Positions 1 through 64,000 of a stretch of 64,000 nucleotides of DNA are shown here, piece after piece; position 1 is the stretch's first letter; each line of letters starts with the position of its first letter. The stretch spans positions 186,001 through 250,000 of the forward strand of contig JANWWT010000004.1 of NCBI GenBank assembly GCA_025055675.1, in the 5' to 3' direction. A model generated the notes under the pieces. That model ran no database searches, was not told the origin of the DNA, and saw only the letters and a list, made by a program, of their open reading frames with translations. Both the position numbers and the translations under genes were made by a program. This DNA comes from Pseudanabaenaceae cyanobacterium SKYG29 (GTDB lineage Bacteria > Cyanobacteriota > Cyanobacteriia > Pseudanabaenales > Pseudanabaenaceae).

Positions 1-1626
1 CTCTTTGATCTGCCGCCAGCGTTGACAGAACTCCCCATCGTTGAGGAATTGTTCTAGCTGCCGCAGTTCTTCCGTGTGGGTGAGCCAGTTTCTGCCAATC
101 TTTTCTGTGATCAGAGCCGACAGTTCAGGATTGCTCAGCAACAGCCAGCGCCGTGGTGTCACACCATTGGTCTTGTTGGTAAATTTTTCCGGCCACAGGT
201 GATAAAAGTCCTTGAGGACATCCTTCTTCAACAACTCCGTGTGCAATGCCGCTACACCATTGACCTTGTGACTGCCCACTGTCGCCAGATGGGCCATGCG
301 GACTTGCTTTTCCATCCCTTCTTCAATTAAAGACAAGCGTGCCACCAACTCTTCGTCCTTGGGATACCAACTTCTGATGTCTTCCAGGAAGCGATGGTTG
401 ATTTCGTAGATGATCTCCAAATGACGGGGCAGCACTCGACTGAACAAACTCACTGACCATTTTTCCAGAGCTTCTGGCATCAGGGTATGGTTGGTATAAG
501 CAATCGTTTGTTGGGTAATCGACCAGGCTTTATCCCAGTCCATGTAATGTTCATCCACTAGCAGGCGCATCAACTCTGCCACTGCCACGGCGGGGTGAGT
601 ATCGTTCAACTGAATTGCTGCCTTTTCATGGAGATTGTCCAGAGTGGGATTCAACTTGAGATGGCGACGGATCAAGTCCTGCAGAGAGCAAGAGACAAAG
701 AAGAATTGTTGTTCTAAACGCAGTTGCCGTCCTTGGGGGGTGTTGTCGTTGGGATAGAGAACTTTGGAGATAGTTTCCGATCGCATTTTGCTAGCCACTG
801 CCCCGTCGTAGTCCCCCGCATTGAAGGCTTGGAAGTTAAAATCCTCCCCTGCTTCCGCTTTCCACAGGCGCAAAGTGTTGACCGTGTTGGTGCCATAGCC
901 AGGAATAGGCGTATCATAGGGGACACCAATTACTGTCTGCTCAGGAATCCAGCGCACATGGGGTCTGCCCTTGTCATCGTGGTAGATTTCTGTATGCCCC
1001 CCGTATTTCACTTCCACCGTTTCATCAATGCGCTCAATCTCCCAGGGATTGCCACCCCGTAGCCATTTGTCGGGGATTTCCACCTGCCAACCGTCTTGGA
1101 TGCTCTGATGAAAGATGCCGAACTCATAGCGAATGCCGTAGCCCATGGCAGGAATTTCTAGGGTCGCCAGGGAATCCAGGAAACAGGCTGCTAGCCGCCC
1201 CAACCCCCCATTGCCCAAGCCAGGATCGGGTTCGACTTCTAAAATTTCCTCTAGGTTCAAGCCTGACTCTGCTAATGCCTGCTTCACATTGTTGTAAATG
1301 TCTAGGTTGATCAGGCTATTGCCCAGGTGCCTGCCCATTAAAAACTCCGCTGACAGGTAGTACACCTGTTTGACGTTTTGTTCGCTGTAGGTCTTAAGGG
1401 TTTTTAGCCACCGTTGCAGCAACCTATCCCGCATTGTGTAGGACAACGCCATGTAGTAGTCCTTGGGGGTAGCAATGGACTCGTATTTACCTTGGATGAA
1501 AAATAAGTTGTCCGCAAAAGCCCGCTTGAGGGTCTCCACACTTAAACCGGTGCGGTCATCTTCAATCTGTACAGGACAGACAGTGCCATCAGCCAAGACT
1601 AGGGTGCGTTCGATTGCTTGGGTCAT
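1..1626 (-). CDS. glgP: Glycogen phosphorylase, 5' part (3' end beyond window)
   Basis: Releases glucose-1-phosphate from glycogen in the cytosol with pyridoxal phosphate. Reading the minus strand from 1626 gives 542 uninterrupted codons up to the window edge, so the C-terminal third, with the PLP lysine, lies outside. Family stretches are visible: YYLSAEFLMGR about residue 85, GLGNGGLGRLAACFLDS about 130, AIQLNDTHPA about 330, and NKTNGVTPRRWL about 500. The ATG is preceded by AAGGAGGAAC at good spacing, which fixes the start. It lies directly upstream of nothing in this window on its strand, but follows phosphoglucomutase by 17 nt, so the two probably share a transcript and together convert glycogen to glucose-6-phosphate. 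Confident call; the gene is partial only because of the window boundary. Confidence 0.96.
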   Translation of the reverse strand, partial: MTQAIERTLVLADGTVCPVQIEDDRTGLSVETLKRAFADNLFFIQGKYESIATPKDYYMALSYTMRDRLLQRWLKTLKTYSEQNVKQVYYLSAEFLMGRHLGNSLINLDIYNNVKQALAESGLNLEEILEVEPDPGLGNGGLGRLAACFLDSLATLEIPAMGYGIRYEFGIFHQSIQDGWQVEIPDKWLRGGNPWEIERIDETVEVKYGGHTEIYHDDKGRPHVRWIPEQTVIGVPYDTPIPGYGTNTVNTLRLWKAEAGEDFNFQAFNAGDYDGAVASKMRSETISKVLYPNDNTPQGRQLRLEQQFFFVSCSLQDLIRRHLKLNPTLDNLHEKAAIQLNDTHPAVAVAELMRLLVDEHYMDWDKAWSITQQTIAYTNHTLMPEALEKWSVSLFSRVLPRHLEIIYEINHRFLEDIRSWYPKDEELVARLSLIEEGMEKQVRMAHLATVGSHKVNGVAALHTELLKKDVLKDFYHLWPEKFTNKTNGVTPRRWLLLSNPELSALITEKIGRNWLTHTEELRQLEQFLNDGEFCQRWRQIKE

Positions 1627-1643
1627 GATTGTTCCTCCTTAAT

Positions 1644-3341
<1,698 letters not shown>

Positions 3342-3366
3342 CTATTTCTGAAGGTTTAACAAGACA

Positions 3367-4338
3367 TTAGGAGCTGGGACTACGCAGGGCATCCAGTCGC
3401 TCGCGGTATTCATCCACGGAAATTTTACCCGATCGCAGGTCTTGGGTCAGTTGCTCGATTTGCGGTTGCAGTTCCTTTTGGCGGGCAGTAATTGCCTCTG
3501 CCTGTTGCTGGTAGCGGGCTTCCCCTTCCTGTTTGGCTTTTTTGAGGGCTTCTAGGAGCTCAAACTTGTCTATTTTGCCCCCTTCCGCGTAATACTTATT
3601 TGCTGCCTTCCCGATCGCCCAGGTTGTGGCGTAGGCAGCCGCTGCCCCTGTTACTGACCCTAGGATCGGCACTAGTTTCGCCACGTTGCTAAAGGCAATC
3701 CTGGCTCCTGTCAACGCCCAACTGCCAAACAGGGCTTTTTTCAAGTCTTCATTCTGGGCAGTGTAACCCCATTTCTCCCCGATTGTCTGGACTAAACTCA
3801 ACTGATTCCAGTAAATGAGCAAATCTAAAATAATGGCTACCCCAGGGATTGGGAAAGCACCAAACACCGCCGCAAAGAAACAGGCATCCGTAATCAACTG
3901 CTCTACTTCTAGTTGCCGTTGGTTAGTGTCGGTGATACGGCGCATTTGGGTAGTCAAATCCGATCGGTTTGCCCGAGTTTCCAGATTTTCCAGCCATGCC
4001 TCATAGCCAAAGGGTTGAAAGCCAGCAAATTCTTCGGCAATGCGATCGAGGATTTTTTGTTCTGCACTACAGCAGTTGCCGTCGATGTGAGCCATGAGGT
4101 AAGCTGCTTGGTATGCCGATTCCCTGGCAGTTTCGCTGGTAATTTTCTTGAGAATCTCTTCTAGGGGGGGTGTTTCCGATAATAGTTGATCAACTGTAAT
4201 CCCCTCTAGCAGCGCGAGACTTTCTAGGGACTGGATCAAGCCCTCCCGTTCTTCTTCCAAGAGCTTGCCATCTGCTTTTGCCATGTGCGCTAACAACTGG
4301 ATACTAGCAATAATCTCTTCCTGGTTGATCGTTGCCAT
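3367..4338 (-). CDS. TerB-like / DUF697 / SHOCT-like membrane-associated protein
   Basis: Function unknown. About 323 residues. Residues 1-120 form an acidic helical region resembling TerB-type domains (repeated MAHMAKADGKLLEEE and MAHIDGN segments). Residues about 150-260 resemble DUF697 (YcjF-like), with two hydrophobic stretches around AAVFGAFPIPGVAIILDLL and VPILGSVTGAAAAYATTW. The tail is a Gln/Glu-rich coiled coil ending in SGKISVDEYRERLDAL, which looks like a short SHOCT module. The start at 4338 has a clear GGAGGAAACCT ribosome site; a further upstream ATG does not. YraN is encoded upstream on the same strand with 74 nt between. TerB-type proteins are associated with stress or envelope processes, but no specific role can be inferred here. 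Confidence 0.75.
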   Translation of the reverse strand: MATINQEEIIASIQLLAHMAKADGKLLEEEREGLIQSLESLALLEGITVDQLLSETPPLEEILKKITSETARESAYQAAYLMAHIDGNCCSAEQKILDRIAEEFAGFQPFGYEAWLENLETRANRSDLTTQMRRITDTNQRQLEVEQLITDACFFAAVFGAFPIPGVAIILDLLIYWNQLSLVQTIGEKWGYTAQNEDLKKALFGSWALTGARIAFSNVAKLVPILGSVTGAAAAYATTWAIGKAANKYYAEGGKIDKFELLEALKKAKQEGEARYQQQAEAITARQKELQPQIEQLTQDLRSGKISVDEYRERLDALRSPSS

Positions 4339-4412
4339 AGGTTTCCTCCCCTTCCTTGCTAGCAATACTAACGACAGTTGCTCCCCCTACCCCCCAAAAA
4401 TTTAGGAAAAAT

Positions 4413-4784
4413 TTAGGTATCCGCTGTAAAAGCACTCGTTAGATATTTGGTCAAATGATACTTTTCTCCTTTCCTCGCTACTAAAGCCACATCAAAGCGC
4501 AGGTTTTTCTCTGTTTCTGGATTCTGTGCTAAGTATGCTTGGGCACTGAGAAGCAGTTTTTGCTGTTTAGCCCCAGCAATAGCCAGGAGTCCCCCATTGT
4601 CCCAGTTCCTAGCCGATCGGGTTTTGACCTCTACAAAAATTAACCATTCTGGGTTTGTCGCAATCAGATCAATTTCCCCGTACGGACATTGCCACTTTTG
4701 CGCCAGAATTTGATAGCCCAAGGTAACTAGGTAATCCCTAACCAAATTTTCACCCCTGTCCCCTACTCTCTTCGACTCGGACAC
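4413..4784 (-). CDS. yraN: YraN family (UPF0102) nuclease-fold protein
   Basis: Small protein of 123 residues with the restriction-endonuclease-like fold of the YraN/UPF0102 family, whose cellular role is not settled. The signature is complete: GEIDLIA at residues 36-42 and FVEVKTR at 50-56, which supply the Asp/Glu/Lys of a PD-(D/E)XK-type site. The start is GTG at 4784, supported by AAGGGAGGG eight bases upstream. It is the first gene of the minus-strand group that continues into the TerB-like gene. Confidence 0.9.
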   Translation of the reverse strand: MSESKRVGDRGENLVRDYLVTLGYQILAQKWQCPYGEIDLIATNPEWLIFVEVKTRSARNWDNGGLLAIAGAKQQKLLLSAQAYLAQNPETEKNLRFDVALVARKGEKYHLTKYLTSAFTADT

Positions 4785-4891
4785 TGCCGCCCTCCCTTAC
4801 CCAGGCAAAAAATAACTGATCCACTGATAGCTATCAGCACGATCGGGTTCAACGATCTCTATCATGGATGTAGTTGTTTGGACTGTCTTCT

Positions 4892-5719
4892 ATGATCGTT
4901 GCTGCTGACTTACTGCCTGACCACAATCAACTACCTGAATCAGACGGCGCGATCGTGGAAAACTTTGCTGAACATCCCCAGAGTATCTTGCTCACCAGCG
5001 CCATTTACCCCATCCTGCAGCAACTCCATCCCGATGGATACTTCACCATAGGTCAGGACAGCGGCATCTACTGGCAAATAACCGCAGACCCCCTCACGGG
5101 CTGTGTAGCACCCGACTGGTTTTATGTCCCCAATGTGCCGCCCATGCTCGAGGGCAAATACCGCCGCTCCTATGTCCTGTGGCAGGAGAAAGTCCCACCT
5201 TTGATTGTGATTGAGTTTGTGTCAGGGGATGGCAGAGAAGAGAGAGACCAGACTCCCCCAAGCCCTGGTTGCAAGCCAGGCAAGTTTTGGGTGTATGAGC
5301 AGGGGATAAGGGTTCCGTATTATGTCATTTATGAAGTCAGCCCAGGGAGAGTGGAGGTTTATCATTTGGTCAACGATCGGTATCAGCGGCTGGGTGCCAA
5401 CGAGCGGGGGGAGATATTCATTCCTGAGATGGGAGTGGGATTGGGGATATGGCGGGGGTGTTACTGTGGCATGGAGTTGCCCTGGCTGCGCTGGTATGAC
5501 AGGGAGGGGAACCTAATCCCCACAGCAGAGGAGCGGGCTATATGGGAACAGCAGAGAGCTGACCTGGAGCGTCAAAGAGCAGAGTCTGAACGTCGCCGTG
5601 CTGACCTAGAGCGCCAAAGGGCGGAATTTGAGTATCAACGCGCAGAACAGGAACGACAGCAGAAGGAGAAGCTAATAGCCAAACTCCGATCGTTGGGCAT
5701 CGACCCTGAGGCACTTTGA
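4892..5719 (+). CDS. Uma2 family (DUF820) putative endonuclease with C-terminal coiled coil
   Basis: Member of the large cyanobacterial Uma2/DUF820 family, which has a PD-(D/E)XK nuclease fold but no established function. About 275 residues from the ATG at 4892; a TTG at 4874 would add six residues. The core shows APDWFYV (Asp) and LIVIEFVSGDG (Glu), then VYEQGIRVPYYVIYEV. After about residue 215 the protein becomes an Arg/Glu/Ala/Gln coiled coil with at least five imperfect copies of an RQRAE-type heptad, ending in KLRSLGIDPEAL, typical of long Uma2 members. It stands alone, divergent from yraN. These genes often multiply within cyanobacterial genomes. Confidence 0.88.
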   Translation: MIVAADLLPDHNQLPESDGAIVENFAEHPQSILLTSAIYPILQQLHPDGYFTIGQDSGIYWQITADPLTGCVAPDWFYVPNVPPMLEGKYRRSYVLWQEKVPPLIVIEFVSGDGREERDQTPPSPGCKPGKFWVYEQGIRVPYYVIYEVSPGRVEVYHLVNDRYQRLGANERGEIFIPEMGVGLGIWRGCYCGMELPWLRWYDREGNLIPTAEERAIWEQQRADLERQRAESERRRADLERQRAEFEYQRAEQERQQKEKLIAKLRSLGIDPEAL

Positions 5720-5926
5720 CAAGAGCTGGGAAAAGGACATTACTGCTAAGTTGATAGGGGCTTTCTTTGACAGTAAAACTTGAGCCTGGGACTGTGGGAC
5801 AAAAATCCTTCCAAGTTAGAGTCTGTGTGAAAGGATGTAACAATCGATCGCGCTGACAGAAATAAGTTGACTTTCCCCATCTAATACTGTAACCTGGCAA
5901 AAATGAAACAATTATGAAAAGTAGCC

Positions 5927-6805
5927 ATGGGGAGATACCTGCTGGTGGTGGTGATAGGGTTGCTCCTGCTGGGGTGTCATAGGGGTCATACCACCGCGGA
6001 CAGGAAGGTAATCCTGGCAACCTTTACGGTTCTGGCGGACATGGCGCAGACGGTGGCAGGCGAAAAAGCGATCGTTACCTCTCTTACCAAGCCAGGGACA
6101 GAAATACACTCCTACGAACCTACACCTAGTGATCTGATACAGGGTCAAGGAGTCTCTTTAATCTTGACCAATGGGTTGGGTTTAGAAGCGTGGGCGCAGA
6201 AATTTTTGCCTAGCTTGCCTAGAGTGCCTGTTGTAATTGCCAGCGAGGGAATAGCGGTTATTAATCTACAGATGGGCAAACCCGATCCCCATGGCTGGCT
6301 ATCACCCCAAAATGGCTTAATTTATGTGGAAAATATTCGCCGTGCTCTTGTCCAACTTGACCCCCAGAATGCTGATACCTATAACCACAATGCAGCTAAC
6401 TATAAACAGGCAATTCAACAGTTGGATGATCAGTTGCGCCAGGCAGTTGCTCAGATTCCCCCCGATCGGCGATTTATTGTCACCTGTGAGGGGGCATTTT
6501 CCTACTTAGCGCGGGACTACGGTTTACGGGCAGTTTATCTATGGGCACTCAATACAGAACAACAGGGGACACCCCGCCAAATAGAGAGGGTAATTACTAC
6601 GGTCAAGGCCAACAAAATTCCCGTTGTTTTCTGTGAAAGTACGGTCAGCAAGGAGGCACAACTGGAGGTTGCCAAGGCAACGGGGGCAAAGTTTGGTGGC
6701 GTTTTCTATGTCGATTCTCTGTCAAACACTGAGGGGGAAGCACCCACCTATCTCAAGTTATTGGCACACAATATCCGAACTCTCATTAGCGGTTTACAAC
6801 AATAG
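5927..6805 (+). CDS. mntC: Manganese ABC transporter substrate-binding lipoprotein
   Basis: Captures Mn2+ outside the inner membrane for the transporter encoded next. 292 residues with an N-terminal lipoprotein signal and lipobox LLGC (Cys17). By family alignment the metal ligands are His61 (EIHSYEPTPSD), His122 (DPHGWLSP), Glu188 (CEGAFSYLARDYG) and Asp263 (YVDSLS). Zinc binders of this family usually carry His at the third position; Glu there is the pattern of MntC and PsaA, so manganese is favoured. The gene is 11 nt ahead of the ATPase, in the MntC-MntA-MntB order known from Synechocystis. The 207 nt upstream contain no element I can identify. Confidence 0.92.
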   Translation: MGRYLLVVVIGLLLLGCHRGHTTADRKVILATFTVLADMAQTVAGEKAIVTSLTKPGTEIHSYEPTPSDLIQGQGVSLILTNGLGLEAWAQKFLPSLPRVPVVIASEGIAVINLQMGKPDPHGWLSPQNGLIYVENIRRALVQLDPQNADTYNHNAANYKQAIQQLDDQLRQAVAQIPPDRRFIVTCEGAFSYLARDYGLRAVYLWALNTEQQGTPRQIERVITTVKANKIPVVFCESTVSKEAQLEVAKATGAKFGGVFYVDSLSNTEGEAPTYLKLLAHNIRTLISGLQQ

Positions 6806-6816
6806 GAGCAATTTTT

Positions 6817-7560
6817 ATGGAATCAATCAGCATTGCTGTGGAAAATGTGACGGTCACCTATCACGATCGTGTTGCTCTCTACCATGCTTCTTTGCAAATC
6901 CGATCGGGGATAATTTGTGGTTTAGTGGGGATGAATGGGGCAGGCAAGTCCACTTTGTTTAAGGCAATTATGGGTTTTGTTCAGCCAGTGCAGGGGCGTG
7001 TGTTAGTACAGGGTTTACCCGTGCGGCAGGCACAAAAGCGGCATTTAATTGCCTATGTCCCCCAGGCAGAAGAGGTAGATTGGCAGTTTCCCGTGACAGT
7101 GTTTGATGTGGTGATGATGGGACGTTATGGCTACATGCCTTGGCTGCGCATTCCTAGCAGGATTGACTATGAGCTAGTTAAAAGTGCCCTGTTACAAGTA
7201 GAGATGTGGGAATTGCGGGAACGTCCGATTGGGGAATTATCAGGGGGGCAAAGAAAGCGAGTGTTTTTAGGGCGGGCACTGGCACAACAGGCGCAGATAT
7301 TTCTGTTAGATGAACCATTTGCAGGGGTAGATATTACCACAGAGAGATTGATTATCGATCGGTTATTGCAGCTACGGGCACAAGGGCACACAATTTTAAT
7401 TTCCACCCATGACCTCACTTCCATTAAAACTTTCTGTGACCAAGTAGTATTAATTAACCGCAGTATTTTAGCTTACGGGGATACAGAGACTGTGTTTACG
7501 CCAGAGAATTTATGCCGCACTTTTGGCAACCATTTCTGTCAGCGGTCGCAAGGAGAGTAA
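6817..7560 (+). CDS. mntA: Manganese ABC transporter ATP-binding protein
   Basis: Cytoplasmic ATPase that powers the Mn2+ permease. 247 residues with all motifs of an active ABC ATPase: Walker A GMNGAGKST at 38-46, Q-loop YVPQAEEVDW near 85, signature LSGGQRKR near 140, Walker B LLDEPFAGVD near 163, and a switch histidine in ISTHD near 195. The Q-loop context (QAEEVDWQFPVTV) is typical of metal-type (MntA/ZnuC-like) ATPases. It lies between the binding protein (11 nt upstream) and the permease (2 nt downstream), so the three form one operon. Confidence 0.93.
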   Translation: MESISIAVENVTVTYHDRVALYHASLQIRSGIICGLVGMNGAGKSTLFKAIMGFVQPVQGRVLVQGLPVRQAQKRHLIAYVPQAEEVDWQFPVTVFDVVMMGRYGYMPWLRIPSRIDYELVKSALLQVEMWELRERPIGELSGGQRKRVFLGRALAQQAQIFLLDEPFAGVDITTERLIIDRLLQLRAQGHTILISTHDLTSIKTFCDQVVLINRSILAYGDTETVFTPENLCRTFGNHFCQRSQGE

Positions 7561-7562
7561 TA

Positions 7563-8405
7563 ATGTGGGAAATGCTAGTTGCCCCTTGGCAATACGAATT
7601 TATGGTGCGGGCAATTTTGCTGAGTAGCCTAGTGGGATTAGTGTGTGGCGCTCTCTCTTGCTATATGATTCTCAAGGGCTGGGCATTGATGGGGGATGCG
7701 GTTTCCCATGCGGTTTTGCCTGGAGTGGTGTTAGCCTATGTGTTGCATTTGCCATTAGCTTTGGGAGCCTTTATATTTGGGGTGGGGTCGGTGTTAACGA
7801 TCGGGTTTATTCAGTCCCAGACTCGCATCAAAGAGGATACAGTCATTGGCATTGTGTTTACAGGCTTTTTTGCTTTGGGGTTGGTATTAGTGTCACGGGT
7901 AAGCAGCACGATCGATTTAACTCACATTCTCTTTGGCAATGTTTTGGGTATTAGCAATACGGACATTTGGCAAACAGTAATTATTGGCATTGTGACCCTA
8001 GTTATTCTATTGTTGTTACGGCGCGATCTTTTATTATTTTGCTTTGACCCCACCCATGCCCGCTCGATCGGTATTAATATTGATGCACTCCACTATGTAC
8101 TCTTATCTTTGTTGTCATTGACAGCAGTAGCCGGTTTACAGACAGTAGGCATTATTTTGGTGGTAGCAATGCTAATTACCCCTGGGGCGACAGCCTATTT
8201 GTTGACCGATCGGTTTGACACCATGCTGGGATTAGCGATGGTTATAGGGGTGGGGGGAGCGATTTTGGGGAATTACGTTAGTTTTTACTTAGATGTGGCA
8301 ACGGGGGGCTGCATTGTAGTAGTACAAACCCTTGTGTTTATTGTGGCAATGTTTTTTGCCCCCAAGCACGGCATCCTGGGCAGAAAATTTTGGGATAGAA
8401 TTTAG
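7563..8405 (+). CDS. mntB: Manganese ABC transporter permease
   Basis: Inner-membrane channel subunit of the Mn2+ importer, an ABC-3 (ZnuB/MntB) family protein. The ATG at 7563 sits two bases after the ATPase stop and is preceded by AAGGAG, so it is preferred to an earlier in-frame ATG inside the ATPase gene. This gives 280 residues with about eight hydrophobic segments and the family motif GDAVSHAVLPGV near residue 40. The C-terminus ends FFAPKHGILGRKFWD, as usual in this family. The last gene of mntCAB; a GerMN gene follows after 23 nt. Confidence 0.92.
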   Translation: MWEMLVAPWQYEFMVRAILLSSLVGLVCGALSCYMILKGWALMGDAVSHAVLPGVVLAYVLHLPLALGAFIFGVGSVLTIGFIQSQTRIKEDTVIGIVFTGFFALGLVLVSRVSSTIDLTHILFGNVLGISNTDIWQTVIIGIVTLVILLLLRRDLLLFCFDPTHARSIGINIDALHYVLLSLLSLTAVAGLQTVGIILVVAMLITPGATAYLLTDRFDTMLGLAMVIGVGGAILGNYVSFYLDVATGGCIVVVQTLVFIVAMFFAPKHGILGRKFWDRI

Positions 8406-8428
8406 GTATAAGAGTTTAGTGGGCATCC

Positions 8429-9001
8429 ATGAAAATTGCAGCGCGGAGAACGCAAGTTGGTATTGTCTTTACCCTGTTGGGGTTAATTGGGGGTGCCGCC
8501 TACTATCTCTTGTTCCAAGCCAATCCGCCGTCGGGGAGCCACAATGCCAATCCATCCCAAGGGCAGTCAGTAGTCAGTCTTGTACCCAAAGAACACCAGG
8601 TTAGTGTCTATTGGATTGAAGCGACAGAGAAGAAATTTAGGGCTGTACCCCAGACAGTCAAGGCAATTGACAACGAACAGGCGCTAGAACAGGCAATTCA
8701 ACAACTGTTTACTGCTCCTCCCAGTGGTCTGTATTCGGGTATCCCCCCTGCCACGAAGCTACTGAACTTCTCTGCTAACGATCGCGATGTCTTCATCAAC
8801 GTGTCCAAAGAATTTAAGGAAGGGGGGGGCAGTGCCAGCATGCTTGCCCGTGTAACCCAGGTAGTCTATACCGCTAGTAGTCTCAATCCCACTGCCAATG
8901 TGTTTATTTTGGTAGAAGGAGAACCGATCGGGACAGTCGGGGGGGAAGGTTTAGAAATCAAGCAACCCATGACTCGTCAGGATTTGCCGTTGGAGTTTTA
9001 G
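8429..9001 (+). CDS. GerMN domain envelope protein
   Basis: 190 residues. Residues 10-29 form a single hydrophobic segment, a membrane anchor or signal. The rest is a GerMN domain: VYWIEATEKKFRAVPQTV, a helix with ALEQAIQQLFTAP, then FINVSKEFKEGGGSASMLARVTQVVYT and VFILVEGEPI. GerMN proteins are widespread in cyanobacteria and Firmicutes and are thought to act in the cell envelope; the biochemical role is unknown. It is translated 23 nt after mntB and 3 nt before the GH3 gene, so it may be co-transcribed with both. The GH3 neighbour fits a cell-wall setting, but that is inference. Confidence 0.85.
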   Translation: MKIAARRTQVGIVFTLLGLIGGAAYYLLFQANPPSGSHNANPSQGQSVVSLVPKEHQVSVYWIEATEKKFRAVPQTVKAIDNEQALEQAIQQLFTAPPSGLYSGIPPATKLLNFSANDRDVFINVSKEFKEGGGSASMLARVTQVVYTASSLNPTANVFILVEGEPIGTVGGEGLEIKQPMTRQDLPLEF

Positions 9002-9004
9002 GCA

Positions 9005-10531
9005 TTGTTGGCTGAGTGGAGTTGGCAGCGTCTGATTGCCCAGATGGTGGTGGTGCGTGCCTGTGGTCATCTCTACGACCGGCAACGCCAGTATCCCCAG
9101 TGGGAGTTAACTAAAGATCAACTAAAGCGCCTCATTTCTGACTACGGCATTGGGGGTGTAATTTTGTTAGGGGGCACTGCCCCAGAGGTATATTTACGTA
9201 TCCAAGAACTGCAGTCCTGGGCAGAATATCCCCTGTTGATTGCGGCTGATGTGGAAGAGGGAGTGGGGCAGAGATTTGCGGGGGCGACTCGGTTTCCCCC
9301 ACCGATGGCACTAGCAGGACTAGAACCCCGTCGTTGTTTTGAGTTTGGCAGAGTGACAGCAGAGGAAGCTGCCAGCTTGGGCATCAATTGGTTACTTGCC
9401 CCTGTGGCTGATGTCAACAGCAACCCCCTCAATCCTGTTATCAATGTCAGAGCCTTTGGTAGTGAACCCTATCCCGTGAGCGAGCGGGTGCGGGAGTTTA
9501 TCTATGGCGCTAAACAACAGCCCGTTTTAACTACCGCCAAACATTTCCCTGGGCATGGTGATACCAAGGTTGATTCCCATCTCACTACACCAGTATTGGG
9601 CAAGAACTTAGAGCAACTGCGACAACTGGAATTTATCCCTTTCCAAGGGGCGATCGACGTAGGGGTAGATGCTATTATGACTGCCCATTTACTACTACCA
9701 GAAATTGACAACCAAGTTGCCACCATGTCCGAACTATTGTTGACGAAAATTCTACGGCAGGAGTGGGGATTTAGTGGCTTGATAGTTACCGATGCCTTAG
9801 TGATGGCAGGCATAAGGGAGCGCTACAGTTTACAGGAGATGGTGTTGGGTGCCATCAAAGCAGGTAATGATATTTTGCTAATGCCCCCTGACCCCATTGC
9901 CACGATCGAAATAATTTATCAAGCCGTCAAGCGGGGAGAAATTGATCGCGACCGGATTTATCAATCCGTTAACCGCATTTGCCAAGCTAAGGCTAAGTTA
10001 AGGCCGCCGCAGAAGATACCTGATTTTGATCAGCTGCACTATGGCTACGTTGCCGATCGGGTTGCCCAGGACAGCATCCAGTGGATTCACGGCGGGAAGA
10101 TAAACTTGCCCCAGCGATGGCTGAATTTGGTTGTTACCGATTGTCTCCCCAAAGCATCAGAATTACTCACACCCCAATCTCCTGCTTACGCTTTACCTAT
10201 CAGTTGGGGAGCAACTACAATTTATGCCGAATTCGACCAACTAACCTACTACAGCTTACCCAGGGAGCGCAGTATCTTTGTACAGATTTACACTAGAGGT
10301 AACCCCTTTCAAGGCAATATTGCCAATTTACAAAGTCTCATAGAATTGTTGCGAGATAAGCAAATATTGGGAGGTATTCTCTACGGCAATCCCTATCTTA
10401 TTCCCATAGTACAAGCCAATTTTCCCCAGCCCTGGCTATTTAGCTACGGTCATTACCAGGAATGCCAAAAACTCTGCCTTAATCTCCTCCTCCCCCCTGA
10501 CAGCAGTAAAAGTGAGCGGGAATTTGTCTAA
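9005..10531 (+). CDS. Glycoside hydrolase family 3 (beta-N-acetylhexosaminidase-like)
   Basis: GH3 enzyme related to NagZ, which removes N-acetylglucosamine from peptidoglycan fragments. 508 residues. The TIM-barrel part covers about 1-345, with the NagZ-like KHFPGHGDT motif at 179-187 and the catalytic nucleophile region VTDALVMAG with Asp263. A C-terminal region of about 150 residues carries no motif I recognise and is longer than in E. coli NagZ. The start is a TTG at 9005, three bases after the GerMN stop; the next ATG would remove part of the conserved N-terminus. The 3' end overlaps rpaB, on the opposite strand, by 4 nt. The exact substrate is not proven. Confidence 0.86.
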   Translation: MLAEWSWQRLIAQMVVVRACGHLYDRQRQYPQWELTKDQLKRLISDYGIGGVILLGGTAPEVYLRIQELQSWAEYPLLIAADVEEGVGQRFAGATRFPPPMALAGLEPRRCFEFGRVTAEEAASLGINWLLAPVADVNSNPLNPVINVRAFGSEPYPVSERVREFIYGAKQQPVLTTAKHFPGHGDTKVDSHLTTPVLGKNLEQLRQLEFIPFQGAIDVGVDAIMTAHLLLPEIDNQVATMSELLLTKILRQEWGFSGLIVTDALVMAGIRERYSLQEMVLGAIKAGNDILLMPPDPIATIEIIYQAVKRGEIDRDRIYQSVNRICQAKAKLRPPQKIPDFDQLHYGYVADRVAQDSIQWIHGGKINLPQRWLNLVVTDCLPKASELLTPQSPAYALPISWGATTIYAEFDQLTYYSLPRERSIFVQIYTRGNPFQGNIANLQSLIELLRDKQILGGILYGNPYLIPIVQANFPQPWLFSYGHYQECQKLCLNLLLPPDSSKSEREFV

Positions 10532-11316
10532 TTCTTACTCTCCTTCTCTTTGTGGTGTTTTTCCTCTTCCTTGTCGTGGGGGTCAACAATTCGCTGGAAC
10601 ATGTAGCCCGTCCCCCGCGCCGTGAGAATCAATTCCGGATTACTGGGGTCTTCTTCCAACTTTGCCCGCAATCGCGAGATATGTACATCCACTACCCTCG
10701 TATCCACATGACGCTCAGGAGTATAGCCCCACACTTCTTGCAAAATCTCCGCCCGTGAGGAAGGCTCCCCCGATCGACTTACCAACAATTCTAATAAACT
10801 AAACTCCATGCCCGTCAGGCGCACCCGCTCCTCCCCTTTGTAAACCTGGCGCTTGTTGGTGTCAATGCGGATGTTCCCCACCTGAATTACCCCCGAACTG
10901 GGAATCCCTGAACTGCCATTGCGTTCAAAGCGACGTAAAACCGAGCGAATCCGTGCCTCTAACTCCTTGGGCGAAAAGGGTTTGACAATGTAATCATCCG
11001 CCCCCAACTCCAAACCTGTAATTTTGTCTGCCACATCACTGAGGGCTGTCAGCATGATGATTGGTACATCCGACTCTTTGCGTAGTTCTTGACAGACCCC
11101 GTAGCCATCTAGCTTGGGCATCATGACATCCAAAACTACTAGGTCAGGGTCCTCCGCATGAAACACCTCTAGCGCCCGCTCCCCGTCTTCTGCCGTCACT
11201 ACTTGATAGCCAATCATGGAAAGACGAGTTTCTAAGATACGACGGATACTTGCCTCGTCATCAACGACTAGGATTTTCTCTTTGTAGCTGTCTGTCTTAC
11301 TCGTCAAGGGCACCAC
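10528..11316 (-). CDS. rpaB: Response regulator RpaB (Ycf27), OmpR family
   Basis: Essential cyanobacterial transcription factor that binds HLR1 elements and controls light-stress and photosystem genes; its kinase partner is Hik33/NblS. Receiver domain about 14-125 with phospho-acceptor Asp63 in LVVLDVMMPKLDGYG, then a winged-helix domain about 145-245 with the sequence VWGYTPERHVDTRVVDVHISR. Identity to known RpaB is high along the whole length. A charged tail (HDKEEEKHHKEKESKN) is unusual in composition but still in frame. The start is uncertain: GTG at 11316 or the GTG next to it. It faces the GH3 gene with a 4-nt overlap. Confidence 0.95.
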   Translation of the reverse strand: MVPLTSKTDSYKEKILVVDDEASIRRILETRLSMIGYQVVTAEDGERALEVFHAEDPDLVVLDVMMPKLDGYGVCQELRKESDVPIIMLTALSDVADKITGLELGADDYIVKPFSPKELEARIRSVLRRFERNGSSGIPSSGVIQVGNIRIDTNKRQVYKGEERVRLTGMEFSLLELLVSRSGEPSSRAEILQEVWGYTPERHVDTRVVDVHISRLRAKLEEDPSNPELILTARGTGYMFQRIVDPHDKEEEKHHKEKESKN

Positions 11317-11404
11317 AGGCTGTTTCCCGAACCACTACTGATTATTTCATTATGTAAATAGAACAAGCAAGGGTGACCAAATTCTCAACATTTTTTAATC
11401 TTCC

Positions 11405-11421
11405 GGGGGGACTAGCCCCCC
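11405..11421 (-). terminator. GC-rich hairpin, possible terminator of the 52-aa gene
   Basis: GGGGGG, five-base loop ACTAG, CCCCCC: a perfect 6-bp G/C stem. It lies 8 nt past the stop of the minus-strand 52-aa gene and ahead of rpaB. No proper U-tract follows on either strand, so intrinsic termination is doubtful; it could instead be an mRNA 3'-end stabiliser or attenuator. Confidence 0.35.
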
Positions 11422-11428
11422 ATTACAC

Positions 11429-11587
11429 CTACAGATTCAACCCCAGCTCTTGCCGTTCTTTTTCCAACAGACTGATTAATTCCAGGTTGTTTTGAGCACG
11501 GGCAGCCTCCATCCGACGGCGCAGGGAATCGGCTAAGTTAGCTTGGTGAGTGACTTTGACACTGTTTCTCCGTTCTGCAGACAGCAT
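11429..11587 (-). CDS. Conserved-looking 52-aa hypothetical protein
   Basis: Small open frame of 52 codons, ATG at 11587, preceded by AAGGAGATAGAGCT, a strong ribosome site. The protein starts MLSAERRNSVKVTHQANLA and continues SLRRRMEAARAQ then LELISLLEKERQELGL. It is very basic and charged, predicted all-helical, with no cysteine and no membrane segment. I do not recognise a named family, though the ribosome site and codon pattern say it is a real gene. It lies between sdhB (89 nt upstream) and rpaB (113 nt downstream) on the same strand, followed by a GC hairpin. Confidence 0.72.
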   Translation of the reverse strand: MLSAERRNSVKVTHQANLADSLRRRMEAARAQNNLELISLLEKERQELGLNL

Positions 11588-11676
11588 AGCTCTATCTCCT
11601 TAAGTATCGACATATACAATTTTGCCAGATATTCGAGGTTTTGGTAGCAATTGTTACAGAAAATTTAAGAAACTTA

Positions 11677-12603
11677 CTATCTGCGGCTAAGTATTTCTAC
11701 TAATTCCTGTAGGTGCTCTTTGCCCCGTGAGGGTTGGAAGTGCCAGGGGAAGGGGAATTTCCCAGCCCAGAGTAGTCGCAGTCCGAGGGGCATTAGGCTA
11801 AACCAATTGACTACCAGCAGGGCAAAGCGCATTTCATCGAGCCATCCCGATCGTTTTACCAACTTCAGCAACACTTGCCGATGGCGGATCGGAGTAGTGA
11901 CTTTGGTATTTTTGTCCTGGAGTAAAGTTTGCTTAATTTCTGTAATGCGATCGAGGGGTTGCACCCCCACAGGACAGACCTCGTTACACTGAAAGCAGCG
12001 CGTACAGCCCCAGACAAAATCCTTGTGGTGGTATTTTTGTAACCGCTCGGTGGTTTGACAATCGCGGTTATCCTGTAACACCCTTTGGGCGCGGGCGAGG
12101 GCATGGGGTGCTACGAACTGGGGATTTACCTCTTTGACGTTACAGGCAGAATAACAAGCTCCACAGAGAATGCAGTTAGCCGCAGTAGCTATACGGGCGC
12201 GTTGAGCAGGAGTTTGTAGAGATTCCTTAGGTTGTCTAGCCCTGGGAGCGATGTAGGGATTGACACGCTGCAGGTCTTGCCAGAAGGGGGTGAGGTCAAC
12301 GATCAAATCTTTGATTACAGGGAAGTTACCCAGGGGAGCAATCACTACTTCCCCCTGCCTTTGCACTTCATTAATGGAAACTTGGCAGGCTAATCCCGCC
12401 TTGTGGTTAATCTGCATCCCGCAGGAACCACAGATGACATTGCGGCAGTTACGACGGAAAGCTAATGTTCCGTCCACATACCACTGCACGTGATGCAGAG
12501 CATCTAAAACTGTGCTACGGGGGTCAAGGTCAATTCGGTAAACCTGCCAGTAGGGAGAACAGCCACGATCGCTCTGACGGCGAATGCGCAGGGTAACTTC
12601 CAT
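11677..12603 (-). CDS. sdhB: Succinate dehydrogenase / fumarate reductase iron-sulfur subunit
   Basis: Electron-carrying subunit of succinate dehydrogenase, feeding electrons from succinate to the thylakoid or plasma-membrane quinone pool. 308 residues. The [2Fe-2S] ligands are in NCRNVICGSCGMQ and GLAC (about 52-75); the [4Fe-4S] cluster motif is CILCGACYSAC near 145; the [3Fe-4S]/[4Fe-4S] cysteines are in CTRCFQCNEVCPVG near 195. The C-terminal about 70 residues extend beyond the bacterial minimal form. No SdhA is in the window, as often in cyanobacteria where sdh genes are scattered. It begins only 11 nt after glnB ends on the same strand, so co-transcription with PII is likely. Confidence 0.93.
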   Translation of the reverse strand: MEVTLRIRRQSDRGCSPYWQVYRIDLDPRSTVLDALHHVQWYVDGTLAFRRNCRNVICGSCGMQINHKAGLACQVSINEVQRQGEVVIAPLGNFPVIKDLIVDLTPFWQDLQRVNPYIAPRARQPKESLQTPAQRARIATAANCILCGACYSACNVKEVNPQFVAPHALARAQRVLQDNRDCQTTERLQKYHHKDFVWGCTRCFQCNEVCPVGVQPLDRITEIKQTLLQDKNTKVTTPIRHRQVLLKLVKRSGWLDEMRFALLVVNWFSLMPLGLRLLWAGKFPFPWHFQPSRGKEHLQELVEILSRR

Positions 12604-12614
12604 AGAAAGCTGGC

Positions 12615-13025
<411 letters not shown>

Positions 13026-13033
13026 CTAGCCAC

Positions 13034-14134
13034 TCATTTACCAGAGTCTAATTCTTTTGCCAGTTCTTGTAAACGCTCCTGCTGGTCTTGGGCAATGCAA
13101 CTTTGAATGAGGTCTTCCAGGTCTCCTTCTAGGACAGTTTGCAAAGGGAAGTTTTGCCCCAGGCGATGGTCAGTGACACGGTTGTCTTTGTAGTTGTAGG
13201 TGCGAATCTTTTCTGACCGCGACCCTGTACCTACTTGGGATCGCCTCAGAGAACTCACCGCTGCCTGTTGCTCCTGGAGTTTCATTTCATACAGCTTTGC
13301 CCGCAGGATTTGAAAGGCACGCTCCTTGTTTTTAAGTTGCGATCGTTCCTCGGTGCAAAATACCCTAATCCCTGTGGGTTTGTGGTAGAGGTCGACAGCG
13401 GTTTCTACTTTGTTGACGTTTTGTCCCCCTGCACCTCCCGATCGGGCGGTGGTTATTTCAATATCCTTGGGGTCAATTTCTACCTCCACTTCGTCCACTT
13501 CGGGCATGATCGCCACCGTTGCTGTAGAAGTGTGCACTCGTCCTGAGGCTTCGGTAACAGGCACCCTTTGTACGCGATGGACTCCCGATTCAAACTTGAG
13601 TTTACTGTACACCCTGTCTCCCTGGATTTCCAGGATCACTTCTTTGTAGCCCCCCATTTCCGAAGGGGATTCACTCAGGAGTTTGACGCGCCAGTTCTGG
13701 GACTCAGCATAGCGGGTGTACATCCGCAGCAAATCCGCTGCCCACAGTCCTGCTTCCTCTCCCCCTGTCCCCGCCCGAATCTCTAGCATGATGTTCTTCT
13801 CATCGTTGGGATCGCGGGGTAGGAGCATGATGCTCATCTGCTGCTCTAGTGCCGCTGCCTTTTGCTCCAGGAGTTTAATCTCCTCAGCTGCCATCTCCCG
13901 TAGTTCAGGGTCATCCGCTTCCCGCAGTAGTTCCTGGGACTGGGCAATTTCTGCCTGTACCTTTTGCCATTGCTCAAATACCTGGACAGTCTCCTCTAGG
14001 CTCGATCGTGCCCGTGCAATCCTTTGCAGTTCCTCTGGGTCAGTTGCCACATCAGGGTCTGCCAGGCGGCGGGTGAGTTCCTGGTAGGTGGATTCTACGG
14101 ATTTGAGCTTTTCGAGGACGTAGGCAGCAGGCAT
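13034..14134 (-). CDS. prfA: Peptide chain release factor 1
   Basis: Ends translation at UAA and UAG. 366 residues, family length. The catalytic GGQ lies in [14 protein letters not shown] near residue 235, the glutamine being the target of PrmC methylation (prmC is also in this window, at 19.9 kb). The N-terminal coiled coil and the conserved [11 protein letters not shown] are present. It follows rpmE by 3 nt, as in the cyanobacterial rpmE-prfA arrangement. The stop lies 11 nt from the NtcA box of glnB. Confidence 0.97.
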
Positions 14135-14137
14135 AGG

Positions 14138-14452
14138 CTATTTGCGCTTTTTGCTGTTCTTGGCAGTGGCTTTGGACTTGGCAGGCTCTTTAGCTTCTTC
14201 GCTCTTTTTCGTGCGCACACCCCGTCGCTGTAATTTTTCCCCTTCTCCCCCCATGCCGTACTTGCGCATAAAGCGATCGACGCGCCCCTCCGTATCAATA
14301 ATTTTCTGGGTACCAGTAAAGAAGGGGTGATTGCCTGCCCATACGTCGACATGGAGTTCGGGTTTAGTGGAGCCAACGGTAGCAACTAGTTCGCCGTCGC
14401 AGTAAACCTTGGCTTCGGGGTACCAGGTGGGATGTATGTTGGGCTTGGGCAT
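14138..14452 (-). CDS. rpmE: Ribosomal protein L31
   Basis: Protein of the large ribosomal subunit. The first about 75 residues are L31: MPKPNIHPTWYP, then VDVWAGNHPFFTGTQK and DTEGRVDRFMRKYG. The tail of about 28 residues is Lys/Ala/Glu rich and very basic, a common cyanobacterial extension. No zinc cysteine set (CxxC) is present, only one Cys at YCDGEL, so it is a C-minus type. It precedes prfA with a 3-nt gap, so the two are one transcription unit. Confidence 0.95.
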   Translation of the reverse strand: MPKPNIHPTWYPEAKVYCDGELVATVGSTKPELHVDVWAGNHPFFTGTQKIIDTEGRVDRFMRKYGMGGEGEKLQRRGVRTKKSEEAKEPAKSKATAKNSKKRK

Positions 14453-14512
14453 AGCTCTAGTTAAAATGTGCAGTTATTAATAATAAAATATTTTGCCCAA
14501 ATCGGCAAAGTT

Positions 14513-15454
<942 letters not shown>

Positions 15455-15586
15455 TTACTCTGGCTTCTAAGATTCTAATGGTAGTGTGCGGTTTTGCGCA
15501 GTCAATTCTACTCCTCTTCTCCTCTATGTACCCATGCCCCGCTGTTAAAATAGGTCTTACCAAATCAGTAAACTACTTATCATTCC

Positions 15587-16885
15587 ATGTTTTGCCCTAA
15601 GGTAGTAGCGATCGGAATACTATCTGCCCTGTCTTTGCCAGTAGTTGCCCAGGTGATTCCTGATGGTACAACGAACACGATCGTGCACCAAAACAGGATT
15701 AGCGGCGGGACGGTCAGCGGCAGTAATTTATTCCACAGTTTTACTACCTTTAATGTGGGGGCAGAGGGGGTAGAGTTTGTCTCGGATGGTGTGCCAGGGG
15801 CTAGGATTAATAACATTTTTATCCGTGTCACAGGGCAATCCCCCAGCTATCTGCAAAGTGTGGTCAACACCAAAAAGGGATTTCCTAATGCCAGTCTCTA
15901 CTTGGTTAATCCCCAGGGGATAGTATTTCAACCAACTGCCAAAGTGGAAGGGGGTGGCTCGGTTTTAGCGGCAACGGCTACGGCTATTGGTTTTGCGGAC
16001 AGACAAGTAGTAACTCCCAGAACAACAGTTTTCCCCAGCACAGCCGTAACTAACTTGGAATTTGCTTACTATACCCCTGCGCCGATTCTCAACCAGGGGG
16101 AACTAGGGGTAGCGCCAGGGCGAAATTTGGCGTTGGTGGGGGGGGCTGTCTTCAGCGATGGCAGCTTAGCGGCTCCCAACGGTAATGTGGTGGTCATGGC
16201 AACGACGGGGGGAAGCCGAGTGGAAGTGCGCTCCACGGAAACTAGCTTCGGTTTGACTGCTGTTAAAGATGTGATAGAACCTGTCAAGGAGGGCGCGCCA
16301 GAACTGTTGGAAGTTCTCCGTCCTGCCTTGCCCGAGTTGCCCCTGGAGGCAAAAACGATCGTTGCCCGTGCTGATGGCAAAGTCACTCTCCTACCAGAGA
16401 ATCAGGGGTTAGTAGACAGGGTACTGCCCGATGGCAGGGTCAATACTACGGGTGCTTTTACTTTGTTGAGCGGGGATGTAGCGGTCAAGGGCATGGCGGG
16501 GGCCAATATTCAGGTAGATGCCCCTAGTGATATTGTTTTACTGGTACCCCAAATCAGCGCTACTAACACTGTTGTCTTTAATGCGGGTAGTACAATTACC
16601 TTCCGCGATAGTTTAGCTTTTCCTTCTAACCTCACTACTGGTGGCAATCTGGTATTACGGGGGGATGGCAGGATTGACTTTTTGGCGGTCAACCACCCCG
16701 AGAGCGTGATCAAGGTGGGGGGTAACCTACTCTTCATCTCCCGACGGGACATCTGGGCAGACAGTGTATTTGCTGTCGGTGGGCGAGTGTTGATTGAGGC
16801 TTCTCCCGTGGATACCGTTGATATACTAGCCCCTGTCCCTGAACTTCCTAAACTACTGCAACCTTCCCCTCGCTTGGCTAAGTGA
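15587..16885 (+). CDS. Secreted TPS-domain (filamentous hemagglutinin N-terminal) protein
   Basis: 432 residues with an N-terminal signal peptide ending near SLPVVAQ. Residues about 25-160 form a two-partner-secretion domain: NLFHSFTTFNVG, IFIRVTGQSPSYLQ, then SLYLVNPQGIVFQPTAKVEGGGS, the classic TpsA pattern. The rest looks like beta-helix repeats and ends with a Pro-rich tail (PELPKLLQPSP). Cyanobacterial TpsA proteins are usually much longer. No TpsB/Omp85-type transporter is near, so the partner must be elsewhere or absent. The stop overlaps the next ATG by one base (TGATG), implying coupling to the GNAT gene. Confidence 0.82.
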   Translation: MFCPKVVAIGILSALSLPVVAQVIPDGTTNTIVHQNRISGGTVSGSNLFHSFTTFNVGAEGVEFVSDGVPGARINNIFIRVTGQSPSYLQSVVNTKKGFPNASLYLVNPQGIVFQPTAKVEGGGSVLAATATAIGFADRQVVTPRTTVFPSTAVTNLEFAYYTPAPILNQGELGVAPGRNLALVGGAVFSDGSLAAPNGNVVVMATTGGSRVEVRSTETSFGLTAVKDVIEPVKEGAPELLEVLRPALPELPLEAKTIVARADGKVTLLPENQGLVDRVLPDGRVNTTGAFTLLSGDVAVKGMAGANIQVDAPSDIVLLVPQISATNTVVFNAGSTITFRDSLAFPSNLTTGGNLVLRGDGRIDFLAVNHPESVIKVGGNLLFISRRDIWADSVFAVGGRVLIEASPVDTVDILAPVPELPKLLQPSPRLAK

Positions 16886-17319
16886 TGCCCATTGATATTG
16901 TTCCTATAGCCTATGCTAGCCCTGACTATTACCAAGCATTGGCGCTACGCAATCTCTATCTGCGGCAGCCCCTGGGGTTATCTTTCACAGCAGAGGAGGA
17001 ACAAGAAGACCAAATTGCCTGCCATGTCGTAGCCAAACATAACGATCGGGTCATTGGCTGTGTGCTCGGTGTACCCAAGGAAGATTGGGTCAAAATTCGC
17101 CAGATGGTGGTGCAATCTGAGTATCAAAGGCAGGGTATTGGTACTAAGCTTCTGCAAACAGTAGAAAAAATATTTAACGATCGGGGCAAAACAGCTTTCT
17201 TCCTCCATGCCCGTCACCACAGTGTTGAGTTCTATCGCAAAAATGGGTATCAGCCGATCGGGGCATTATTTTACGAAGTGGGGATACTACACCGGCGCAT
17301 GGAAAAACATCTCACCTAG
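16885..17319 (+). CDS. GNAT family N-acetyltransferase
   Basis: About 144 residues, a single GNAT domain that would transfer an acetyl group from acetyl-CoA to an unknown amine. The CoA-binding motif is VVQSEYQRQGIGTKLL (about 72-87), followed by FFLHARHHSVEFYRKNGY, the usual C-terminal part of ElaA-like GNATs. I chose the ATG at 16885, which shares its A with the stop of the TPS gene; a GTG one codon earlier is also possible. The substrate cannot be told. Confidence 0.85.
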   Translation: MPIDIVPIAYASPDYYQALALRNLYLRQPLGLSFTAEEEQEDQIACHVVAKHNDRVIGCVLGVPKEDWVKIRQMVVQSEYQRQGIGTKLLQTVEKIFNDRGKTAFFLHARHHSVEFYRKNGYQPIGALFYEVGILHRRMEKHLT

Positions 17320-17399
17320 GGCATTTGGGAGCTAGATCACACCTTTGGTAGAGGGCTTACCCTATCATAAAAATACCAGGGCAGAGGGAGATTCAGCAT

Positions 17400-18359
17400 A
17401 TGAACAAACTCCGTTGGTTGGCTTGTTTTTTCCTATCTCTGGTGGGAGCAATTATTTTTGGTCAGCCCCTAACGGCAAAAAACTTAACCCCAGACCAGGT
17501 ATTAGAAGTGGCGTTAAAAACGACGGTGGTCATAGCCCAGGACCTCAAATCTGGGGATAATGTAGCATTGCGAGAAGCCTTCCGTCCAGGGTCGGGGGTA
17601 ATTGTGGGTAAACGGGGCAATACCTACTATGTGGCAACCAACTACCACGTAGTCAGCGCCAGGGGGACAGATTACGGTGTACGCACCCCCGATGGTATTG
17701 TCCACTTTGTCGACGATGAAAAAACCCAGAGCAATATTGATGCCTTTGGTAGGTATTTGCAAAACCGAGTGGAGGGGTCAGATTTAGCGATCGTGCAGTT
17801 TCAGGCTAAACAAAATTATCCTGTTGCCAAAATTAACCTCAACAAACAGGAAAATGAACCGGTATTTGTAGCTGGCTGGCCCGACCCTGGTCCCAAATTT
17901 CCTGAGCGTACCTTCAGAATGACCTCTGGCATTTTAAGTGCCATATTGCGACAGGGGTGGGAAGATGGGGACTACAATACCCAATACAGTGCTCCCACAC
18001 GGCGGGGCATGAGTGGCGGTCCCGTCTTCAATCAACGGGGGGAACTAATTGCTATTCACGGCAGGGGGGGTGGTAAAAATTTACCGGAGTACGGCGAACC
18101 CGACAAAGACTGTTTGGACACCAAAAACTGTTTCAATCGGGGTATTTCCACTGATGTTTTATTACAACGGGCACAAAGTACACCAAAATATGCCAGTTTA
18201 TTTGTCCCCCCTGCTTATATTCCTGCTGACCCTGTACGTCTTGCCCAGGTTCCTAGCCCTCCCACGGCTAAACGTATTGAAAACATCTTTGATGAATTTA
18301 GTAGCCTCAAAGTACGCCTCAAGGAAACTAATGACGGTCGGTTGTTACTCGATCCCTAG
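17400..18359 (+). CDS. Secreted trypsin-like serine protease
   Basis: 319 residues with an N-terminal signal peptide (hydrophobic 6-25). The trypsin-like catalytic triad is visible: His83 in ATNYHVV, Asp128 in EGSDLAIVQF and Ser205 in RRGMSGGPVF. There is no PDZ domain, which separates it from DegP/HtrA. A disulfide-prone segment CLDTKNC lies near 240. The last about 60 residues are low-complexity and end KETNDGRLLLDP. It is probably periplasmic or secreted; the substrate is unknown. A single-gene unit preceded by 80 nt. Confidence 0.85.
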   Translation: MNKLRWLACFFLSLVGAIIFGQPLTAKNLTPDQVLEVALKTTVVIAQDLKSGDNVALREAFRPGSGVIVGKRGNTYYVATNYHVVSARGTDYGVRTPDGIVHFVDDEKTQSNIDAFGRYLQNRVEGSDLAIVQFQAKQNYPVAKINLNKQENEPVFVAGWPDPGPKFPERTFRMTSGILSAILRQGWEDGDYNTQYSAPTRRGMSGGPVFNQRGELIAIHGRGGGKNLPEYGEPDKDCLDTKNCFNRGISTDVLLQRAQSTPKYASLFVPPAYIPADPVRLAQVPSPPTAKRIENIFDEFSSLKVRLKETNDGRLLLDP

Positions 18360-18472
18360 TCTTTCCCTACCCCATCCGTTGGCTTGGATGAGAGGGGGGG
18401 AGAATTGTGGGATCGGGGGGTGACATCCAGTTTTATACTACTCATGTTTAGTTTAGGCGTGTGGTTGTTGTT

Positions 18473-18856
18473 ATGAAAAGGATTATTTTATTGTTAGTTG
18501 CTTTAGTCTGCTGGATGGGGCTATGGTCACCTGTACCTAGCCTGGCGGCAAATTCTCGGTTAGAGGCTCTGGCAACACAGATGCAACGCTTACAGACTTT
18601 TGTGGAAGAAAATAACTGGCAGGAAATTCGTGCTTATATCCGCGGTCCCATGGGAGAAACGAGAAGGAAATTGGCAGCGATCGAGCGGGAGCTGCCCAAA
18701 AACCAACGATCGGTGTTTAAAACTGCTTCCTCTAAGTTCCTGGATGACCTGATTACCCTGGACTTTGCTGCTCTGCAACAGGATGCCGAGCGGACAGAAA
18801 CTGCTTTTCAAACTTTGCAGGCTGATTTGGACAGTTTACGCCAGACTGTTGATTAG
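18473..18856 (+). CDS. psbQ: PsbQ-like (CyanoQ) photosystem II protein without a lipobox
   Basis: Lumenal extrinsic protein of photosystem II. About 127 residues: a signal peptide (MKRIILLLVALVCWMGL, ending near SLAA), then a four-helix domain with the family hallmark YIRGPMGETRRKL followed by FLDDLITLDFAALQ. Known CyanoQ proteins are lipoproteins with a Cys right after the signal; here that site reads PSLAANSR with no Cys, so it would not be lipidated. The ATG at 18473 is preferred to a GTG 12 nt earlier. A small membrane-protein gene follows after 5 nt. Good but not certain family call. Confidence 0.72.
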   Translation: MKRIILLLVALVCWMGLWSPVPSLAANSRLEALATQMQRLQTFVEENNWQEIRAYIRGPMGETRRKLAAIERELPKNQRSVFKTASSKFLDDLITLDFAALQQDAERTETAFQTLQADLDSLRQTVD

Positions 18857-18861
18857 CAACA

Positions 18862-19101
18862 ATGAGTACTATAGATAAAGTCTCGGTTTGGCTGAACCGC
18901 TTGCTGACAGCTAACTTTTTCGTCGTCCTGTTCTTTTTTGCCTGGTTTGTAGTAGCAGCGGGAGGGGAATTTCTCCACTGGCACCTAGGCTGGCATCTCT
19001 GGCAAACCCTCTGGCAACCCGTGATTCAACCGGCGGTCGGTTTGGTTATGTTAGGGGCGATCGGTAGTGGTATCCTCCATCGCCTGCGCCAGCGGTTTTA
19101 A
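18862..19101 (+). CDS. Small two-helix membrane protein, unknown
   Basis: 79 residues with two hydrophobic helices (about 17-34 and 53-70) joined by a His/Trp-rich loop, HWHLGWHLWQTLWQP. The ends are charged (MSTIDKV, RLRQRF). I do not recognise the family. It begins 5 nt after the psbQ-like gene, so they are likely one transcript, and ho1 follows 97 nt later on the same strand. A thylakoid location is plausible from context but unproven. Confidence 0.65.
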   Translation: MSTIDKVSVWLNRLLTANFFVVLFFFAWFVVAAGGEFLHWHLGWHLWQTLWQPVIQPAVGLVMLGAIGSGILHRLRQRF

Positions 19102-19198
19102 CAATTGTTAAACTTTGGTAATTTGGAGTGGGGCAATAGTATATTCAGTGTTAAATTTGCCTTTTTTAATCTTAGTTTAATAATCTTGAGGAGGAAAC

Positions 19199-19918
19199 GT
19201 GAGTCACGAATTAGCAACCAAACTGCGGGTAGGGACGCAGAAGGCACATACAATGGCGGAAAATACAACATTTATTCGCTGTTTTTTGGGGGGGGTGGTT
19301 AATCCCCAGTCCTACCGGAAGTTAGCGAGCAATCTCTATTTTGTCTACACTACTCTGGAAGAAGAGCTGACCAAACATCGGGAACATCCTGTGGTTGGCA
19401 AATTATTCTTCCCGGAATTATGGCGCAAAGCCAGTCTGGAGCGGGATTTAGAGTTTTACTACGGGGCTGATTGGCGCTCTCAGGTAGCTCCTTCTCCTGC
19501 CTGCGCTAGGTACTTGCAACGAATTCGCGAAATTTCCCAGCAAGACCCCATTTTACTAGTGGGACATGCCTACACCCGTTACATGGGTGATCTTTCCGGG
19601 GGGCAGGTCTTGAAAAAGATTGCTAAACAAGCGATGGGCTTAGGCGATCGGGGCACAGCTTTTTATGAGTTTGAGTCAATCCGCAATCACGGGGAGTTTA
19701 AGAAACAATACCGTCAAGCAATGAACAATCTCCCCCTGACAGAGGCAGAATGCGACCGCATTGTGGCAGAGGCTAATCACGCTTTCCACCTCAATATGGA
19801 TATGTTCCGCGAGTTGGAGGGGAATTGGTTGCTGGCACTGGCGCAGTTGGGCTGGAATAGCTTCCTCGATAAGCTGGGTCTGAGGGCAAATCGCCGCCCC
19901 GTTGGCTCAGAGGCCTAG
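19199..19918 (+). CDS. ho1: Heme oxygenase (biliverdin-forming)
   Basis: Opens heme with ferredoxin electrons to give biliverdin IX-alpha, CO and iron, the first step to phycobilins. 239 residues, full length. The proximal heme ligand is His17 in GTQKAHTMAEN; the distal helix GDLSGGQVLKKIA is intact near 140. The GTG start has an excellent GAGGAGGAAAC site five bases upstream. prmC starts directly after the stop. Strong identity to cyanobacterial HO1. Confidence 0.97.
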   Translation: MSHELATKLRVGTQKAHTMAENTTFIRCFLGGVVNPQSYRKLASNLYFVYTTLEEELTKHREHPVVGKLFFPELWRKASLERDLEFYYGADWRSQVAPSPACARYLQRIREISQQDPILLVGHAYTRYMGDLSGGQVLKKIAKQAMGLGDRGTAFYEFESIRNHGEFKKQYRQAMNNLPLTEAECDRIVAEANHAFHLNMDMFRELEGNWLLALAQLGWNSFLDKLGLRANRRPVGSEA

Positions 19919-20755
19919 ATGCTTGATTTTTGGCAGTGGTACGATCGGGCTAGGTCTGGTCGTACTGCCGAATTGGACTGGTTAATTCTTGCCCTGACCC
20001 CTCTGACTAAGTTAGATTTGCGGTTACGCTCCCCGCGCTTTGCTGACTACGATTGGCAGTATTTAGACCAGCTGTGGCAGAGGCATGTACAGGAAGGTAT
20101 ACCTGTACAGTACTTGGCGGGTCAGACCCTGTGGCGGGATTTGCTCCTCACAGTCAATGAGGCGGTTCTCATTCCCCGTCCGGAAACGGAGTTAATCATT
20201 GAAATTGTTGCCGCCAGCACAGAACCCCAGGGCGTTTGGTGTGATTTGGGGACGGGGTCAGGAGCGATCGCCATTGCTTTGGCACGGACTTTTCCTGCCA
20301 TCACGGTTTTAGCGGTAGACATCAGTGAGGCAGCACTGCAGGTAGCTCAGGCCAATATCGATCGCTACGGTCTGGGCGAACGGGTCAAGTGTGTGCAGGG
20401 CAGTTGGTTTAGCTCTCTTACGCCTGGCTTGGCGGGTATGGTGAGTAATCCCCCTTACATCCCTTCGGATATGATTCCCACCCTGGCAAGGGAAGTACAA
20501 CGGGAACCGCGGCTGGCATTGGATGGAGGAGCAGATGGTCTGCAGGCTATTCGTCATCTAGTAGCAGCAGGAAAGACCTACCTGAAGGAGGGCGGGTTTT
20601 GGCTAGTAGAAGTTATGGCAGGCGCCTCGGGAGCCTCGTCGACCGAACAGGCACAAACAGTGGCAGATATGCTACAACAGAATGACTATCGATCGGTAAC
20701 AATACATAAAGACTGGCAAGGTAACGATCGGTTTGTCAGTGGTTTTGTAGGTTAA
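19919..20755 (+). CDS. prmC: Release factor glutamine methyltransferase
   Basis: Methylates the GGQ glutamine of RF1 and RF2 with S-adenosylmethionine. 278 residues. SAM loop DLGTGSGAIA at 109-118 and the signature NPPYIP at 177-182, plus the N-terminal helical domain with GIPVQYLAG near 60. It starts immediately after the ho1 stop, a tight but functionally unrelated pairing. Its target prfA is at 13-14.1 kb. Confidence 0.94.
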   Translation: MLDFWQWYDRARSGRTAELDWLILALTPLTKLDLRLRSPRFADYDWQYLDQLWQRHVQEGIPVQYLAGQTLWRDLLLTVNEAVLIPRPETELIIEIVAASTEPQGVWCDLGTGSGAIAIALARTFPAITVLAVDISEAALQVAQANIDRYGLGERVKCVQGSWFSSLTPGLAGMVSNPPYIPSDMIPTLAREVQREPRLALDGGADGLQAIRHLVAAGKTYLKEGGFWLVEVMAGASGASSTEQAQTVADMLQQNDYRSVTIHKDWQGNDRFVSGFVG

Positions 20756-20759
20756 TTGT

Positions 20760-21497
20760 ATGCAGTATGTGTTAGTTTGTGGTGGCAGTGGGGGTATTGG
20801 CTCCGCCTTTGTCCGACATTTTTTAAGCCAACCTAATACCTTTGTCTTTGCTACCTTTTATTCTCAGCCCCAGAGATTAGCCGAATGGCAGCTACAATAT
20901 TCCGATCGTCTTCTCCCCCTCGCTTTAGACATAACAGAAGAAGTACAAATTGCTCAAATAGTCGAGAAGATAAAAACGCAGACCGATCGGTTACACTATG
21001 CTATCAACTGCATTGGTTTTTTGCAGACAGAGGGCATTCAACCGGAGAAGAATCTGCGCTCTTTACAATCTGAGAATTTAGTGCGTTATTTTCAGGTCAA
21101 CAGTATTGGCGCTGTGCTCCTAGCAAAACATCTCTTACCTTTGTTCAAGCACGAAGACCGATCAGTGTTTGCTACCCTGTCTGCCAAGGTGGGGAGTATT
21201 GGCGATAATTATTTGGGGGGCTGGTATGGCTACCGTGCCTCTAAGGCAGCTCTGAATATGTTTATGCGTTCAGCCGCCCTGGAATATCAACGCACCTGCC
21301 CCAATACAATTGTTGTGCTCCTGCACCCCGGCACTACTGACACAGAACTATCCCGTCCCTTTCAAACCAATGTGCCCCCCCATAAACTGTTCAGCCCCCA
21401 CCGCTCCGTTGCCTATCTCACCCAGGTATTAGACCAACTCCAGCCCTATCACACTGGTACTTTCTGGTCTTGGGACGGCAGCCAATTGCCCTGGTAA
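20760..21497 (+). CDS. Short-chain dehydrogenase/reductase (C-factor/CsgA-like)
   Basis: NAD(P)-dependent oxidoreductase, 245 residues. Rossmann loop GGSGGIGSAF at 8-17, catalytic Ser141, Tyr158 and Lys162 (YRASK). Similar cyanobacterial proteins are annotated as C-factor-like or CsgA-type SDRs; the substrate is not known. It follows prmC by 4 nt. Its last 49 nt overlap the 3' end of the EgtC-like gene on the other strand. Confidence 0.88.
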   Translation: MQYVLVCGGSGGIGSAFVRHFLSQPNTFVFATFYSQPQRLAEWQLQYSDRLLPLALDITEEVQIAQIVEKIKTQTDRLHYAINCIGFLQTEGIQPEKNLRSLQSENLVRYFQVNSIGAVLLAKHLLPLFKHEDRSVFATLSAKVGSIGDNYLGGWYGYRASKAALNMFMRSAALEYQRTCPNTIVVLLHPGTTDTELSRPFQTNVPPHKLFSPHRSVAYLTQVLDQLQPYHTGTFWSWDGSQLPW

Positions 21498-22267
21498 GCA
21501 TGCAAACTCACTTCTCCCCCCTGTAGCTGCGCTACGATCGTGCCGTGGGGTGGAAATCCTTGCCAGCGTTGATCCTCCCACAGGGGTTCAGAAGCCACAA
21601 TCAAGCCATAGTCCGTGCGCAATCTATACAAACTGGGTACTGGTGCAGCACTAGCACAGCGGGTCGCCACCAAACTTACCCCATCGCTGACAATTATATT
21701 CAGGGCACTCCTAACCCCGTAGCGTTCGGATAATCGCAAAACCGTAGCAATGGTTAAACTGAGTGCTTCCCGTAGGTCCTGGCTGTCGTTGTAAAACTGC
21801 ATCAACAGAGCAAAAATGTGCTCCGAGTCCGTCACCCCGTGAATCAAATGATAGAATTCATCCTGCAGGAGGGAACGCATTGGTCGCAACAGGGAAGTGC
21901 GGAAATTCTCTATAAAGCCATTGTGGATAAAACTAAAGCGATCGAAACAGTAGGGCGGACAATTCTGCCAGCCAAATCCCTGTCCCGGCGTAGCACTGCG
22001 AATACCCGCCAGGAAACAATCTGACACCACATACCGCTGCAAAGATGGCAAATTAACATCATTCCAAATCGGTAACTCACTGCGATAGGTAAACGGATAG
22101 GGAGACTTACCCAGGTCGTACCATGCTACACCGAAGCCATCGGCGTTTAACAACCCTGCCGTCATTTCCTTTGGCTGATAACTCTGCACCACCAAAGAGT
22201 GGGGAGGATGACTAATCAGTGCCTCCAACGCCAAGGGTTGTCCCACATACCCCAACAGTCGACACAC
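21449..22267 (-). CDS. Class II glutamine amidotransferase (EgtC-like)
   Basis: N-terminal-nucleophile amidohydrolase, 272 residues. After removal of Met the Cys2 (MCRLLGYVG) would be the nucleophile; the conserved NADGFGVAWY near 60 and FSFIHNGFIENF near 130 are present. The ergothioneine-pathway EgtC shares this architecture, but EgtB and EgtD are not in the window, so the pathway is uncertain. GTG start at 22267 directly follows the TAG of the kinase gene, so translation is probably coupled. Confidence 0.82.
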   Translation of the reverse strand: MCRLLGYVGQPLALEALISHPPHSLVVQSYQPKEMTAGLLNADGFGVAWYDLGKSPYPFTYRSELPIWNDVNLPSLQRYVVSDCFLAGIRSATPGQGFGWQNCPPYCFDRFSFIHNGFIENFRTSLLRPMRSLLQDEFYHLIHGVTDSEHIFALLMQFYNDSQDLREALSLTIATVLRLSERYGVRSALNIIVSDGVSLVATRCASAAPVPSLYRLRTDYGLIVASEPLWEDQRWQGFPPHGTIVAQLQGGEVSLHAYQGNWLPSQDQKVPV

Positions 22268-24532
22268 CTAGAACGACCTCCAAACCTTGACCGTACTATC
22301 TAAACTAGCAGTAGCAAAAGTCTGTCCATCCGCACCAGCCCCAATAGCAGTGATCCGATCGCTATGGGCGGGAAAGGTGTCCAGGAGATTCCCTCTCCCC
22401 AGATGCCAGATACAGAGCATCCCATCTATACTACCCGTTGCCAGAGTCAAGTTGTCAGGCGCAATCGCCATCGCCGAAATCGGCGCTAAGTGGTGAGAAA
22501 AAACATGCACTAAATTGCTCGTACTCAGACTCCAAACTCGTACCTGCCCATCGCGACAGCCGCTTACTGCCAACATGCCATCCTGGCTCAGGGCCACCGC
22601 GGTAATACCGTTTTGGTGCCCCCTCACATTCAAAGGGGGTACTGCCGTTGTTACATCACAGACATTGATGTTGCCTTCCTCTGTCCCAATGAGCAGAATG
22701 TTGCCGTCATAGCTCATGTCAATACAAGTAATAATCCCGTTGCGTTTTAATTTCGCCGTCTCCTGCTGCTGCTCCAAACTGTAGACCACGATCGTGCGGT
22801 TTTGCGTCACATAACTCACTACCTTGCCATTCCCACTAATTGCGAGCATAGAAGCTACTGCCGGCTCTGTGGAAATAGCACAGGTAAATTTACAAGTTGG
22901 CACATGCCACACTTTGATTTGTTTATCCAAAGTAGCTGTGACTAAGGTGTTGCCATCCGCACTCAGTTTTGCTACTAAAAATCGCTCTCCCTTTTCCGAA
23001 TTAGTACCAAAACCCTCACAATCAGGGCATATCACCGCCTGTTTTGTTTTGACAAATAAGAGAGAGCCCTCTTTGTAAATCTTGCCTAGACCACTGCAGG
23101 TAGAGCAGGTATCCTCTTTGATCACTATGCCTTTCGCTGCCCCTGTTTCCATATCCCAGAGCTTGGCAATTTTCCGCTGTCCCGTCGTCAAGATAATTTC
23201 CCTGGGAGTAATCCCCACATAGGCGCAACCCTGATCGTGGGCATGGATAGTGCCAGCACAACGCCATAGCTGGGAAATAGTTTCCTCTTCCTGGGCAGAA
23301 TAAGTAGAACTAACCACGGGAGTAGGGGGTATATCAGAATTAGCAACCCCTGTTCGTTTGACATCCTCCACAAAAGCAGTGATAAACTCATCATCTTCTG
23401 TCTGTACCTGACTGACAGGATTTTGCCTAGGAGCAGGGGTGTCTAGGTCTTGGATTATTTTCTCAAATAGGTCATCATTCAGCGGGGAGATTACTTCCGT
23501 TTTGCTGCTAGTTACCTCCCGCAAAAATTCATCCACACTGTCTTTCTCTTGCGAGGGCTTGGGTTCGGTAGTGATAATCTCCCGTAAAATGGTCTCGACA
23601 TATTCTCTATCTTCTTTCGTTTCTGTGCGAATACCTGTGTTTTTTGCCCCCAATCGCTCTACATCCTTAAGGGCTTCCGTGGCAGTGCTGTAGCGGTCTT
23701 GTCGCCGTTCCTGCATCATCCGATCGAGGACCTGGATGAGACGGGGAGTGACATCAGCAGGAACATAGTCTTGCCAAGTCTGCAGCCAACTGTAACCCCG
23801 TTTGATAAACAAACTGTAGGGGCTAACCCCCGTCAACAGGTGGAAGCAAGTAACACCCAAGCTATAAATATCACTGGCGGGATAGGCTTTCCCCTCACTC
23901 ATCTGTTCAATGGGAACATACCCGGATGTACCAATAGAAGTGCCTGTAATCACCCTTTGAGGGTCAGTCAATAATTTCGCTACACCAAAATCTATGAGGA
24001 ATAATTTATTGTCTCCCTGGCGCCGAATGATATTTTCGGGTTTGATGTCGCGGTGAATGACTTGTCGTTCATGCACAAACTCCAAAATGGGGAGAATATC
24101 CCGCAGAATTGCCCAGATTTCTGCCTCCGTAAAATTACCATGGCGTTCTAGCAGTTTCTGCAGATTCATGCCCGGCACAAATTCCTGCACTAGGTATTGT
24201 CGTTTGTCCTGGGTAAAGAAAGCAAGGAGGTCGGGAATCTGAGGGTGAACACCCAAATCATTGAGACGGATAGCTTCCTGGTAAAATAACTCTGTGGCTT
24301 TCTGCAAAGCACCCGTTCCTTGCACTTGGGGCAGAAATTGTTTGATCACACAGCTAGCATTCAGACGGTCTTGATCAATGGCTAGATATGTTCTCCCAAA
24401 TCCCCCTTGCCCCAGTACCTTCACCGCCCGATAGCGCTCCTTCAGGAGTAATTTAGAGCCACAGTTGCGGCAAATTTCATCTGTTGGTTGATTCTGCGGC
24501 TGCGAGCAGTCAGGATTGATACAGTAGCTCAT
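22268..24532 (-). CDS. Serine/threonine kinase with zinc-ribbon, DnaJ-like zinc finger and WD40 repeats
   Basis: 754 residues. Residues 1-30 hold a zinc ribbon (CINPDC and CRNC). The kinase spans about 33-300: glycine loop LGQGGFGRTY, HRDIKPEN, DFGVAKLL and GTSGYVPIEQ, all consistent with an active enzyme. A 125-residue acidic linker holds four short repeated motifs. The C-terminal half is a WD40 propeller (LWD, VWH, VWS, IWH, VWR strand ends). Inside its first repeats sits a pair of DnaJ-type motifs, CSTCSGLG and CPDCEGFG, about 30 residues apart. The plain ribbon-kinase-WD40 form is common in cyanobacteria; the inserted finger is unusual. EgtC-like gene starts at the next base. Confidence 0.93.
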   Translation of the reverse strand: MSYCINPDCSQPQNQPTDEICRNCGSKLLLKERYRAVKVLGQGGFGRTYLAIDQDRLNASCVIKQFLPQVQGTGALQKATELFYQEAIRLNDLGVHPQIPDLLAFFTQDKRQYLVQEFVPGMNLQKLLERHGNFTEAEIWAILRDILPILEFVHERQVIHRDIKPENIIRRQGDNKLFLIDFGVAKLLTDPQRVITGTSIGTSGYVPIEQMSEGKAYPASDIYSLGVTCFHLLTGVSPYSLFIKRGYSWLQTWQDYVPADVTPRLIQVLDRMMQERRQDRYSTATEALKDVERLGAKNTGIRTETKEDREYVETILREIITTEPKPSQEKDSVDEFLREVTSSKTEVISPLNDDLFEKIIQDLDTPAPRQNPVSQVQTEDDEFITAFVEDVKRTGVANSDIPPTPVVSSTYSAQEEETISQLWRCAGTIHAHDQGCAYVGITPREIILTTGQRKIAKLWDMETGAAKGIVIKEDTCSTCSGLGKIYKEGSLLFVKTKQAVICPDCEGFGTNSEKGERFLVAKLSADGNTLVTATLDKQIKVWHVPTCKFTCAISTEPAVASMLAISGNGKVVSYVTQNRTIVVYSLEQQQETAKLKRNGIITCIDMSYDGNILLIGTEEGNINVCDVTTAVPPLNVRGHQNGITAVALSQDGMLAVSGCRDGQVRVWSLSTSNLVHVFSHHLAPISAMAIAPDNLTLATGSIDGMLCIWHLGRGNLLDTFPAHSDRITAIGAGADGQTFATASLDSTVKVWRSF

Positions 24533-24644
24533 AGGGGGATTTATTTAGCATACCCTGACTATTATGTTAGCTTACCTGTTTAGGTTTGGTATTTGCCCCT
24601 ACGAATTTGCCAATCTATACAAATCTGTACATCTGTGCAGCTTT

Positions 24645-24857
24645 TTATTTTTTCTTGCCTTTGCTGGGGCTGGCTTTAGCATCAACGAGTTCTAGTTCTT
24701 CGGGGCGAAAGCTGACGAGTTTATCCCAATTCCCACCTTCAAATAGGACGGCTACTCTGCCATCCGTGAGGCGTTGTACTAATCCCTCAAAGCCATAGTA
24801 AATGTCTCCAGGATTGATAACCCGAACAGCAGAACCAGGAAAGATCATGTTTGTCAT
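24645..24857 (-). CDS. ndhS: NAD(P)H-quinone oxidoreductase subunit S
   Basis: Ferredoxin-binding subunit of the photosynthetic NDH-1 complex, on the cytoplasmic side of the thylakoid. 70 residues in an SH3-like fold: [45 protein letters not shown]. The C-terminal about 13 residues are Lys-rich (ASPSKGKKK). The first or second Met could start it; no strong ribosome site settles this. It is divergent from ispF, with about 40 nt shared upstream, and lies 112 nt upstream of the kinase gene. Confidence 0.9.
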
Positions 24858-24896
24858 GGTTTTTTGTTTAATATAGGTCTACAGCGATTATACACG

Positions 24897-25394
24897 ATGG
24901 CTATGGGCTGGCAGTTCCGTGTGGGTACGGGCTACGATATTCACCGCTTAGTTCCCGATCGACGCTTAGTGTTGGGGGGGGTAGAAATTCCCTACGAGAA
25001 GGGGTTATTGGGACACAGTGATGCGGACGTCCTTGCCCATGCCATTATGGATGCCCTCCTGGGAGCACTGGCACTGGGGGATATTGGGCATTATTTTCCC
25101 CCCACTGATGACAAATGGCGCGATGCTGATAGTACGCTTCTGTTGCAGCAGGTAAATACCCTCATCAGAGAAAAGGGCTGGCAGATAAACAACATCGATA
25201 CCTCGGTGATTGCTGAACGTCCTAAACTGAAAAATTTTCTTCTGTCTATCCGAGAAAATCTGGCTAAGGTGCTGCAGATCGATACCGATCGGGTTAGTGT
25301 CAAAGCCAGAACGAATGAGGGGTTAGATGCCATTGGACAGGGGGAAGCGATTGCTGTTCATGCAGTGGTGTTGTTATGTTGTCCACAAGAATAA
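24897..25394 (+). CDS. ispF: 2-C-methyl-D-erythritol 2,4-cyclodiphosphate synthase
   Basis: Fifth step of the MEP isoprenoid pathway. About 165 residues. Metal and substrate motifs are intact: [37 protein letters not shown] and [15 protein letters not shown]. The ATG at 24897 gives the normal N-terminus; a TTG further upstream (24864) would start inside the ndhS promoter zone and is unlikely. dxs, the first enzyme of the same pathway, is also in this window (41.3 kb) but not linked. The 3' end overlaps the next gene by 19 nt. Confidence 0.95.
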
Positions 25395-27124
25395 GGGGTT
25401 TGATTACTTATTTGTCTTTGTTTGTGTTGGCTGTCGCTCTGGTGGGGTGTACAGCTCTTAGGGGGGTAGCTAAACAACGTCTGTCTTTACCACTGGATGC
25501 GGACATCAAGACTTTTAATCCGGTTTTGGTCTCTGATGCCTACAGTGCAGCAGCATTGGGGGTGGTTTTCAGCGGTCTCCTGACCACCGATAAAAATGGC
25601 AATCTCATCCCTGAGCTGGCAGAAAAATGGGAATTCCGTAATGATGGTTTGGAATTGCTCTTTACCCTCAAGTCCGGTCTCAAATGGTCTGACGGTAAGC
25701 CTTTGACGATCGAGGATGTCCTCTTTACTTTCCGCGATATTTATTTCAATGAGGCGATCCCTTCTTCTATCCAAGACATCTTTCGGGTAGGGGAGAAGAG
25801 AGAATTGCCCCAGGTGGAAAAGGTAAACGATCGGGTAATCTCTTTCAAATTGCCTGAACCTTTTGCGCCTTTTTTACGCTTTGCCGGCGGGGCTAGTATC
25901 TTGCCTAAGCATATCTTAGCAAAGGCAGTAAGGGAGAAAGATACTACAGGTAAACCGAAATTCTTGCAAACCTGGGCGATCGATACTGACCTCCATACTC
26001 TGGTGGGCAACGGTCCCTATGTCCTCAAGCGGTACTTACCCGCTGAACGCCTAGTGTATGAACGGAATCCCCATTACTATCGCCAGTCCTTGCCTCACAT
26101 TCCCCGCCTGGTTTACCAGATCATGCCTTCCCCGGATAGTACGGTGTTGCGTTTTCGTTCCCGCGATATAGATGTGATCCCCCAGGTGCGGGCACAGGAT
26201 TTCCCTATCCTCAAACGCCAGGAAGATAGGTATGGGTTTCGGATTTATCAATTGGGTGAGGGGAGCAGTCGCAGTTTTTTAATGTTTAATCTCAATCGGG
26301 GACGGAATCAGGAGGGTAAACCCTTTGTCGACCCTGTCAAGGCGGAATGGTTCAATGATGTCAATTTTCGCCGTGCCATTGCCTACGGTATCAACCGCCA
26401 AGCTATGATCAATACCTACTACCGCGGTCTTGGTTTGCCCCAGGATTCCCCTATCCCACCCCTCAGCCCCTACCATTTCTCCCGCCAGGAAGGTGTCCCC
26501 TTCTATGACTATGACCCAGACAAGGCAAAGGAGTTATTGCAACGATCGGGCTTTTCCTACAATAGCCAAAATCGCCTAGTGGATAAAAATGGGAACCTGG
26601 TGCGTTTTACAATCATGACTTCTACCGGGGGAGCGGGCGCAACCCTCGCACCGATGATCAAAAATGACCTCGATCGTTTAGGCATCACAGTTGATCTGCA
26701 GATTATTGACTTTACGGCTTTGATTGACCGCCTCGATCGTTCCAAAAACTGGGAAACGGCTATGTTAGGTTGGGGGGGGGGCATTGAACCCCACGGCAGT
26801 TTTCATCTGTGGTATTCCGCTGGCTCTAGTCATATGTTCAATTTGGGACCCAATCCGGGGGAACCGCCTTTCCCTGGACGGGTGGTGAGTGACTGGGAAA
26901 GAGAAATCGATCGGTTGTTGATTGCAGGAGCCAGGGAAATCGACGAAAAAAAGCGCCGCCAAATCTATGGGCAGTTCCAGAAACTGGTGCAGGAGCAGGT
27001 GCCGATGATCTTTATGGTCAGCCCCCGCGCCATGAGTGCTGTCAGTAACCGCTTGCGAGGTATTGACCCCTCCCCCGCTGGCGGTGTCCTCTGGAACCTG
27101 GATGAACTCAGATTAGCCGACTAA
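25376..27124 (+). CDS. ABC transporter substrate-binding lipoprotein, peptide/nickel type (family 5)
   Basis: 582-residue extracytoplasmic solute-binding protein. The signal peptide ends in the lipobox ALVGC (Cys about 25). The family core [27 protein letters not shown] and [27 protein letters not shown] is clear. It begins within the ispF coding region (19-nt overlap). No permease or ATPase is adjacent, so it is an orphan binding protein whose ligand (oligopeptide, nickel or other) cannot be told. Its stop lies one base from the tRNA-His end on the opposite strand. Confidence 0.9.
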
Positions 27125-27125
27125 G

Positions 27126-27199
27126 GGCGATCGATGGGATTCGAACCCACGCATCGAGGAGCCACAATCCTCTGCCTTAACCACTTGGCTACGACCGCC
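27126..27199 (-). tRNA. tRNA-His (anticodon GTG)
   Basis: Read on the minus strand it folds as a cloverleaf: acceptor GCGGTCG/CGATCGC preceded by the extra 5' G-1 that marks histidine tRNAs and opposed by discriminator C73; anticodon stem GAGGA/TCCTC with loop TTGTGGC, anticodon GTG; T-arm GTGGG-TTCGAAT-CCCAT. CCA is not encoded. The acceptor contains the hexamer CGATCG. Confidence 0.95.
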
Positions 27200-27229
27200 G
27201 TAGTCCCTTATCTTAACACAGATTTTAGA

Positions 27230-27364
27230 TTACAGATAGGCGACCCTGTACCCCCACCACAACAGTGCTGCAATCGTGCCCAACACCAAAATTGCGGAAA
27301 GAGTAACAGCCAGAGGGCTATCCGCATTGTCAAACTTCATAATGCCACGATTAAATTCAGACAT
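27230..27364 (-). CDS. 44-aa single-pass membrane peptide, unknown
   Basis: Uninterrupted frame of 44 codons from ATG 27364. It starts MSEFNRGIMKFDNADSPLAV and ends in a hydrophobic helix (SAILVLGTIAALLWWGY) with a short tail RVAYL. The layout, a short polar N-terminus, one helix and paired Trp, resembles the small accessory subunits of photosynthetic complexes, but I cannot match it to a named one. It lies between the CruG-like gene (44 nt upstream) and tRNA-His (30 nt downstream), all on the minus strand. A GGGA sequence precedes the start but spacing is loose. Confidence 0.62.
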   Translation of the reverse strand: MSEFNRGIMKFDNADSPLAVTLSAILVLGTIAALLWWGYRVAYL

Positions 27365-27408
27365 ATAGGTTTTCCCAATAGCGCTAATTACTAATTCCTA
27401 TGCCTATT

Positions 27409-28563
27409 CTACCCCAGGTTACTGTATACTCTGCCACGCCAAACCTTAGGTTTTTGTAAAGCCGAGAGCCAAATGCGTAACACAGCAACGGGGTCAGAGA
27501 GGGGAGAGAGCCAATACCACAGCCCCACCGCCCTATAACTGGGACGAATAGCAAAAAGGAGCAATACCCGAATTAGCACCAGTCCTATATTCAAATCCAG
27601 GAGCAAAAAGTCCACGATCGATTGGGGTCTTGCCCATAACATGCCCACCGATACTAAGAGCGGCAGCCCCTGTACTGCTAACAGATAGAGACAATCTCCG
27701 CCGGTGCTCAGGGGTGTAGCAGCATCCTTCAAATCCAAGGACCGTCCCCACTCCCGCCAGGTTTCCGCCATACTGGTATACATCCTCACCTGCAGTACCT
27801 TTGCCCCATCCAGGAAGCCAACTCTGTAACCCCGTTGTGCCACCGCCCTCACTATGGTGACATCATCGCAGAAGGAACTTTGGGCAAGAGTGTAGCCCCC
27901 TAAAGCTTCTAGCACCGACTTTTTCACCAAAAAACACTGCCCATTTGCCATCACCCGTTCCTGGGAAAATTGTGCCCTGTCCCCCGATGCCCCAAAGCGA
28001 TAGACCAGCGTCAGCAACAGGGAGGGCTGTAACCACTGCTCCCCTGGGTACTCGACAATAAACTGAGGGGCGAGGGTGAGAATATCCCAGCCCTGTGCTT
28101 CTGCCGTATCCACCACTGCTGCCACCAAACCAGGTTGGGGAAGCGTATCAGCATCTAATCCTAGTAACCACCTGTATTCGGGACGGGACTGCTGCCAGCC
28201 GTAGTTTAGTGCCCAGGGTCGCCCCACCCAGTTGGGGGGTAAGGGGGGATCGGTCACCAGCCTTAAGGGGATAGGATAACTGGGTTGCAGGGCTTCCACG
28301 TATTCCCTAGTGCCGTCCGTCGAACGACTGTCTACAATTATTATTTCCCCGATCGGTTGCTCCTTTAACCCTGCCAAACAGTTGGGCAATCTTTGTCTTT
28401 CATTGAGGGTGGGAATGACAACAGAAACCGATCGTTTTTCCTGGTCTAGCTTTGGCTCTAGGGGGGGGATGCGGCGGGGGGCAGAACTCAAACGTGACAG
28501 CAAAACAAGACTGAAGGGAGTTTGATAGAGTAACAGTAGGAAAGTCAACATTTTAGCTAGCAA
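27409..28563 (-). CDS. cruG: Family 2 glycosyltransferase, CruG-like carotenoid glycosyltransferase
   Basis: 384 residues. N-terminal membrane helix, then a GT-A domain: VSVVIPTLNERQRLPNCL, IIIVDSRSTDGTRE, the metal-binding LGLDADTLPQP and the acceptor region VMANGQCFLVKKS with SFCDDV. WREWGRSLDLKDA and two or three C-terminal helices follow. This layout matches CruG, the 2'-O-glycosyltransferase of myxoxanthophyll-type carotenoids in Synechococcus 7002; a general membrane GT2 is the alternative. The start overlaps the end of the ComFB-type gene by 11 nt. Confidence 0.75.
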   Translation of the reverse strand: MLAKMLTFLLLLYQTPFSLVLLSRLSSAPRRIPPLEPKLDQEKRSVSVVIPTLNERQRLPNCLAGLKEQPIGEIIIVDSRSTDGTREYVEALQPSYPIPLRLVTDPPLPPNWVGRPWALNYGWQQSRPEYRWLLGLDADTLPQPGLVAAVVDTAEAQGWDILTLAPQFIVEYPGEQWLQPSLLLTLVYRFGASGDRAQFSQERVMANGQCFLVKKSVLEALGGYTLAQSSFCDDVTIVRAVAQRGYRVGFLDGAKVLQVRMYTSMAETWREWGRSLDLKDAATPLSTGGDCLYLLAVQGLPLLVSVGMLWARPQSIVDFLLLDLNIGLVLIRVLLLFAIRPSYRAVGLWYWLSPLSDPVAVLRIWLSALQKPKVWRGRVYSNLG

Positions 28564-29836
28564 GATCGTTAATCACTTCTTCTTCCATCTCATGTTTGGT
28601 GAGTATAAGAGGGAAAGGTAAACGTTGGTATTGTAACTGCATACCACTGGTTTCAGGAAATGTCTCCAGGACAATGCGGGAAATCACCTGGGGACGGTCG
28701 ACAATTGCCCAGAATGTATCCTGATTGTTGGTACGAAAGATAATTTGACTATCATTTTCTGGGATGTCAACTTCTAAATCATGGCGGTTGGGTGAGAGGG
28801 GCAAGCTCGCAATTAGCTCCTGCAAAATGTTAGAGCGAATAGTTTGAATGCGGTTAGACAGGTTCTTACCAACAACTGCCTTGGATACTAACTCCACCGC
28901 TTTACCACAGGTGAGGTCTTCCACCTTGAAGATTTCCTTTAGATTTTCTAGGGCCTGTTCATGTTCCCGTTCAAATTTGACAAAGGGCAGAGGCCCTACT
29001 AAACGCCGAGGGGTCTTGCTTAATTCTAAAATCGCTTGAATTGTAGCAGCCTGTAGGTCATTGATTAACTCCCGCCGTACCCTCTCCCGCTGTTGCTGAA
29101 ACCCTCTGGCATTGGTCGCATACATGGCAGGGAAACGATTCAAGATATATACTGCCACATCTGCTACCTCCAAGGGCCGGGCTAGGCTGCCTTTCATCTG
29201 TTCTAATTGATACTCGACAATTTGAATGACAGGTCTTTCTAACACATTGACAAACTGATATTCCGCTGTCATCATGTAGGAATTGAATTCCTGTAACTCG
29301 ATCGGGTCAATGTTTTTGTCTGGTTCAATTGCTTTCTTCATCTGCTCCTTGGATTTGCGAATGAAATTCTTAGTTTCTAGTATCCTTCGTCTTTCATAGA
29401 GACTCAAATGTTCCAAGGCAGAAGCTGTTCCCTGGGTAATACTTTCTTGCACGATCGAGGGTACTTCTTTCCAGGTTAAATTGGGTCGGCGTAAAATTTC
29501 CCGCAGTTGCCGTAAACAGTAGTCAGGTCGCTCAATTTCATACAAAGGTAAGGGGGATACCCGCACCAGGGGATTGTTTCCTACCCGCAAAAATGCCTGA
29601 TGTAACAGCCCAATTGCCTGTTTACGAAATTCATTGTTTGCTCGTTTCTTCTGCTGTAACCACCCCCGATCGGAGCTAGCATAGAGGCAGGGTAGCCGAT
29701 TAAGGACAAAAGCGATTACCTCAGTTAAATTTATTTCCTCCCGTTTTGCCCGATCGAGTTGTGCCAGTTGATTTTTTGCCTCTTCCACTACCACAATTTC
29801 TTGGGCATTTTTGATATATACTTTGGACGCGGTCAT
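28553..29836 (-). CDS. Double ComFB-domain protein
   Basis: 427 residues with two copies of the late-competence ComFB motif: VIAFVLNRLPCLYASSDRGW (about 41-60) and VAVYILNRFPAMYATNARGF (about 226-245), each followed by a QQ-rich helix. Each copy is followed by a matching block ending in PLPLYEIER or PLPFVKFERE, so the gene looks like an internal duplication. ComFB proteins of cyanobacteria include receptors of cyclic dinucleotides that affect motility and transformation; whether this one binds a nucleotide is not known. The last about 90 residues match nothing I know. Overlaps the CruG-like gene by 11 nt. Confidence 0.8.
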   Translation of the reverse strand: MTASKVYIKNAQEIVVVEEAKNQLAQLDRAKREEINLTEVIAFVLNRLPCLYASSDRGWLQQKKRANNEFRKQAIGLLHQAFLRVGNNPLVRVSPLPLYEIERPDYCLRQLREILRRPNLTWKEVPSIVQESITQGTASALEHLSLYERRRILETKNFIRKSKEQMKKAIEPDKNIDPIELQEFNSYMMTAEYQFVNVLERPVIQIVEYQLEQMKGSLARPLEVADVAVYILNRFPAMYATNARGFQQQRERVRRELINDLQAATIQAILELSKTPRRLVGPLPFVKFEREHEQALENLKEIFKVEDLTCGKAVELVSKAVVGKNLSNRIQTIRSNILQELIASLPLSPNRHDLEVDIPENDSQIIFRTNNQDTFWAIVDRPQVISRIVLETFPETSGMQLQYQRLPFPLILTKHEMEEEVINDLAS

Positions 29837-29921
29837 GGTATGTATGCAGGGCAGGTATCATTACTATACCAAGGCACTGCACAGAGGGATGGATTGTCCT
29901 AAATTTTAACGATAAATTCCC

Positions 29922-30878
29922 CTAAGGGTTGGCTTTACGTCTCTGTGCATATTGGAGAAAACCAGTGAAGAGAGCAACGCCCAGCAGATATTTGACTAAG
30001 TCAGGTACGATCGGGCTAGGAGAAACAAAGCCCTCCAAGATAGCCGCAATTACTAGCATGGGAATACAACCCAACACTAATTGGGCAGCCTGTTCGCCGT
30101 AGACTTTGAAGGCATCAGCTCGGCGATAACGACCAGGGAACAGCAAAGCTCTAGCCAGCAGCAACCCTCCTCCCCCAGAAATGAAAATTTCCGGGATTTC
30201 CAGGGAGCCGTGGGGAAAAACAAACGCCCAAAAGGGAAAAGCCAAATTATTTTGTGCTACGAGAGCGCCCACTACACCTAGGAATAAACCATTCAACCCC
30301 AAGATATAGACTGTGTAGAAACCAGCAGTGATTCCCCCACCAACGGCAATTAGAGAAACGTGAATGTTATTGACCATGATATCCGCCGTTGAACCGGGTT
30401 GGTCGGTTAAAATCCTGCCCATCCACAACTCCCCTCTTTCCACCATGGCAATCATGCTGGGCGGTAGAAATAACTCCATGAAGCTAGGGTCGGACCAGGC
30501 AAACCACCAACCCACCAGCCCTGCTAGAGCAAAGATCAAGGCACAAAGGAGAATATAGGGGGCAGTATCCCGCAACACCGCTGGAAAACCCCATAGATAA
30601 AATTGGCCTATAGCTTCACTCTCTTGACGGCGGGAACCTTGATAAATGATGCTATAGCCCTTGCTGGTCAGTAGTTGTAACTCTTGCCCAAGGGTCTCCC
30701 CCACCCCCTGGGTACGAGCACGGGCTAAGTCAGCAGCTACGGAGCGGTACAATCCCGCTAGCGTGCTAATTTCTTTGGCGGAAAGGGATTTTAAGCCTTC
30801 GTTCTCGACCTTTTTTACCAGTGCCTCTAACTGTTGCCAACTCTTTTCTCGCCGTGCCACCCACCGCCGTGTGTTCAT
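29922..30878 (-). CDS. SpoIIM / DUF95 family membrane protein
   Basis: About 318 residues: a charged helical N-terminus (NTRRWVARREKSWQQLEAL) and about five membrane helices between residues 105 and 310, with HGSLEIPEIFISGGGG, the family hallmark. SpoIIM acts in engulfment in Bacillus, but this family is widespread in non-sporulating bacteria with unknown function. I chose ATG 30878 because cyanobacterial homologs begin MN; a GTG 12 nt upstream is possible. It stands alone, 85 nt downstream of the ComFB gene start. Confidence 0.82.
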   Translation of the reverse strand: MNTRRWVARREKSWQQLEALVKKVENEGLKSLSAKEISTLAGLYRSVAADLARARTQGVGETLGQELQLLTSKGYSIIYQGSRRQESEAIGQFYLWGFPAVLRDTAPYILLCALIFALAGLVGWWFAWSDPSFMELFLPPSMIAMVERGELWMGRILTDQPGSTADIMVNNIHVSLIAVGGGITAGFYTVYILGLNGLFLGVVGALVAQNNLAFPFWAFVFPHGSLEIPEIFISGGGGLLLARALLFPGRYRRADAFKVYGEQAAQLVLGCIPMLVIAAILEGFVSPSPIVPDLVKYLLGVALFTGFLQYAQRRKANP

Positions 30879-30966
30879 CCCTTCATCCACTTTTCTATGG
30901 CTCTAGCTGCCCTCCGTATCTTAGCGCAAGGTAATATAAACACTGCCACAATAAGTGACCAGAGTG

Positions 30967-31584
30967 ATGCCTATGTTCCCTCGGTCTTTTTTGATTGCTC
31001 TCTTTCTTTCCCTACTAGTCACAGCCAAAGCTGGGGCTGATTCTCCCCTCACTTCTACAGATTTTGCGGAAGCCTACTGGGACCATCCGATCGTGCGCAA
31101 AGCGAAAACTACAGGGGTAGTCGATCGGGAAATTGCTGCTTTCCTCAGTGGCGACAGTCCCCTTGATGTCAAAGCGGCGGTTGTCAATGCCCTTGGTTGG
31201 GATGTTCACGGCAAGAACAATGCCCAAATCTATCGGCGCTTCCTCGCTCAGTTCTACAACACTACCCCAGCAAATCTCAACCTAGAGGTATTATCGGTGG
31301 GAGAATTGTTTAGCCTTGGTTATCTGACGGCTCTAGATGACTATTTCAACGTTGTGCCGGCTCTGCCGCTCTTACAGCGGGCTAGAAGATTAGCCAGAAA
31401 TAGTTACACGATTGCCCTGATTGAAAGTCTGACCCGTGCTCAGAATGCTCGCGATTTTTGTCAGAAATGGTTGGCAGTTAAACCCCTAGAATTTCCCCGC
31501 CAGTTAGATATAGATATGCGCCGTACCGCTAGGGCGATCGTGTGGGAGTACATGCGCATGTATGAAAAGTATTGCGATCGGTGA
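30967..31584 (+). CDS. Secreted protein of unknown function
   Basis: About 205 residues with a signal peptide (SFLIALFLSLLVTAKAGA). The mature part is soluble and largely helical, with AEAYWDHPIVRKA, AAVVNALGWDVHGKNNAQIY and LARNSYTIALIESLTRAQN; only two Cys are present (DFCQKW, KYCDR), which could pair. I do not recognise the family. Starts at 30955, 30967 and 30973 are all possible and none has a clear ribosome site. Divergent from the SpoIIM gene. Confidence 0.68.
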   Translation: MPMFPRSFLIALFLSLLVTAKAGADSPLTSTDFAEAYWDHPIVRKAKTTGVVDREIAAFLSGDSPLDVKAAVVNALGWDVHGKNNAQIYRRFLAQFYNTTPANLNLEVLSVGELFSLGYLTALDDYFNVVPALPLLQRARRLARNSYTIALIESLTRAQNARDFCQKWLAVKPLEFPRQLDIDMRRTARAIVWEYMRMYEKYCDR

Positions 31585-31650
31585 ACTGCCCAGGTTTGAC
31601 AAGCTTGCTCGGGTGAGATAGTGTTATTTTGCTCTCCATCCCCCATAACC

Positions 31651-32142
31651 ATGACGAAAAAAACTTTAACAGACATGGTAAAAGAAGAGGTGGCCAAAGA
31701 AGCCCAGGCAGAGGCAGTAGAAGGTAAAGTTGTACGCCGCCATACTAAAGCTGACTTGGAAGCAGAACTCGCCCGCCTCACCCAAGCCCTAGAAGAGATG
31801 AAAGCAGAGCGCGATCGCCTGCAAACCCAGCTACAAGCGGCAAAGGTAGAGTTGCAAACAGCACAGACAGAGCGTCATCTTTTACAAGAGCAACTGCAAG
31901 TAGCTAACACAGAGCGGGAACAACTCCAAGCCCAAGTTAGCCAACTCACCCAAGCCTTGCAGTTAAAGCAAGCTCACCTAGAACAACTACAAACCTACCT
32001 AGAACAAGCCCAAGGCGAATTGAAGGCAAAGGCGGAAGCTCTCCCTGCCCTCAAGAAACAGGGTAGAATCATTCCTCGCCCGATCGGCTCCAACCGCGAC
32101 CTGCAGAAGCAAGCTGACCAGAATATCGGCTGGTTTGATTAG
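31651..32142 (+). CDS. Coiled-coil protein of unknown function
   Basis: 163 residues from ATG 31651. An acidic-basic start (MTKKTLTDMVKEEVAKEAQ) leads into a long Gln/Leu/Glu coiled coil from about 40 to 130 (RDRLQTQLQAAKVEL, then REQLQAQVSQLTQALQL). The end, NRDLQKQADQNIGWFD, is a conserved-looking cap. No catalytic motif. It meets the neighbouring TM coiled-coil gene head on, overlapping by 4 nt at the 3' ends. Function unknown. Confidence 0.75.
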   Translation: MTKKTLTDMVKEEVAKEAQAEAVEGKVVRRHTKADLEAELARLTQALEEMKAERDRLQTQLQAAKVELQTAQTERHLLQEQLQVANTEREQLQAQVSQLTQALQLKQAHLEQLQTYLEQAQGELKAKAEALPALKKQGRIIPRPIGSNRDLQKQADQNIGWFD

Positions 32143-33080
32143 CGCCTGGAAACGGCGAAAAGGCTGATAATCAATGCCATCCCCCCTAAAAGAACCCCCA
32201 GGGCTGACAAGTTCCCCTGCTTACTTAATTTTTCCAGTTCACTCCTATGATGGTGTAGGGATGCCTCCTGCTCGGCTTTAGCACGATTGACCATATTTTG
32301 CATCTCCGAACGGATTGCCTCCAACTGAGCTGTGGTAGCATCACCACTACGGGACTCTAGGGCTTCAATGCGTACCTGCATCTGTTGTAAAATTGCTGCC
32401 CCCGTTTGCCAATCCTGCTGCATTGTCCCCATCTCTCCCTGGAGGGTTTGTAACCGTTCTGTCATCACTCGCTCGACAAGAGCCTGTAGCTGTGTCTCAT
32501 CGCTGATAGGAGTAACTGTGCTGGATTCCAGCTGGGCTATCTTTTGCTCTAATTCCTTGAGTTTGGCATCTAAGGCAGTAGGATCACCACTAGCAGTGGG
32601 AGAAGGTTGGGATTGGAGTAAGGCCACCTGCTCTGCTAGGGCTTGATGGGATTGGCTATAGGCTTGCAAAGCATTGTGGAGTTCCAAAATGTGTCCCTGT
32701 AACTCACTGAGAGAACTGCCCTGGTCTCCTACCTGCTTCTGCTGCAGTGCCGTATACCACTGATTCACCTCATTGGCGCACTGATCCATGTGCTGAGCAA
32801 GGCGGGCAAAATTTTTCACATCCTGTGCCAAGCGGGGCAAACTCCCCAGTAGCTCCTCCAACCGACCTTCCACCGTTTGTACACGATCGGCTAAAGCTAA
32901 TCCCGCCATCATTTCCTGCCGTGCCTGGGCAACTGCCGCTTCTGCTGCCTGGGCTGACTGTAATAACGCCTGGGCTTGTTGTAACATTTCCGTGATTTTA
33001 GCAATTTCTGAGGCAAGGCTATCAGACAGAGCATTTAGTTGCTCCGTCACCTCAGCACTAGCCATCGGTTGGTCCGTCAT
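32139..33080 (-). CDS. Tail-anchored coiled-coil protein of unknown function
   Basis: 313 residues: long Gln/Ala/Leu coiled coils covering most of the protein, a Gly/Ser break near 160, and a single C-terminal membrane helix (ALGVLLGGMALIISLF) with only four residues after it, the topology of a tail-anchored protein with the coiled coil in the cytoplasm. GGGAAGAAG precedes the ATG at 33080. The divergent RRM gene starts 222 nt away. I see no named domain. Confidence 0.75.
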   Translation of the reverse strand: MTDQPMASAEVTEQLNALSDSLASEIAKITEMLQQAQALLQSAQAAEAAVAQARQEMMAGLALADRVQTVEGRLEELLGSLPRLAQDVKNFARLAQHMDQCANEVNQWYTALQQKQVGDQGSSLSELQGHILELHNALQAYSQSHQALAEQVALLQSQPSPTASGDPTALDAKLKELEQKIAQLESSTVTPISDETQLQALVERVMTERLQTLQGEMGTMQQDWQTGAAILQQMQVRIEALESRSGDATTAQLEAIRSEMQNMVNRAKAEQEASLHHHRSELEKLSKQGNLSALGVLLGGMALIISLFAVSRR

Positions 33081-33302
33081 AACTTCTTCCCGCGTGAGTT
33101 CTACCTGTGGAATTTAGCACCAATGCTCGGCTTTTTGAAGCACTTCCCTGACATTTTTGCCCACCGCCCTTTTTCCGACAAATTATTTGCTTTTTTGCAG
33201 TTGGTGTGATAATTTTTTATTTGGCGCAATTTGCCACCGGTTAATATCACTGTTTAGGTAAGTGGACTAGAAGGTTGTAAAAGGGATGGGGTCTGAGAAG
33301 TT

Positions 33303-33818
33303 ATGTCTGTGCGTCTGTATGTAGGTAACTTGCCGGCTGAGCTAGACCGTAAGGCTTTGGAGCAAGTATTTAGTCAGGAAGGGGAAACTCTCACGGTTAA
33401 AGTGATTACCGATCGGAAGACGGGGCGGTGTCGGGGTTTTGGCTTCTTGACGGTGGCAACAGACGAACAAGCGGACTCCATGATTCAGAAATTCAATGGG
33501 TTTGACTTCCATGGCTCAGCACTGCGCCTAGAGAAGGCTTTGCCGCGGCAGAAGGAACAAAAAGACAGGGACAAGGGAGACCAAGAAGTCGTGCCTGTCA
33601 GTGAAGAGGTGGAGGAAGCGGTGCCAACGGACACCCCTAGCGAACTAAAGGCGGAAGAAAAGCAGCCCGCTAAACGGAAGCGGAAGCGGAAGAAAGGGAG
33701 CAACCGTCCTGAAAAGCGCACCAGTTATACAACTTCTGACTCCCATCAGCCTGATCCCCGCTGGGCAGCGGAACTGGAGGAATTTAAGCAGAGACTGCTA
33801 GCAGCGCAATCTACCTAG
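33303..33818 (+). CDS. RRM-type RNA-binding protein with basic tail
   Basis: 171 residues. One RRM domain at 1-80 with RNP2 LYVGNL and RNP1 CRGFGFLTV, the same form as cyanobacterial cold-inducible Rbp proteins. These are usually about 100 residues with a Gly-rich tail; here the tail is about 90 residues, acidic then Lys/Arg-rich (KRKRKRKKGSN), ending AAELEEFKQRLLAAQST. It probably binds RNA, with a second non-specific basic contact. The upstream 222 nt hold no element I recognise. Confidence 0.85.
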   Translation: MSVRLYVGNLPAELDRKALEQVFSQEGETLTVKVITDRKTGRCRGFGFLTVATDEQADSMIQKFNGFDFHGSALRLEKALPRQKEQKDRDKGDQEVVPVSEEVEEAVPTDTPSELKAEEKQPAKRKRKRKKGSNRPEKRTSYTTSDSHQPDPRWAAELEEFKQRLLAAQST

Positions 33819-33821
33819 GTT

Positions 33822-33861
33822 TTTAACTTTCCTTAACCTTTTATTTATCTGGGCATAACTT
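33822..33861 (+). promoter_or_regulatory. Pho-box direct repeats upstream of phoD
   Basis: Four 8-base repeats close to the cyanobacterial Pho-box consensus YTTAAYYW: TTTAACTT (33822), CTTAACCT (33832), ATTTATCT (33843) and CATAACTT (33854). The first two match at all eight positions, the third at six, the fourth at seven. The last three are spaced 11 bp apart with 3-bp gaps, the known geometry of PhoB-type (SphR) sites. The first gap is 2 bp. They lie 49 bp upstream of the phoD start, where an activator would sit. This predicts induction under phosphate starvation. Confidence 0.65.
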
Positions 33862-33910
33862 TCGTATGGGAGTATGGGCTGGACTCCCATTTCGTGTTTT
33901 TAGTAAATTT

Positions 33911-35593
33911 ATGGATAGACGTAGTTTTTTAGCTTACTCCCTTGCCAGTGGTGTGACGGTTTGGGCGGGGAGTGCTATACCAAGTAAGTTTGCTGAGTTG
34001 TTTCACATCGGTTCTACCAATGCCCAGGCAGCTCAAGTTTTCCCCCAAAGTGTTGCCAGCGGTGACCCCCAACCCCAAGGGATCACCCTATGGACACGGG
34101 TCGCTACCACTGTCCCTACGGCTACTCTCTCCTTCCAAATTGCCACTGACCGCGATTTCCGCAACATCGTTCTCAGTGGGGTGGCTGCTACCGATGCCGA
34201 GCGGGACTACACAGTCAAAGTTAGTCTTGACAACCGTGCGGAATTAAAGCCTGCTACTACTTATTTCTATCGCTTTATCTTTGAGAATACTCCCAGCCGT
34301 ACGGGGCGCTTCAAGACTTTACCCGCTCCTGATGCTAAGGTCGATCGGGTGAGGTTTGCATATGTTAGTTGCTCGGACTACACCAATGGTTTGTTCACTG
34401 CCTTTCGCTACCTAGCTGAGGAGGATATTGATTTCGTAATTCACTTGGGAGATGCTATCTACGAAACTGTCTTTGACCCCACCTTTCAAAATAACGTCCG
34501 TCCTATTCGGCTGCCCAGTGGTGCCCCTACAGCGGAATCCCTAGAAGATTACCGTGCTCTCTATAAGATTTATCGCTCTGACCCCGACCTACAAAGGGTG
34601 CATGAAAGTCATGCCTTCATCTTCATCTGGGATGACCACGAGTTCGCCAACGATGCTCACCAAACCTTTAACACAGATAACCCCGACCCTGCCAAACCAG
34701 AACTGAGCAATACACCCCGCCGTCGGCAAATTGCCAGCCGTGTGTGGGCAGAATATACCCCTACCTCGATCGTGTTTGACGGTACTCGCCCGCCCCTGGA
34801 GGCGATCCAACTCTACCGCACGGTTGTCTGTGGGGACTTGATGGAACTGATCCTCACCGATGAACGCTTGTATCGCGACCCCCATGCCTGCGGCCCCACC
34901 ACTGCCCAAAGGTCTCTTAATCCCGGTTGTCCCAATTTGGCTAACCCCGATCGGTCTATGCTTGGTAAAACCCAGCGGGATTGGTTCCTAGGCAAAGTCA
35001 CTAACTCCACTCGTACCTGGAAAATCTGGGGGAATGAGGTGATGACGATGCAGTTGAAGATTGCCAAAGCGGTAGTCGATCGGGTACGCCCTGGCTTGAT
35101 TCCCGTAGATTTATTTGCCTATCTTGACCAGTGGGACGGTTACCCAGTAGAAAGGGCGTTGATTTTCCGCACTATTCGCGATCGGGGTGTCAAGAACTTT
35201 GTTACAGTTACAGGTGACCTACATAGCTTTGTGGCGGGGTATCAGAGATTGGACTTCAATACTCCCTTTAATCCTGGTACTGTCCCCCCTGATGCAGTGG
35301 GCGTGGAGTTCGTCTGCGGTTCCATTTCCGCTTCCAACTTGGCGGAGCAACCCAATCCTTTCCAACTGGATGTGCAAACTTCTACCCAACTACTCCTTGC
35401 CAGCAATCCCCACATTTTGTTCTTCAACTCTGCCACGCACGGCTACAACCTCATTGAAGTTACTCCCACCCTCCTCACTTGCAGGATGAAGGCAGTAAGT
35501 AACATTACCTCTCCCAATGCAGCACTCTCTACTTTGAAAGTGTATGAGGTACCGAAAGACCAAGTCCTAATCAGGGACGTTACCTCGCGTTAG
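33911..35593 (+). CDS. phoD: Alkaline phosphatase PhoD, Tat-exported
   Basis: Secreted phosphomonoesterase/phosphodiesterase that releases phosphate from organic phosphates. 560 residues from ATG 33911. The N-terminus MDRRSFLAYSLASG is a Tat-type signal. The PhoD region starts QSVASGDPQPQGITLWTRV, followed by YVSCSDY, VIHLGDAIYE, WDDHEFANDA and VTGDLHSF, the metal and active-site residues of the PhoD_N/metallophosphatase fold. An upstream in-frame ATG at 33866 would place the Pho box on top of the start and give no Tat signal. A strong terminator follows the stop. Confidence 0.95.
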   Translation: MDRRSFLAYSLASGVTVWAGSAIPSKFAELFHIGSTNAQAAQVFPQSVASGDPQPQGITLWTRVATTVPTATLSFQIATDRDFRNIVLSGVAATDAERDYTVKVSLDNRAELKPATTYFYRFIFENTPSRTGRFKTLPAPDAKVDRVRFAYVSCSDYTNGLFTAFRYLAEEDIDFVIHLGDAIYETVFDPTFQNNVRPIRLPSGAPTAESLEDYRALYKIYRSDPDLQRVHESHAFIFIWDDHEFANDAHQTFNTDNPDPAKPELSNTPRRRQIASRVWAEYTPTSIVFDGTRPPLEAIQLYRTVVCGDLMELILTDERLYRDPHACGPTTAQRSLNPGCPNLANPDRSMLGKTQRDWFLGKVTNSTRTWKIWGNEVMTMQLKIAKAVVDRVRPGLIPVDLFAYLDQWDGYPVERALIFRTIRDRGVKNFVTVTGDLHSFVAGYQRLDFNTPFNPGTVPPDAVGVEFVCGSISASNLAEQPNPFQLDVQTSTQLLLASNPHILFFNSATHGYNLIEVTPTLLTCRMKAVSNITSPNAALSTLKVYEVPKDQVLIRDVTSR

Positions 35594-35613
35594 CAGGTTC
35601 CCATAGTTTTTTG

Positions 35614-35647
35614 TTCCCTTCTGGTTACAGAGGGGAATTTTTTATTT
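35614..35647 (+). terminator. Rho-independent terminator of phoD
   Basis: 10-bp stem with one G-U pair, loop GTTA: TTCCCTTCTG pairs with CAGAGGGGAA, followed by TTTTTTATTT. It begins 21 nt after the phoD stop and ends the unit. Confidence 0.9.
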
Positions 35648-35692
35648 AGAAAAACGTAGCAGCAGGTGCTCCAAAATGCCCAGTAATTTTGA

Positions 35693-36235
35693 TTTACTAA
35701 TGGCTGGTTTGTCAATTTTAGCAAAGTAATTTGGGATCAGATAATTTCTCAGCTAAATCATAGAAGAATTCTAGAAATTGGTACCTACGAGGAGGCTAGT
35801 GCCTGCTAATTAATTGAAAAGTTAGCTAACCAACAAGACACAGAGCTACACTGTACTGACGTTTGAACAAGAGGTATAGAACATTAAGGAATTGACATGG
35901 CAATCGTCGAAAAAATTTCTTTGCTACTATCAACCTTGCAGTTGCCAAAGTTAACCACAGAGTTGACTTAGTTGTGCATAAGGGGTTTTCTGATATAAAA
36001 TTGGCAGAATTATTGGCAGCAGGTAAGAGAAACTACTTTTATGTATTTATATTGATGGCTCTCATCAAGCCCCTGATGTTTTAGATTAGTCCCTAAGTAC
36101 GGTTTGCTAGCCTTCGACGATCACCTGTGGCATGAAAATCTTCCCTACGGCGTTGATCTCTGCGCTGTCCCAAACCTGCAGTCTCTATTGTCGTCAGATA
36201 AGAATTGTTTCTACGTCCCTCTCCTAAATCTATAA
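35693..36235 (+). pseudogene. Decayed class I SAM-dependent methyltransferase gene
   Basis: Six-frame reading shows one ancient gene in pieces. Frame 1 (35693 on): FTNGWFVNFSKVIWDQI, RRILEIGTYEEASAC, then in-frame stops at 35807, 35864 and 35885. A one-base shift at the A-run near 35911 continues as NHRVDLVVHKGFSD. Another near 36050 gives IDGSHQAPDVLD, and a third near 36094 gives LLAFDDHLWHE, ending at TAA 36233. LEIGTYEE, IDGSH and FDDHLW are the SAM loop and active-region motifs of the Methyltransf_24 type. At least three stops and three frameshifts exclude a working protein. Long decay, not sequencing error, is the likely cause. Confidence 0.85.
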
Positions 36236-36489
36236 TCTATGTTCAAAAAATTAGCGACTAGGACTACTAGGTAAATCTACTGGAAAACTCTGGAGAAGGT
36301 GAGTATAATTACCGATAAATGATTACTCAGAGAACTACTTAAAATTTAGTTAGTTTTTTTAAGAAATTTTCACGGTTTCAGGGGGATTTTGCCAGATTTC
36401 TTAACAAAAATATTAATAGGCAAGTGGTATGCTTATATATACCATTTTTCAATTAACCTTTGACAAATTACCTATAGGAGAAGAGAGTT
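36236..36489 (+). other. AT-rich leader upstream of the 65-aa gene
   Basis: About 250 nt, very A/T-rich, with no coding frame I can support. It ends in TATAGGAGAAGAGAGTT, a good ribosome site for the next gene. A weak promoter is possible around TATATA near 36440 (17 bp after TTAATA). No riboswitch fold was recognised. Confidence 0.45.
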
Positions 36490-36687
36490 ATGCTACCAAA
36501 CAAGCCGCAGGAAGTACGGGTAAAACCAGAGACACGCAATCACAAGGGGTTTTTCGTAGTAGAGGAGACCTACAAACTGGTATCGATTGACCAAAATGGG
36601 TGGGCACTCATTTGCCTGGATGACCATGTTTGTCATTATGTTGACCCCGACGATCTACAGACGGAAGAGCAGGAAGGCAAGCAGTAA
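36490..36687 (+). CDS. 65-aa hypothetical protein
   Basis: 65 residues, soluble: MLPNKPQEVRVKPETRNHKG, then FFVVEETYKLVSIDQNGWALICLDD and HVCHYVDPDDLQTEEQEGKQ. It reads as a small beta-rich domain with two Cys and two His (CLDDHVCHYV) that could bind a metal, but no family is known to me. The ribosome site (TAGGAGAAGAGAG) and a strong terminator show it is a monocistronic real gene. It lies just after a pseudogene, in otherwise gene-poor DNA. Confidence 0.72.
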   Translation: MLPNKPQEVRVKPETRNHKGFFVVEETYKLVSIDQNGWALICLDDHVCHYVDPDDLQTEEQEGKQ

Positions 36688-36712
36688 CCAGATGGCAAAG
36701 ACAGGGAATGAA

Positions 36713-36744
36713 TGTGGTTTAGGCAACTAAGCCACAATTTTTTT
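36713..36744 (+). terminator. Rho-independent terminator of the 65-aa gene
   Basis: TGTGGTTTAG pairs with CTAAGCCACA (one G-U) around a GCAA tetraloop, followed by ATTTTTTT. It starts 25 nt after the stop codon. Confidence 0.9.
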
Positions 36745-36772
36745 GGGCAAGGTGCTCCTCTTCCGTTAGAAT
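36743..36772 (+). promoter_or_regulatory. Predicted promoter of acpP-fabF-recJ
   Basis: TTGGGC and TAGAAT separated by 18 bp, fitting a sigma-70 promoter with a transcript start near 36780 and a short leader before acpP. The -35 part overlaps the U-tract of the preceding terminator. Prediction only. Confidence 0.4.
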
Positions 36773-36804
36773 GATATACGCTGTTCTGAGGAAAAACAAC
36801 CTAA

Positions 36805-37044
36805 ATGAGCGATACCCTAACCAGAGTGCAGACGGTAGTAGCAAAACAACTGGGTGTAGAGGCGGATACAATCAAACCGGAGTCTCATTTCCAAAACGAT
36901 CTGGGGGCAGATTCTCTCGACCTAGTGGAATTAGTAATGGCTTTAGAAGAGGAATTTAAGCTGGAAATCCCCGATGAGGATGCGGAAGGGATTGCTACGG
37001 TAGGGGATGCGGTTAAATATATTGAAAGCAAGCAAGCAAACTAA
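36805..37044 (+). CDS. acpP: Acyl carrier protein
   Basis: Carries growing fatty acyl chains on a 4'-phosphopantetheine arm. 79 residues, standard. The attachment site is Ser37 in [12 protein letters not shown]. Acidic throughout, as expected. Its stop overlaps the fabF start (TAATG), so the pair is translationally coupled. Confidence 0.98.
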
Positions 37045-38291
37045 TGCCAGAACTGCAACGGGTGGTGGTCACGGGGTTAGGAGCGGTTACTCCCATCGGC
37101 AATGACGTGCCCACTTACTGGGAGGGACTCCGCAACGGGCGCAATGGGGTTGCTCCTGTAACTCTGTTTGATACAGAGGGCTTTGCTACGCGCATTGGGG
37201 CAGAGGTGAAGGATTTTGACCCCCTAGCGTACCTCGATCGCAAGGAAGCGCGGCGGGTCGATCGGTTTGCCCAATTTGCTATGGCAGCTAGTCTACAGGC
37301 GTTAGCGGATGCCCAGCTCCAAATTACCCCCCAAAACTGTTACGACGTGGGCATTATCATTGGCACGGGGATCGGGGGGATTAAGGTACTAGAGGAACAA
37401 CACGAAATTCTGCGCACAAAGGGACCCGATCGGTGTAGTCCGTTTATGATTCCCATGATGATTGCCAATATGGCGGCGGGCTTGACTGCAATTCGCGTGG
37501 GGGCAAAGGGACCAAATGCCTGTACGGTGACGGCTTGTGCGGCGGGTTCCCATGCTATCGGCGATGCTTTTCGTCTAGTCCAGCGGGGCTATGCTCAGGT
37601 GATGATCTGTGGTGGCACAGAGGCGGCAATTACTCCCTTGAGTTTTGCGGGTTTTTGTGCCTGCAAAGCCATGACCACTAATAATGATGACTATCTCCAT
37701 GCTTCGCGACCCTTCGATCGGGATAGGGATGGGTTTGTGCTGGGGGAGGGGGCAGGTATTTTAATCCTGGAGAGTTTAGGGCATGCCCTGGGGCGCGGAG
37801 CGAGAATCTATGCGGAGATGGTGGGCTACGGCATGACCTGTGATGCTTATCATATTACCAACGTTGCCCCAGAGGGGGAAGGAGCAGCCAGGGCAATCAA
37901 GGCAGCTTTGTTGGATGGTAATATCGCGCCCCAGGAAGTGGGTTACATCAATGCCCATGGGACTAGTACCCCTGCCAATGACCCCAATGAAACGAAGGCA
38001 ATCAAAACTGCCCTAGGAGAGCACGCCTATAGGGTACCTGTGAGTTCGACCAAGTCCATGACGGGACATCTACTAGGGGGGTCGGGGGGCATAGAGGCTG
38101 TGGCTACAGTTTTAGCTGTCCACCATGACATAGCACCGCCAACTATCAACCTAGTCAACCCTGACCCTGAGTGTGACCTCGACTACGTGAGTACAGGGGC
38201 ACGATCGACTCCTATTGAGGTAGCACTGTCCAATTCCTTTGGCTTTGGTGGGCACAACGTCACTTTGGCGTTTCGCAAATACCGTGGCTAA
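37044..38291 (+). CDS. fabF: 3-oxoacyl-ACP synthase II
   Basis: Condensing enzyme that elongates acyl-ACP. 415 residues, family length. Catalytic triad: Cys165 in TACAAGSHA, His in NAHGTSTPANDPNET near 305, His in MTGHLLGGSGG near 342. FabF rather than FabH or FabB is supported by length and the acpP-fabF order. Coupled to acpP upstream and overlapped 8 nt by recJ downstream. Confidence 0.97.
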   Translation: MPELQRVVVTGLGAVTPIGNDVPTYWEGLRNGRNGVAPVTLFDTEGFATRIGAEVKDFDPLAYLDRKEARRVDRFAQFAMAASLQALADAQLQITPQNCYDVGIIIGTGIGGIKVLEEQHEILRTKGPDRCSPFMIPMMIANMAAGLTAIRVGAKGPNACTVTACAAGSHAIGDAFRLVQRGYAQVMICGGTEAAITPLSFAGFCACKAMTTNNDDYLHASRPFDRDRDGFVLGEGAGILILESLGHALGRGARIYAEMVGYGMTCDAYHITNVAPEGEGAARAIKAALLDGNIAPQEVGYINAHGTSTPANDPNETKAIKTALGEHAYRVPVSSTKSMTGHLLGGSGGIEAVATVLAVHHDIAPPTINLVNPDPECDLDYVSTGARSTPIEVALSNSFGFGGHNVTLAFRKYRG

Positions 38292-40596
38292 GGCTCCCCC
38301 CCCGCAGCGGTGGCTAATTTATCCCCCTGACCCAGAGGGAGCAGCAATTTTAGCGAGGGAATTGGGTGTTTCTCCCCTGTTGGCACAATTACTGATCAAT
38401 CGCGGGGTGGCAGAGATAGGGCAAGAATTTTTGTACCCCGACCCCGATCGCCTACCTCACCCTGTGACGGAATTTCAACGCCTGGCAGAGACAGTGCCCC
38501 CCGAAGCACGGTCAGTGGTGGCAGGGAGTTTTGCCTATAGCCTCGAGCGGTTACGCCACGCCATTGGCAAGGGGGAAAAGATTGCCATCTGTGGGGATTA
38601 CGATGTGGATGGCATGACCAGCACGGCTTTGCTGCTAAGGACATTGCGGGAGTTGGGGGGCATAGCGGAGTACGCCATTCCCAGTCGCATGCAGGAGGGT
38701 TACGGCATTAACGAGCGGATTGTCCGTGAATTTGCCGCTAGGGGGGTAGGGGTGATTATCACCGTTGACAACGGCATTGCTGCCCAGCAACCGATCGAGT
38801 TAGCCCGGGAATTGGGCATGACTGTCATTGTGACCGACCACCACGATATTCCCCCCACACTGCCCCCTGCCTCTGCCCTGCTCAATCCCAAGTTTTTGCA
38901 TCCTAGTTCCCCCTACAGGAGTATGGCGGGGGTAGGAGTTGCCTACCTGCTGGGGTTGGAATTGGCGACTATGCTTGGCAAGCGGGAAAAATTACAGAAT
39001 TCCCTTTTAGAACTGTTCACTCTAGGTACGATCGCTGATGTGGCTGAACTGACGGGAGTCAACCGTCCGCTGGTGAAAAAGGGTCTGCAACTATTACCCC
39101 AGTCGCAAATTGTCGGTGTGCAGGCACTCATGGCTAAGGCAGGCATCAATCCCCAGCAAGCTCTGCGCCCAGAAGCGATCGGGTTTCAGCTAGGGCCCAG
39201 AATCAACGCGGTGGGTAGAATTGGTGACCCCCAGGTAGTAATTGATCTCTTAACAACAGAAGACTGGTGGGAAGCAGAAGCAAAAGCCACGATTTGTGAA
39301 GAACAGAATCAAAAAAGACAGCAGCTCTGCGAACAAATAGAACAGGAAGCGGTCGCTCACATTGAACAACAGATAGCTAGCGGCGCTTGGAACCTCCAGG
39401 CAGATAAAGTGATTGTGATTGTCGATCGGGAAATCAGTCCAGAAACCCATTGGCATCACGGTGTAATCGGCATTGTAGCATCGCGGCTAGTGGAAAGATA
39501 TGGGGCACCCGTATTTATCGGCAGTGTGGAGAGGGAAAAGCAAGAAGTCCGTTTCTCTGTCAGAAGCATTCCTGAATTTCATGTCTCCCAGTCCTTAGAA
39601 TTCATCGCCGACATTAGGGGTAAAGGTGGCGGACACAAAGTTGCAGGAGGGTTTTCTCTCCCCTTAGCGCATCTGCCGATTTTGAAGAATAGACTGACAG
39701 AGTTTGCTCATCAGACGGGGGTGTTACCAGAGCACATTCAGCCCTTTGTACAGGTGGATAGTATGATTCATTTGACTGATTTGTCTTTATCCCATCTAAC
39801 AGAGATGGAACTCCTCCAACCCTGTGGTGTGGGCAATCCTGACCCCCTCTTTTGCACCAGAGCTGTAAAAGTAGTACAACAGAGCACCTTTGGTAAAGAA
39901 GATAACCATCTCAAGTTAATCCTCGATCGGGGGGACGGCAGAAAGATAACGGCTGTTGCTTGGCGGTGGCAGGAATATCATCCGGTGGCAGAGGAAGTAG
40001 ATATAGTCTTTAGTGCCAAGGTGAAAAGCTATGGGGAGGAACAGGCGATCGAGTTAGAACTAAAAGGATTGCGCAACTTTCGTCTTACCTACAAACAGCC
40101 GCCCCGCCTAACTGGTCAATATCAGTGGCAGGATGTGCGAGATTTCCAGAAAAAGGTACCTTCTTTGCTAGTGTATGGTTACAACAGACCGCAAAACAAG
40201 TTTGAGCCATGGACGGAGCAAATTTTCTACGATCGTCCCCAGGGCAAGTGTACAGCCATCCTGTTTTGGACTTTACCCCCTTCCCTTGACCATCTGCGGT
40301 GGTTGGTGTGGGTAGCGCAGCCCCAGTACATTTACCTAGCTGGTCATGTTCCCCCTCTCCCTGGACTAGGGGAGCTAAGACAAAAGATTGCCGACCATCT
40401 ACCCGACTGGGATTTACTAGTTACCAGTCAGAAGTGGTGGGTCAGTCCCAGGGCGATCGTGGCAGGGTTGCGGGAGTTAGGTTATCGCTGCCCTGATTTT
40501 CCCCCCACCCAAACTCTTGCAGCAGAACTACAACAGTTGGCAAATTGGTACAAACTATCTCCCGCCGAACTAAGCCGCCAATTCACATCCCCCTGA
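38284..40596 (+). CDS. recJ: Single-stranded-DNA exonuclease RecJ
   Basis: 5'-3' exonuclease for ssDNA in recombination and mismatch repair. About 770 residues. DHH-phosphoesterase motifs: CGDYDVDGMTST near 115, VTDHHDIPP near 195, and the DHHA1 part with GKGGGHKVAGGFSL near 455. The C-terminal about 200 residues form a cyanobacterial extension beyond bacterial RecJ. I chose GTG 38284, which overlaps the fabF stop by 8 nt; a TTG at 38239 would lie deeper inside fabF. Confidence 0.92.
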   Translation: MAKAPPPQRWLIYPPDPEGAAILARELGVSPLLAQLLINRGVAEIGQEFLYPDPDRLPHPVTEFQRLAETVPPEARSVVAGSFAYSLERLRHAIGKGEKIAICGDYDVDGMTSTALLLRTLRELGGIAEYAIPSRMQEGYGINERIVREFAARGVGVIITVDNGIAAQQPIELARELGMTVIVTDHHDIPPTLPPASALLNPKFLHPSSPYRSMAGVGVAYLLGLELATMLGKREKLQNSLLELFTLGTIADVAELTGVNRPLVKKGLQLLPQSQIVGVQALMAKAGINPQQALRPEAIGFQLGPRINAVGRIGDPQVVIDLLTTEDWWEAEAKATICEEQNQKRQQLCEQIEQEAVAHIEQQIASGAWNLQADKVIVIVDREISPETHWHHGVIGIVASRLVERYGAPVFIGSVEREKQEVRFSVRSIPEFHVSQSLEFIADIRGKGGGHKVAGGFSLPLAHLPILKNRLTEFAHQTGVLPEHIQPFVQVDSMIHLTDLSLSHLTEMELLQPCGVGNPDPLFCTRAVKVVQQSTFGKEDNHLKLILDRGDGRKITAVAWRWQEYHPVAEEVDIVFSAKVKSYGEEQAIELELKGLRNFRLTYKQPPRLTGQYQWQDVRDFQKKVPSLLVYGYNRPQNKFEPWTEQIFYDRPQGKCTAILFWTLPPSLDHLRWLVWVAQPQYIYLAGHVPPLPGLGELRQKIADHLPDWDLLVTSQKWWVSPRAIVAGLRELGYRCPDFPPTQTLAAELQQLANWYKLSPAELSRQFTSP

Positions 40597-40642
40597 CAAC
40601 CTGAGCAAAGGCTAGAATGAAAGGCAGCAAGCACCAAAGGCT

Positions 40643-41173
40643 ATGGTTCAAGCGCAGAAGTTCACTAACTTGGTATTGGCAATTACCACGATCGTTTTAG
40701 CCACCCTTCTCTTTCTGGGTATACAGACAAAGAATCAGGATGTTTCCCTCCCAGCGGTAGTCAGACACAGCACACCCTGGGCCGAGGCACAGCAAAACCA
40801 GCTGCCTACGGTAGTTGAGTTTTATGCCGATTGGTGTACTACCTGTCAAAGCATGGCAGGGGACACCCGCGCTCTGCAACAGGAATTCAGCGGTCAAGTG
40901 AACTTCGTCATGCTTGATGTAGACAATAACCGCTGGCTCCCCGAAATTCGCCGCTTCCAGGTTGATGGTATTCCCCATTTTGTCTTTTTAGACCGCACCA
41001 AGGCAGTGGTAGGAGAGGCGATCGGGTTTGTCCCCAAGGAAGTTATGGTAGCTAATATTACCGCTTTGTTACGGGGGGAAAAGTTACCCCATGCCAAACT
41101 GATCAGTGAACAAAGGACGTTTTTTAGCAGTCCGCTAGCGCCCGACCCCACTCAACCCCGCAGTCACAGTTAG
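40643..41173 (+). CDS. txlA: Membrane-anchored thioredoxin-like protein (TxlA/HCF164 type)
   Basis: 176 residues: one N-terminal membrane helix (about 8-27), then a thioredoxin domain with the active site WCTTC (Cys65, Cys68) and the cis-Pro loop GIPHFVF near 115. This matches TxlA/HCF164, a thylakoid-membrane protein facing the lumen, needed in plants for cytochrome b6f assembly. The C-terminal tail is low-complexity. It sits 46 nt after recJ. Confidence 0.86.
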   Translation: MVQAQKFTNLVLAITTIVLATLLFLGIQTKNQDVSLPAVVRHSTPWAEAQQNQLPTVVEFYADWCTTCQSMAGDTRALQQEFSGQVNFVMLDVDNNRWLPEIRRFQVDGIPHFVFLDRTKAVVGEAIGFVPKEVMVANITALLRGEKLPHAKLISEQRTFFSSPLAPDPTQPRSHS

Positions 41174-41299
41174 ATTTGGGTAGTCTTGCTTAGGAGAAAA
41201 GGCAGAATTTTATCTCTGGTATTTTAAGTTTTCTTAAGGAGCTGAGCAGCGGATGTAAACTAGAAATATTCACGGAATTTCATAAACTATTGGTCTGTT

Positions 41300-43219
41300 A
41301 TGCACCTCCACGAAATTACTCATCCTAACCAGCTCCGATCGTTGTCCGTTTCCCAATTAGAACTGATTGCCCAGGAAATTCGGGACAAGCACCTGAAGAC
41401 AGTGGCGGCGACAGGGGGACACCTAGGACCTGGTTTGGGTGTAGTGGAACTCACCCTAGCGCTGTACCATACCCTCGACCTCGATCGGGACAAAGTGATC
41501 TGGGATGTAGGGCACCAAGCCTATCCCCACAAGTTAGTGACGGGTAGGTATGACCGATTTCACACCCTACGGCAGAAGGGAGGTATTGCGGGCTATCTCA
41601 AGCGCTGTGAGAGCAAATTTGACCACTTTGGGGCGGGGCATGCTTCCACCAGTATTTCCGCCGCCTTGGGCATGGCGATCGCGCGGGATTTGAAGGGGGA
41701 AAACTTCAAAGTAGTAGCCATCATTGGCGATGGTGCGCTGACAGGGGGCATGGCCTTAGAAGCCATTAATCACGCGGGGCATCTACCCAACACGAATTTG
41801 CTCGTAGTACTCAACGACAATGAGATGTCGATTTCCCCGAATGTGGGCGCCATTCCCAAGTATTTGAACCGCCTGCGCCTTAGTCCTGGGGTACGCTTCC
41901 TCAGTAGTAATATCGGCGAGGGTATTCAAAACATTCCCTTTGTAGGGGAATCCCTCAGCACGGAATTAGAGAGGATTAAGGACAATATCAAAATTTTGAC
42001 CGTCCTGCAAAATAAAGTGGGGGCGGTATTTGAAGAATTAGGCTTTACTTACATCGGTCCCATTGATGGACATAACATTGCCGAACTGATTGAAACCTTT
42101 GAAACTGCCCACCGCCTCACGGGTCCCGTCATGGTGCATGTGGCAACTACAAAGGGCAAGGGCTACCCCTACGCAGAAGCCGATCGGGTGGGGTATCATG
42201 CGCAGAACGCCTTTGACCTAGCGACAGGGAAAGCCAACAAATCCAGCAAGCCCAAGCCCCCCACCTACTCCAAGGTATTTGGGGAAACTCTTACCCAACT
42301 GGCAGAACAGGACAGTCGCATCATTGGCATTACAGCGGCGATGGCAACGGGGACAGGCTTAGACATTCTGCAAAAGCGCCTACCCAAGCAATACATCGAC
42401 GTAGGGATTGCCGAACAGCATGCGGTCACCCTAGCAGCGGGCTTAGCCTGTGAGGGGATGAAACCAGTAGCAGCAATTTACTCTACTTTCCTGCAACGGG
42501 CGTTTGACCAGATTGTGCACGATGTCTGTATTCAAAACCTGCATGTCTTCTTCTGTCTCGATCGGGCGGGGATCGTGGGTGCAGACGGACCTACTCACCA
42601 GGGGATGTACGATATTGCCTACCTGCGTTGCATTCCCAACATGGTGTTGATGGCACCCAAGGACGAGGCAGAATTGCAGTCCATGGTGGTGACAGGCTTA
42701 AACCACAACGGACCGATTGCGATGCGTTATCCCAGGGGCAACGGGATTGGGGTAGCAACGATGGCAGAGGGATGGGAACCAATTCCCATCGGTAAGGGGG
42801 AGGTACTCAGGCACGGCGATGATGTGGTACTAATTGCTTACGGTTCCATGGTTTATCCTGCCCTACAGACAGCGGAAATCCTACGGGAGCACGGCGTAGA
42901 GGCAACGGTAGTGAATGCGAGGTTTGCCAAGCCCCTCGATCGGGAATTGCTAATACCTCTATGTGAGCAAATTAAGAAAGTCGTGACTATGGAAGAAGGC
43001 TGCTTGATGGGGGGCTTTGGTTCGGCAGTAGTGGAAATGTTGATGGATGCAGGGGTTGTCGTACCTGTACAGCGGTTGGGAGTACCTGACATTTTGGTAG
43101 AGCACGCCTCACCCCAGGAATCCCTAGCGGATTTAGGATTACTACCCGACCAGATGGCAATCCAGATTCTGGAACGCTATTTCCCCCAATTGTCACCCAA
43201 AACTCTGGTTAGTGCATAG
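41300..43219 (+). CDS. dxs: 1-deoxy-D-xylulose-5-phosphate synthase
   Basis: First enzyme of the MEP isoprenoid pathway; thiamine-diphosphate-dependent. 639 residues. [15 protein letters not shown], the ThDP-binding [13 protein letters not shown], and the pyrimidine-domain [11 protein letters not shown] and [15 protein letters not shown] are all present, so the three domains are complete. A gene-free 345-nt stretch follows. Confidence 0.97.
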
Positions 43220-43564
43220 ACTGCCCATTTTCTCCGACCACAACACTAGCTGAAGTTATTTCCAATTAGCCAAGAAGAGCCAATTGATGGAGAGATTGCA
43301 CCATTCCCTATCTTTGTCAGCCATCAGCTGCAGGGGACGGTAGGATTATTGCTTACAAACCCAGCAGACACTACTGGTGATGGCAGCAAAAATGAAGATT
43401 TAGGGCAGGGATTTGTAGATGGGGCAAAGACCCTACTCTACGGTGCAGTTTCCCCAGTGGGAATCTGGCTGTTGGGAACACGCGATCGCTCCCAGGAATC
43501 AACAACCTCAGTCCATACCTTGTGCCCGCTGATGTAGAGGCAATTTTACTACCAACAAATCACT
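43220..43564 (+). other. 345-nt gene-poor stretch with possible coding remnants
   Basis: One plus frame is open from about 43239 to the stop at 43537, reading EEPIDGEIAPFPIFVSHQ, then GLLLTNPADTTGDGSKNE, VDGAKTLLYGAVSPVGIWLL, but it has no ATG start or ribosome site. Just past it another frame reads GINNLSPYLVPADVEAILL up to the aroE start. The two could be one gene broken by a frameshift. I do not recognise the family, and coding is not proven. No terminator hairpin was seen. Confidence 0.3.
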
Positions 43565-44395
43565 ATGAGTCACAGCATTACCGGCAAGACCAAAATTTTA
43601 GGCGTGATTGGTTATCCCGTCACCTATAGCCTCTCCCCCGTTATGCACAATCGGGCATTAGCCCATCTTGGCTTAGATTATGTCTATGTGGCACTGCCTG
43701 TCCCCATCGATCGGTTTTCTGTGGCGATCCAGGGCTTATTTGCCTGTGAATCAGTTATGGGTTTTAATCTCACCATTCCCCATAAACAGGAGATACTCCC
43801 CCACCTCGTAGAAATTAGCCCCATCGCTCAAACTGTAGGGGCAGTGAATACAGTGAAACGATCGGCAGAGGGCTGGATTGGTACTAACACGGATGTAGAG
43901 GGCTTTATTTATCCCCTGCACAATAGGCGATTGACAAAGGCTGTGATTTTAGGGACTGGGGGTGCTGCCAAAGCTGTGATTGTTGGCTGTCAGAAATTGG
44001 GCATCAAAAATATTACAGTAGTTGGTAGAAGTGAGGATAAATTGCAATTACTGCAACAACAATTTGCTGTTAATATCTGCCCTTGGTTAGAGCTAAGTCA
44101 AGTAATAGAAAATTCTGACCTGGTGGTAAACTGCACTCCCATTGGCATGGACAATCATTCCCCCCTCACTGATACCCAAATTGCCGCCCTAGCTGCCCAG
44201 ACGATCGTTTACGACCTCATCTATACCCCCCGTCCTACCCCCTTACTGCAGTTAGCCCAAGCCAGGGGACTGACAACGATCGATGGGTTAGAAATGTTAC
44301 TTTACCAGGGAGCCTTGGCGTTGACTTACTGGTTAGAGGTATCTCCTCCCATTGCGGTTATGGCAGAGGCGTTGGGAATCCCATATAAAAGCTAA
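43565..44395 (+). CDS. aroE: Shikimate dehydrogenase
   Basis: Reduces 3-dehydroshikimate to shikimate with NADPH. 276 residues. Substrate pocket YPVTYSLSPVMHN, GFNLTIPHK (catalytic Lys), GTNTDVEGF (catalytic Asp), and NADP loop LGTGGAAKAV. All key residues are present. petH follows after 80 nt on the same strand. Confidence 0.96.
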   Translation: MSHSITGKTKILGVIGYPVTYSLSPVMHNRALAHLGLDYVYVALPVPIDRFSVAIQGLFACESVMGFNLTIPHKQEILPHLVEISPIAQTVGAVNTVKRSAEGWIGTNTDVEGFIYPLHNRRLTKAVILGTGGAAKAVIVGCQKLGIKNITVVGRSEDKLQLLQQQFAVNICPWLELSQVIENSDLVVNCTPIGMDNHSPLTDTQIAALAAQTIVYDLIYTPRPTPLLQLAQARGLTTIDGLEMLLYQGALALTYWLEVSPPIAVMAEALGIPYKS

Positions 44396-44466
44396 AGAAA
44401 AGGGTGATTGGGGCACAGAGAAGAGTAGGATAGTAGGGCACACAATGGTAAACCGTATAGGATTGA

Positions 44467-45378
<912 letters not shown>

Positions 45379-45390
45379 CTGCTAATAGGG

Positions 45391-45429
45391 ATCGATCGGA
45401 GTTAAAAATTACTTATTGCTCCGATCGGT
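45391..45429 (+). repeat. Inverted repeat with two CGATCG cores between petH and pilB
   Basis: Arms of 11 bp (ATCGATCGGAG and CTCCGATCGGT, one G-U) around a 17-nt A/T-rich loop. No U-tract follows. The right arm overlaps a predicted -35 element of pilB, so an operator or a weak terminator is possible. Confidence 0.5.
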
Positions 45430-45445
45430 CAATATAGGCTACAAT
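45416..45445 (+). promoter_or_regulatory. Predicted promoter of pilB-pilT-pilC
   Basis: TTGCTC and TACAAT spaced 18 bp apart, 27 bp before the pilB start. The -10 matches 5 of 6 bases; the -35 is weak and lies in the inverted-repeat arm. Confidence 0.4.
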
Positions 45446-45471
45446 GCCACTAAAAATTCCCTAGGGCTGTC

Positions 45472-47496
45472 ATGGAAACCGAAAATACCCCCAGAAGAAG
45501 AGCAGGCAGAGAGCTTACCCTCCGCGGTGGACGTACTCCCTTTGAGACCAAATTGATCAACGGGGGTCACGCTACCCCTGAGCAGTACGACCAGGCACTG
45601 AAGCTGAGCAAAGAAGAGGGAACGCCCCTAATTGCTGCATTAGAAAGCATTATCAACAATTCCCTGCCGCCTGATGTGGTGCGTTACTACAAGACCCTCC
45701 AGTTATTTGAGCTGCGGGTATTACACGGTATTGAAACGATCGACCCTGTCATAGAGGAAGACAAATTTGCAGCGGAGAATGTGAGTGCCCTGATGGAGGC
45801 TATTTTGCCCATCAATACTTGCAGGGACTGTGAGATGTTGCCTCTAGCACGGACAGACACCCATGTATTGGTAGGGATGGTGTCGCCGGACAATTTCCGT
45901 CACCGGGACGAACTGCTACGGGCTACTAACAAGGTAGGTTTGACCCCCACCATTAGGGTAATTACTAAGGAAGACTTCCTAGAGACTTTGGATGCTGTCG
46001 TTGCCTACCAAGTTGCCAAACAGAGAGCGGTGGCAACGGGTGCCGAAATTGATGAAAAGGTTTTGGAAATCCAGCAGGACATTTTTGGGGACGACGAGCT
46101 AGAAGATGTAGCGGATCAGGAGAATGACCTGACCAAAGCGGTAGGGGAAAATTCTGCTCCTATTATCAAACTAGTAGATCAAATCTTGGTGCGTGCCCTG
46201 AAGGAGGGTGTGTCAGACATTCACATTGAACCCCAGGAGAAATACCTAAGGGTACGCTTCCGCAAGGATGGTGTGCTACGGGAGATGATTCCGCCCAACG
46301 AGAAGCAGTTGCCCAAGAGCATTATTCCAGCGGTAATCTCCCGCTTTAAGATTATTTCTAACTTGGACATTGCGGAGCGCCGTAAACCCCAGGATGGTAA
46401 GTTAAAACGGATGTTCCAAGGTAGGCGGGTAGACTTCCGTGTCAACACCTGTCCCACTCAGCACGGGGAAAAAGTTGTACTGCGGATTTTGGATAATTCC
46501 AATACCCAGTTGGGTCTCGACCGTTTAATTACCGACCCTGAGACACTGGCGAAGGTGAAGGACATGGTTAGTCGCCCCTATGGCTTGATTTTGGTGACTG
46601 GTCCAACGGGTTCGGGTAAGACTACGACTCTGTACTCAGCACTAGCGGAGGTAAATGATCCTGGGATTAACATCAGTACAGCAGAAGACCCTATTGAGTA
46701 CAACCTGCCGGGTTTAGCACAGTGTCAAGTGATTCGGGAAAAGGGGATGGATTTTGCCTCTATCCTCAGGGCGTTTTTGCGCCAGGACCCCGACGTAATC
46801 CTAGTTGGCGAAACACGGGACTATGAAACGGCGAAGACAGCGATCGAGGCAGCCTTGACGGGGCACCTAGTACTAACAACCTTGCACACCAACGATGCAC
46901 CGGGGGCAGTAGCTCGCCTGGAGGAGATGGGAATTGACCCCGTGATGGTGAGTACGGCTCTGATTGGGGTATGTGCTCAGCGGTTAATGCGACGAGTTTG
47001 CGATGTTTGTCGCATTCCCTACAAGCCAACCCAGGAAGAACTCGATCGGTTTGGCTTACCCTCCAGTGATTTGGAGCGCACCTTCTACAAAGCCAATCGT
47101 CTGAGCCGAGAAGAGATTATCGAAGCGCAGGCAAAGGGGAAAAAACTCTGTCCTAAGTGTGGCGGTAACGGCTACAAGGGCAGGGTGGGGGTCTATGAGG
47201 TGATGAAGAACAGCGAAGCCCTAGCTAGTGCCATCAATAAAGGGGCAACAGCGGATGCCCTCAAGGAGATTGCGGTGAAGGAGGGGATGAAAACGCTTAT
47301 GTACTATGCCTTTGATCTTGTGCGCCAGGGCTATACTACGTTGGAGGAAGTGCTACGAGTTGTTTACACAGACAAGGGCAGAGAAGCGGAAGAGCGTATG
47401 CGGCGCAGTAAGTCCCTAGAGTGTACTGGTTGTGGGGCAATTCTTAAGCCAGAGATGTTAGAGTGTCCCTACTGCACTACACCCCGTACGTTTTAA
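45472..47496 (+). CDS. pilB: Type IV pilus extension ATPase
   Basis: Hexameric motor that extends pili, needed for motility and DNA uptake. 674 residues. MshEN/GspE-N region at about 10-170, Walker A GPTGSGKTTT near 382, Asp box and Walker B VILVGETRDYETA near 445, His box LTTLHTNDAPGA, and the tetracysteine zinc site CDVC with CPKCGGNGYKG. A second CxxC pair near the C-terminus (CTGCGA, CPYC) is typical of cyanobacterial PilB. pilT follows after 14 nt. Confidence 0.96.
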   Translation: METENTPRRRAGRELTLRGGRTPFETKLINGGHATPEQYDQALKLSKEEGTPLIAALESIINNSLPPDVVRYYKTLQLFELRVLHGIETIDPVIEEDKFAAENVSALMEAILPINTCRDCEMLPLARTDTHVLVGMVSPDNFRHRDELLRATNKVGLTPTIRVITKEDFLETLDAVVAYQVAKQRAVATGAEIDEKVLEIQQDIFGDDELEDVADQENDLTKAVGENSAPIIKLVDQILVRALKEGVSDIHIEPQEKYLRVRFRKDGVLREMIPPNEKQLPKSIIPAVISRFKIISNLDIAERRKPQDGKLKRMFQGRRVDFRVNTCPTQHGEKVVLRILDNSNTQLGLDRLITDPETLAKVKDMVSRPYGLILVTGPTGSGKTTTLYSALAEVNDPGINISTAEDPIEYNLPGLAQCQVIREKGMDFASILRAFLRQDPDVILVGETRDYETAKTAIEAALTGHLVLTTLHTNDAPGAVARLEEMGIDPVMVSTALIGVCAQRLMRRVCDVCRIPYKPTQEELDRFGLPSSDLERTFYKANRLSREEIIEAQAKGKKLCPKCGGNGYKGRVGVYEVMKNSEALASAINKGATADALKEIAVKEGMKTLMYYAFDLVRQGYTTLEEVLRVVYTDKGREAEERMRRSKSLECTGCGAILKPEMLECPYCTTPRTF

Positions 47497-47510
47497 GGAG
47501 TTAGCGAAGG

Positions 47511-48671
47511 ATGGTTCTGGATTACATTATTGAGGACTTGATGGAGGAAGTAATTGAGCGCAAAGGCTCGGACTTGCACATTTCGGCGGGTTTACCTCCC
47601 TATATCCGTATCAATGGTAGATTAACCCCGACGGATAGAGACCCCCTGACCCCAGAGGAGACACAACGGCTGATTTATGCCATGCTCAATAACAACCAGC
47701 GCAAGATTTTTGAGCAGAACTGGGAGTTAGACTGCTCCTATGGGATTAAAGGCTTAGCGCGGTTCCGGGTCAACGTTTATAAGGATAGGGGAACAGTAGC
47801 GGCTTGTCTACGGGCATTGAGTTCTAAGATTCCCGACATTGACGATTTGGGAGTTGCGCCTGTAGTGAAAGACCTATGCCATCTGCCAAGGGGGTTAGTG
47901 TTGGTCACAGGCCCAACAGGTTCAGGTAAAAGTACTACCCTTGCTGCCATGATCAACAGCATTAATCTTGATCGTCCAGAGCATATCCTCACTATTGAAG
48001 ATCCAATCGAGTTTGTGTATGAGTCGGTCAAGAGCGTGATTCACCAGCGGCAAGTAGGGGAGGATACCAAGAGCTTTGCTAATGCCCTTAGGGGTGCGTT
48101 GCGAGAAGACCCCGATGTGATTCTAGTAGGTGAGATGCGGGACTTAGAAACAATTCAGTTAGCAGTGACAGCGGCAGAAACAGGGCACTTAGTGTTTGGT
48201 ACGTTGCACACCAGCTCCGCTGCGCAGACGGTAGACCGCATTGTGGATGTGTTTCCCCCTGAACAGCAGGCACAGATTCGTGTCCAACTATCTAACTCTT
48301 TGAAGGCAGTGCTGAGCCAAACTTTGGTACCCCGTGCTAATCCCAAGCCTGGTCAATTTGGACGAGTTATGTGCCAAGAAGTGATGATTGTCACCCCGGC
48401 GATTGCTAACCTCATTCGGGAAGGGAAGACAGCGCAAATCTACGGCATGATTCAGACGGGGGGTAAGGAAGGGATGCAGACCTTAGAAACTGCCTTAGTC
48501 AACCTATACAACGAGGGGGAAATCACTTTTGAGGCAGCTCTGTCCAAGACCTCCCGTCCAGAGGAGATTCACCGCTTAGTGGGCCCCAATCCCCCCAACT
48601 TGAAACGCCCCAAGGGTTCCTATGATCCCAAGTCCCAAGAAATGATTAGGTCTCGTTCTATTAGTGGCTAG
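47511..48671 (+). CDS. pilT: Type IV pilus retraction ATPase
   Basis: Retracts pili. 386 residues, family length. Walker A GPTGSGKSTT near 130, Walker B VILVGEMRDLET near 203, His box FGTLHTSSAAQT near 225, and the retraction signature AIANLIREGKTAQ near 300. The C-terminus ends in a basic, unstructured stretch. Between pilB (14 nt) and pilC (11 nt), so one operon. Confidence 0.96.
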   Translation: MVLDYIIEDLMEEVIERKGSDLHISAGLPPYIRINGRLTPTDRDPLTPEETQRLIYAMLNNNQRKIFEQNWELDCSYGIKGLARFRVNVYKDRGTVAACLRALSSKIPDIDDLGVAPVVKDLCHLPRGLVLVTGPTGSGKSTTLAAMINSINLDRPEHILTIEDPIEFVYESVKSVIHQRQVGEDTKSFANALRGALREDPDVILVGEMRDLETIQLAVTAAETGHLVFGTLHTSSAAQTVDRIVDVFPPEQQAQIRVQLSNSLKAVLSQTLVPRANPKPGQFGRVMCQEVMIVTPAIANLIREGKTAQIYGMIQTGGKEGMQTLETALVNLYNEGEITFEAALSKTSRPEEIHRLVGPNPPNLKRPKGSYDPKSQEMIRSRSISG

Positions 48672-48682
48672 GTAGGTGTACT

Positions 48683-49891
48683 ATGGCGAAGTTCAAGGCA
48701 AAGTTAAAAGACCCGGCTGGTAAATCTGTCTCCCAAACGATCGAAGCGGAATCCCCTGCTAAGGCGCGGGAGATATGGCGCCAGAAGGGTTTTACGGTAA
48801 TAGAAATTTCGGCAGTCAAGACAGGATTTAACTTCCAAAAGATAAGTCTTGCTAATGTTACGACTAAGGACAAGGCTCTGTTTTCGCGTCAATTGGCTAC
48901 GCTTGTAAACGCAGGGGTATCTATGGTGCGTGGCTTGGGAGTAATGACTGACCAGGCAACTAATCCTAAACTCAAGGCTGCACTAAAGGAAATTCTGGCT
49001 GATGTGGAACAGGGGACAAACTTCTCTGATGCTCTGCGCAAACACCCAGATATTTTCGATCGACTATACGTAGCAATGGTACAAGCAGGAGAAGCAGGGG
49101 GTGTGTTAGATGATGTACTCAACCGCCTAGCTAAACTTTTAGAAGATGCAGCTCGCTTAGAGAATCAGATCAAGTCGGCAATGACTTATCCCACAGTAGT
49201 GACAATCATTGCGGTGTTAATTTTTGTGGGGATGTGTAAATTTATCATCCCTGTATTTGATGGTATTTTCAAGGAATTAGGCAGTGAGTTACCCGCTTTC
49301 ACCCAGTTTCTAGTGAACATCAGTAACTTCCTCAATAGCTGGATGTTCTGGCTAATTCCAGTTGGTATTTTCCTGTTAATTGCAGGTTATAAGATGTTCT
49401 ATGCTACTCCTTTTGGCAGGCTGTTTATGGACAAGCTATTCTTGAAGTTGCCAGTATTTGGTGATCTGGTGGTGAAGACAGCTGTAGCCCGTTTTTCTCG
49501 TACATTTGGTTCCCTTTCTCGTGCAGGTGTGCCCATACTCACTTCTCTAGAAATCACAGGGGAAACAGCAGGTAACGTTGTGATTGAGAATGCCCTGGCA
49601 GCAGCAAAAGAGGAAGTCAAGGAAGGTGGACAGATTACGCCAGCAATTGAAAGACAGAAAGTATTTCCCGCTATGGCACTGCAAATGCTGGCTATTGGGG
49701 AAGAGACGGGCGAACTGGATAAGATGCTGATGAAGATTGCTGATTTCTATGAAAATGAAGTGGAGGAGGCAGTCAAGGCCCTGACCAGTATCATGGAGCC
49801 GTTTATGATTCTTTTCTTAGGGGGTATGGTAGGCTCCATTCTGGCAGGAATGTATTTACCCATCTTCAAGATCATGAATGAGATCAAGTAA
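48683..49891 (+). CDS. pilC: Type IV pilus inner-membrane platform protein
   Basis: Polytopic T2SF-fold protein around which the PilB and PilT motors turn. 402 residues with three hydrophobic segments (about 170-195, 215-240, 370-395) and the motif GVPILTSLEITGETAGN. LFSRQLATLVNAGVSMVRGL begins the first cytoplasmic domain. The last 36 nt overlap the 3' end of miaA on the other strand. Confidence 0.95.
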   Translation: MAKFKAKLKDPAGKSVSQTIEAESPAKAREIWRQKGFTVIEISAVKTGFNFQKISLANVTTKDKALFSRQLATLVNAGVSMVRGLGVMTDQATNPKLKAALKEILADVEQGTNFSDALRKHPDIFDRLYVAMVQAGEAGGVLDDVLNRLAKLLEDAARLENQIKSAMTYPTVVTIIAVLIFVGMCKFIIPVFDGIFKELGSELPAFTQFLVNISNFLNSWMFWLIPVGIFLLIAGYKMFYATPFGRLFMDKLFLKLPVFGDLVVKTAVARFSRTFGSLSRAGVPILTSLEITGETAGNVVIENALAAAKEEVKEGGQITPAIERQKVFPAMALQMLAIGEETGELDKMLMKIADFYENEVEEAVKALTSIMEPFMILFLGGMVGSILAGMYLPIFKIMNEIK

Positions 49892-50770
49892 GTCACAATC
49901 TGTTTTTGTTCCTATCCATTTTGTGTGGGGCAGCAGATTTTCTGGGGACTTGAACCAGGTTTTCTGCTGCTTTGCCGTTTGCAGTGTACGTTTAACTATC
50001 TCCTCGATCGCTTCCTCTCTGTCGATTTTCCCTGCCAGATACTGCCGCATTTCCCGATAGCCCAGGGTTTGCAGGAGGGGTAGGTGATCACCAAATTTAT
50101 GCTGAATGTAACGGATTTCTTCTAGCCAGCCCCGATCGAGCATTTTGACAACTCTTTGTCTAATGCGTTTTCGGTAGGTTTCGGTGTCGGGAGGCAGGAG
50201 ACCAATAGGGTAGATGGGGAAGGGCGGTGGATTTACCTGTCCTAGTTGGGAGGGTAACTGTCCGGTGGTGTAAAAAATTTCCAGAGCGCGGGTGAGCCGA
50301 AACCGATCGTGAGGGTGCAGTACTTGTGCCCGAGGGGGGTCAATCTGGTGCAGGAGTTGGTAAAGAAGAGCAGTATCCACCTGGTCTAGTTGCTGACGCA
50401 GTTGGGGTTGGGGGGGTACAGGGGGAATAGCAACACCGTGGGTAATCGATCGCAAATAAAAGCCAGAGCCACCGACGAGAATGGGTGTAATTCCCTGGTG
50501 GTGAAGTTCAGCAATGAGAGCGTAAGCCTGTTTTTGGTAATCAGCGATCGTTATGGGCTGGTCAGGGTCAGCAATATCAATCAGATAGTGAGGTATGTCC
50601 TGTCTTTCCTCTAGGGTTGGTTTGGCAGTGCCGATGTCAAAGTAGCGGTAGACCTGACGGGAATCAGCGTTGAGAATAGGGACATGGAGTGCGTGGGCTA
50701 ATTTGATGGCTAATTCTGTTTTACCCGTGGCAGTGGCACCAAAGATGACAATCAGTCCTGGTTCTTTCAT
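49856..50770 (-). CDS. miaA: tRNA dimethylallyltransferase
   Basis: Adds a dimethylallyl group to A37 of tRNAs reading UNN codons. 304 residues. ATP loop FGATATGKTE, NADSRQVYRYFDIGTAKP, LVGGSGFYLRS and RFRLTRALEI are intact. Its start overlaps the recQ stop by 4 nt (ATGA) and its end overlaps pilC by 36 nt on the opposite strand. Confidence 0.96.
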   Translation of the reverse strand: MKEPGLIVIFGATATGKTELAIKLAHALHVPILNADSRQVYRYFDIGTAKPTLEERQDIPHYLIDIADPDQPITIADYQKQAYALIAELHHQGITPILVGGSGFYLRSITHGVAIPPVPPQPQLRQQLDQVDTALLYQLLHQIDPPRAQVLHPHDRFRLTRALEIFYTTGQLPSQLGQVNPPPFPIYPIGLLPPDTETYRKRIRQRVVKMLDRGWLEEIRYIQHKFGDHLPLLQTLGYREMRQYLAGKIDREEAIEEIVKRTLQTAKQQKTWFKSPENLLPHTKWIGTKTDCDLLDLIHDLEDG

Positions 50771-52200
50771 TTTTTCTGGCGGAGACAGTTATCACAAATA
50801 CCACAACGCATAGTTCTCGCTTCTTCCACGAAACCAAACACTGACATCAAGAACGACCAGCGGCATCCTTTCGTAGTAATAAATTTTTGCATCTGCAGAG
50901 TGGCAGTCTCATCCACGTTGGGTAGGGAGCGAGTATCAGAGAGAATTTCATAGTGAAAGGGGTCGTGCCACACTAGCTTACCTGCTCTGTGCAGTAATCC
51001 CAAGGCAGCGGGGGCCTCTGGATCAATACGACTGACTTCTTCATAGGTACCTTGGCGAGGGAGCCTAGGTAAGAGTTGACGGGCTTTTTGGACAATCTTG
51101 CGTTGTTGATCAAGGAAAAATTGATAACGACTCCGATCGGTATTATCCAACAGTCCTGTTGGCTCACTGACTAACATCAAAGCCTGAGCTGCCTTGCCAT
51201 CTCTCCCGGCTCTCCCTACCTCTTGTACATATTCCGCGATCGTTAGGGGCGACTGAAAATGCAACACCCAGCGAGTTTTAGGGTTGTTTATACCCACACC
51301 AAAGGCGGATGTACAGACGACAAAAGTATAAATGCCGTCTAGCCATGCCTTCTCAATTTGTCTTCTTTCCCTAGGAATCATGCCGCCGTGGTAGTAGGCA
51401 CATTGCAAACCCTGTTCGTTAAACCAGGCTGCCAGTTCTTCACTATCTTTGCGTGTCCTCACATAGACCAGACCCACCTCCCCTTTTTGGGCACGAATAT
51501 ATTTGATCGCTCGGTCCCTTCTGCCCTGGGGACTCCAACTGATCTCCACATGCAGGGCTAGATGTTTGCGGTAGGGAGGAGTAAGAATAACATGGGGGTC
51601 TTGTAATTGTAGGCAAGATGATAGCTCAGACTGAACATCTGGGTCAGCCGTAGCCGTGAAAGCAGCAATAGGAATCCGAGGGTGTTCTTTCCCTTTTTGT
51701 TGTAACAAAGCCGGTCGTAGCGCTCCCAGTCTTCTGTAGGCAGGACGAAATGTGTCCCCCCACTGCACTAAACAGTGAGCTTCGTCTAGCATAATACCGG
51801 CGATTTTTAATTCGGGATGACACAACCTTTCCCACACAGGGGGTGAAAACAGGGTCTCAGGGGAAAGATAAAGTAATCGCCAATGGGAGAAGTTCCTTAA
51901 AACTTGCCACCGATCGTTTTTGGTCATATTGCTGTGGATAGTGGCAGCAGGCAAATTCCGTCTTTGTAAATCCTGCACTTGGTCTTCCATCAAAGCTACC
52001 AGAGGGGAAACGACCAACGTCAGACCAGACTGCAAAAGAGCAGGTAACTGAAAACAAATAGACTTACCCCCCCCTGTTGCCAAAATCACTAAACCATCCC
52101 GCTTTGTCAGTAGGTTAGCAATCACTTCCCCCTGGGGCGGCCGAAAATCTTCATACCCCCACACCTCTCGGAACCTAGCCCTAACCCGCTCCCACTCCAT
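50767..52200 (-). CDS. recQ: RecQ-family ATP-dependent DNA helicase
   Basis: 477 residues, shorter than E. coli RecQ. Helicase motifs: Q-motif FRPPQGEVI, Walker A ATGGGKSICFQLPA, DEAH box LDEAHCLVQWG, motif V GVGINNPKTR, motif VI QEVGRAGRDGKA. The C-terminal zinc site is reduced to a cysteine cluster, MRCGICDNCLRQK; no HRDC domain. It is the second gene of the minus-strand chain mraY-recQ-miaA; the start abuts the mraY stop. Confidence 0.93.
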   Translation of the reverse strand: MEWERVRARFREVWGYEDFRPPQGEVIANLLTKRDGLVILATGGGKSICFQLPALLQSGLTLVVSPLVALMEDQVQDLQRRNLPAATIHSNMTKNDRWQVLRNFSHWRLLYLSPETLFSPPVWERLCHPELKIAGIMLDEAHCLVQWGDTFRPAYRRLGALRPALLQQKGKEHPRIPIAAFTATADPDVQSELSSCLQLQDPHVILTPPYRKHLALHVEISWSPQGRRDRAIKYIRAQKGEVGLVYVRTRKDSEELAAWFNEQGLQCAYYHGGMIPRERRQIEKAWLDGIYTFVVCTSAFGVGINNPKTRWVLHFQSPLTIAEYVQEVGRAGRDGKAAQALMLVSEPTGLLDNTDRSRYQFFLDQQRKIVQKARQLLPRLPRQGTYEEVSRIDPEAPAALGLLHRAGKLVWHDPFHYEILSDTRSLPNVDETATLQMQKFITTKGCRWSFLMSVFGFVEEARTMRCGICDNCLRQKK

Positions 52201-53294
52201 TAGCCCCTATCGATCGTTTCAATCACCAAGGCTACAACTAACAGCAATAAACCAACGCCATAGAAAGTTGCTACCACCTGCAACTCACTCCAGCCACTCA
52301 GCTCCAGGTGATGATGAAAGGGAGCCATCTTAAACAGCCTTTTACCCACTCCCTCTGCATTTTTCGTCGCCTTGTAGTATGCCACCTGAAAAATTGTAGA
52401 TAGTGATTCCCAGACAAACAATAAACCAAGAATCAGCAAACCCCAGAGTTTGTCCCCTAAAATGGCCGCCGCTGCCAGTGCACCCCCCAACGCCAGAGAA
52501 CCTGTATCTCCCATAAATACCCGCGCTGGATTGTGATTGTGCCACAGAAAACCCAAGTAGGCAGCACTGATAGATAGACAAAAGACAGACAGGTCAGAGT
52601 GTTCAGGATACAGTAATAACGCCAGACCTAAAGAGGCAATTGCTCCTGTGCCCCCTGCCAAACCATCCAAACCATCGGTCAAATTAGTAGCATTACTGCT
52701 GCCTAGCAAGACGAACAGAGCCAACAACCAAAACGACAGGCCCAAAGATAAAGACCAGTCAAAAGGTAATCCAACTGTTGTGGACAACCCTTGCCCACCC
52801 GCCCACAAGCAGAACAGAACCGAGGCAATCCCCAGTAACCCCAACTTCATCCGTGGCGAAATACCCTTGTTAGACTTGTACCGTAAAATTAGCCAATCAT
52901 CCAACCAACCCACAAACATAAAAGCCAGAGTCAAGAGAGCAGCCCCTAGGACATCACTGGCAACCCCCGTCCAGAGGACAGGCACAAGCAGAGCGATCGG
53001 TACCACGAAAATTCCCCCCATCGTTGGTGTACCCGCTTTTGGCAAATGGCTTTGGGGCCCCTCTTCCCGTATCACTTGCCCCACTTTGAGTTGCCGCAGC
53101 CAGGGTAAGACGATCGTGCCGCTGCCTATCACCCCTACCAGACTCAACGCCCAGGGCAGCCAGAAACCCCAGCGGTTCTCTGGGGGCAGGAGAAATCCCT
53201 GCCCGACGACCACACCAGCCAAGACCACAAATAAAGACAGAGAAATAACTCTGCCTGTAAACAAGTTGGGTTTGTTAACTGTAGACTCTTCCAT
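52200..53294 (-). CDS. mraY: Phospho-N-acetylmuramoyl-pentapeptide transferase
   Basis: Makes lipid I in peptidoglycan synthesis at the plasma membrane. 364 residues with about ten hydrophobic segments; the hallmarks GTPTMGGI, FVGWLDDWLI, NLTDGLDGLAGG and VFMGDTGSLALGG are all present, then the HHH-type segment FKMAPFHHHLELSG. The Asp residues of DD and GDTG are the magnesium ligands. Coupled to recQ and 1 nt downstream of the DUF3134 gene. Confidence 0.96.
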   Translation of the reverse strand: MEESTVNKPNLFTGRVISLSLFVVLAGVVVGQGFLLPPENRWGFWLPWALSLVGVIGSGTIVLPWLRQLKVGQVIREEGPQSHLPKAGTPTMGGIFVVPIALLVPVLWTGVASDVLGAALLTLAFMFVGWLDDWLILRYKSNKGISPRMKLGLLGIASVLFCLWAGGQGLSTTVGLPFDWSLSLGLSFWLLALFVLLGSSNATNLTDGLDGLAGGTGAIASLGLALLLYPEHSDLSVFCLSISAAYLGFLWHNHNPARVFMGDTGSLALGGALAAAAILGDKLWGLLILGLLFVWESLSTIFQVAYYKATKNAEGVGKRLFKMAPFHHHLELSGWSELQVVATFYGVGLLLLVVALVIETIDRG

Positions 53295-53555
53295 TTACAG
53301 CAAGTCTTCCTCTTCTTCCCCTGTCAAATCAGATACCAAGTCTTCCTCTTCCTCATCATAGTAGCTGGTGTCATCGCCAATAATTTCATTCAACTCATCA
53401 ATATCTTCATCATAGATAACACTAATTTCTGGGGTACGAGCAGCAATACGCCCCGTCCTTTCCAGCCAATCTAGGATTGATTCCGTTTGGGGTTTGGGCA
53501 AAATACCAGCAGGACGATTACGGGGTTCTTCACGCAACGTAGGGTTGTAAATCAT
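53295..53555 (-). CDS. DUF3134 family protein
   Basis: 86 residues. Cyanobacteria-specific family; the start MIYNPTLREEPRNRPAGI and the middle ESILDWLERTGRI are diagnostic. The second half is almost entirely Asp/Glu (DELNEIIGDDTSYYDEEEEDL), so the protein is strongly acidic. Function unknown. First gene of the chain ahead of mraY, recQ and miaA. Confidence 0.88.
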   Translation of the reverse strand: MIYNPTLREEPRNRPAGILPKPQTESILDWLERTGRIAARTPEISVIYDEDIDELNEIIGDDTSYYDEEEEDLVSDLTGEEEEDLL

Positions 53556-53608
53556 AGCAATACATCACTTGCCAACACTCATTGCTATTATACTTGGCTG
53601 CCCGCTAT

Positions 53609-53637
53609 AAAAAAACTGCCCACCCACAGGCGGACAG
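53609..53637 (-). terminator. Rho-independent terminator of phoX
   Basis: Read on the minus strand: CTGTCCGCC pairs with GGTGGGCAG (two G-U) around a TGTG loop, followed by a run of seven T. It begins 25 nt after the phoX stop and lies ahead of the DUF3134 gene. Confidence 0.9.
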
Positions 53638-53661
53638 CGATCGAGTCCAGAGATTAACCGC

Positions 53662-56076
53662 TTAGCCCAAGAAAGAGCCGTTCGGATTAGTACTATTCTT
53701 ACGACGGATACCAATTACCGCCGGACGAGGTACATTGCCACCCTTGCGCGGCCAGGTGCTACCGCGAGTTACAGTACGAGTTTGGTTAAACACTACTCCA
53801 TTCAAATCCAACATGGGAATTGTGCGAGTGTAGGTCACTGGCGGGCTGTAGGGTTCATCTTCCCCAGGGTGTTGTACAGACAGAATGAAAGTATCCCCGA
53901 CAAAGAAGGGACCAGTACACTCAGACCGCGGTGGACCATAACCGAAGGGTACTAGCTGTCCTGCGTTGGGACCACTAACTGGGATGTAGAAGAAGAAGTT
54001 ATTGCCAAATACACCCGTAAAGGCAGAAACATCACCGACCGCATTGTGGTTGATTGTATTTTCACGGCGAGTGGCACCAGTAGCAAAGCCATTGTGGGTG
54101 GGAGTAGACATATCGGTCACACCCCAAATGTTGCCCTGGTCATCAAAGGCTAGGTTGTCCACATTGGCAAAACCAGCGCCAGCATAGGAGCCTGCTTCAC
54201 CACCTTGTTGGAAACGCTCCCAGCGGAAAGTCAAACCAGTACCATCTTCCGAATCTTCAATGATCTTGAAGAGAGCACCAGATTGCTGTTGTGCCCGCGG
54301 GTCTTCTGACAACTTAGCCACGTTAAAGATGCGGGAATCGGGGTAGCCATCACTACCAGGAGCACAATCGGTAAAAGCAATAAAGATTTCCCGTGGATTG
54401 CGAGGATTGATTTCCAAATCTTCAGGACGAGCAGTGGGAGTACCACCAGCCAAGTTACCAGCCAGGTGGGCATCTACCAGGATAGCTCCCAGTGTGGGAT
54501 AGAAATCCCGTAGACGCTTACCCAGATAGCCCGTAGGACCAGTGACAAAAGCCGCCTCCTCCGAAGCACCCCGCTCACAGATGAAAGAACCACCGTCTAC
54601 AGTCTGACCAGCAATACCAGCCCGACGGGGTAGGCGTGTACGCCCCAAGTTCAGGGTAGCGGTTTCGCTAAACAGACCAGAAGCAAAAGGTACGGCGGAC
54701 AACTCAGAAGGGCGGATGGGGTCAGTAGGAGTGTCTAAAGTAAGAGGAATCCAACGACCAGTACCATTCGGTTCAAAACGGGCAGTGAAGAGCGTACCAT
54801 CTTCTAACAGACGGCTGTTAGCTTTGTCCGTCGGATTGGTAACAGTGCCGCGGGAGACAAACTTGTACACACGACCACCACGGCGATCGCACCCCATGTA
54901 GGTCACCAGTCGCTTACCTGCTTCGGCGCGGACAGTAATGTTTTCCCAGCGGAAACGCCCCAGGGCAGTGTGCTTACGGGCACGGAAGTTGGGATCATTG
55001 GGGTCAACTTCTACTACCCAACCGTACTTTTCTCCCACCAGACCAAACAGGGTACCAGTAGCAGGGTTAGGCGTGAGGTTGAGATAACCCACTTGCGTAC
55101 CGTTGGGACGGACATCTTCCTGCACACCGTTGAAGAAGGGTGTACCAGCCTGGAAGTTTTCCTCGCAGCTCAACACCGTGCCCCAAGGTGTAACACCACC
55201 AGAGCAGTTGAAACCAGTACCAATGATACGGTTACCCAAACCGTCGGCATTTACCCCTTCAAATACATCACGCACAGCAGGGCCAGTACCAATCAAGAAG
55301 TTGTTGTCACCCTTCTGGTAGCTGCGGGGACCCCAGGAAGTGACGGTTCTGTATTGGTCAGTGCGCTCTGCGTTAATAGCTAGACCCGACAACAGGTGAT
55401 AGCGCCGGTTCTTGGGGTCATTGACAGGCTCAAATCTGCCGCTGGCATTGCGCCGAATGCGCACTACAGAGAAGCCTTGGTTGTAGCAAAATTCCCCTTG
55501 AATCAACAACTGATCTTCCCGCGGCAGAGCACTCAGGCTGGCAGCCCTAGGCAGACGGAAGCCTACTACTGGTTCAAAGGCATCAGGAAATTCAGGGGAG
55601 TTGAGGTCAGCACTGGTAGCAGGCGCTAGGGGGTGGAAGGGATAGCCAATATATTCATGATTAGTTACCAGCCAGCCGTCGACATTGCCGTTGATGGGAA
55701 TGTAGCCATTGAAGTCGGCATTGAAGCCCCAGTACTCTTCTGGGTTGGGAAATACCCGATCGCCCCAGGTCAAAATAGTGTAATACTCAAATTCAGGGGG
55801 AACAGTTACATCATCGAGGACAGTGTAGCTATCAAGTCTACCATCACTGGAGGGTTCGATCGTGCGCCCTTGTCCACCAAAACCTGTAGGCAGGAAGGAA
55901 GGAGTAGTACGATAAATAGGCAGGGGACTGGGTAGGCGTACAGGGGTAAGTTTCAAGCCGCTAACCGATTGGGCAGAGGCACCCAAAAATTGTTCACCCA
56001 CAACATCAGAGAGTACAGCAGTACCTACACCCACGCCAAAAAACGCGAGTAACTGCCTGCGGGATAAGTCGGACAT
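53662..56076 (-). CDS. phoX: Alkaline phosphatase PhoX (DUF839), Tat-exported
   Basis: Calcium/iron-dependent extracellular phosphatase. 804 residues. MSDLSRRQLLAFFG is a classic Tat signal and settles the start at 56076, supported by GAGGAAACTCC upstream. PhoX-type motifs include TNHEYIGYPF (metal region) near 140, NCSGGVTPWGTVLSCEENF near 300 and GEKYGWVVEVDP near 365. It has its own terminator. Together with phoD this gives two unrelated secreted phosphatases in one window. Confidence 0.94.
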   Translation of the reverse strand: MSDLSRRQLLAFFGVGVGTAVLSDVVGEQFLGASAQSVSGLKLTPVRLPSPLPIYRTTPSFLPTGFGGQGRTIEPSSDGRLDSYTVLDDVTVPPEFEYYTILTWGDRVFPNPEEYWGFNADFNGYIPINGNVDGWLVTNHEYIGYPFHPLAPATSADLNSPEFPDAFEPVVGFRLPRAASLSALPREDQLLIQGEFCYNQGFSVVRIRRNASGRFEPVNDPKNRRYHLLSGLAINAERTDQYRTVTSWGPRSYQKGDNNFLIGTGPAVRDVFEGVNADGLGNRIIGTGFNCSGGVTPWGTVLSCEENFQAGTPFFNGVQEDVRPNGTQVGYLNLTPNPATGTLFGLVGEKYGWVVEVDPNDPNFRARKHTALGRFRWENITVRAEAGKRLVTYMGCDRRGGRVYKFVSRGTVTNPTDKANSRLLEDGTLFTARFEPNGTGRWIPLTLDTPTDPIRPSELSAVPFASGLFSETATLNLGRTRLPRRAGIAGQTVDGGSFICERGASEEAAFVTGPTGYLGKRLRDFYPTLGAILVDAHLAGNLAGGTPTARPEDLEINPRNPREIFIAFTDCAPGSDGYPDSRIFNVAKLSEDPRAQQQSGALFKIIEDSEDGTGLTFRWERFQQGGEAGSYAGAGFANVDNLAFDDQGNIWGVTDMSTPTHNGFATGATRRENTINHNAVGDVSAFTGVFGNNFFFYIPVSGPNAGQLVPFGYGPPRSECTGPFFVGDTFILSVQHPGEDEPYSPPVTYTRTIPMLDLNGVVFNQTRTVTRGSTWPRKGGNVPRPAVIGIRRKNSTNPNGSFLG

Positions 56077-56216
56077 GGAGTTTCCTCTCAAACTAAAGTT
56101 GACAGTGTAAAAATTTTGTTAAGGGTATTGATGAATACAGCTACCTAAACTGGTCGAGCCTATACTCAACTCAGCCTCAGTACCTTAACTCAGTTACCTA
56201 TTAGGATAGACCCCGA

Positions 56217-56246
56217 AAGTTAAGCCTATGTAAAGGTTGAGTTAAC
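56217..56246 (-). promoter_or_regulatory. Possible Pho box upstream of phoX
   Basis: Minus strand, in order of transcription: GTTAACTC (56246-56239), CTTTACAT (56235-56228) and CTTAACTT (56224-56217), each separated by 3 bp. The third matches the consensus fully, the others at six or seven positions. It is about 140 bp from the phoX start and touches the kch stop codon, which is far for a class of activator sites, so the long leader needs an mRNA-start test. Confidence 0.4.
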
Positions 56247-57289
56247 TAGAGGTTATGTCCGCCAGGGCTTTGGAATTCCTTCATAATTAAGACTAGGTGG
56301 TCTTGGGGGTGCAAGCAGTAATCACAGTCAGGGTTGCAGAGGACTTCCCCTGTAGCAGTTTGAATACCAATGAGGGTACTGTTACGAGTGGCTTTCAAAA
56401 TGGGCATAGATTCTAAAACTGTTTTACCCACTAGTTCAGGAGGAACGGGAGTGATATAGGTATGATTGCCAATGGCGGGGGAGAGAAGTTCATTAAACAG
56501 TCTGCTGATGCCATGATTGAGGGCGGCTTGACAGATGAGCATGGCACTTAGGTCACTTCTAACGATGATTTCATCGGCGTTGGCGCGCTGGCAATGCTGT
56601 AGGTAGCGCTGATCGGAGAGTTCCACGATCGTATAGACATGCGGGTTCAAGCTTTCCACCGTCAGGGTAGAGAGAACAACTTTGGCATCTCTGGCTTCAG
56701 GGTCGAGGCGATCGTCGCCCAGGATAATGACAGTACTGGCTTGCTGGATGTTTGCCCTCTGCAGGGTTTCATCCGTCACTCCCCCCCGAATAAAGAAGAG
56801 ATTACGGTCTTCGATCGGTCGCCGTTCTGTATCGGAGATAAGGACAATGGGGGTATTTTTGGTGGCGGGGGTACTGCGGAATTGCAGGAGAATAGAACGG
56901 ACACGGTAGTTCCATTCACAAAAGATGATGTGATTTTCAAACTGGTAGGAGTTCATCCCCTGTTCTTCCTTGAGGCGACGATTGATAAGGGTGCTAGCCA
57001 CAATAGCGCTGATGGTAATACTAGCAGTTGTGAGCAACCCAATGCCCAAGATCATAATGACCACGGCAATTAAGCGACCTAGTAGAGTTTTGGGCGCTAG
57101 ATCGCCATAACCGACGGTTGTTAAAGTGACAATACTCCACCAGAGGGCATCGGGAAAAGTAAAACTAGGTTCTACCTCTGCCACAATGGCTGCGCTGAGC
57201 AGCACAATTATCGTAATTAGGAGCAAGACAAAGGAGAGGTTTTCTTTTTTGAGAATTTGCCCCGACAGCAGCTGTTCCTCTAAATTCAT
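56246..57289 (-). CDS. Potassium channel with RCK/TrkA-N domain
   Basis: 347 residues. Two membrane helices flank the pore loop with the selectivity filter TVGYGD at 58-63. From about 115 a cytoplasmic RCK domain follows (ENHIIFCEWNYR, IILGDDRLDPEARD, VELSDQRYL), then a TrkA-C-like part (VGKTVLESMPIL). The canonical Gly-rich NAD loop of TrkA-N is altered (HIIFCEWN), so nucleotide binding is uncertain. It is upstream of phoX on the same strand, separated by 169 nt. Confidence 0.9.
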   Translation of the reverse strand: MNLEEQLLSGQILKKENLSFVLLLITIIVLLSAAIVAEVEPSFTFPDALWWSIVTLTTVGYGDLAPKTLLGRLIAVVIMILGIGLLTTASITISAIVASTLINRRLKEEQGMNSYQFENHIIFCEWNYRVRSILLQFRSTPATKNTPIVLISDTERRPIEDRNLFFIRGGVTDETLQRANIQQASTVIILGDDRLDPEARDAKVVLSTLTVESLNPHVYTIVELSDQRYLQHCQRANADEIIVRSDLSAMLICQAALNHGISRLFNELLSPAIGNHTYITPVPPELVGKTVLESMPILKATRNSTLIGIQTATGEVLCNPDCDYCLHPQDHLVLIMKEFQSPGGHNL

Positions 57290-57353
57290 GCTCCCTGTGT
57301 CTCTCCCTAGCTCAGTTTAAGGCTATCATTAAACAAATCGTCAAGAATCCCTG

Positions 57354-58700
57354 ATGGTACGCCCTCTAGTTATTGTGTTGGATGATGACCCCACAGGTTG
57401 CCAAACTGTCCACAGTTGCCTATTACTGACCCAGTGGGATAAAGAAACCCTCAGACTGGGTGTCAAGGATAACTCCCCTCTATTTTTTGTCTTGACCAAT
57501 ACGCGGGCAGTGCCCCCCGATCGGGCGGCTGCTATCACCAGGTCGGTCTGTCAAAACTTGCGGGAGGTGCTGCGGGAAGAGGGAGTAGAGCGGTTTCTAA
57601 TTGTCAGCCGATCGGATTCCACCTTGCGGGGACATTACCCCATTGAAACGGATGTGATAGCAGCGGAGTTGGGAACCTTTGATGCCCATTTCTTAGTACC
57701 TGCCTTTTTTGAGGGGGGGAGATTTACAGAAAATAGTGTGCACTACCTGATGGTTGACGGTGTACCTACACCTACCCATTTGACGGAGTTTGCCAAGGAT
57801 TCAGTGTTTGGTTATTCCACCAGCTATTTACCTGCCTACGTGGAGGAAAAGACTAAAGGACGCATCAAGGCGGAACAGGTGGTGCGGTTTTTGTTAGAGG
57901 ATGTGCGAGCGGGGTTGCAGGACAAACTACGACAACTGCAAGGGAATGTTTGTGTGGTAGTAGATGCCAAGGAACAAAGTGACCTCGATCGGTTTGCCCA
58001 GGATGTTTTGACTGTCAGTGCAGAAGGCAAGCGCTTTTTGTTTCGGAGTGCCGCTAGTTTGCTGACGGCTTTGGCGCAGTTACCCCCCCAACCTATTGCC
58101 CCAGAGGAGATGGGAAGGCATGTCAATAGCACGGGAGTGATACTAGTGGGTTCTCACGTCAAAAAGACGACGACCCAATTGGCAGCTCTCCTGGAGTTGA
58201 ACTCAGTGCAACCAATTCCAGTACAAGTGGAACGTCTTTTACACAATGAATTTGCCTCATTGCAGCAGGAAGTTTTGGAAAAAGTACAAACCAGCCTACA
58301 GCAAGGCTTGACACCTGTTATCTTCACCAGTCGGCAAGAAATTACCTTTACTGACTTAGCAGCAAGACTAGCTTTTGGGGAAAGAGTGTCAGATTTACTG
58401 ATGGCGATTGTGGCTAACTTGCCCCCTGGCATTGGCTTTCTTATCAGTAAGGGCGGCATCACTTCCAACGATGTTTTGAGCAAGGGTCTGGCTTTGCGGG
58501 CAGTGCGTCTACTGGGGCAAATTCTACCTGGGGTGTCAGTGGTGCGCACAGATTCCCACCATCCCCGCTTCCCGAACTTACCTGTAGTGCTCTTCCCTGG
58601 CAATGTGGGCGATCGGGACAGTCTGGTCACCGTCTATCAACGTCTCAGTGGTCGCTCAGACCCTCCCAACTCGCAAGATCGGGAAACACCTGGGCAATGA
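57354..58700 (+). CDS. Four-carbon acid sugar kinase family (DUF1537)
   Basis: 448 residues. N-terminal DUF1537 domain with LDDDPTGCQTVH and SRSDSTLRGHYPIETD; C-terminal nucleotide-binding domain with SHVKKTTTQLAALLE and FLISKGGITSNDVL, then LFPGNVGDRDSL. Members such as OtnK phosphorylate 3-oxo- or erythronate-type acid sugars; the substrate here is open. It is a lone plus-strand gene whose 3' end overlaps ald by 56 nt. Confidence 0.86.
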   Translation: MVRPLVIVLDDDPTGCQTVHSCLLLTQWDKETLRLGVKDNSPLFFVLTNTRAVPPDRAAAITRSVCQNLREVLREEGVERFLIVSRSDSTLRGHYPIETDVIAAELGTFDAHFLVPAFFEGGRFTENSVHYLMVDGVPTPTHLTEFAKDSVFGYSTSYLPAYVEEKTKGRIKAEQVVRFLLEDVRAGLQDKLRQLQGNVCVVVDAKEQSDLDRFAQDVLTVSAEGKRFLFRSAASLLTALAQLPPQPIAPEEMGRHVNSTGVILVGSHVKKTTTQLAALLELNSVQPIPVQVERLLHNEFASLQQEVLEKVQTSLQQGLTPVIFTSRQEITFTDLAARLAFGERVSDLLMAIVANLPPGIGFLISKGGITSNDVLSKGLALRAVRLLGQILPGVSVVRTDSHHPRFPNLPVVLFPGNVGDRDSLVTVYQRLSGRSDPPNSQDRETPGQ

Positions 58701-59751
58701 CAGGATGGACAATCTTTTTCTGATAGATGTTTAACCCCCGTTTGAGGATGGGATAACGATCGAGGTAGTCTAACCCTTCTGCCAACTGCAGAACATAGGG
58801 AAGGGTGGCATTGACAAGGGCTTGGGTTGCTGTCCAGGGTACCGCCCCCGGCATATTGGGTACACCGTAGTGTAAAACCCCCTCTTCTACATAGGTAGGC
58901 TGACTGTGACTCGTCGGTCTAACTGTGGCAATACAGCCCCCTTGGTCTACTGCCACATCGACAATCACTGCCCCTGGCTGCATTTGCCTGACTAATTCCC
59001 GGGACACCAAAACTGGCGCTCTCTGCCCTGGCACTAGCACCGCCCCAATTACCAAATCCGCCGCGGGAATGACTTCACTGATCGTGCTGGGATTGCTGTA
59101 CAACAATTCCACCCGCGCACCAAACAGCTGGGATAGTTCGTTGAGCCGATCGATACTGATGTCCAGAATTTGCACCCTTGCCCCCAAACCCACCGCTATC
59201 TTGGCCGCTTCCGTGCCGACTGTCCCCCCACCCAAAATGACCACCCGTCCGGGTCTCACTCCTGGAATGCCACCCAACAGTAGTCCCATACCCCCCTGCT
59301 GCTTAGTGAGGAGGTGACTGCCAAACTGGGTTGCCAACCGTCCCGCAATCATACTCATTGGCGTTAGGAGCGGTAGTTGCCCGTTGTCTAACTGCACCGT
59401 CTCGTAGGCAAAGGCACTACAGCCACTCTCCAGTAAAGCGACCGTTAACTCCCGACTCGCTGCCAGATGCAGGTAGGTAAAGAGAATCAGGCGATCATGC
59501 AACCACTTGTATTCCTGGGGCAGGGGTTCCTTTACCTTCAAGACTAACTCCTGGGCAAAGATTTCCTCGGGTGTCGTAGCAATTGCTGCCCCCTGTCTTT
59601 GGTAATCCTGGTCACTAAAACCAGCCCCTGCCCCCGCCCCCCTCTCGATCGTGACCTGGTGCCCCTTAGCTACTAGCTGTCCCACTGCCCCTGGGGTGAG
59701 TGCCACTCTAAATTCTTGGTCTTTAATTTCCTTGGGGACACCGATTCTCAT
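58645..59751 (-). CDS. ald: Alanine dehydrogenase
   Basis: Reversible NAD-dependent deamination of alanine to pyruvate. 368 residues, standard. PKEIKDQEFRVALTP, the catalytic region KVKEPLPQEY with Lys, FTYLHLAA with His, and the NAD fold VVILGGGTVGTEAA are intact. Its end overlaps the DUF1537 gene by 56 nt, and a 15-bp palindrome lies about 56 bp upstream. Confidence 0.95.
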   Translation of the reverse strand: MRIGVPKEIKDQEFRVALTPGAVGQLVAKGHQVTIERGAGAGAGFSDQDYQRQGAAIATTPEEIFAQELVLKVKEPLPQEYKWLHDRLILFTYLHLAASRELTVALLESGCSAFAYETVQLDNGQLPLLTPMSMIAGRLATQFGSHLLTKQQGGMGLLLGGIPGVRPGRVVILGGGTVGTEAAKIAVGLGARVQILDISIDRLNELSQLFGARVELLYSNPSTISEVIPAADLVIGAVLVPGQRAPVLVSRELVRQMQPGAVIVDVAVDQGGCIATVRPTSHSQPTYVEEGVLHYGVPNMPGAVPWTATQALVNATLPYVLQLAEGLDYLDRYPILKRGLNIYQKKIVHPVIAQVFPDLASWEGLSDH

Positions 59752-59806
59752 ACGGTCAACGGGTAAGTAATTCTAGTGCTCTCTATTATCATGCTACTGC
59801 CGATCA

Positions 59807-59821
59807 GTAACTGTCAGTTAC
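59807..59821. promoter_or_regulatory. 15-bp palindrome upstream of ald
   Basis: GTAACTG, central T, CAGTTAC: a perfect inverted repeat between the NUDIX stop and the ald start. It resembles an NtcA box but has nine, not eight, bases between GTA and TAC. It could be an operator for ald or a small hairpin at the NUDIX 3' end. Confidence 0.4.
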
Positions 59822-59836
59822 CTAGCCAACAAATGT

Positions 59837-60394
59837 TTAACTGTCTAAATACCTCAATGCCATGTGCCAAGCTGTGATGCTCTTACTGTCAACTAAGGTA
59901 GGGCAATCCCCCCCACTGTGAATGAGGTCTTCGATCTGCTCCCGATCGTATAACTGTACTGTAATGTCTTCATCCTCATCGCCGCTGGGTTGTTCTGCCA
60001 ATTTTTCTAAGTCCTTTGCCAGATAGACATGAATGACCTCATCAGAATAACCAGGACAGAGGAAGAACGCGCCTAACTTTTGCCAACTGTGGGCACGATA
60101 ACCCGTTTCTTCTTCTATTTCTCGTTTGATAGTAGTTTCTGGGTCCTCTGCTGGTTCTAGGGTGCCAGCGGGAAATTCCAAGAGATACCGTTGCACAGCA
60201 AAGCGATATTGTTTGATCATCACTAGTTTGCCCTCTGCCGTCACAGGTACAACCATGGCTGCTCCCGGATGGACAATATACTCGTATTCCCCCTCTTTGC
60301 CGTTGGGCAGTTGTAACCGATCGATGCGAATTTTGTATTTACGTCCCTGGTAGGTAAGGCGGTTTTGCAATAAAACAAAGGGCACAGTAGTCAT
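59837..60394 (-). CDS. NUDIX hydrolase (ADP-ribose pyrophosphatase-like)
   Basis: About 185 residues. The NUDIX box is perfect: G-x5-E-x7-REUxEExGU read as GTLEPAEDP, then TTIKREIEEETGY, so the metal-binding enzyme should be active. The N-terminal part (GRKYKIRIDRLQLPNG, then EYIVHPGAAMVVPV) is typical of ADP-ribose pyrophosphatases. The ATG at 60394 is chosen over a GTG 6 nt earlier. Its 5' end overlaps the remnant GH114-like frame. Confidence 0.9.
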   Translation of the reverse strand: MTTVPFVLLQNRLTYQGRKYKIRIDRLQLPNGKEGEYEYIVHPGAAMVVPVTAEGKLVMIKQYRFAVQRYLLEFPAGTLEPAEDPETTIKREIEEETGYRAHSWQKLGAFFLCPGYSDEVIHVYLAKDLEKLAEQPSGDEDEDITVQLYDREQIEDLIHSGGDCPTLVDSKSITAWHMALRYLDS

Positions 60395-60833
60395 AAACAC
60401 TAGAGGATAGTTTCCCTTTAATCATACCCTTGTCTGTAAAGCTTGGTTTTTGGCGGTGAGGGGGACAGGTTTGTAACCAGGCATCGAGGTTGCAGTGTGT
60501 GCAAATTGCACTAAAGCCTAGTTGCTGGGATTGACGATTATGGGGGAGGTCTGTGTATTCAGAGGCAAATACAGGTTTTCCCGCAGCAATGTAACCTCGC
60601 AAAGATAGTTCCCAACCGTAATAGAACCCATCTTCATCATAAAGGTTAACCAGGTCGGCCGCAGGAGTGTTGTTCTGTCCGATCGCTAGTCCTCTTTTGT
60701 AGGCTTCGGTAGGTGAGGGGACCATGTTGTCAGGTTCCACCCCATCAAAACAGGTCAGCATGACGGGGGCAAGCCAGTAGCCAGTTCTCGTAGGAGCCAA
60801 CCTTGTGCCTTGGCGGCGATAGCAGCCCACCAC
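60339..60833 (-). pseudogene. Remnant of a GH114-like (endo-alpha-1,4-polygalactosaminidase) gene
   Basis: The open frame reads FDGVEPDNMV, then TEAYKRGLAIGQNNTPAADL, GYIAAGKPVFASEYTDLP and LDAWLQTCP, which match the second half of TM1410/GH114 proteins (normally CDGVEPDNVD, RGLSIGLKND, AGKPVF.EY). The N-terminal barrel strands are missing: only broken pieces (LDLQIRPDVIDLD) lie upstream to about 60890, and the segment after VEPDN is shortened. The frame also runs past the usual end into the NUDIX start. So a decayed gene, not a functional enzyme, is the best reading. Confidence 0.65.
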
Positions 60834-60970
60834 CGATCGGTGCCGATCAAGATCAATGACATCGGGGCGTATTTGTAAGTCAAGTTTAGCGGTAAGCTGC
60901 CATTACCAACTCAGACCAGGGGAGAGCTGGCACCAAGAGATAACCAGCAGAGGGAAACCCGACAACCAGC

Positions 60971-62332
60971 TCATCTACCGCCGACTACAACATTGCGAAT
61001 GCGCACATGGGGACCGCCCACACTCACTGGCAGACCGATTTGATCAGCCTTACCGCAGCCGCCGTAGGCAAATTGGGTGTCGTTGCCGATGGCATCAATA
61101 TCCTTCAAAGTTTGGAAGACGTTACCACTCAAGGTAATATCGCTCACAGGTTCGGCAATTTCGCCATTGCGAATCATATAGCCAGCTGCCGCCGCAAAGG
61201 TAAACATCTCCCCATTTGTCTGTCCCCCCAGCATCTTGATAGCATAGACACCAAGGTCAATATCTTTCACCATATCGGCAAAGCTGTAAGACCCAGCCTC
61301 GATCGCTGTGTTAGTCATACGCACAATGGGGGGATAGGAGGCATTCAACACTCTGGCGTTGCCTGTGGGGGCTTCTTGCATCTTGCCCGCCGTCTCTAGG
61401 TTATGTAACCTTTGGGTGAGAATACCCTCTTTAATTAGATACTTCCGTTGTCCTGGTACTCCTTCATCGTCATAGTTCATGGTGCCTGGCAGGTCGGGTA
61501 GGGTGGCATCATCAACTACGTTCAGAGCAGGATTAGCGATCGGTTTGCCTAGGGTGAGAATTTCCTGGAGACGAGGGTTTTCATAGACAAAATCCGCTTC
61601 TGACAGATGACCAAAGGCTTCATGGATAAACACCCCTGCCAGATAGGGATCAAGAATGACCGTGTATTGTCCCCCTTTTACAGGTTTAGCCTCTAGTTGC
61701 TCGATCGCTCTTTTTGCCGCTGCTAGCACCACCTCTTCTTTATGACGCAACACACCGTAGTCCGAGCGGGAGTGCAAGGACTCAAATCCCTGTCTGACCA
61801 CTCCATTGCGGGCAACCACACCAAACCGTCCCGATATATCCAAGCGTTCTTGACAAATAGCTGTACCCAAAGAATTCACAAAATAAGTAGTGGCAAAGCG
61901 ATCGCGGTAAGTAGTCATCGTCGTTTGGATGCGATCGTCATACCGCAACAGCAAATCATTGTAATAGCCGAGCAATTCCTTCTTCTCTTTTAGACTGTAG
62001 CCCCTGGGGTCATCCTTAATATCTGCCTTCACCGTATCCACCACGGGTGCAACTTCTGCCAGCTGGGTTTGTTCTTTGCCTACCAACTGAGCTTGGCTGA
62101 TAGCAGCTTCCATCCGATCGGTGATATTCTCCAGACTGTTAAATGTTACAAAACTCCAGCCCCCCCGATAACAGGCACGAATACCACCAGTCAGACCTAT
62201 AGAACGATCGACGGCATTGAGTTCTTTACCTTGAAAGGAAATAAGCGTAGATTCACTTTCTTCCAAGCGTAATTCTAAGTAATCCACAGAGCCACTATAG
62301 GATTTGAGCAGGGACAGTAGTTGGTCTTGCAT
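60971..62332 (-). CDS. tldD: TldD-family metalloprotease
   Basis: Zinc protease subunit of the TldD/TldE type, which trims small peptides and helps mature modified peptides. 453 residues. The metal site HEAFGH has His237, Glu238 and His242; a Cys in YGGCGKADQ near 432 is the usual third ligand. The N-terminal domain (LELRLEESESTLISFQGKEL) and the C-terminal DITLSGNVFQTL are standard. A TldE partner is not in the window. Confidence 0.93.
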   Translation of the reverse strand: MQDQLLSLLKSYSGSVDYLELRLEESESTLISFQGKELNAVDRSIGLTGGIRACYRGGWSFVTFNSLENITDRMEAAISQAQLVGKEQTQLAEVAPVVDTVKADIKDDPRGYSLKEKKELLGYYNDLLLRYDDRIQTTMTTYRDRFATTYFVNSLGTAICQERLDISGRFGVVARNGVVRQGFESLHSRSDYGVLRHKEEVVLAAAKRAIEQLEAKPVKGGQYTVILDPYLAGVFIHEAFGHLSEADFVYENPRLQEILTLGKPIANPALNVVDDATLPDLPGTMNYDDEGVPGQRKYLIKEGILTQRLHNLETAGKMQEAPTGNARVLNASYPPIVRMTNTAIEAGSYSFADMVKDIDLGVYAIKMLGGQTNGEMFTFAAAAGYMIRNGEIAEPVSDITLSGNVFQTLKDIDAIGNDTQFAYGGCGKADQIGLPVSVGGPHVRIRNVVVGGR

Positions 62333-62506
62333 AGTCAGTCAGCGAATTCTTATGCGCCCCTATCCTAGCAAAATTCCCCGCTGCCACAGCTGTCGCCTAG
62401 AGAACATCTACCACTGGGACTAGCAACTAGGGAAAAACTTAACATTAGCCATACCTTTTAATTGTGTGGTAAGATTCCGAGAGGATTCTACTAAAATTGC
62501 TCACCT

Positions 62507-64000
62507 ATGCTCACCGAAAACAAGCCCGAAGTCGTTGATATTACTGCAGGTGTACTCAAGCCTGGTCAATCTAGACCCGAACCCAGCTCCCCAGGTGGGC
62601 TGAGGAAATTTTTTAGTAGTATCCGCAACAAAGCTAGTGCCTTCACGGTGGGCGTTACCCTAGTTCTAATTACTACTGCTGCTGCTAGTGTATACGCATT
62701 TGTATCCTATGAGCTAGAACAAATTATCCTGCAGAGCCAGAGGGCACAAGCTAGGGATGATGGCGAAAAGCTAGAGTTGGTAATTAAAGAACGGCTAGCA
62801 GACTTCCAACCCTTGTCGCGCTTGCGTCTGTTTCGTGTAGAGTCCGTCAGTAAATCTCTAACAGTTCAGCAAAAGGCCCAGGCACTGCAGGACTTCGTGG
62901 ATGGTTCGGAAGGTGGATTTGTTTCCCTGCAATTCATTGACACTAGCGGTAACCCTCAATTCTACAGCAAAAATGTTATCCCTAGGAACCACAGCCAGGA
63001 GAGCTATTTCCAAAAAGCATTGGCAAACGAAAAGCCAATCCTAGAAGTCAGATTTACTAAGAATAAAGATAACCCACAGGCGGAGATTTATATTGCCAGG
63101 CTAGTGAGGAATTGGAATCAAGAGGTAGTCGGCATTTTACTGGGGTCAGTTAATCCCAAGGTTTTGGATGATCAACTAATACGTCTGAAAGAGAGTGACA
63201 GGAAAGACTATTTGGTGGTAGAGGAAAAGGGCAACATTTTGGTATCCTCTCGTTCAGAGCTGGTGGGCAAGCCAGTGACAGAGATCATTCCCACCTGGGA
63301 GAGCTTAGCAAAAAACTCTTCCCTCAAGTTCTTGGGAGAATGGGCAGTGGGTACTCCCTATCAGTTACGGGGAGACTTAGGCTGGTCCTTAGCAATTATT
63401 ACTAAAGAAAGTGAGGTTTTTGCTCCTCTATACCGCATGCAGTTGCTTTTTATTTTGGGTACTATAGGGGCGACTATTACTGTAACAGTAGCTATTTCCT
63501 ATGCGGTGGATAGATTCATCCAGCCCTTGTTAGCAGCAACGGAAGTGGTAAAATTGCTTGGAGCAGGTAACTTGGATGCTAGGGTTGCAGTAAAAGGGGA
63601 AGACGAACTAGCAGTCCTCGGTCAAAATATCAACAGTCTGGCGGAACAGCTGAAGGAGTTGTTAGAAGAGAAAGAGAAAGAAGTAGAACGGATAGAAATT
63701 GCCCGCCAAGAAGCAAGACTAGAGGCAGAACAACTGGCAAGAGAACAACAGGAGGCAAAAGAGTTTTTGCAAAAACGTGCTTTGGAACTCCTGCTGGAAG
63801 TTGACCCTGTCAGTAGGGGGGACTTGACAGTGCGGGCAAAGGTAACTCCCGATGAGATTGGCACGATCGCTGACTCCTACAATGCAATCATTCGCAGTCT
63901 GCGGCAGATTGTGCAGCAAGTGCAAGTAACAGCGGCTTCGGTATTTGCCACTTCCCAGGAAAACGAGGAGTCGATCAGAGGAATTGTGGAAGAGTATCTG
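62507..64000 (+). CDS. Methyl-accepting chemotaxis protein, PilJ-like, 5' part
   Basis: 498 codons to the window edge. A 45-residue cytoplasmic N-terminus, membrane helix about 46-66, a sensor (dCache-like) domain about 70-300 containing FVSLQFIDTSGNPQFY and YIARLVRNW, a second helix about 310-335, a first HAMP about 336-385, a coiled coil and a second HAMP-like unit (SRGDLTVRAKVTPDEIGTIAD) at about 430-480. The signalling domain is beyond the edge. The tandem-HAMP form is typical of cyanobacterial PilJ-type receptors that control pilus-based phototaxis; the pilBTC operon is about 13 kb away. Confidence 0.88.
   Translation, partial: MLTENKPEVVDITAGVLKPGQSRPEPSSPGGLRKFFSSIRNKASAFTVGVTLVLITTAAASVYAFVSYELEQIILQSQRAQARDDGEKLELVIKERLADFQPLSRLRLFRVESVSKSLTVQQKAQALQDFVDGSEGGFVSLQFIDTSGNPQFYSKNVIPRNHSQESYFQKALANEKPILEVRFTKNKDNPQAEIYIARLVRNWNQEVVGILLGSVNPKVLDDQLIRLKESDRKDYLVVEEKGNILVSSRSELVGKPVTEIIPTWESLAKNSSLKFLGEWAVGTPYQLRGDLGWSLAIITKESEVFAPLYRMQLLFILGTIGATITVTVAISYAVDRFIQPLLAATEVVKLLGAGNLDARVAVKGEDELAVLGQNINSLAEQLKELLEEKEKEVERIEIARQEARLEAEQLAREQQEAKEFLQKRALELLLEVDPVSRGDLTVRAKVTPDEIGTIADSYNAIIRSLRQIVQQVQVTAASVFATSQENEESIRGIVEEYL

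Follow-up and report, generated by a model that had tools for sequence, protein, structure and literature searches.

An ATG-started, uninterrupted open reading frame in the window (the whole 64,000-nucleotide stretch of DNA analysed here) encodes a Ser/Thr kinase of 754 residues, in which a cysteine-containing prefix and a kinase domain are joined by an acidic linker to a WD40 propeller that carries an inserted finger (Table 1). The N-terminal CxxxxC/CxxC ribbon and the active-looking kinase noted in the initial annotation are both recovered. The prefix (C4-x4-C9 and C21-x2-C24) matches the NCBIfam '4-Cys prefix' model NF045510 over residues 2-27 at 37.3 bits (cut-off 24), with its cysteines invariant in the ortholog alignment, and the kinase domain is complete (Pfam PF00069, 144.1 bits against a cut-off of 31.7, E 7e-42). 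The P-loop, K64, E86, D162 of the HRD motif, N167 and D181 of the DFG motif are all conserved in the alignment, as in Hanks-type kinases. The WD40 repeats (PF00400, 117 bits) reach the C-terminus, and CSTCSGLG and CPDCEGFG lie among them at residues 476-483 and 502-509, between blades 1 and 2, as had been claimed, although the distance between their first cysteines is 26 and not about 30 residues.

Table 1. Features of the kinase gene and its adjacent genes (window positions).
Feature	Position	Strand	Evidence
egtC, ergothioneine biosynthesis amidotransferase	21449..22267	-	TIGR03442, 279.6 bits vs cut-off 218.65
Ser/Thr kinase gene, 754 aa: 4-Cys prefix, kinase, linker, WD40 with finger	22268..24532	-	ORF translation
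WD40 blades 2-7, residues 518-754	22271..22981	-	Pfam WD40 matches, model, structure matches
DnaJ zinc-2-type finger CSTCSGLG-x18-CPDCEGFG, residues 476-509	23006..23107	-	PF00684, alignment, model hairpin
WD40 blade 1, residues 423-471; strand 423-430 closes blade 7	23120..23266	-	model strand list
Acidic linker, residues 298-418, four predicted amphipathic helices	23279..23641	-	low-confidence model and motif comparison
Kinase domain, residues 33-288, catalytic residues intact	23669..24436	-	PF00069, invariant residues
4-Cys prefix, residues 1-30 (C4, C9, C21, C24)	24443..24532	-	NF045510, Cys invariant
ndhS, NDH-1 subunit S, upstream of the kinase	24645..24857	-	PF11623, E 4e-30

The earlier label 'DnaJ-type' for the finger is right and can be narrowed to one half of the DnaJ zinc domain, as the matches span about positions 14-54 of the 65 in the PF00684 profile, which correspond to DnaJ repeats 2-3. 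These two repeats build zinc site 2 of DnaJ. A search of the whole genome with PF00684 found two places only, DnaJ itself and the kinase finger (E 3.7e-5), and the isolated fingers of four orthologs gave E-values of 8e-8 to 5e-6. Two orthologs score 32.7 and 32.9 bits and the window finger 27.1, against a gathering score of 32.7 and with half of the profile covered. The four CxxCxGxG repeats and two zinc sites of the full PF00684 domain are not present, the finger having two repeats only; the HPD motif and J domain are absent from the 754-residue sequence, and matches to DnaJ models of NCBIfam are confined to residues about 463-512. Repeat spacings are 17, 26 and 14 in all 21 cyanobacterial DnaJs fetched, and the finger has the spacing of 26. 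It aligns with DnaJ repeats 2-3 without gaps (13-20 identities of 34), and the similarity persists when cysteines and glycines are set aside: against the DnaJ of the same genome, the shuffle p is 0.008 for the window finger and 5e-5 for that of M5B4, and 0 of 20,000 shuffles reached the score of the UBA8156 finger. Among solved structures, searched as PDB sequence profiles, the finger profile found E. coli DnaJ (1exk) first, with an E-value of 1e-4. The model of the isolated finger has a mean pLDDT of 59 and its best Foldseek match is again a DnaJ (6jzb); with such weak figures (E 0.63, probability 0.63), this match is not counted as proof of homology. Considering the profile coverage, the spacing of 26, the residual similarity and the 1exk match together, homology with the zinc-2 half of DnaJ is the best reading of the sequences. 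DnaJ is also the likely, though not proven, source of the finger, a direction of transfer that we infer.

The position of the finger was examined in an AlphaFold2 model of the full-length protein, built from a five-row alignment (mean pLDDT 65, pTM 0.47). The propeller is confident, with blocks mostly at 80-94, the kinase is poorly predicted, and at this pTM the model gives no confident kinase-propeller arrangement. Its strand pattern can be interpreted as seven closed blades, the last of which is completed by the N-terminal strand 423-430, and the propeller matches WD40 chains of the PDB with Z of about 35-37 in VIA-align (up to 36.9 for 3ow8, rmsd 2.3 over 289 residues). The predicted hairpin of the finger (484-491/494-501) follows strand d of blade 1 (466-471) and precedes strand a of blade 2 (518-523), and in the alignment the insertion point is exactly the GH loop of finger-less WD40 kinases. 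In WD40 proteins, this d-a (GH) loop belongs to the top face, through which partners are bound. The suggestion that the propeller is gated by the finger finds no support in this model, in which a normal seven-bladed propeller closes and the finger is an insertion in one inter-blade loop. Its CxxC bases have a pLDDT of about 81-85; the hairpin tip is weakly predicted.

Genera of the window's family, Pseudanabaenaceae, are numbered here g1 to g8, g1 being the window's own. Every intact ortholog keeps all four finger cysteines, so the doubt whether they are conserved in close orthologs is answered. The four motif glycines, T478, Q498, P503, D504 and F508 are likewise invariant across the fingered clade, although propeller identity between its genera is otherwise as low as about 27%. 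Compared with the remainder of the propeller, nonsynonymous change in the finger is reduced or about equal, and it falls far short of the synonymous change; between UBA999 and SM2_2_1, the finger shows 12 synonymous and 0 nonsynonymous differences, as compared to about 41 nonsynonymous differences in the rest of the propeller. The invariant residues and the low nonsynonymous change indicate that the finger is a selected feature. That it reflects chance cysteines or an assembly artefact is extremely improbable: the motif is short and the relatives are derived from MAGs, but the identical insertion with invariant cysteines occurs in intact genes of g1, g6 and g7, and together with the curated-profile matches and the purifying selection on the finger this excludes such an explanation for practical purposes.

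Conservation of this kind is nevertheless also expected of a structural site, and many zinc fingers are structural. A zinc knuckle that only braces the junction of blades 1 and 2, or constitutively widens the protein-binding face, with no sensing, is nearly as likely as the redox-dependent docking proposed below, and the contrast in the model between well-predicted CxxC bases and a poorly predicted hairpin tip may be taken in its favour. On the other hand, conservation extends to residues beside the cysteines, among them the invariant Q498 and F508, which points to a used surface on the finger, and the redox and iron genes found next to the kinase also speak against a purely structural role.

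The fingered kinase is a lineage-specific form of a widespread 4-Cys-prefix/WD40 Ser/Thr kinase. When 388 Cyanobacteriia genomes were searched with a finger-plus-blade profile and then a full-length profile, strong matches were found in only seven, which belong to three genera (g1, g6 and g7) of the window's own family and are small-genome relatives of Pseudanabaena; the same profiles detected no fingered kinase in g2, g3, g5 and g8 or in g4, a genus with good sampling. Other matches to the finger-plus-blade profile in these genomes (E near 1e-7) are mostly DnaJ-sized frames of about 380-410 residues; a small remainder lies in longer frames (509-1236 residues) and scores weakly, with the signal scattered over the blade part of the profile. 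Short peptide patterns scanned against a collection of 84,980 species gave six loci, whose titles name Pseudanabaenaceae, Oscillatoriales or unclassified cyanobacterial MAGs, and no further group matched these patterns. In the kinase-domain tree, six fingered kinases form one clade (98/95), sister to ten finger-less WD40 kinases of other families, and twelve finger-less WD40 kinases are among the best matches outside the window's family. The 2005 and 2007 surveys describe many cyanobacterial WD40 kinases (PMC1262709, PMC2176072), and the latter names 14 types of accessory domain in cyanobacterial Ser/Thr kinases, none of them a zinc finger or DnaJ domain (PMC2176072). With finger-less WD40 kinases widespread and the finger limited to one clade and absent from the 2007 survey, the proposal of a possibly new domain combination gains support. 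The possibility that the combination is common in cyanobacteria was rejected on the count of seven genomes, the common form being the 4-Cys kinase with WD40 repeats and without the finger.

The closest counterparts are the WD40 4-Cys kinases of the sister clade, with kinase domains about 50-56% identical to that of the fingered kinase. The cbSTKII kinases with seven WD40 repeats (e.g. all0438 and Tery_0059; PMC2176072) have the same order of Cys prefix, kinase and seven-bladed WD40 domain. Unlike the fingered clade, the finger-less WD40 4-Cys kinases have a Pro/Ser/Ala-rich spacer in the place of acidic helices, and the helix motif is absent from them. The linker of the fingered clade is acidic, and a short amphipathic helix of the type D/E-D/E-x-F-I-x-x-F-L/V-x-D/E-V, for instance DDEFITAFVEDV, recurs in it, with two to four copies as counted by eye (a strict pattern finds fewer); in the window protein, AlphaFold2 places the helices with low confidence at 306-318, 333-342, 353-364 and 380-394. 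Helices and finger co-occur in every intact fingered protein read, which makes a connection between the two, within the molecule or through a partner, worth testing.

DnaJ (type I Hsp40) itself shares with the finger the CxxCxGxG pair of zinc site 2, the spacing of 26, a beta-hairpin between the repeats and the residual similarity, but the fingered kinase has repeats 2-3 only and is without repeats 1 and 4, the J domain and the substrate-binding C-terminal domain. Since the finger corresponds exactly to the zinc-2 half, it could dock DnaK or unfolded or oxidised clients and report folding or thiol stress to the kinase. The zinc domain of DnaJ works together with DnaK and binds unfolded clients (PMC8262869), and ZnJ2, a DnaJ-type zinc protein without a J domain, is a holding chaperone (PMC5818400). 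A chaperone-coupled kinase is still improbable, considering that a J domain and HPD motif are lacking, that ZnJ2 gives DnaK no assistance (PMC5818400), that the hairpin residues are unlike those of DnaJ, and that the immediate neighbours read include no recognisable chaperone gene. Chloroplast proteins of the ZnJ2/BSD2/PSA2 type also carry the DnaJ-type CxxCxGxG module outside DnaJ, with redox and assembly roles, but they are small stand-alone proteins and not kinases, and ZnJ2 has four repeats (PMC5818400).

The TAG stop codon of the kinase directly abuts the GTG start codon of egtC (TAG-GTG at the junction in the window), egtD (EgtD) is encoded elsewhere in the same genome, and the order ndhS, kinase, egtC on one strand is found in all three genomes of g1. 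Just upstream of the kinase in g6 is cysK, which was named from its sequence and PF00291 and encodes a PLP enzyme of the cysteine-synthase type; in g7 an FTR1 iron permease gene lies directly downstream of the kinase. An FTR1-family permease is also directly downstream of finger-less WD40 4-Cys kinases in two other families, so that kinase-FTR1 pairs, with or without the finger, occur in three cyanobacterial families and this neighbourhood may predate the finger. Such adjacency is recurring and not general, since a WD40 kinase precedes FTR1 in only 2 of the 20 other loci sampled. These neighbours are thiol, redox or iron genes and would tie the kinase to that metabolism; as they differ by genus (egtC and ndhS, cysK, FTR1), the context is suggestive only.

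We therefore propose, at a probability of roughly 0.45, that the finger is a redox- or zinc-labile docking element on the partner-binding face of the propeller, linked to thiol and iron homeostasis. An equivalent of DnaJ repeats 2-3 would have entered the d-a loop between blades 1 and 2 in an ancestor of the three Pseudanabaena-family genera, for which the sequence evidence is strong. The analogy with DnaJ suggests that one Zn2+ is held by the four cysteines, which would brace the beta-hairpin, and that this hairpin projects from the top of the propeller. The finger could then dock a partner or substrate in a manner labile to oxidation or loss of zinc, and recruitment of the kinase would follow thiol/redox or iron status jointly with the N-terminal 4-Cys prefix.

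Redox or zinc sensing by the fingered kinase is plausible. The redox side draws on three independent facts, namely the oxidoreductase activity of the DnaJ zinc-2 site (PMC8262869), the thiol and iron neighbours, and the redox-modulated kinase SpkB of Synechocystis. By its published description, SpkB is likewise a Ser/Thr kinase with a Cys-rich N-terminus; this N-terminus is a thioredoxin target, and both iron starvation and high light have effects on the mutant (PMC10651672). A WD40 domain or DnaJ-type finger is not described for SpkB in the text consulted. A bolder version, in which the kinase captured the redox-active half of DnaJ and its propeller became a thiol/chaperone-status sensor choosing the partners to be phosphorylated, appears rather unlikely; if true, damage to protein thiols would be connected with the metabolism of iron and ergothioneine.

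The signal sensed by bacterial Hanks kinases is set by their accessory domains, and a signal or partner is known for few if any of the WD40 kinases of cyanobacteria. A conserved graft of DnaJ zinc site 2 on the binding face, together with the abutting egtC, offers a concrete thiol/redox/iron hypothesis in which four cysteines are pinpointed. The fingered kinase further illustrates cleanly how part of a chaperone domain can be re-used within another fold.

Some relatives carry altered copies of the gene. Two related MAG populations have frameshifts in it, which may be errors or decay, and the kinase may be dispensable there. In a close relative (locus L061, 3743-6011), the same gene is broken by a frameshift inside the kinase domain, through assembly error or decay. 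The MAGs G012 and G013 (loci L069 and L068) have a seemingly identical frameshift within the second CxxC of the finger, and contig C47 of G013 resembles a contaminant from the g6 population. A further kinase of G012 (locus L005), a near relative by its kinase domain, has a repetitive membrane-like C-terminus in place of the WD40 repeats and one internal stop.
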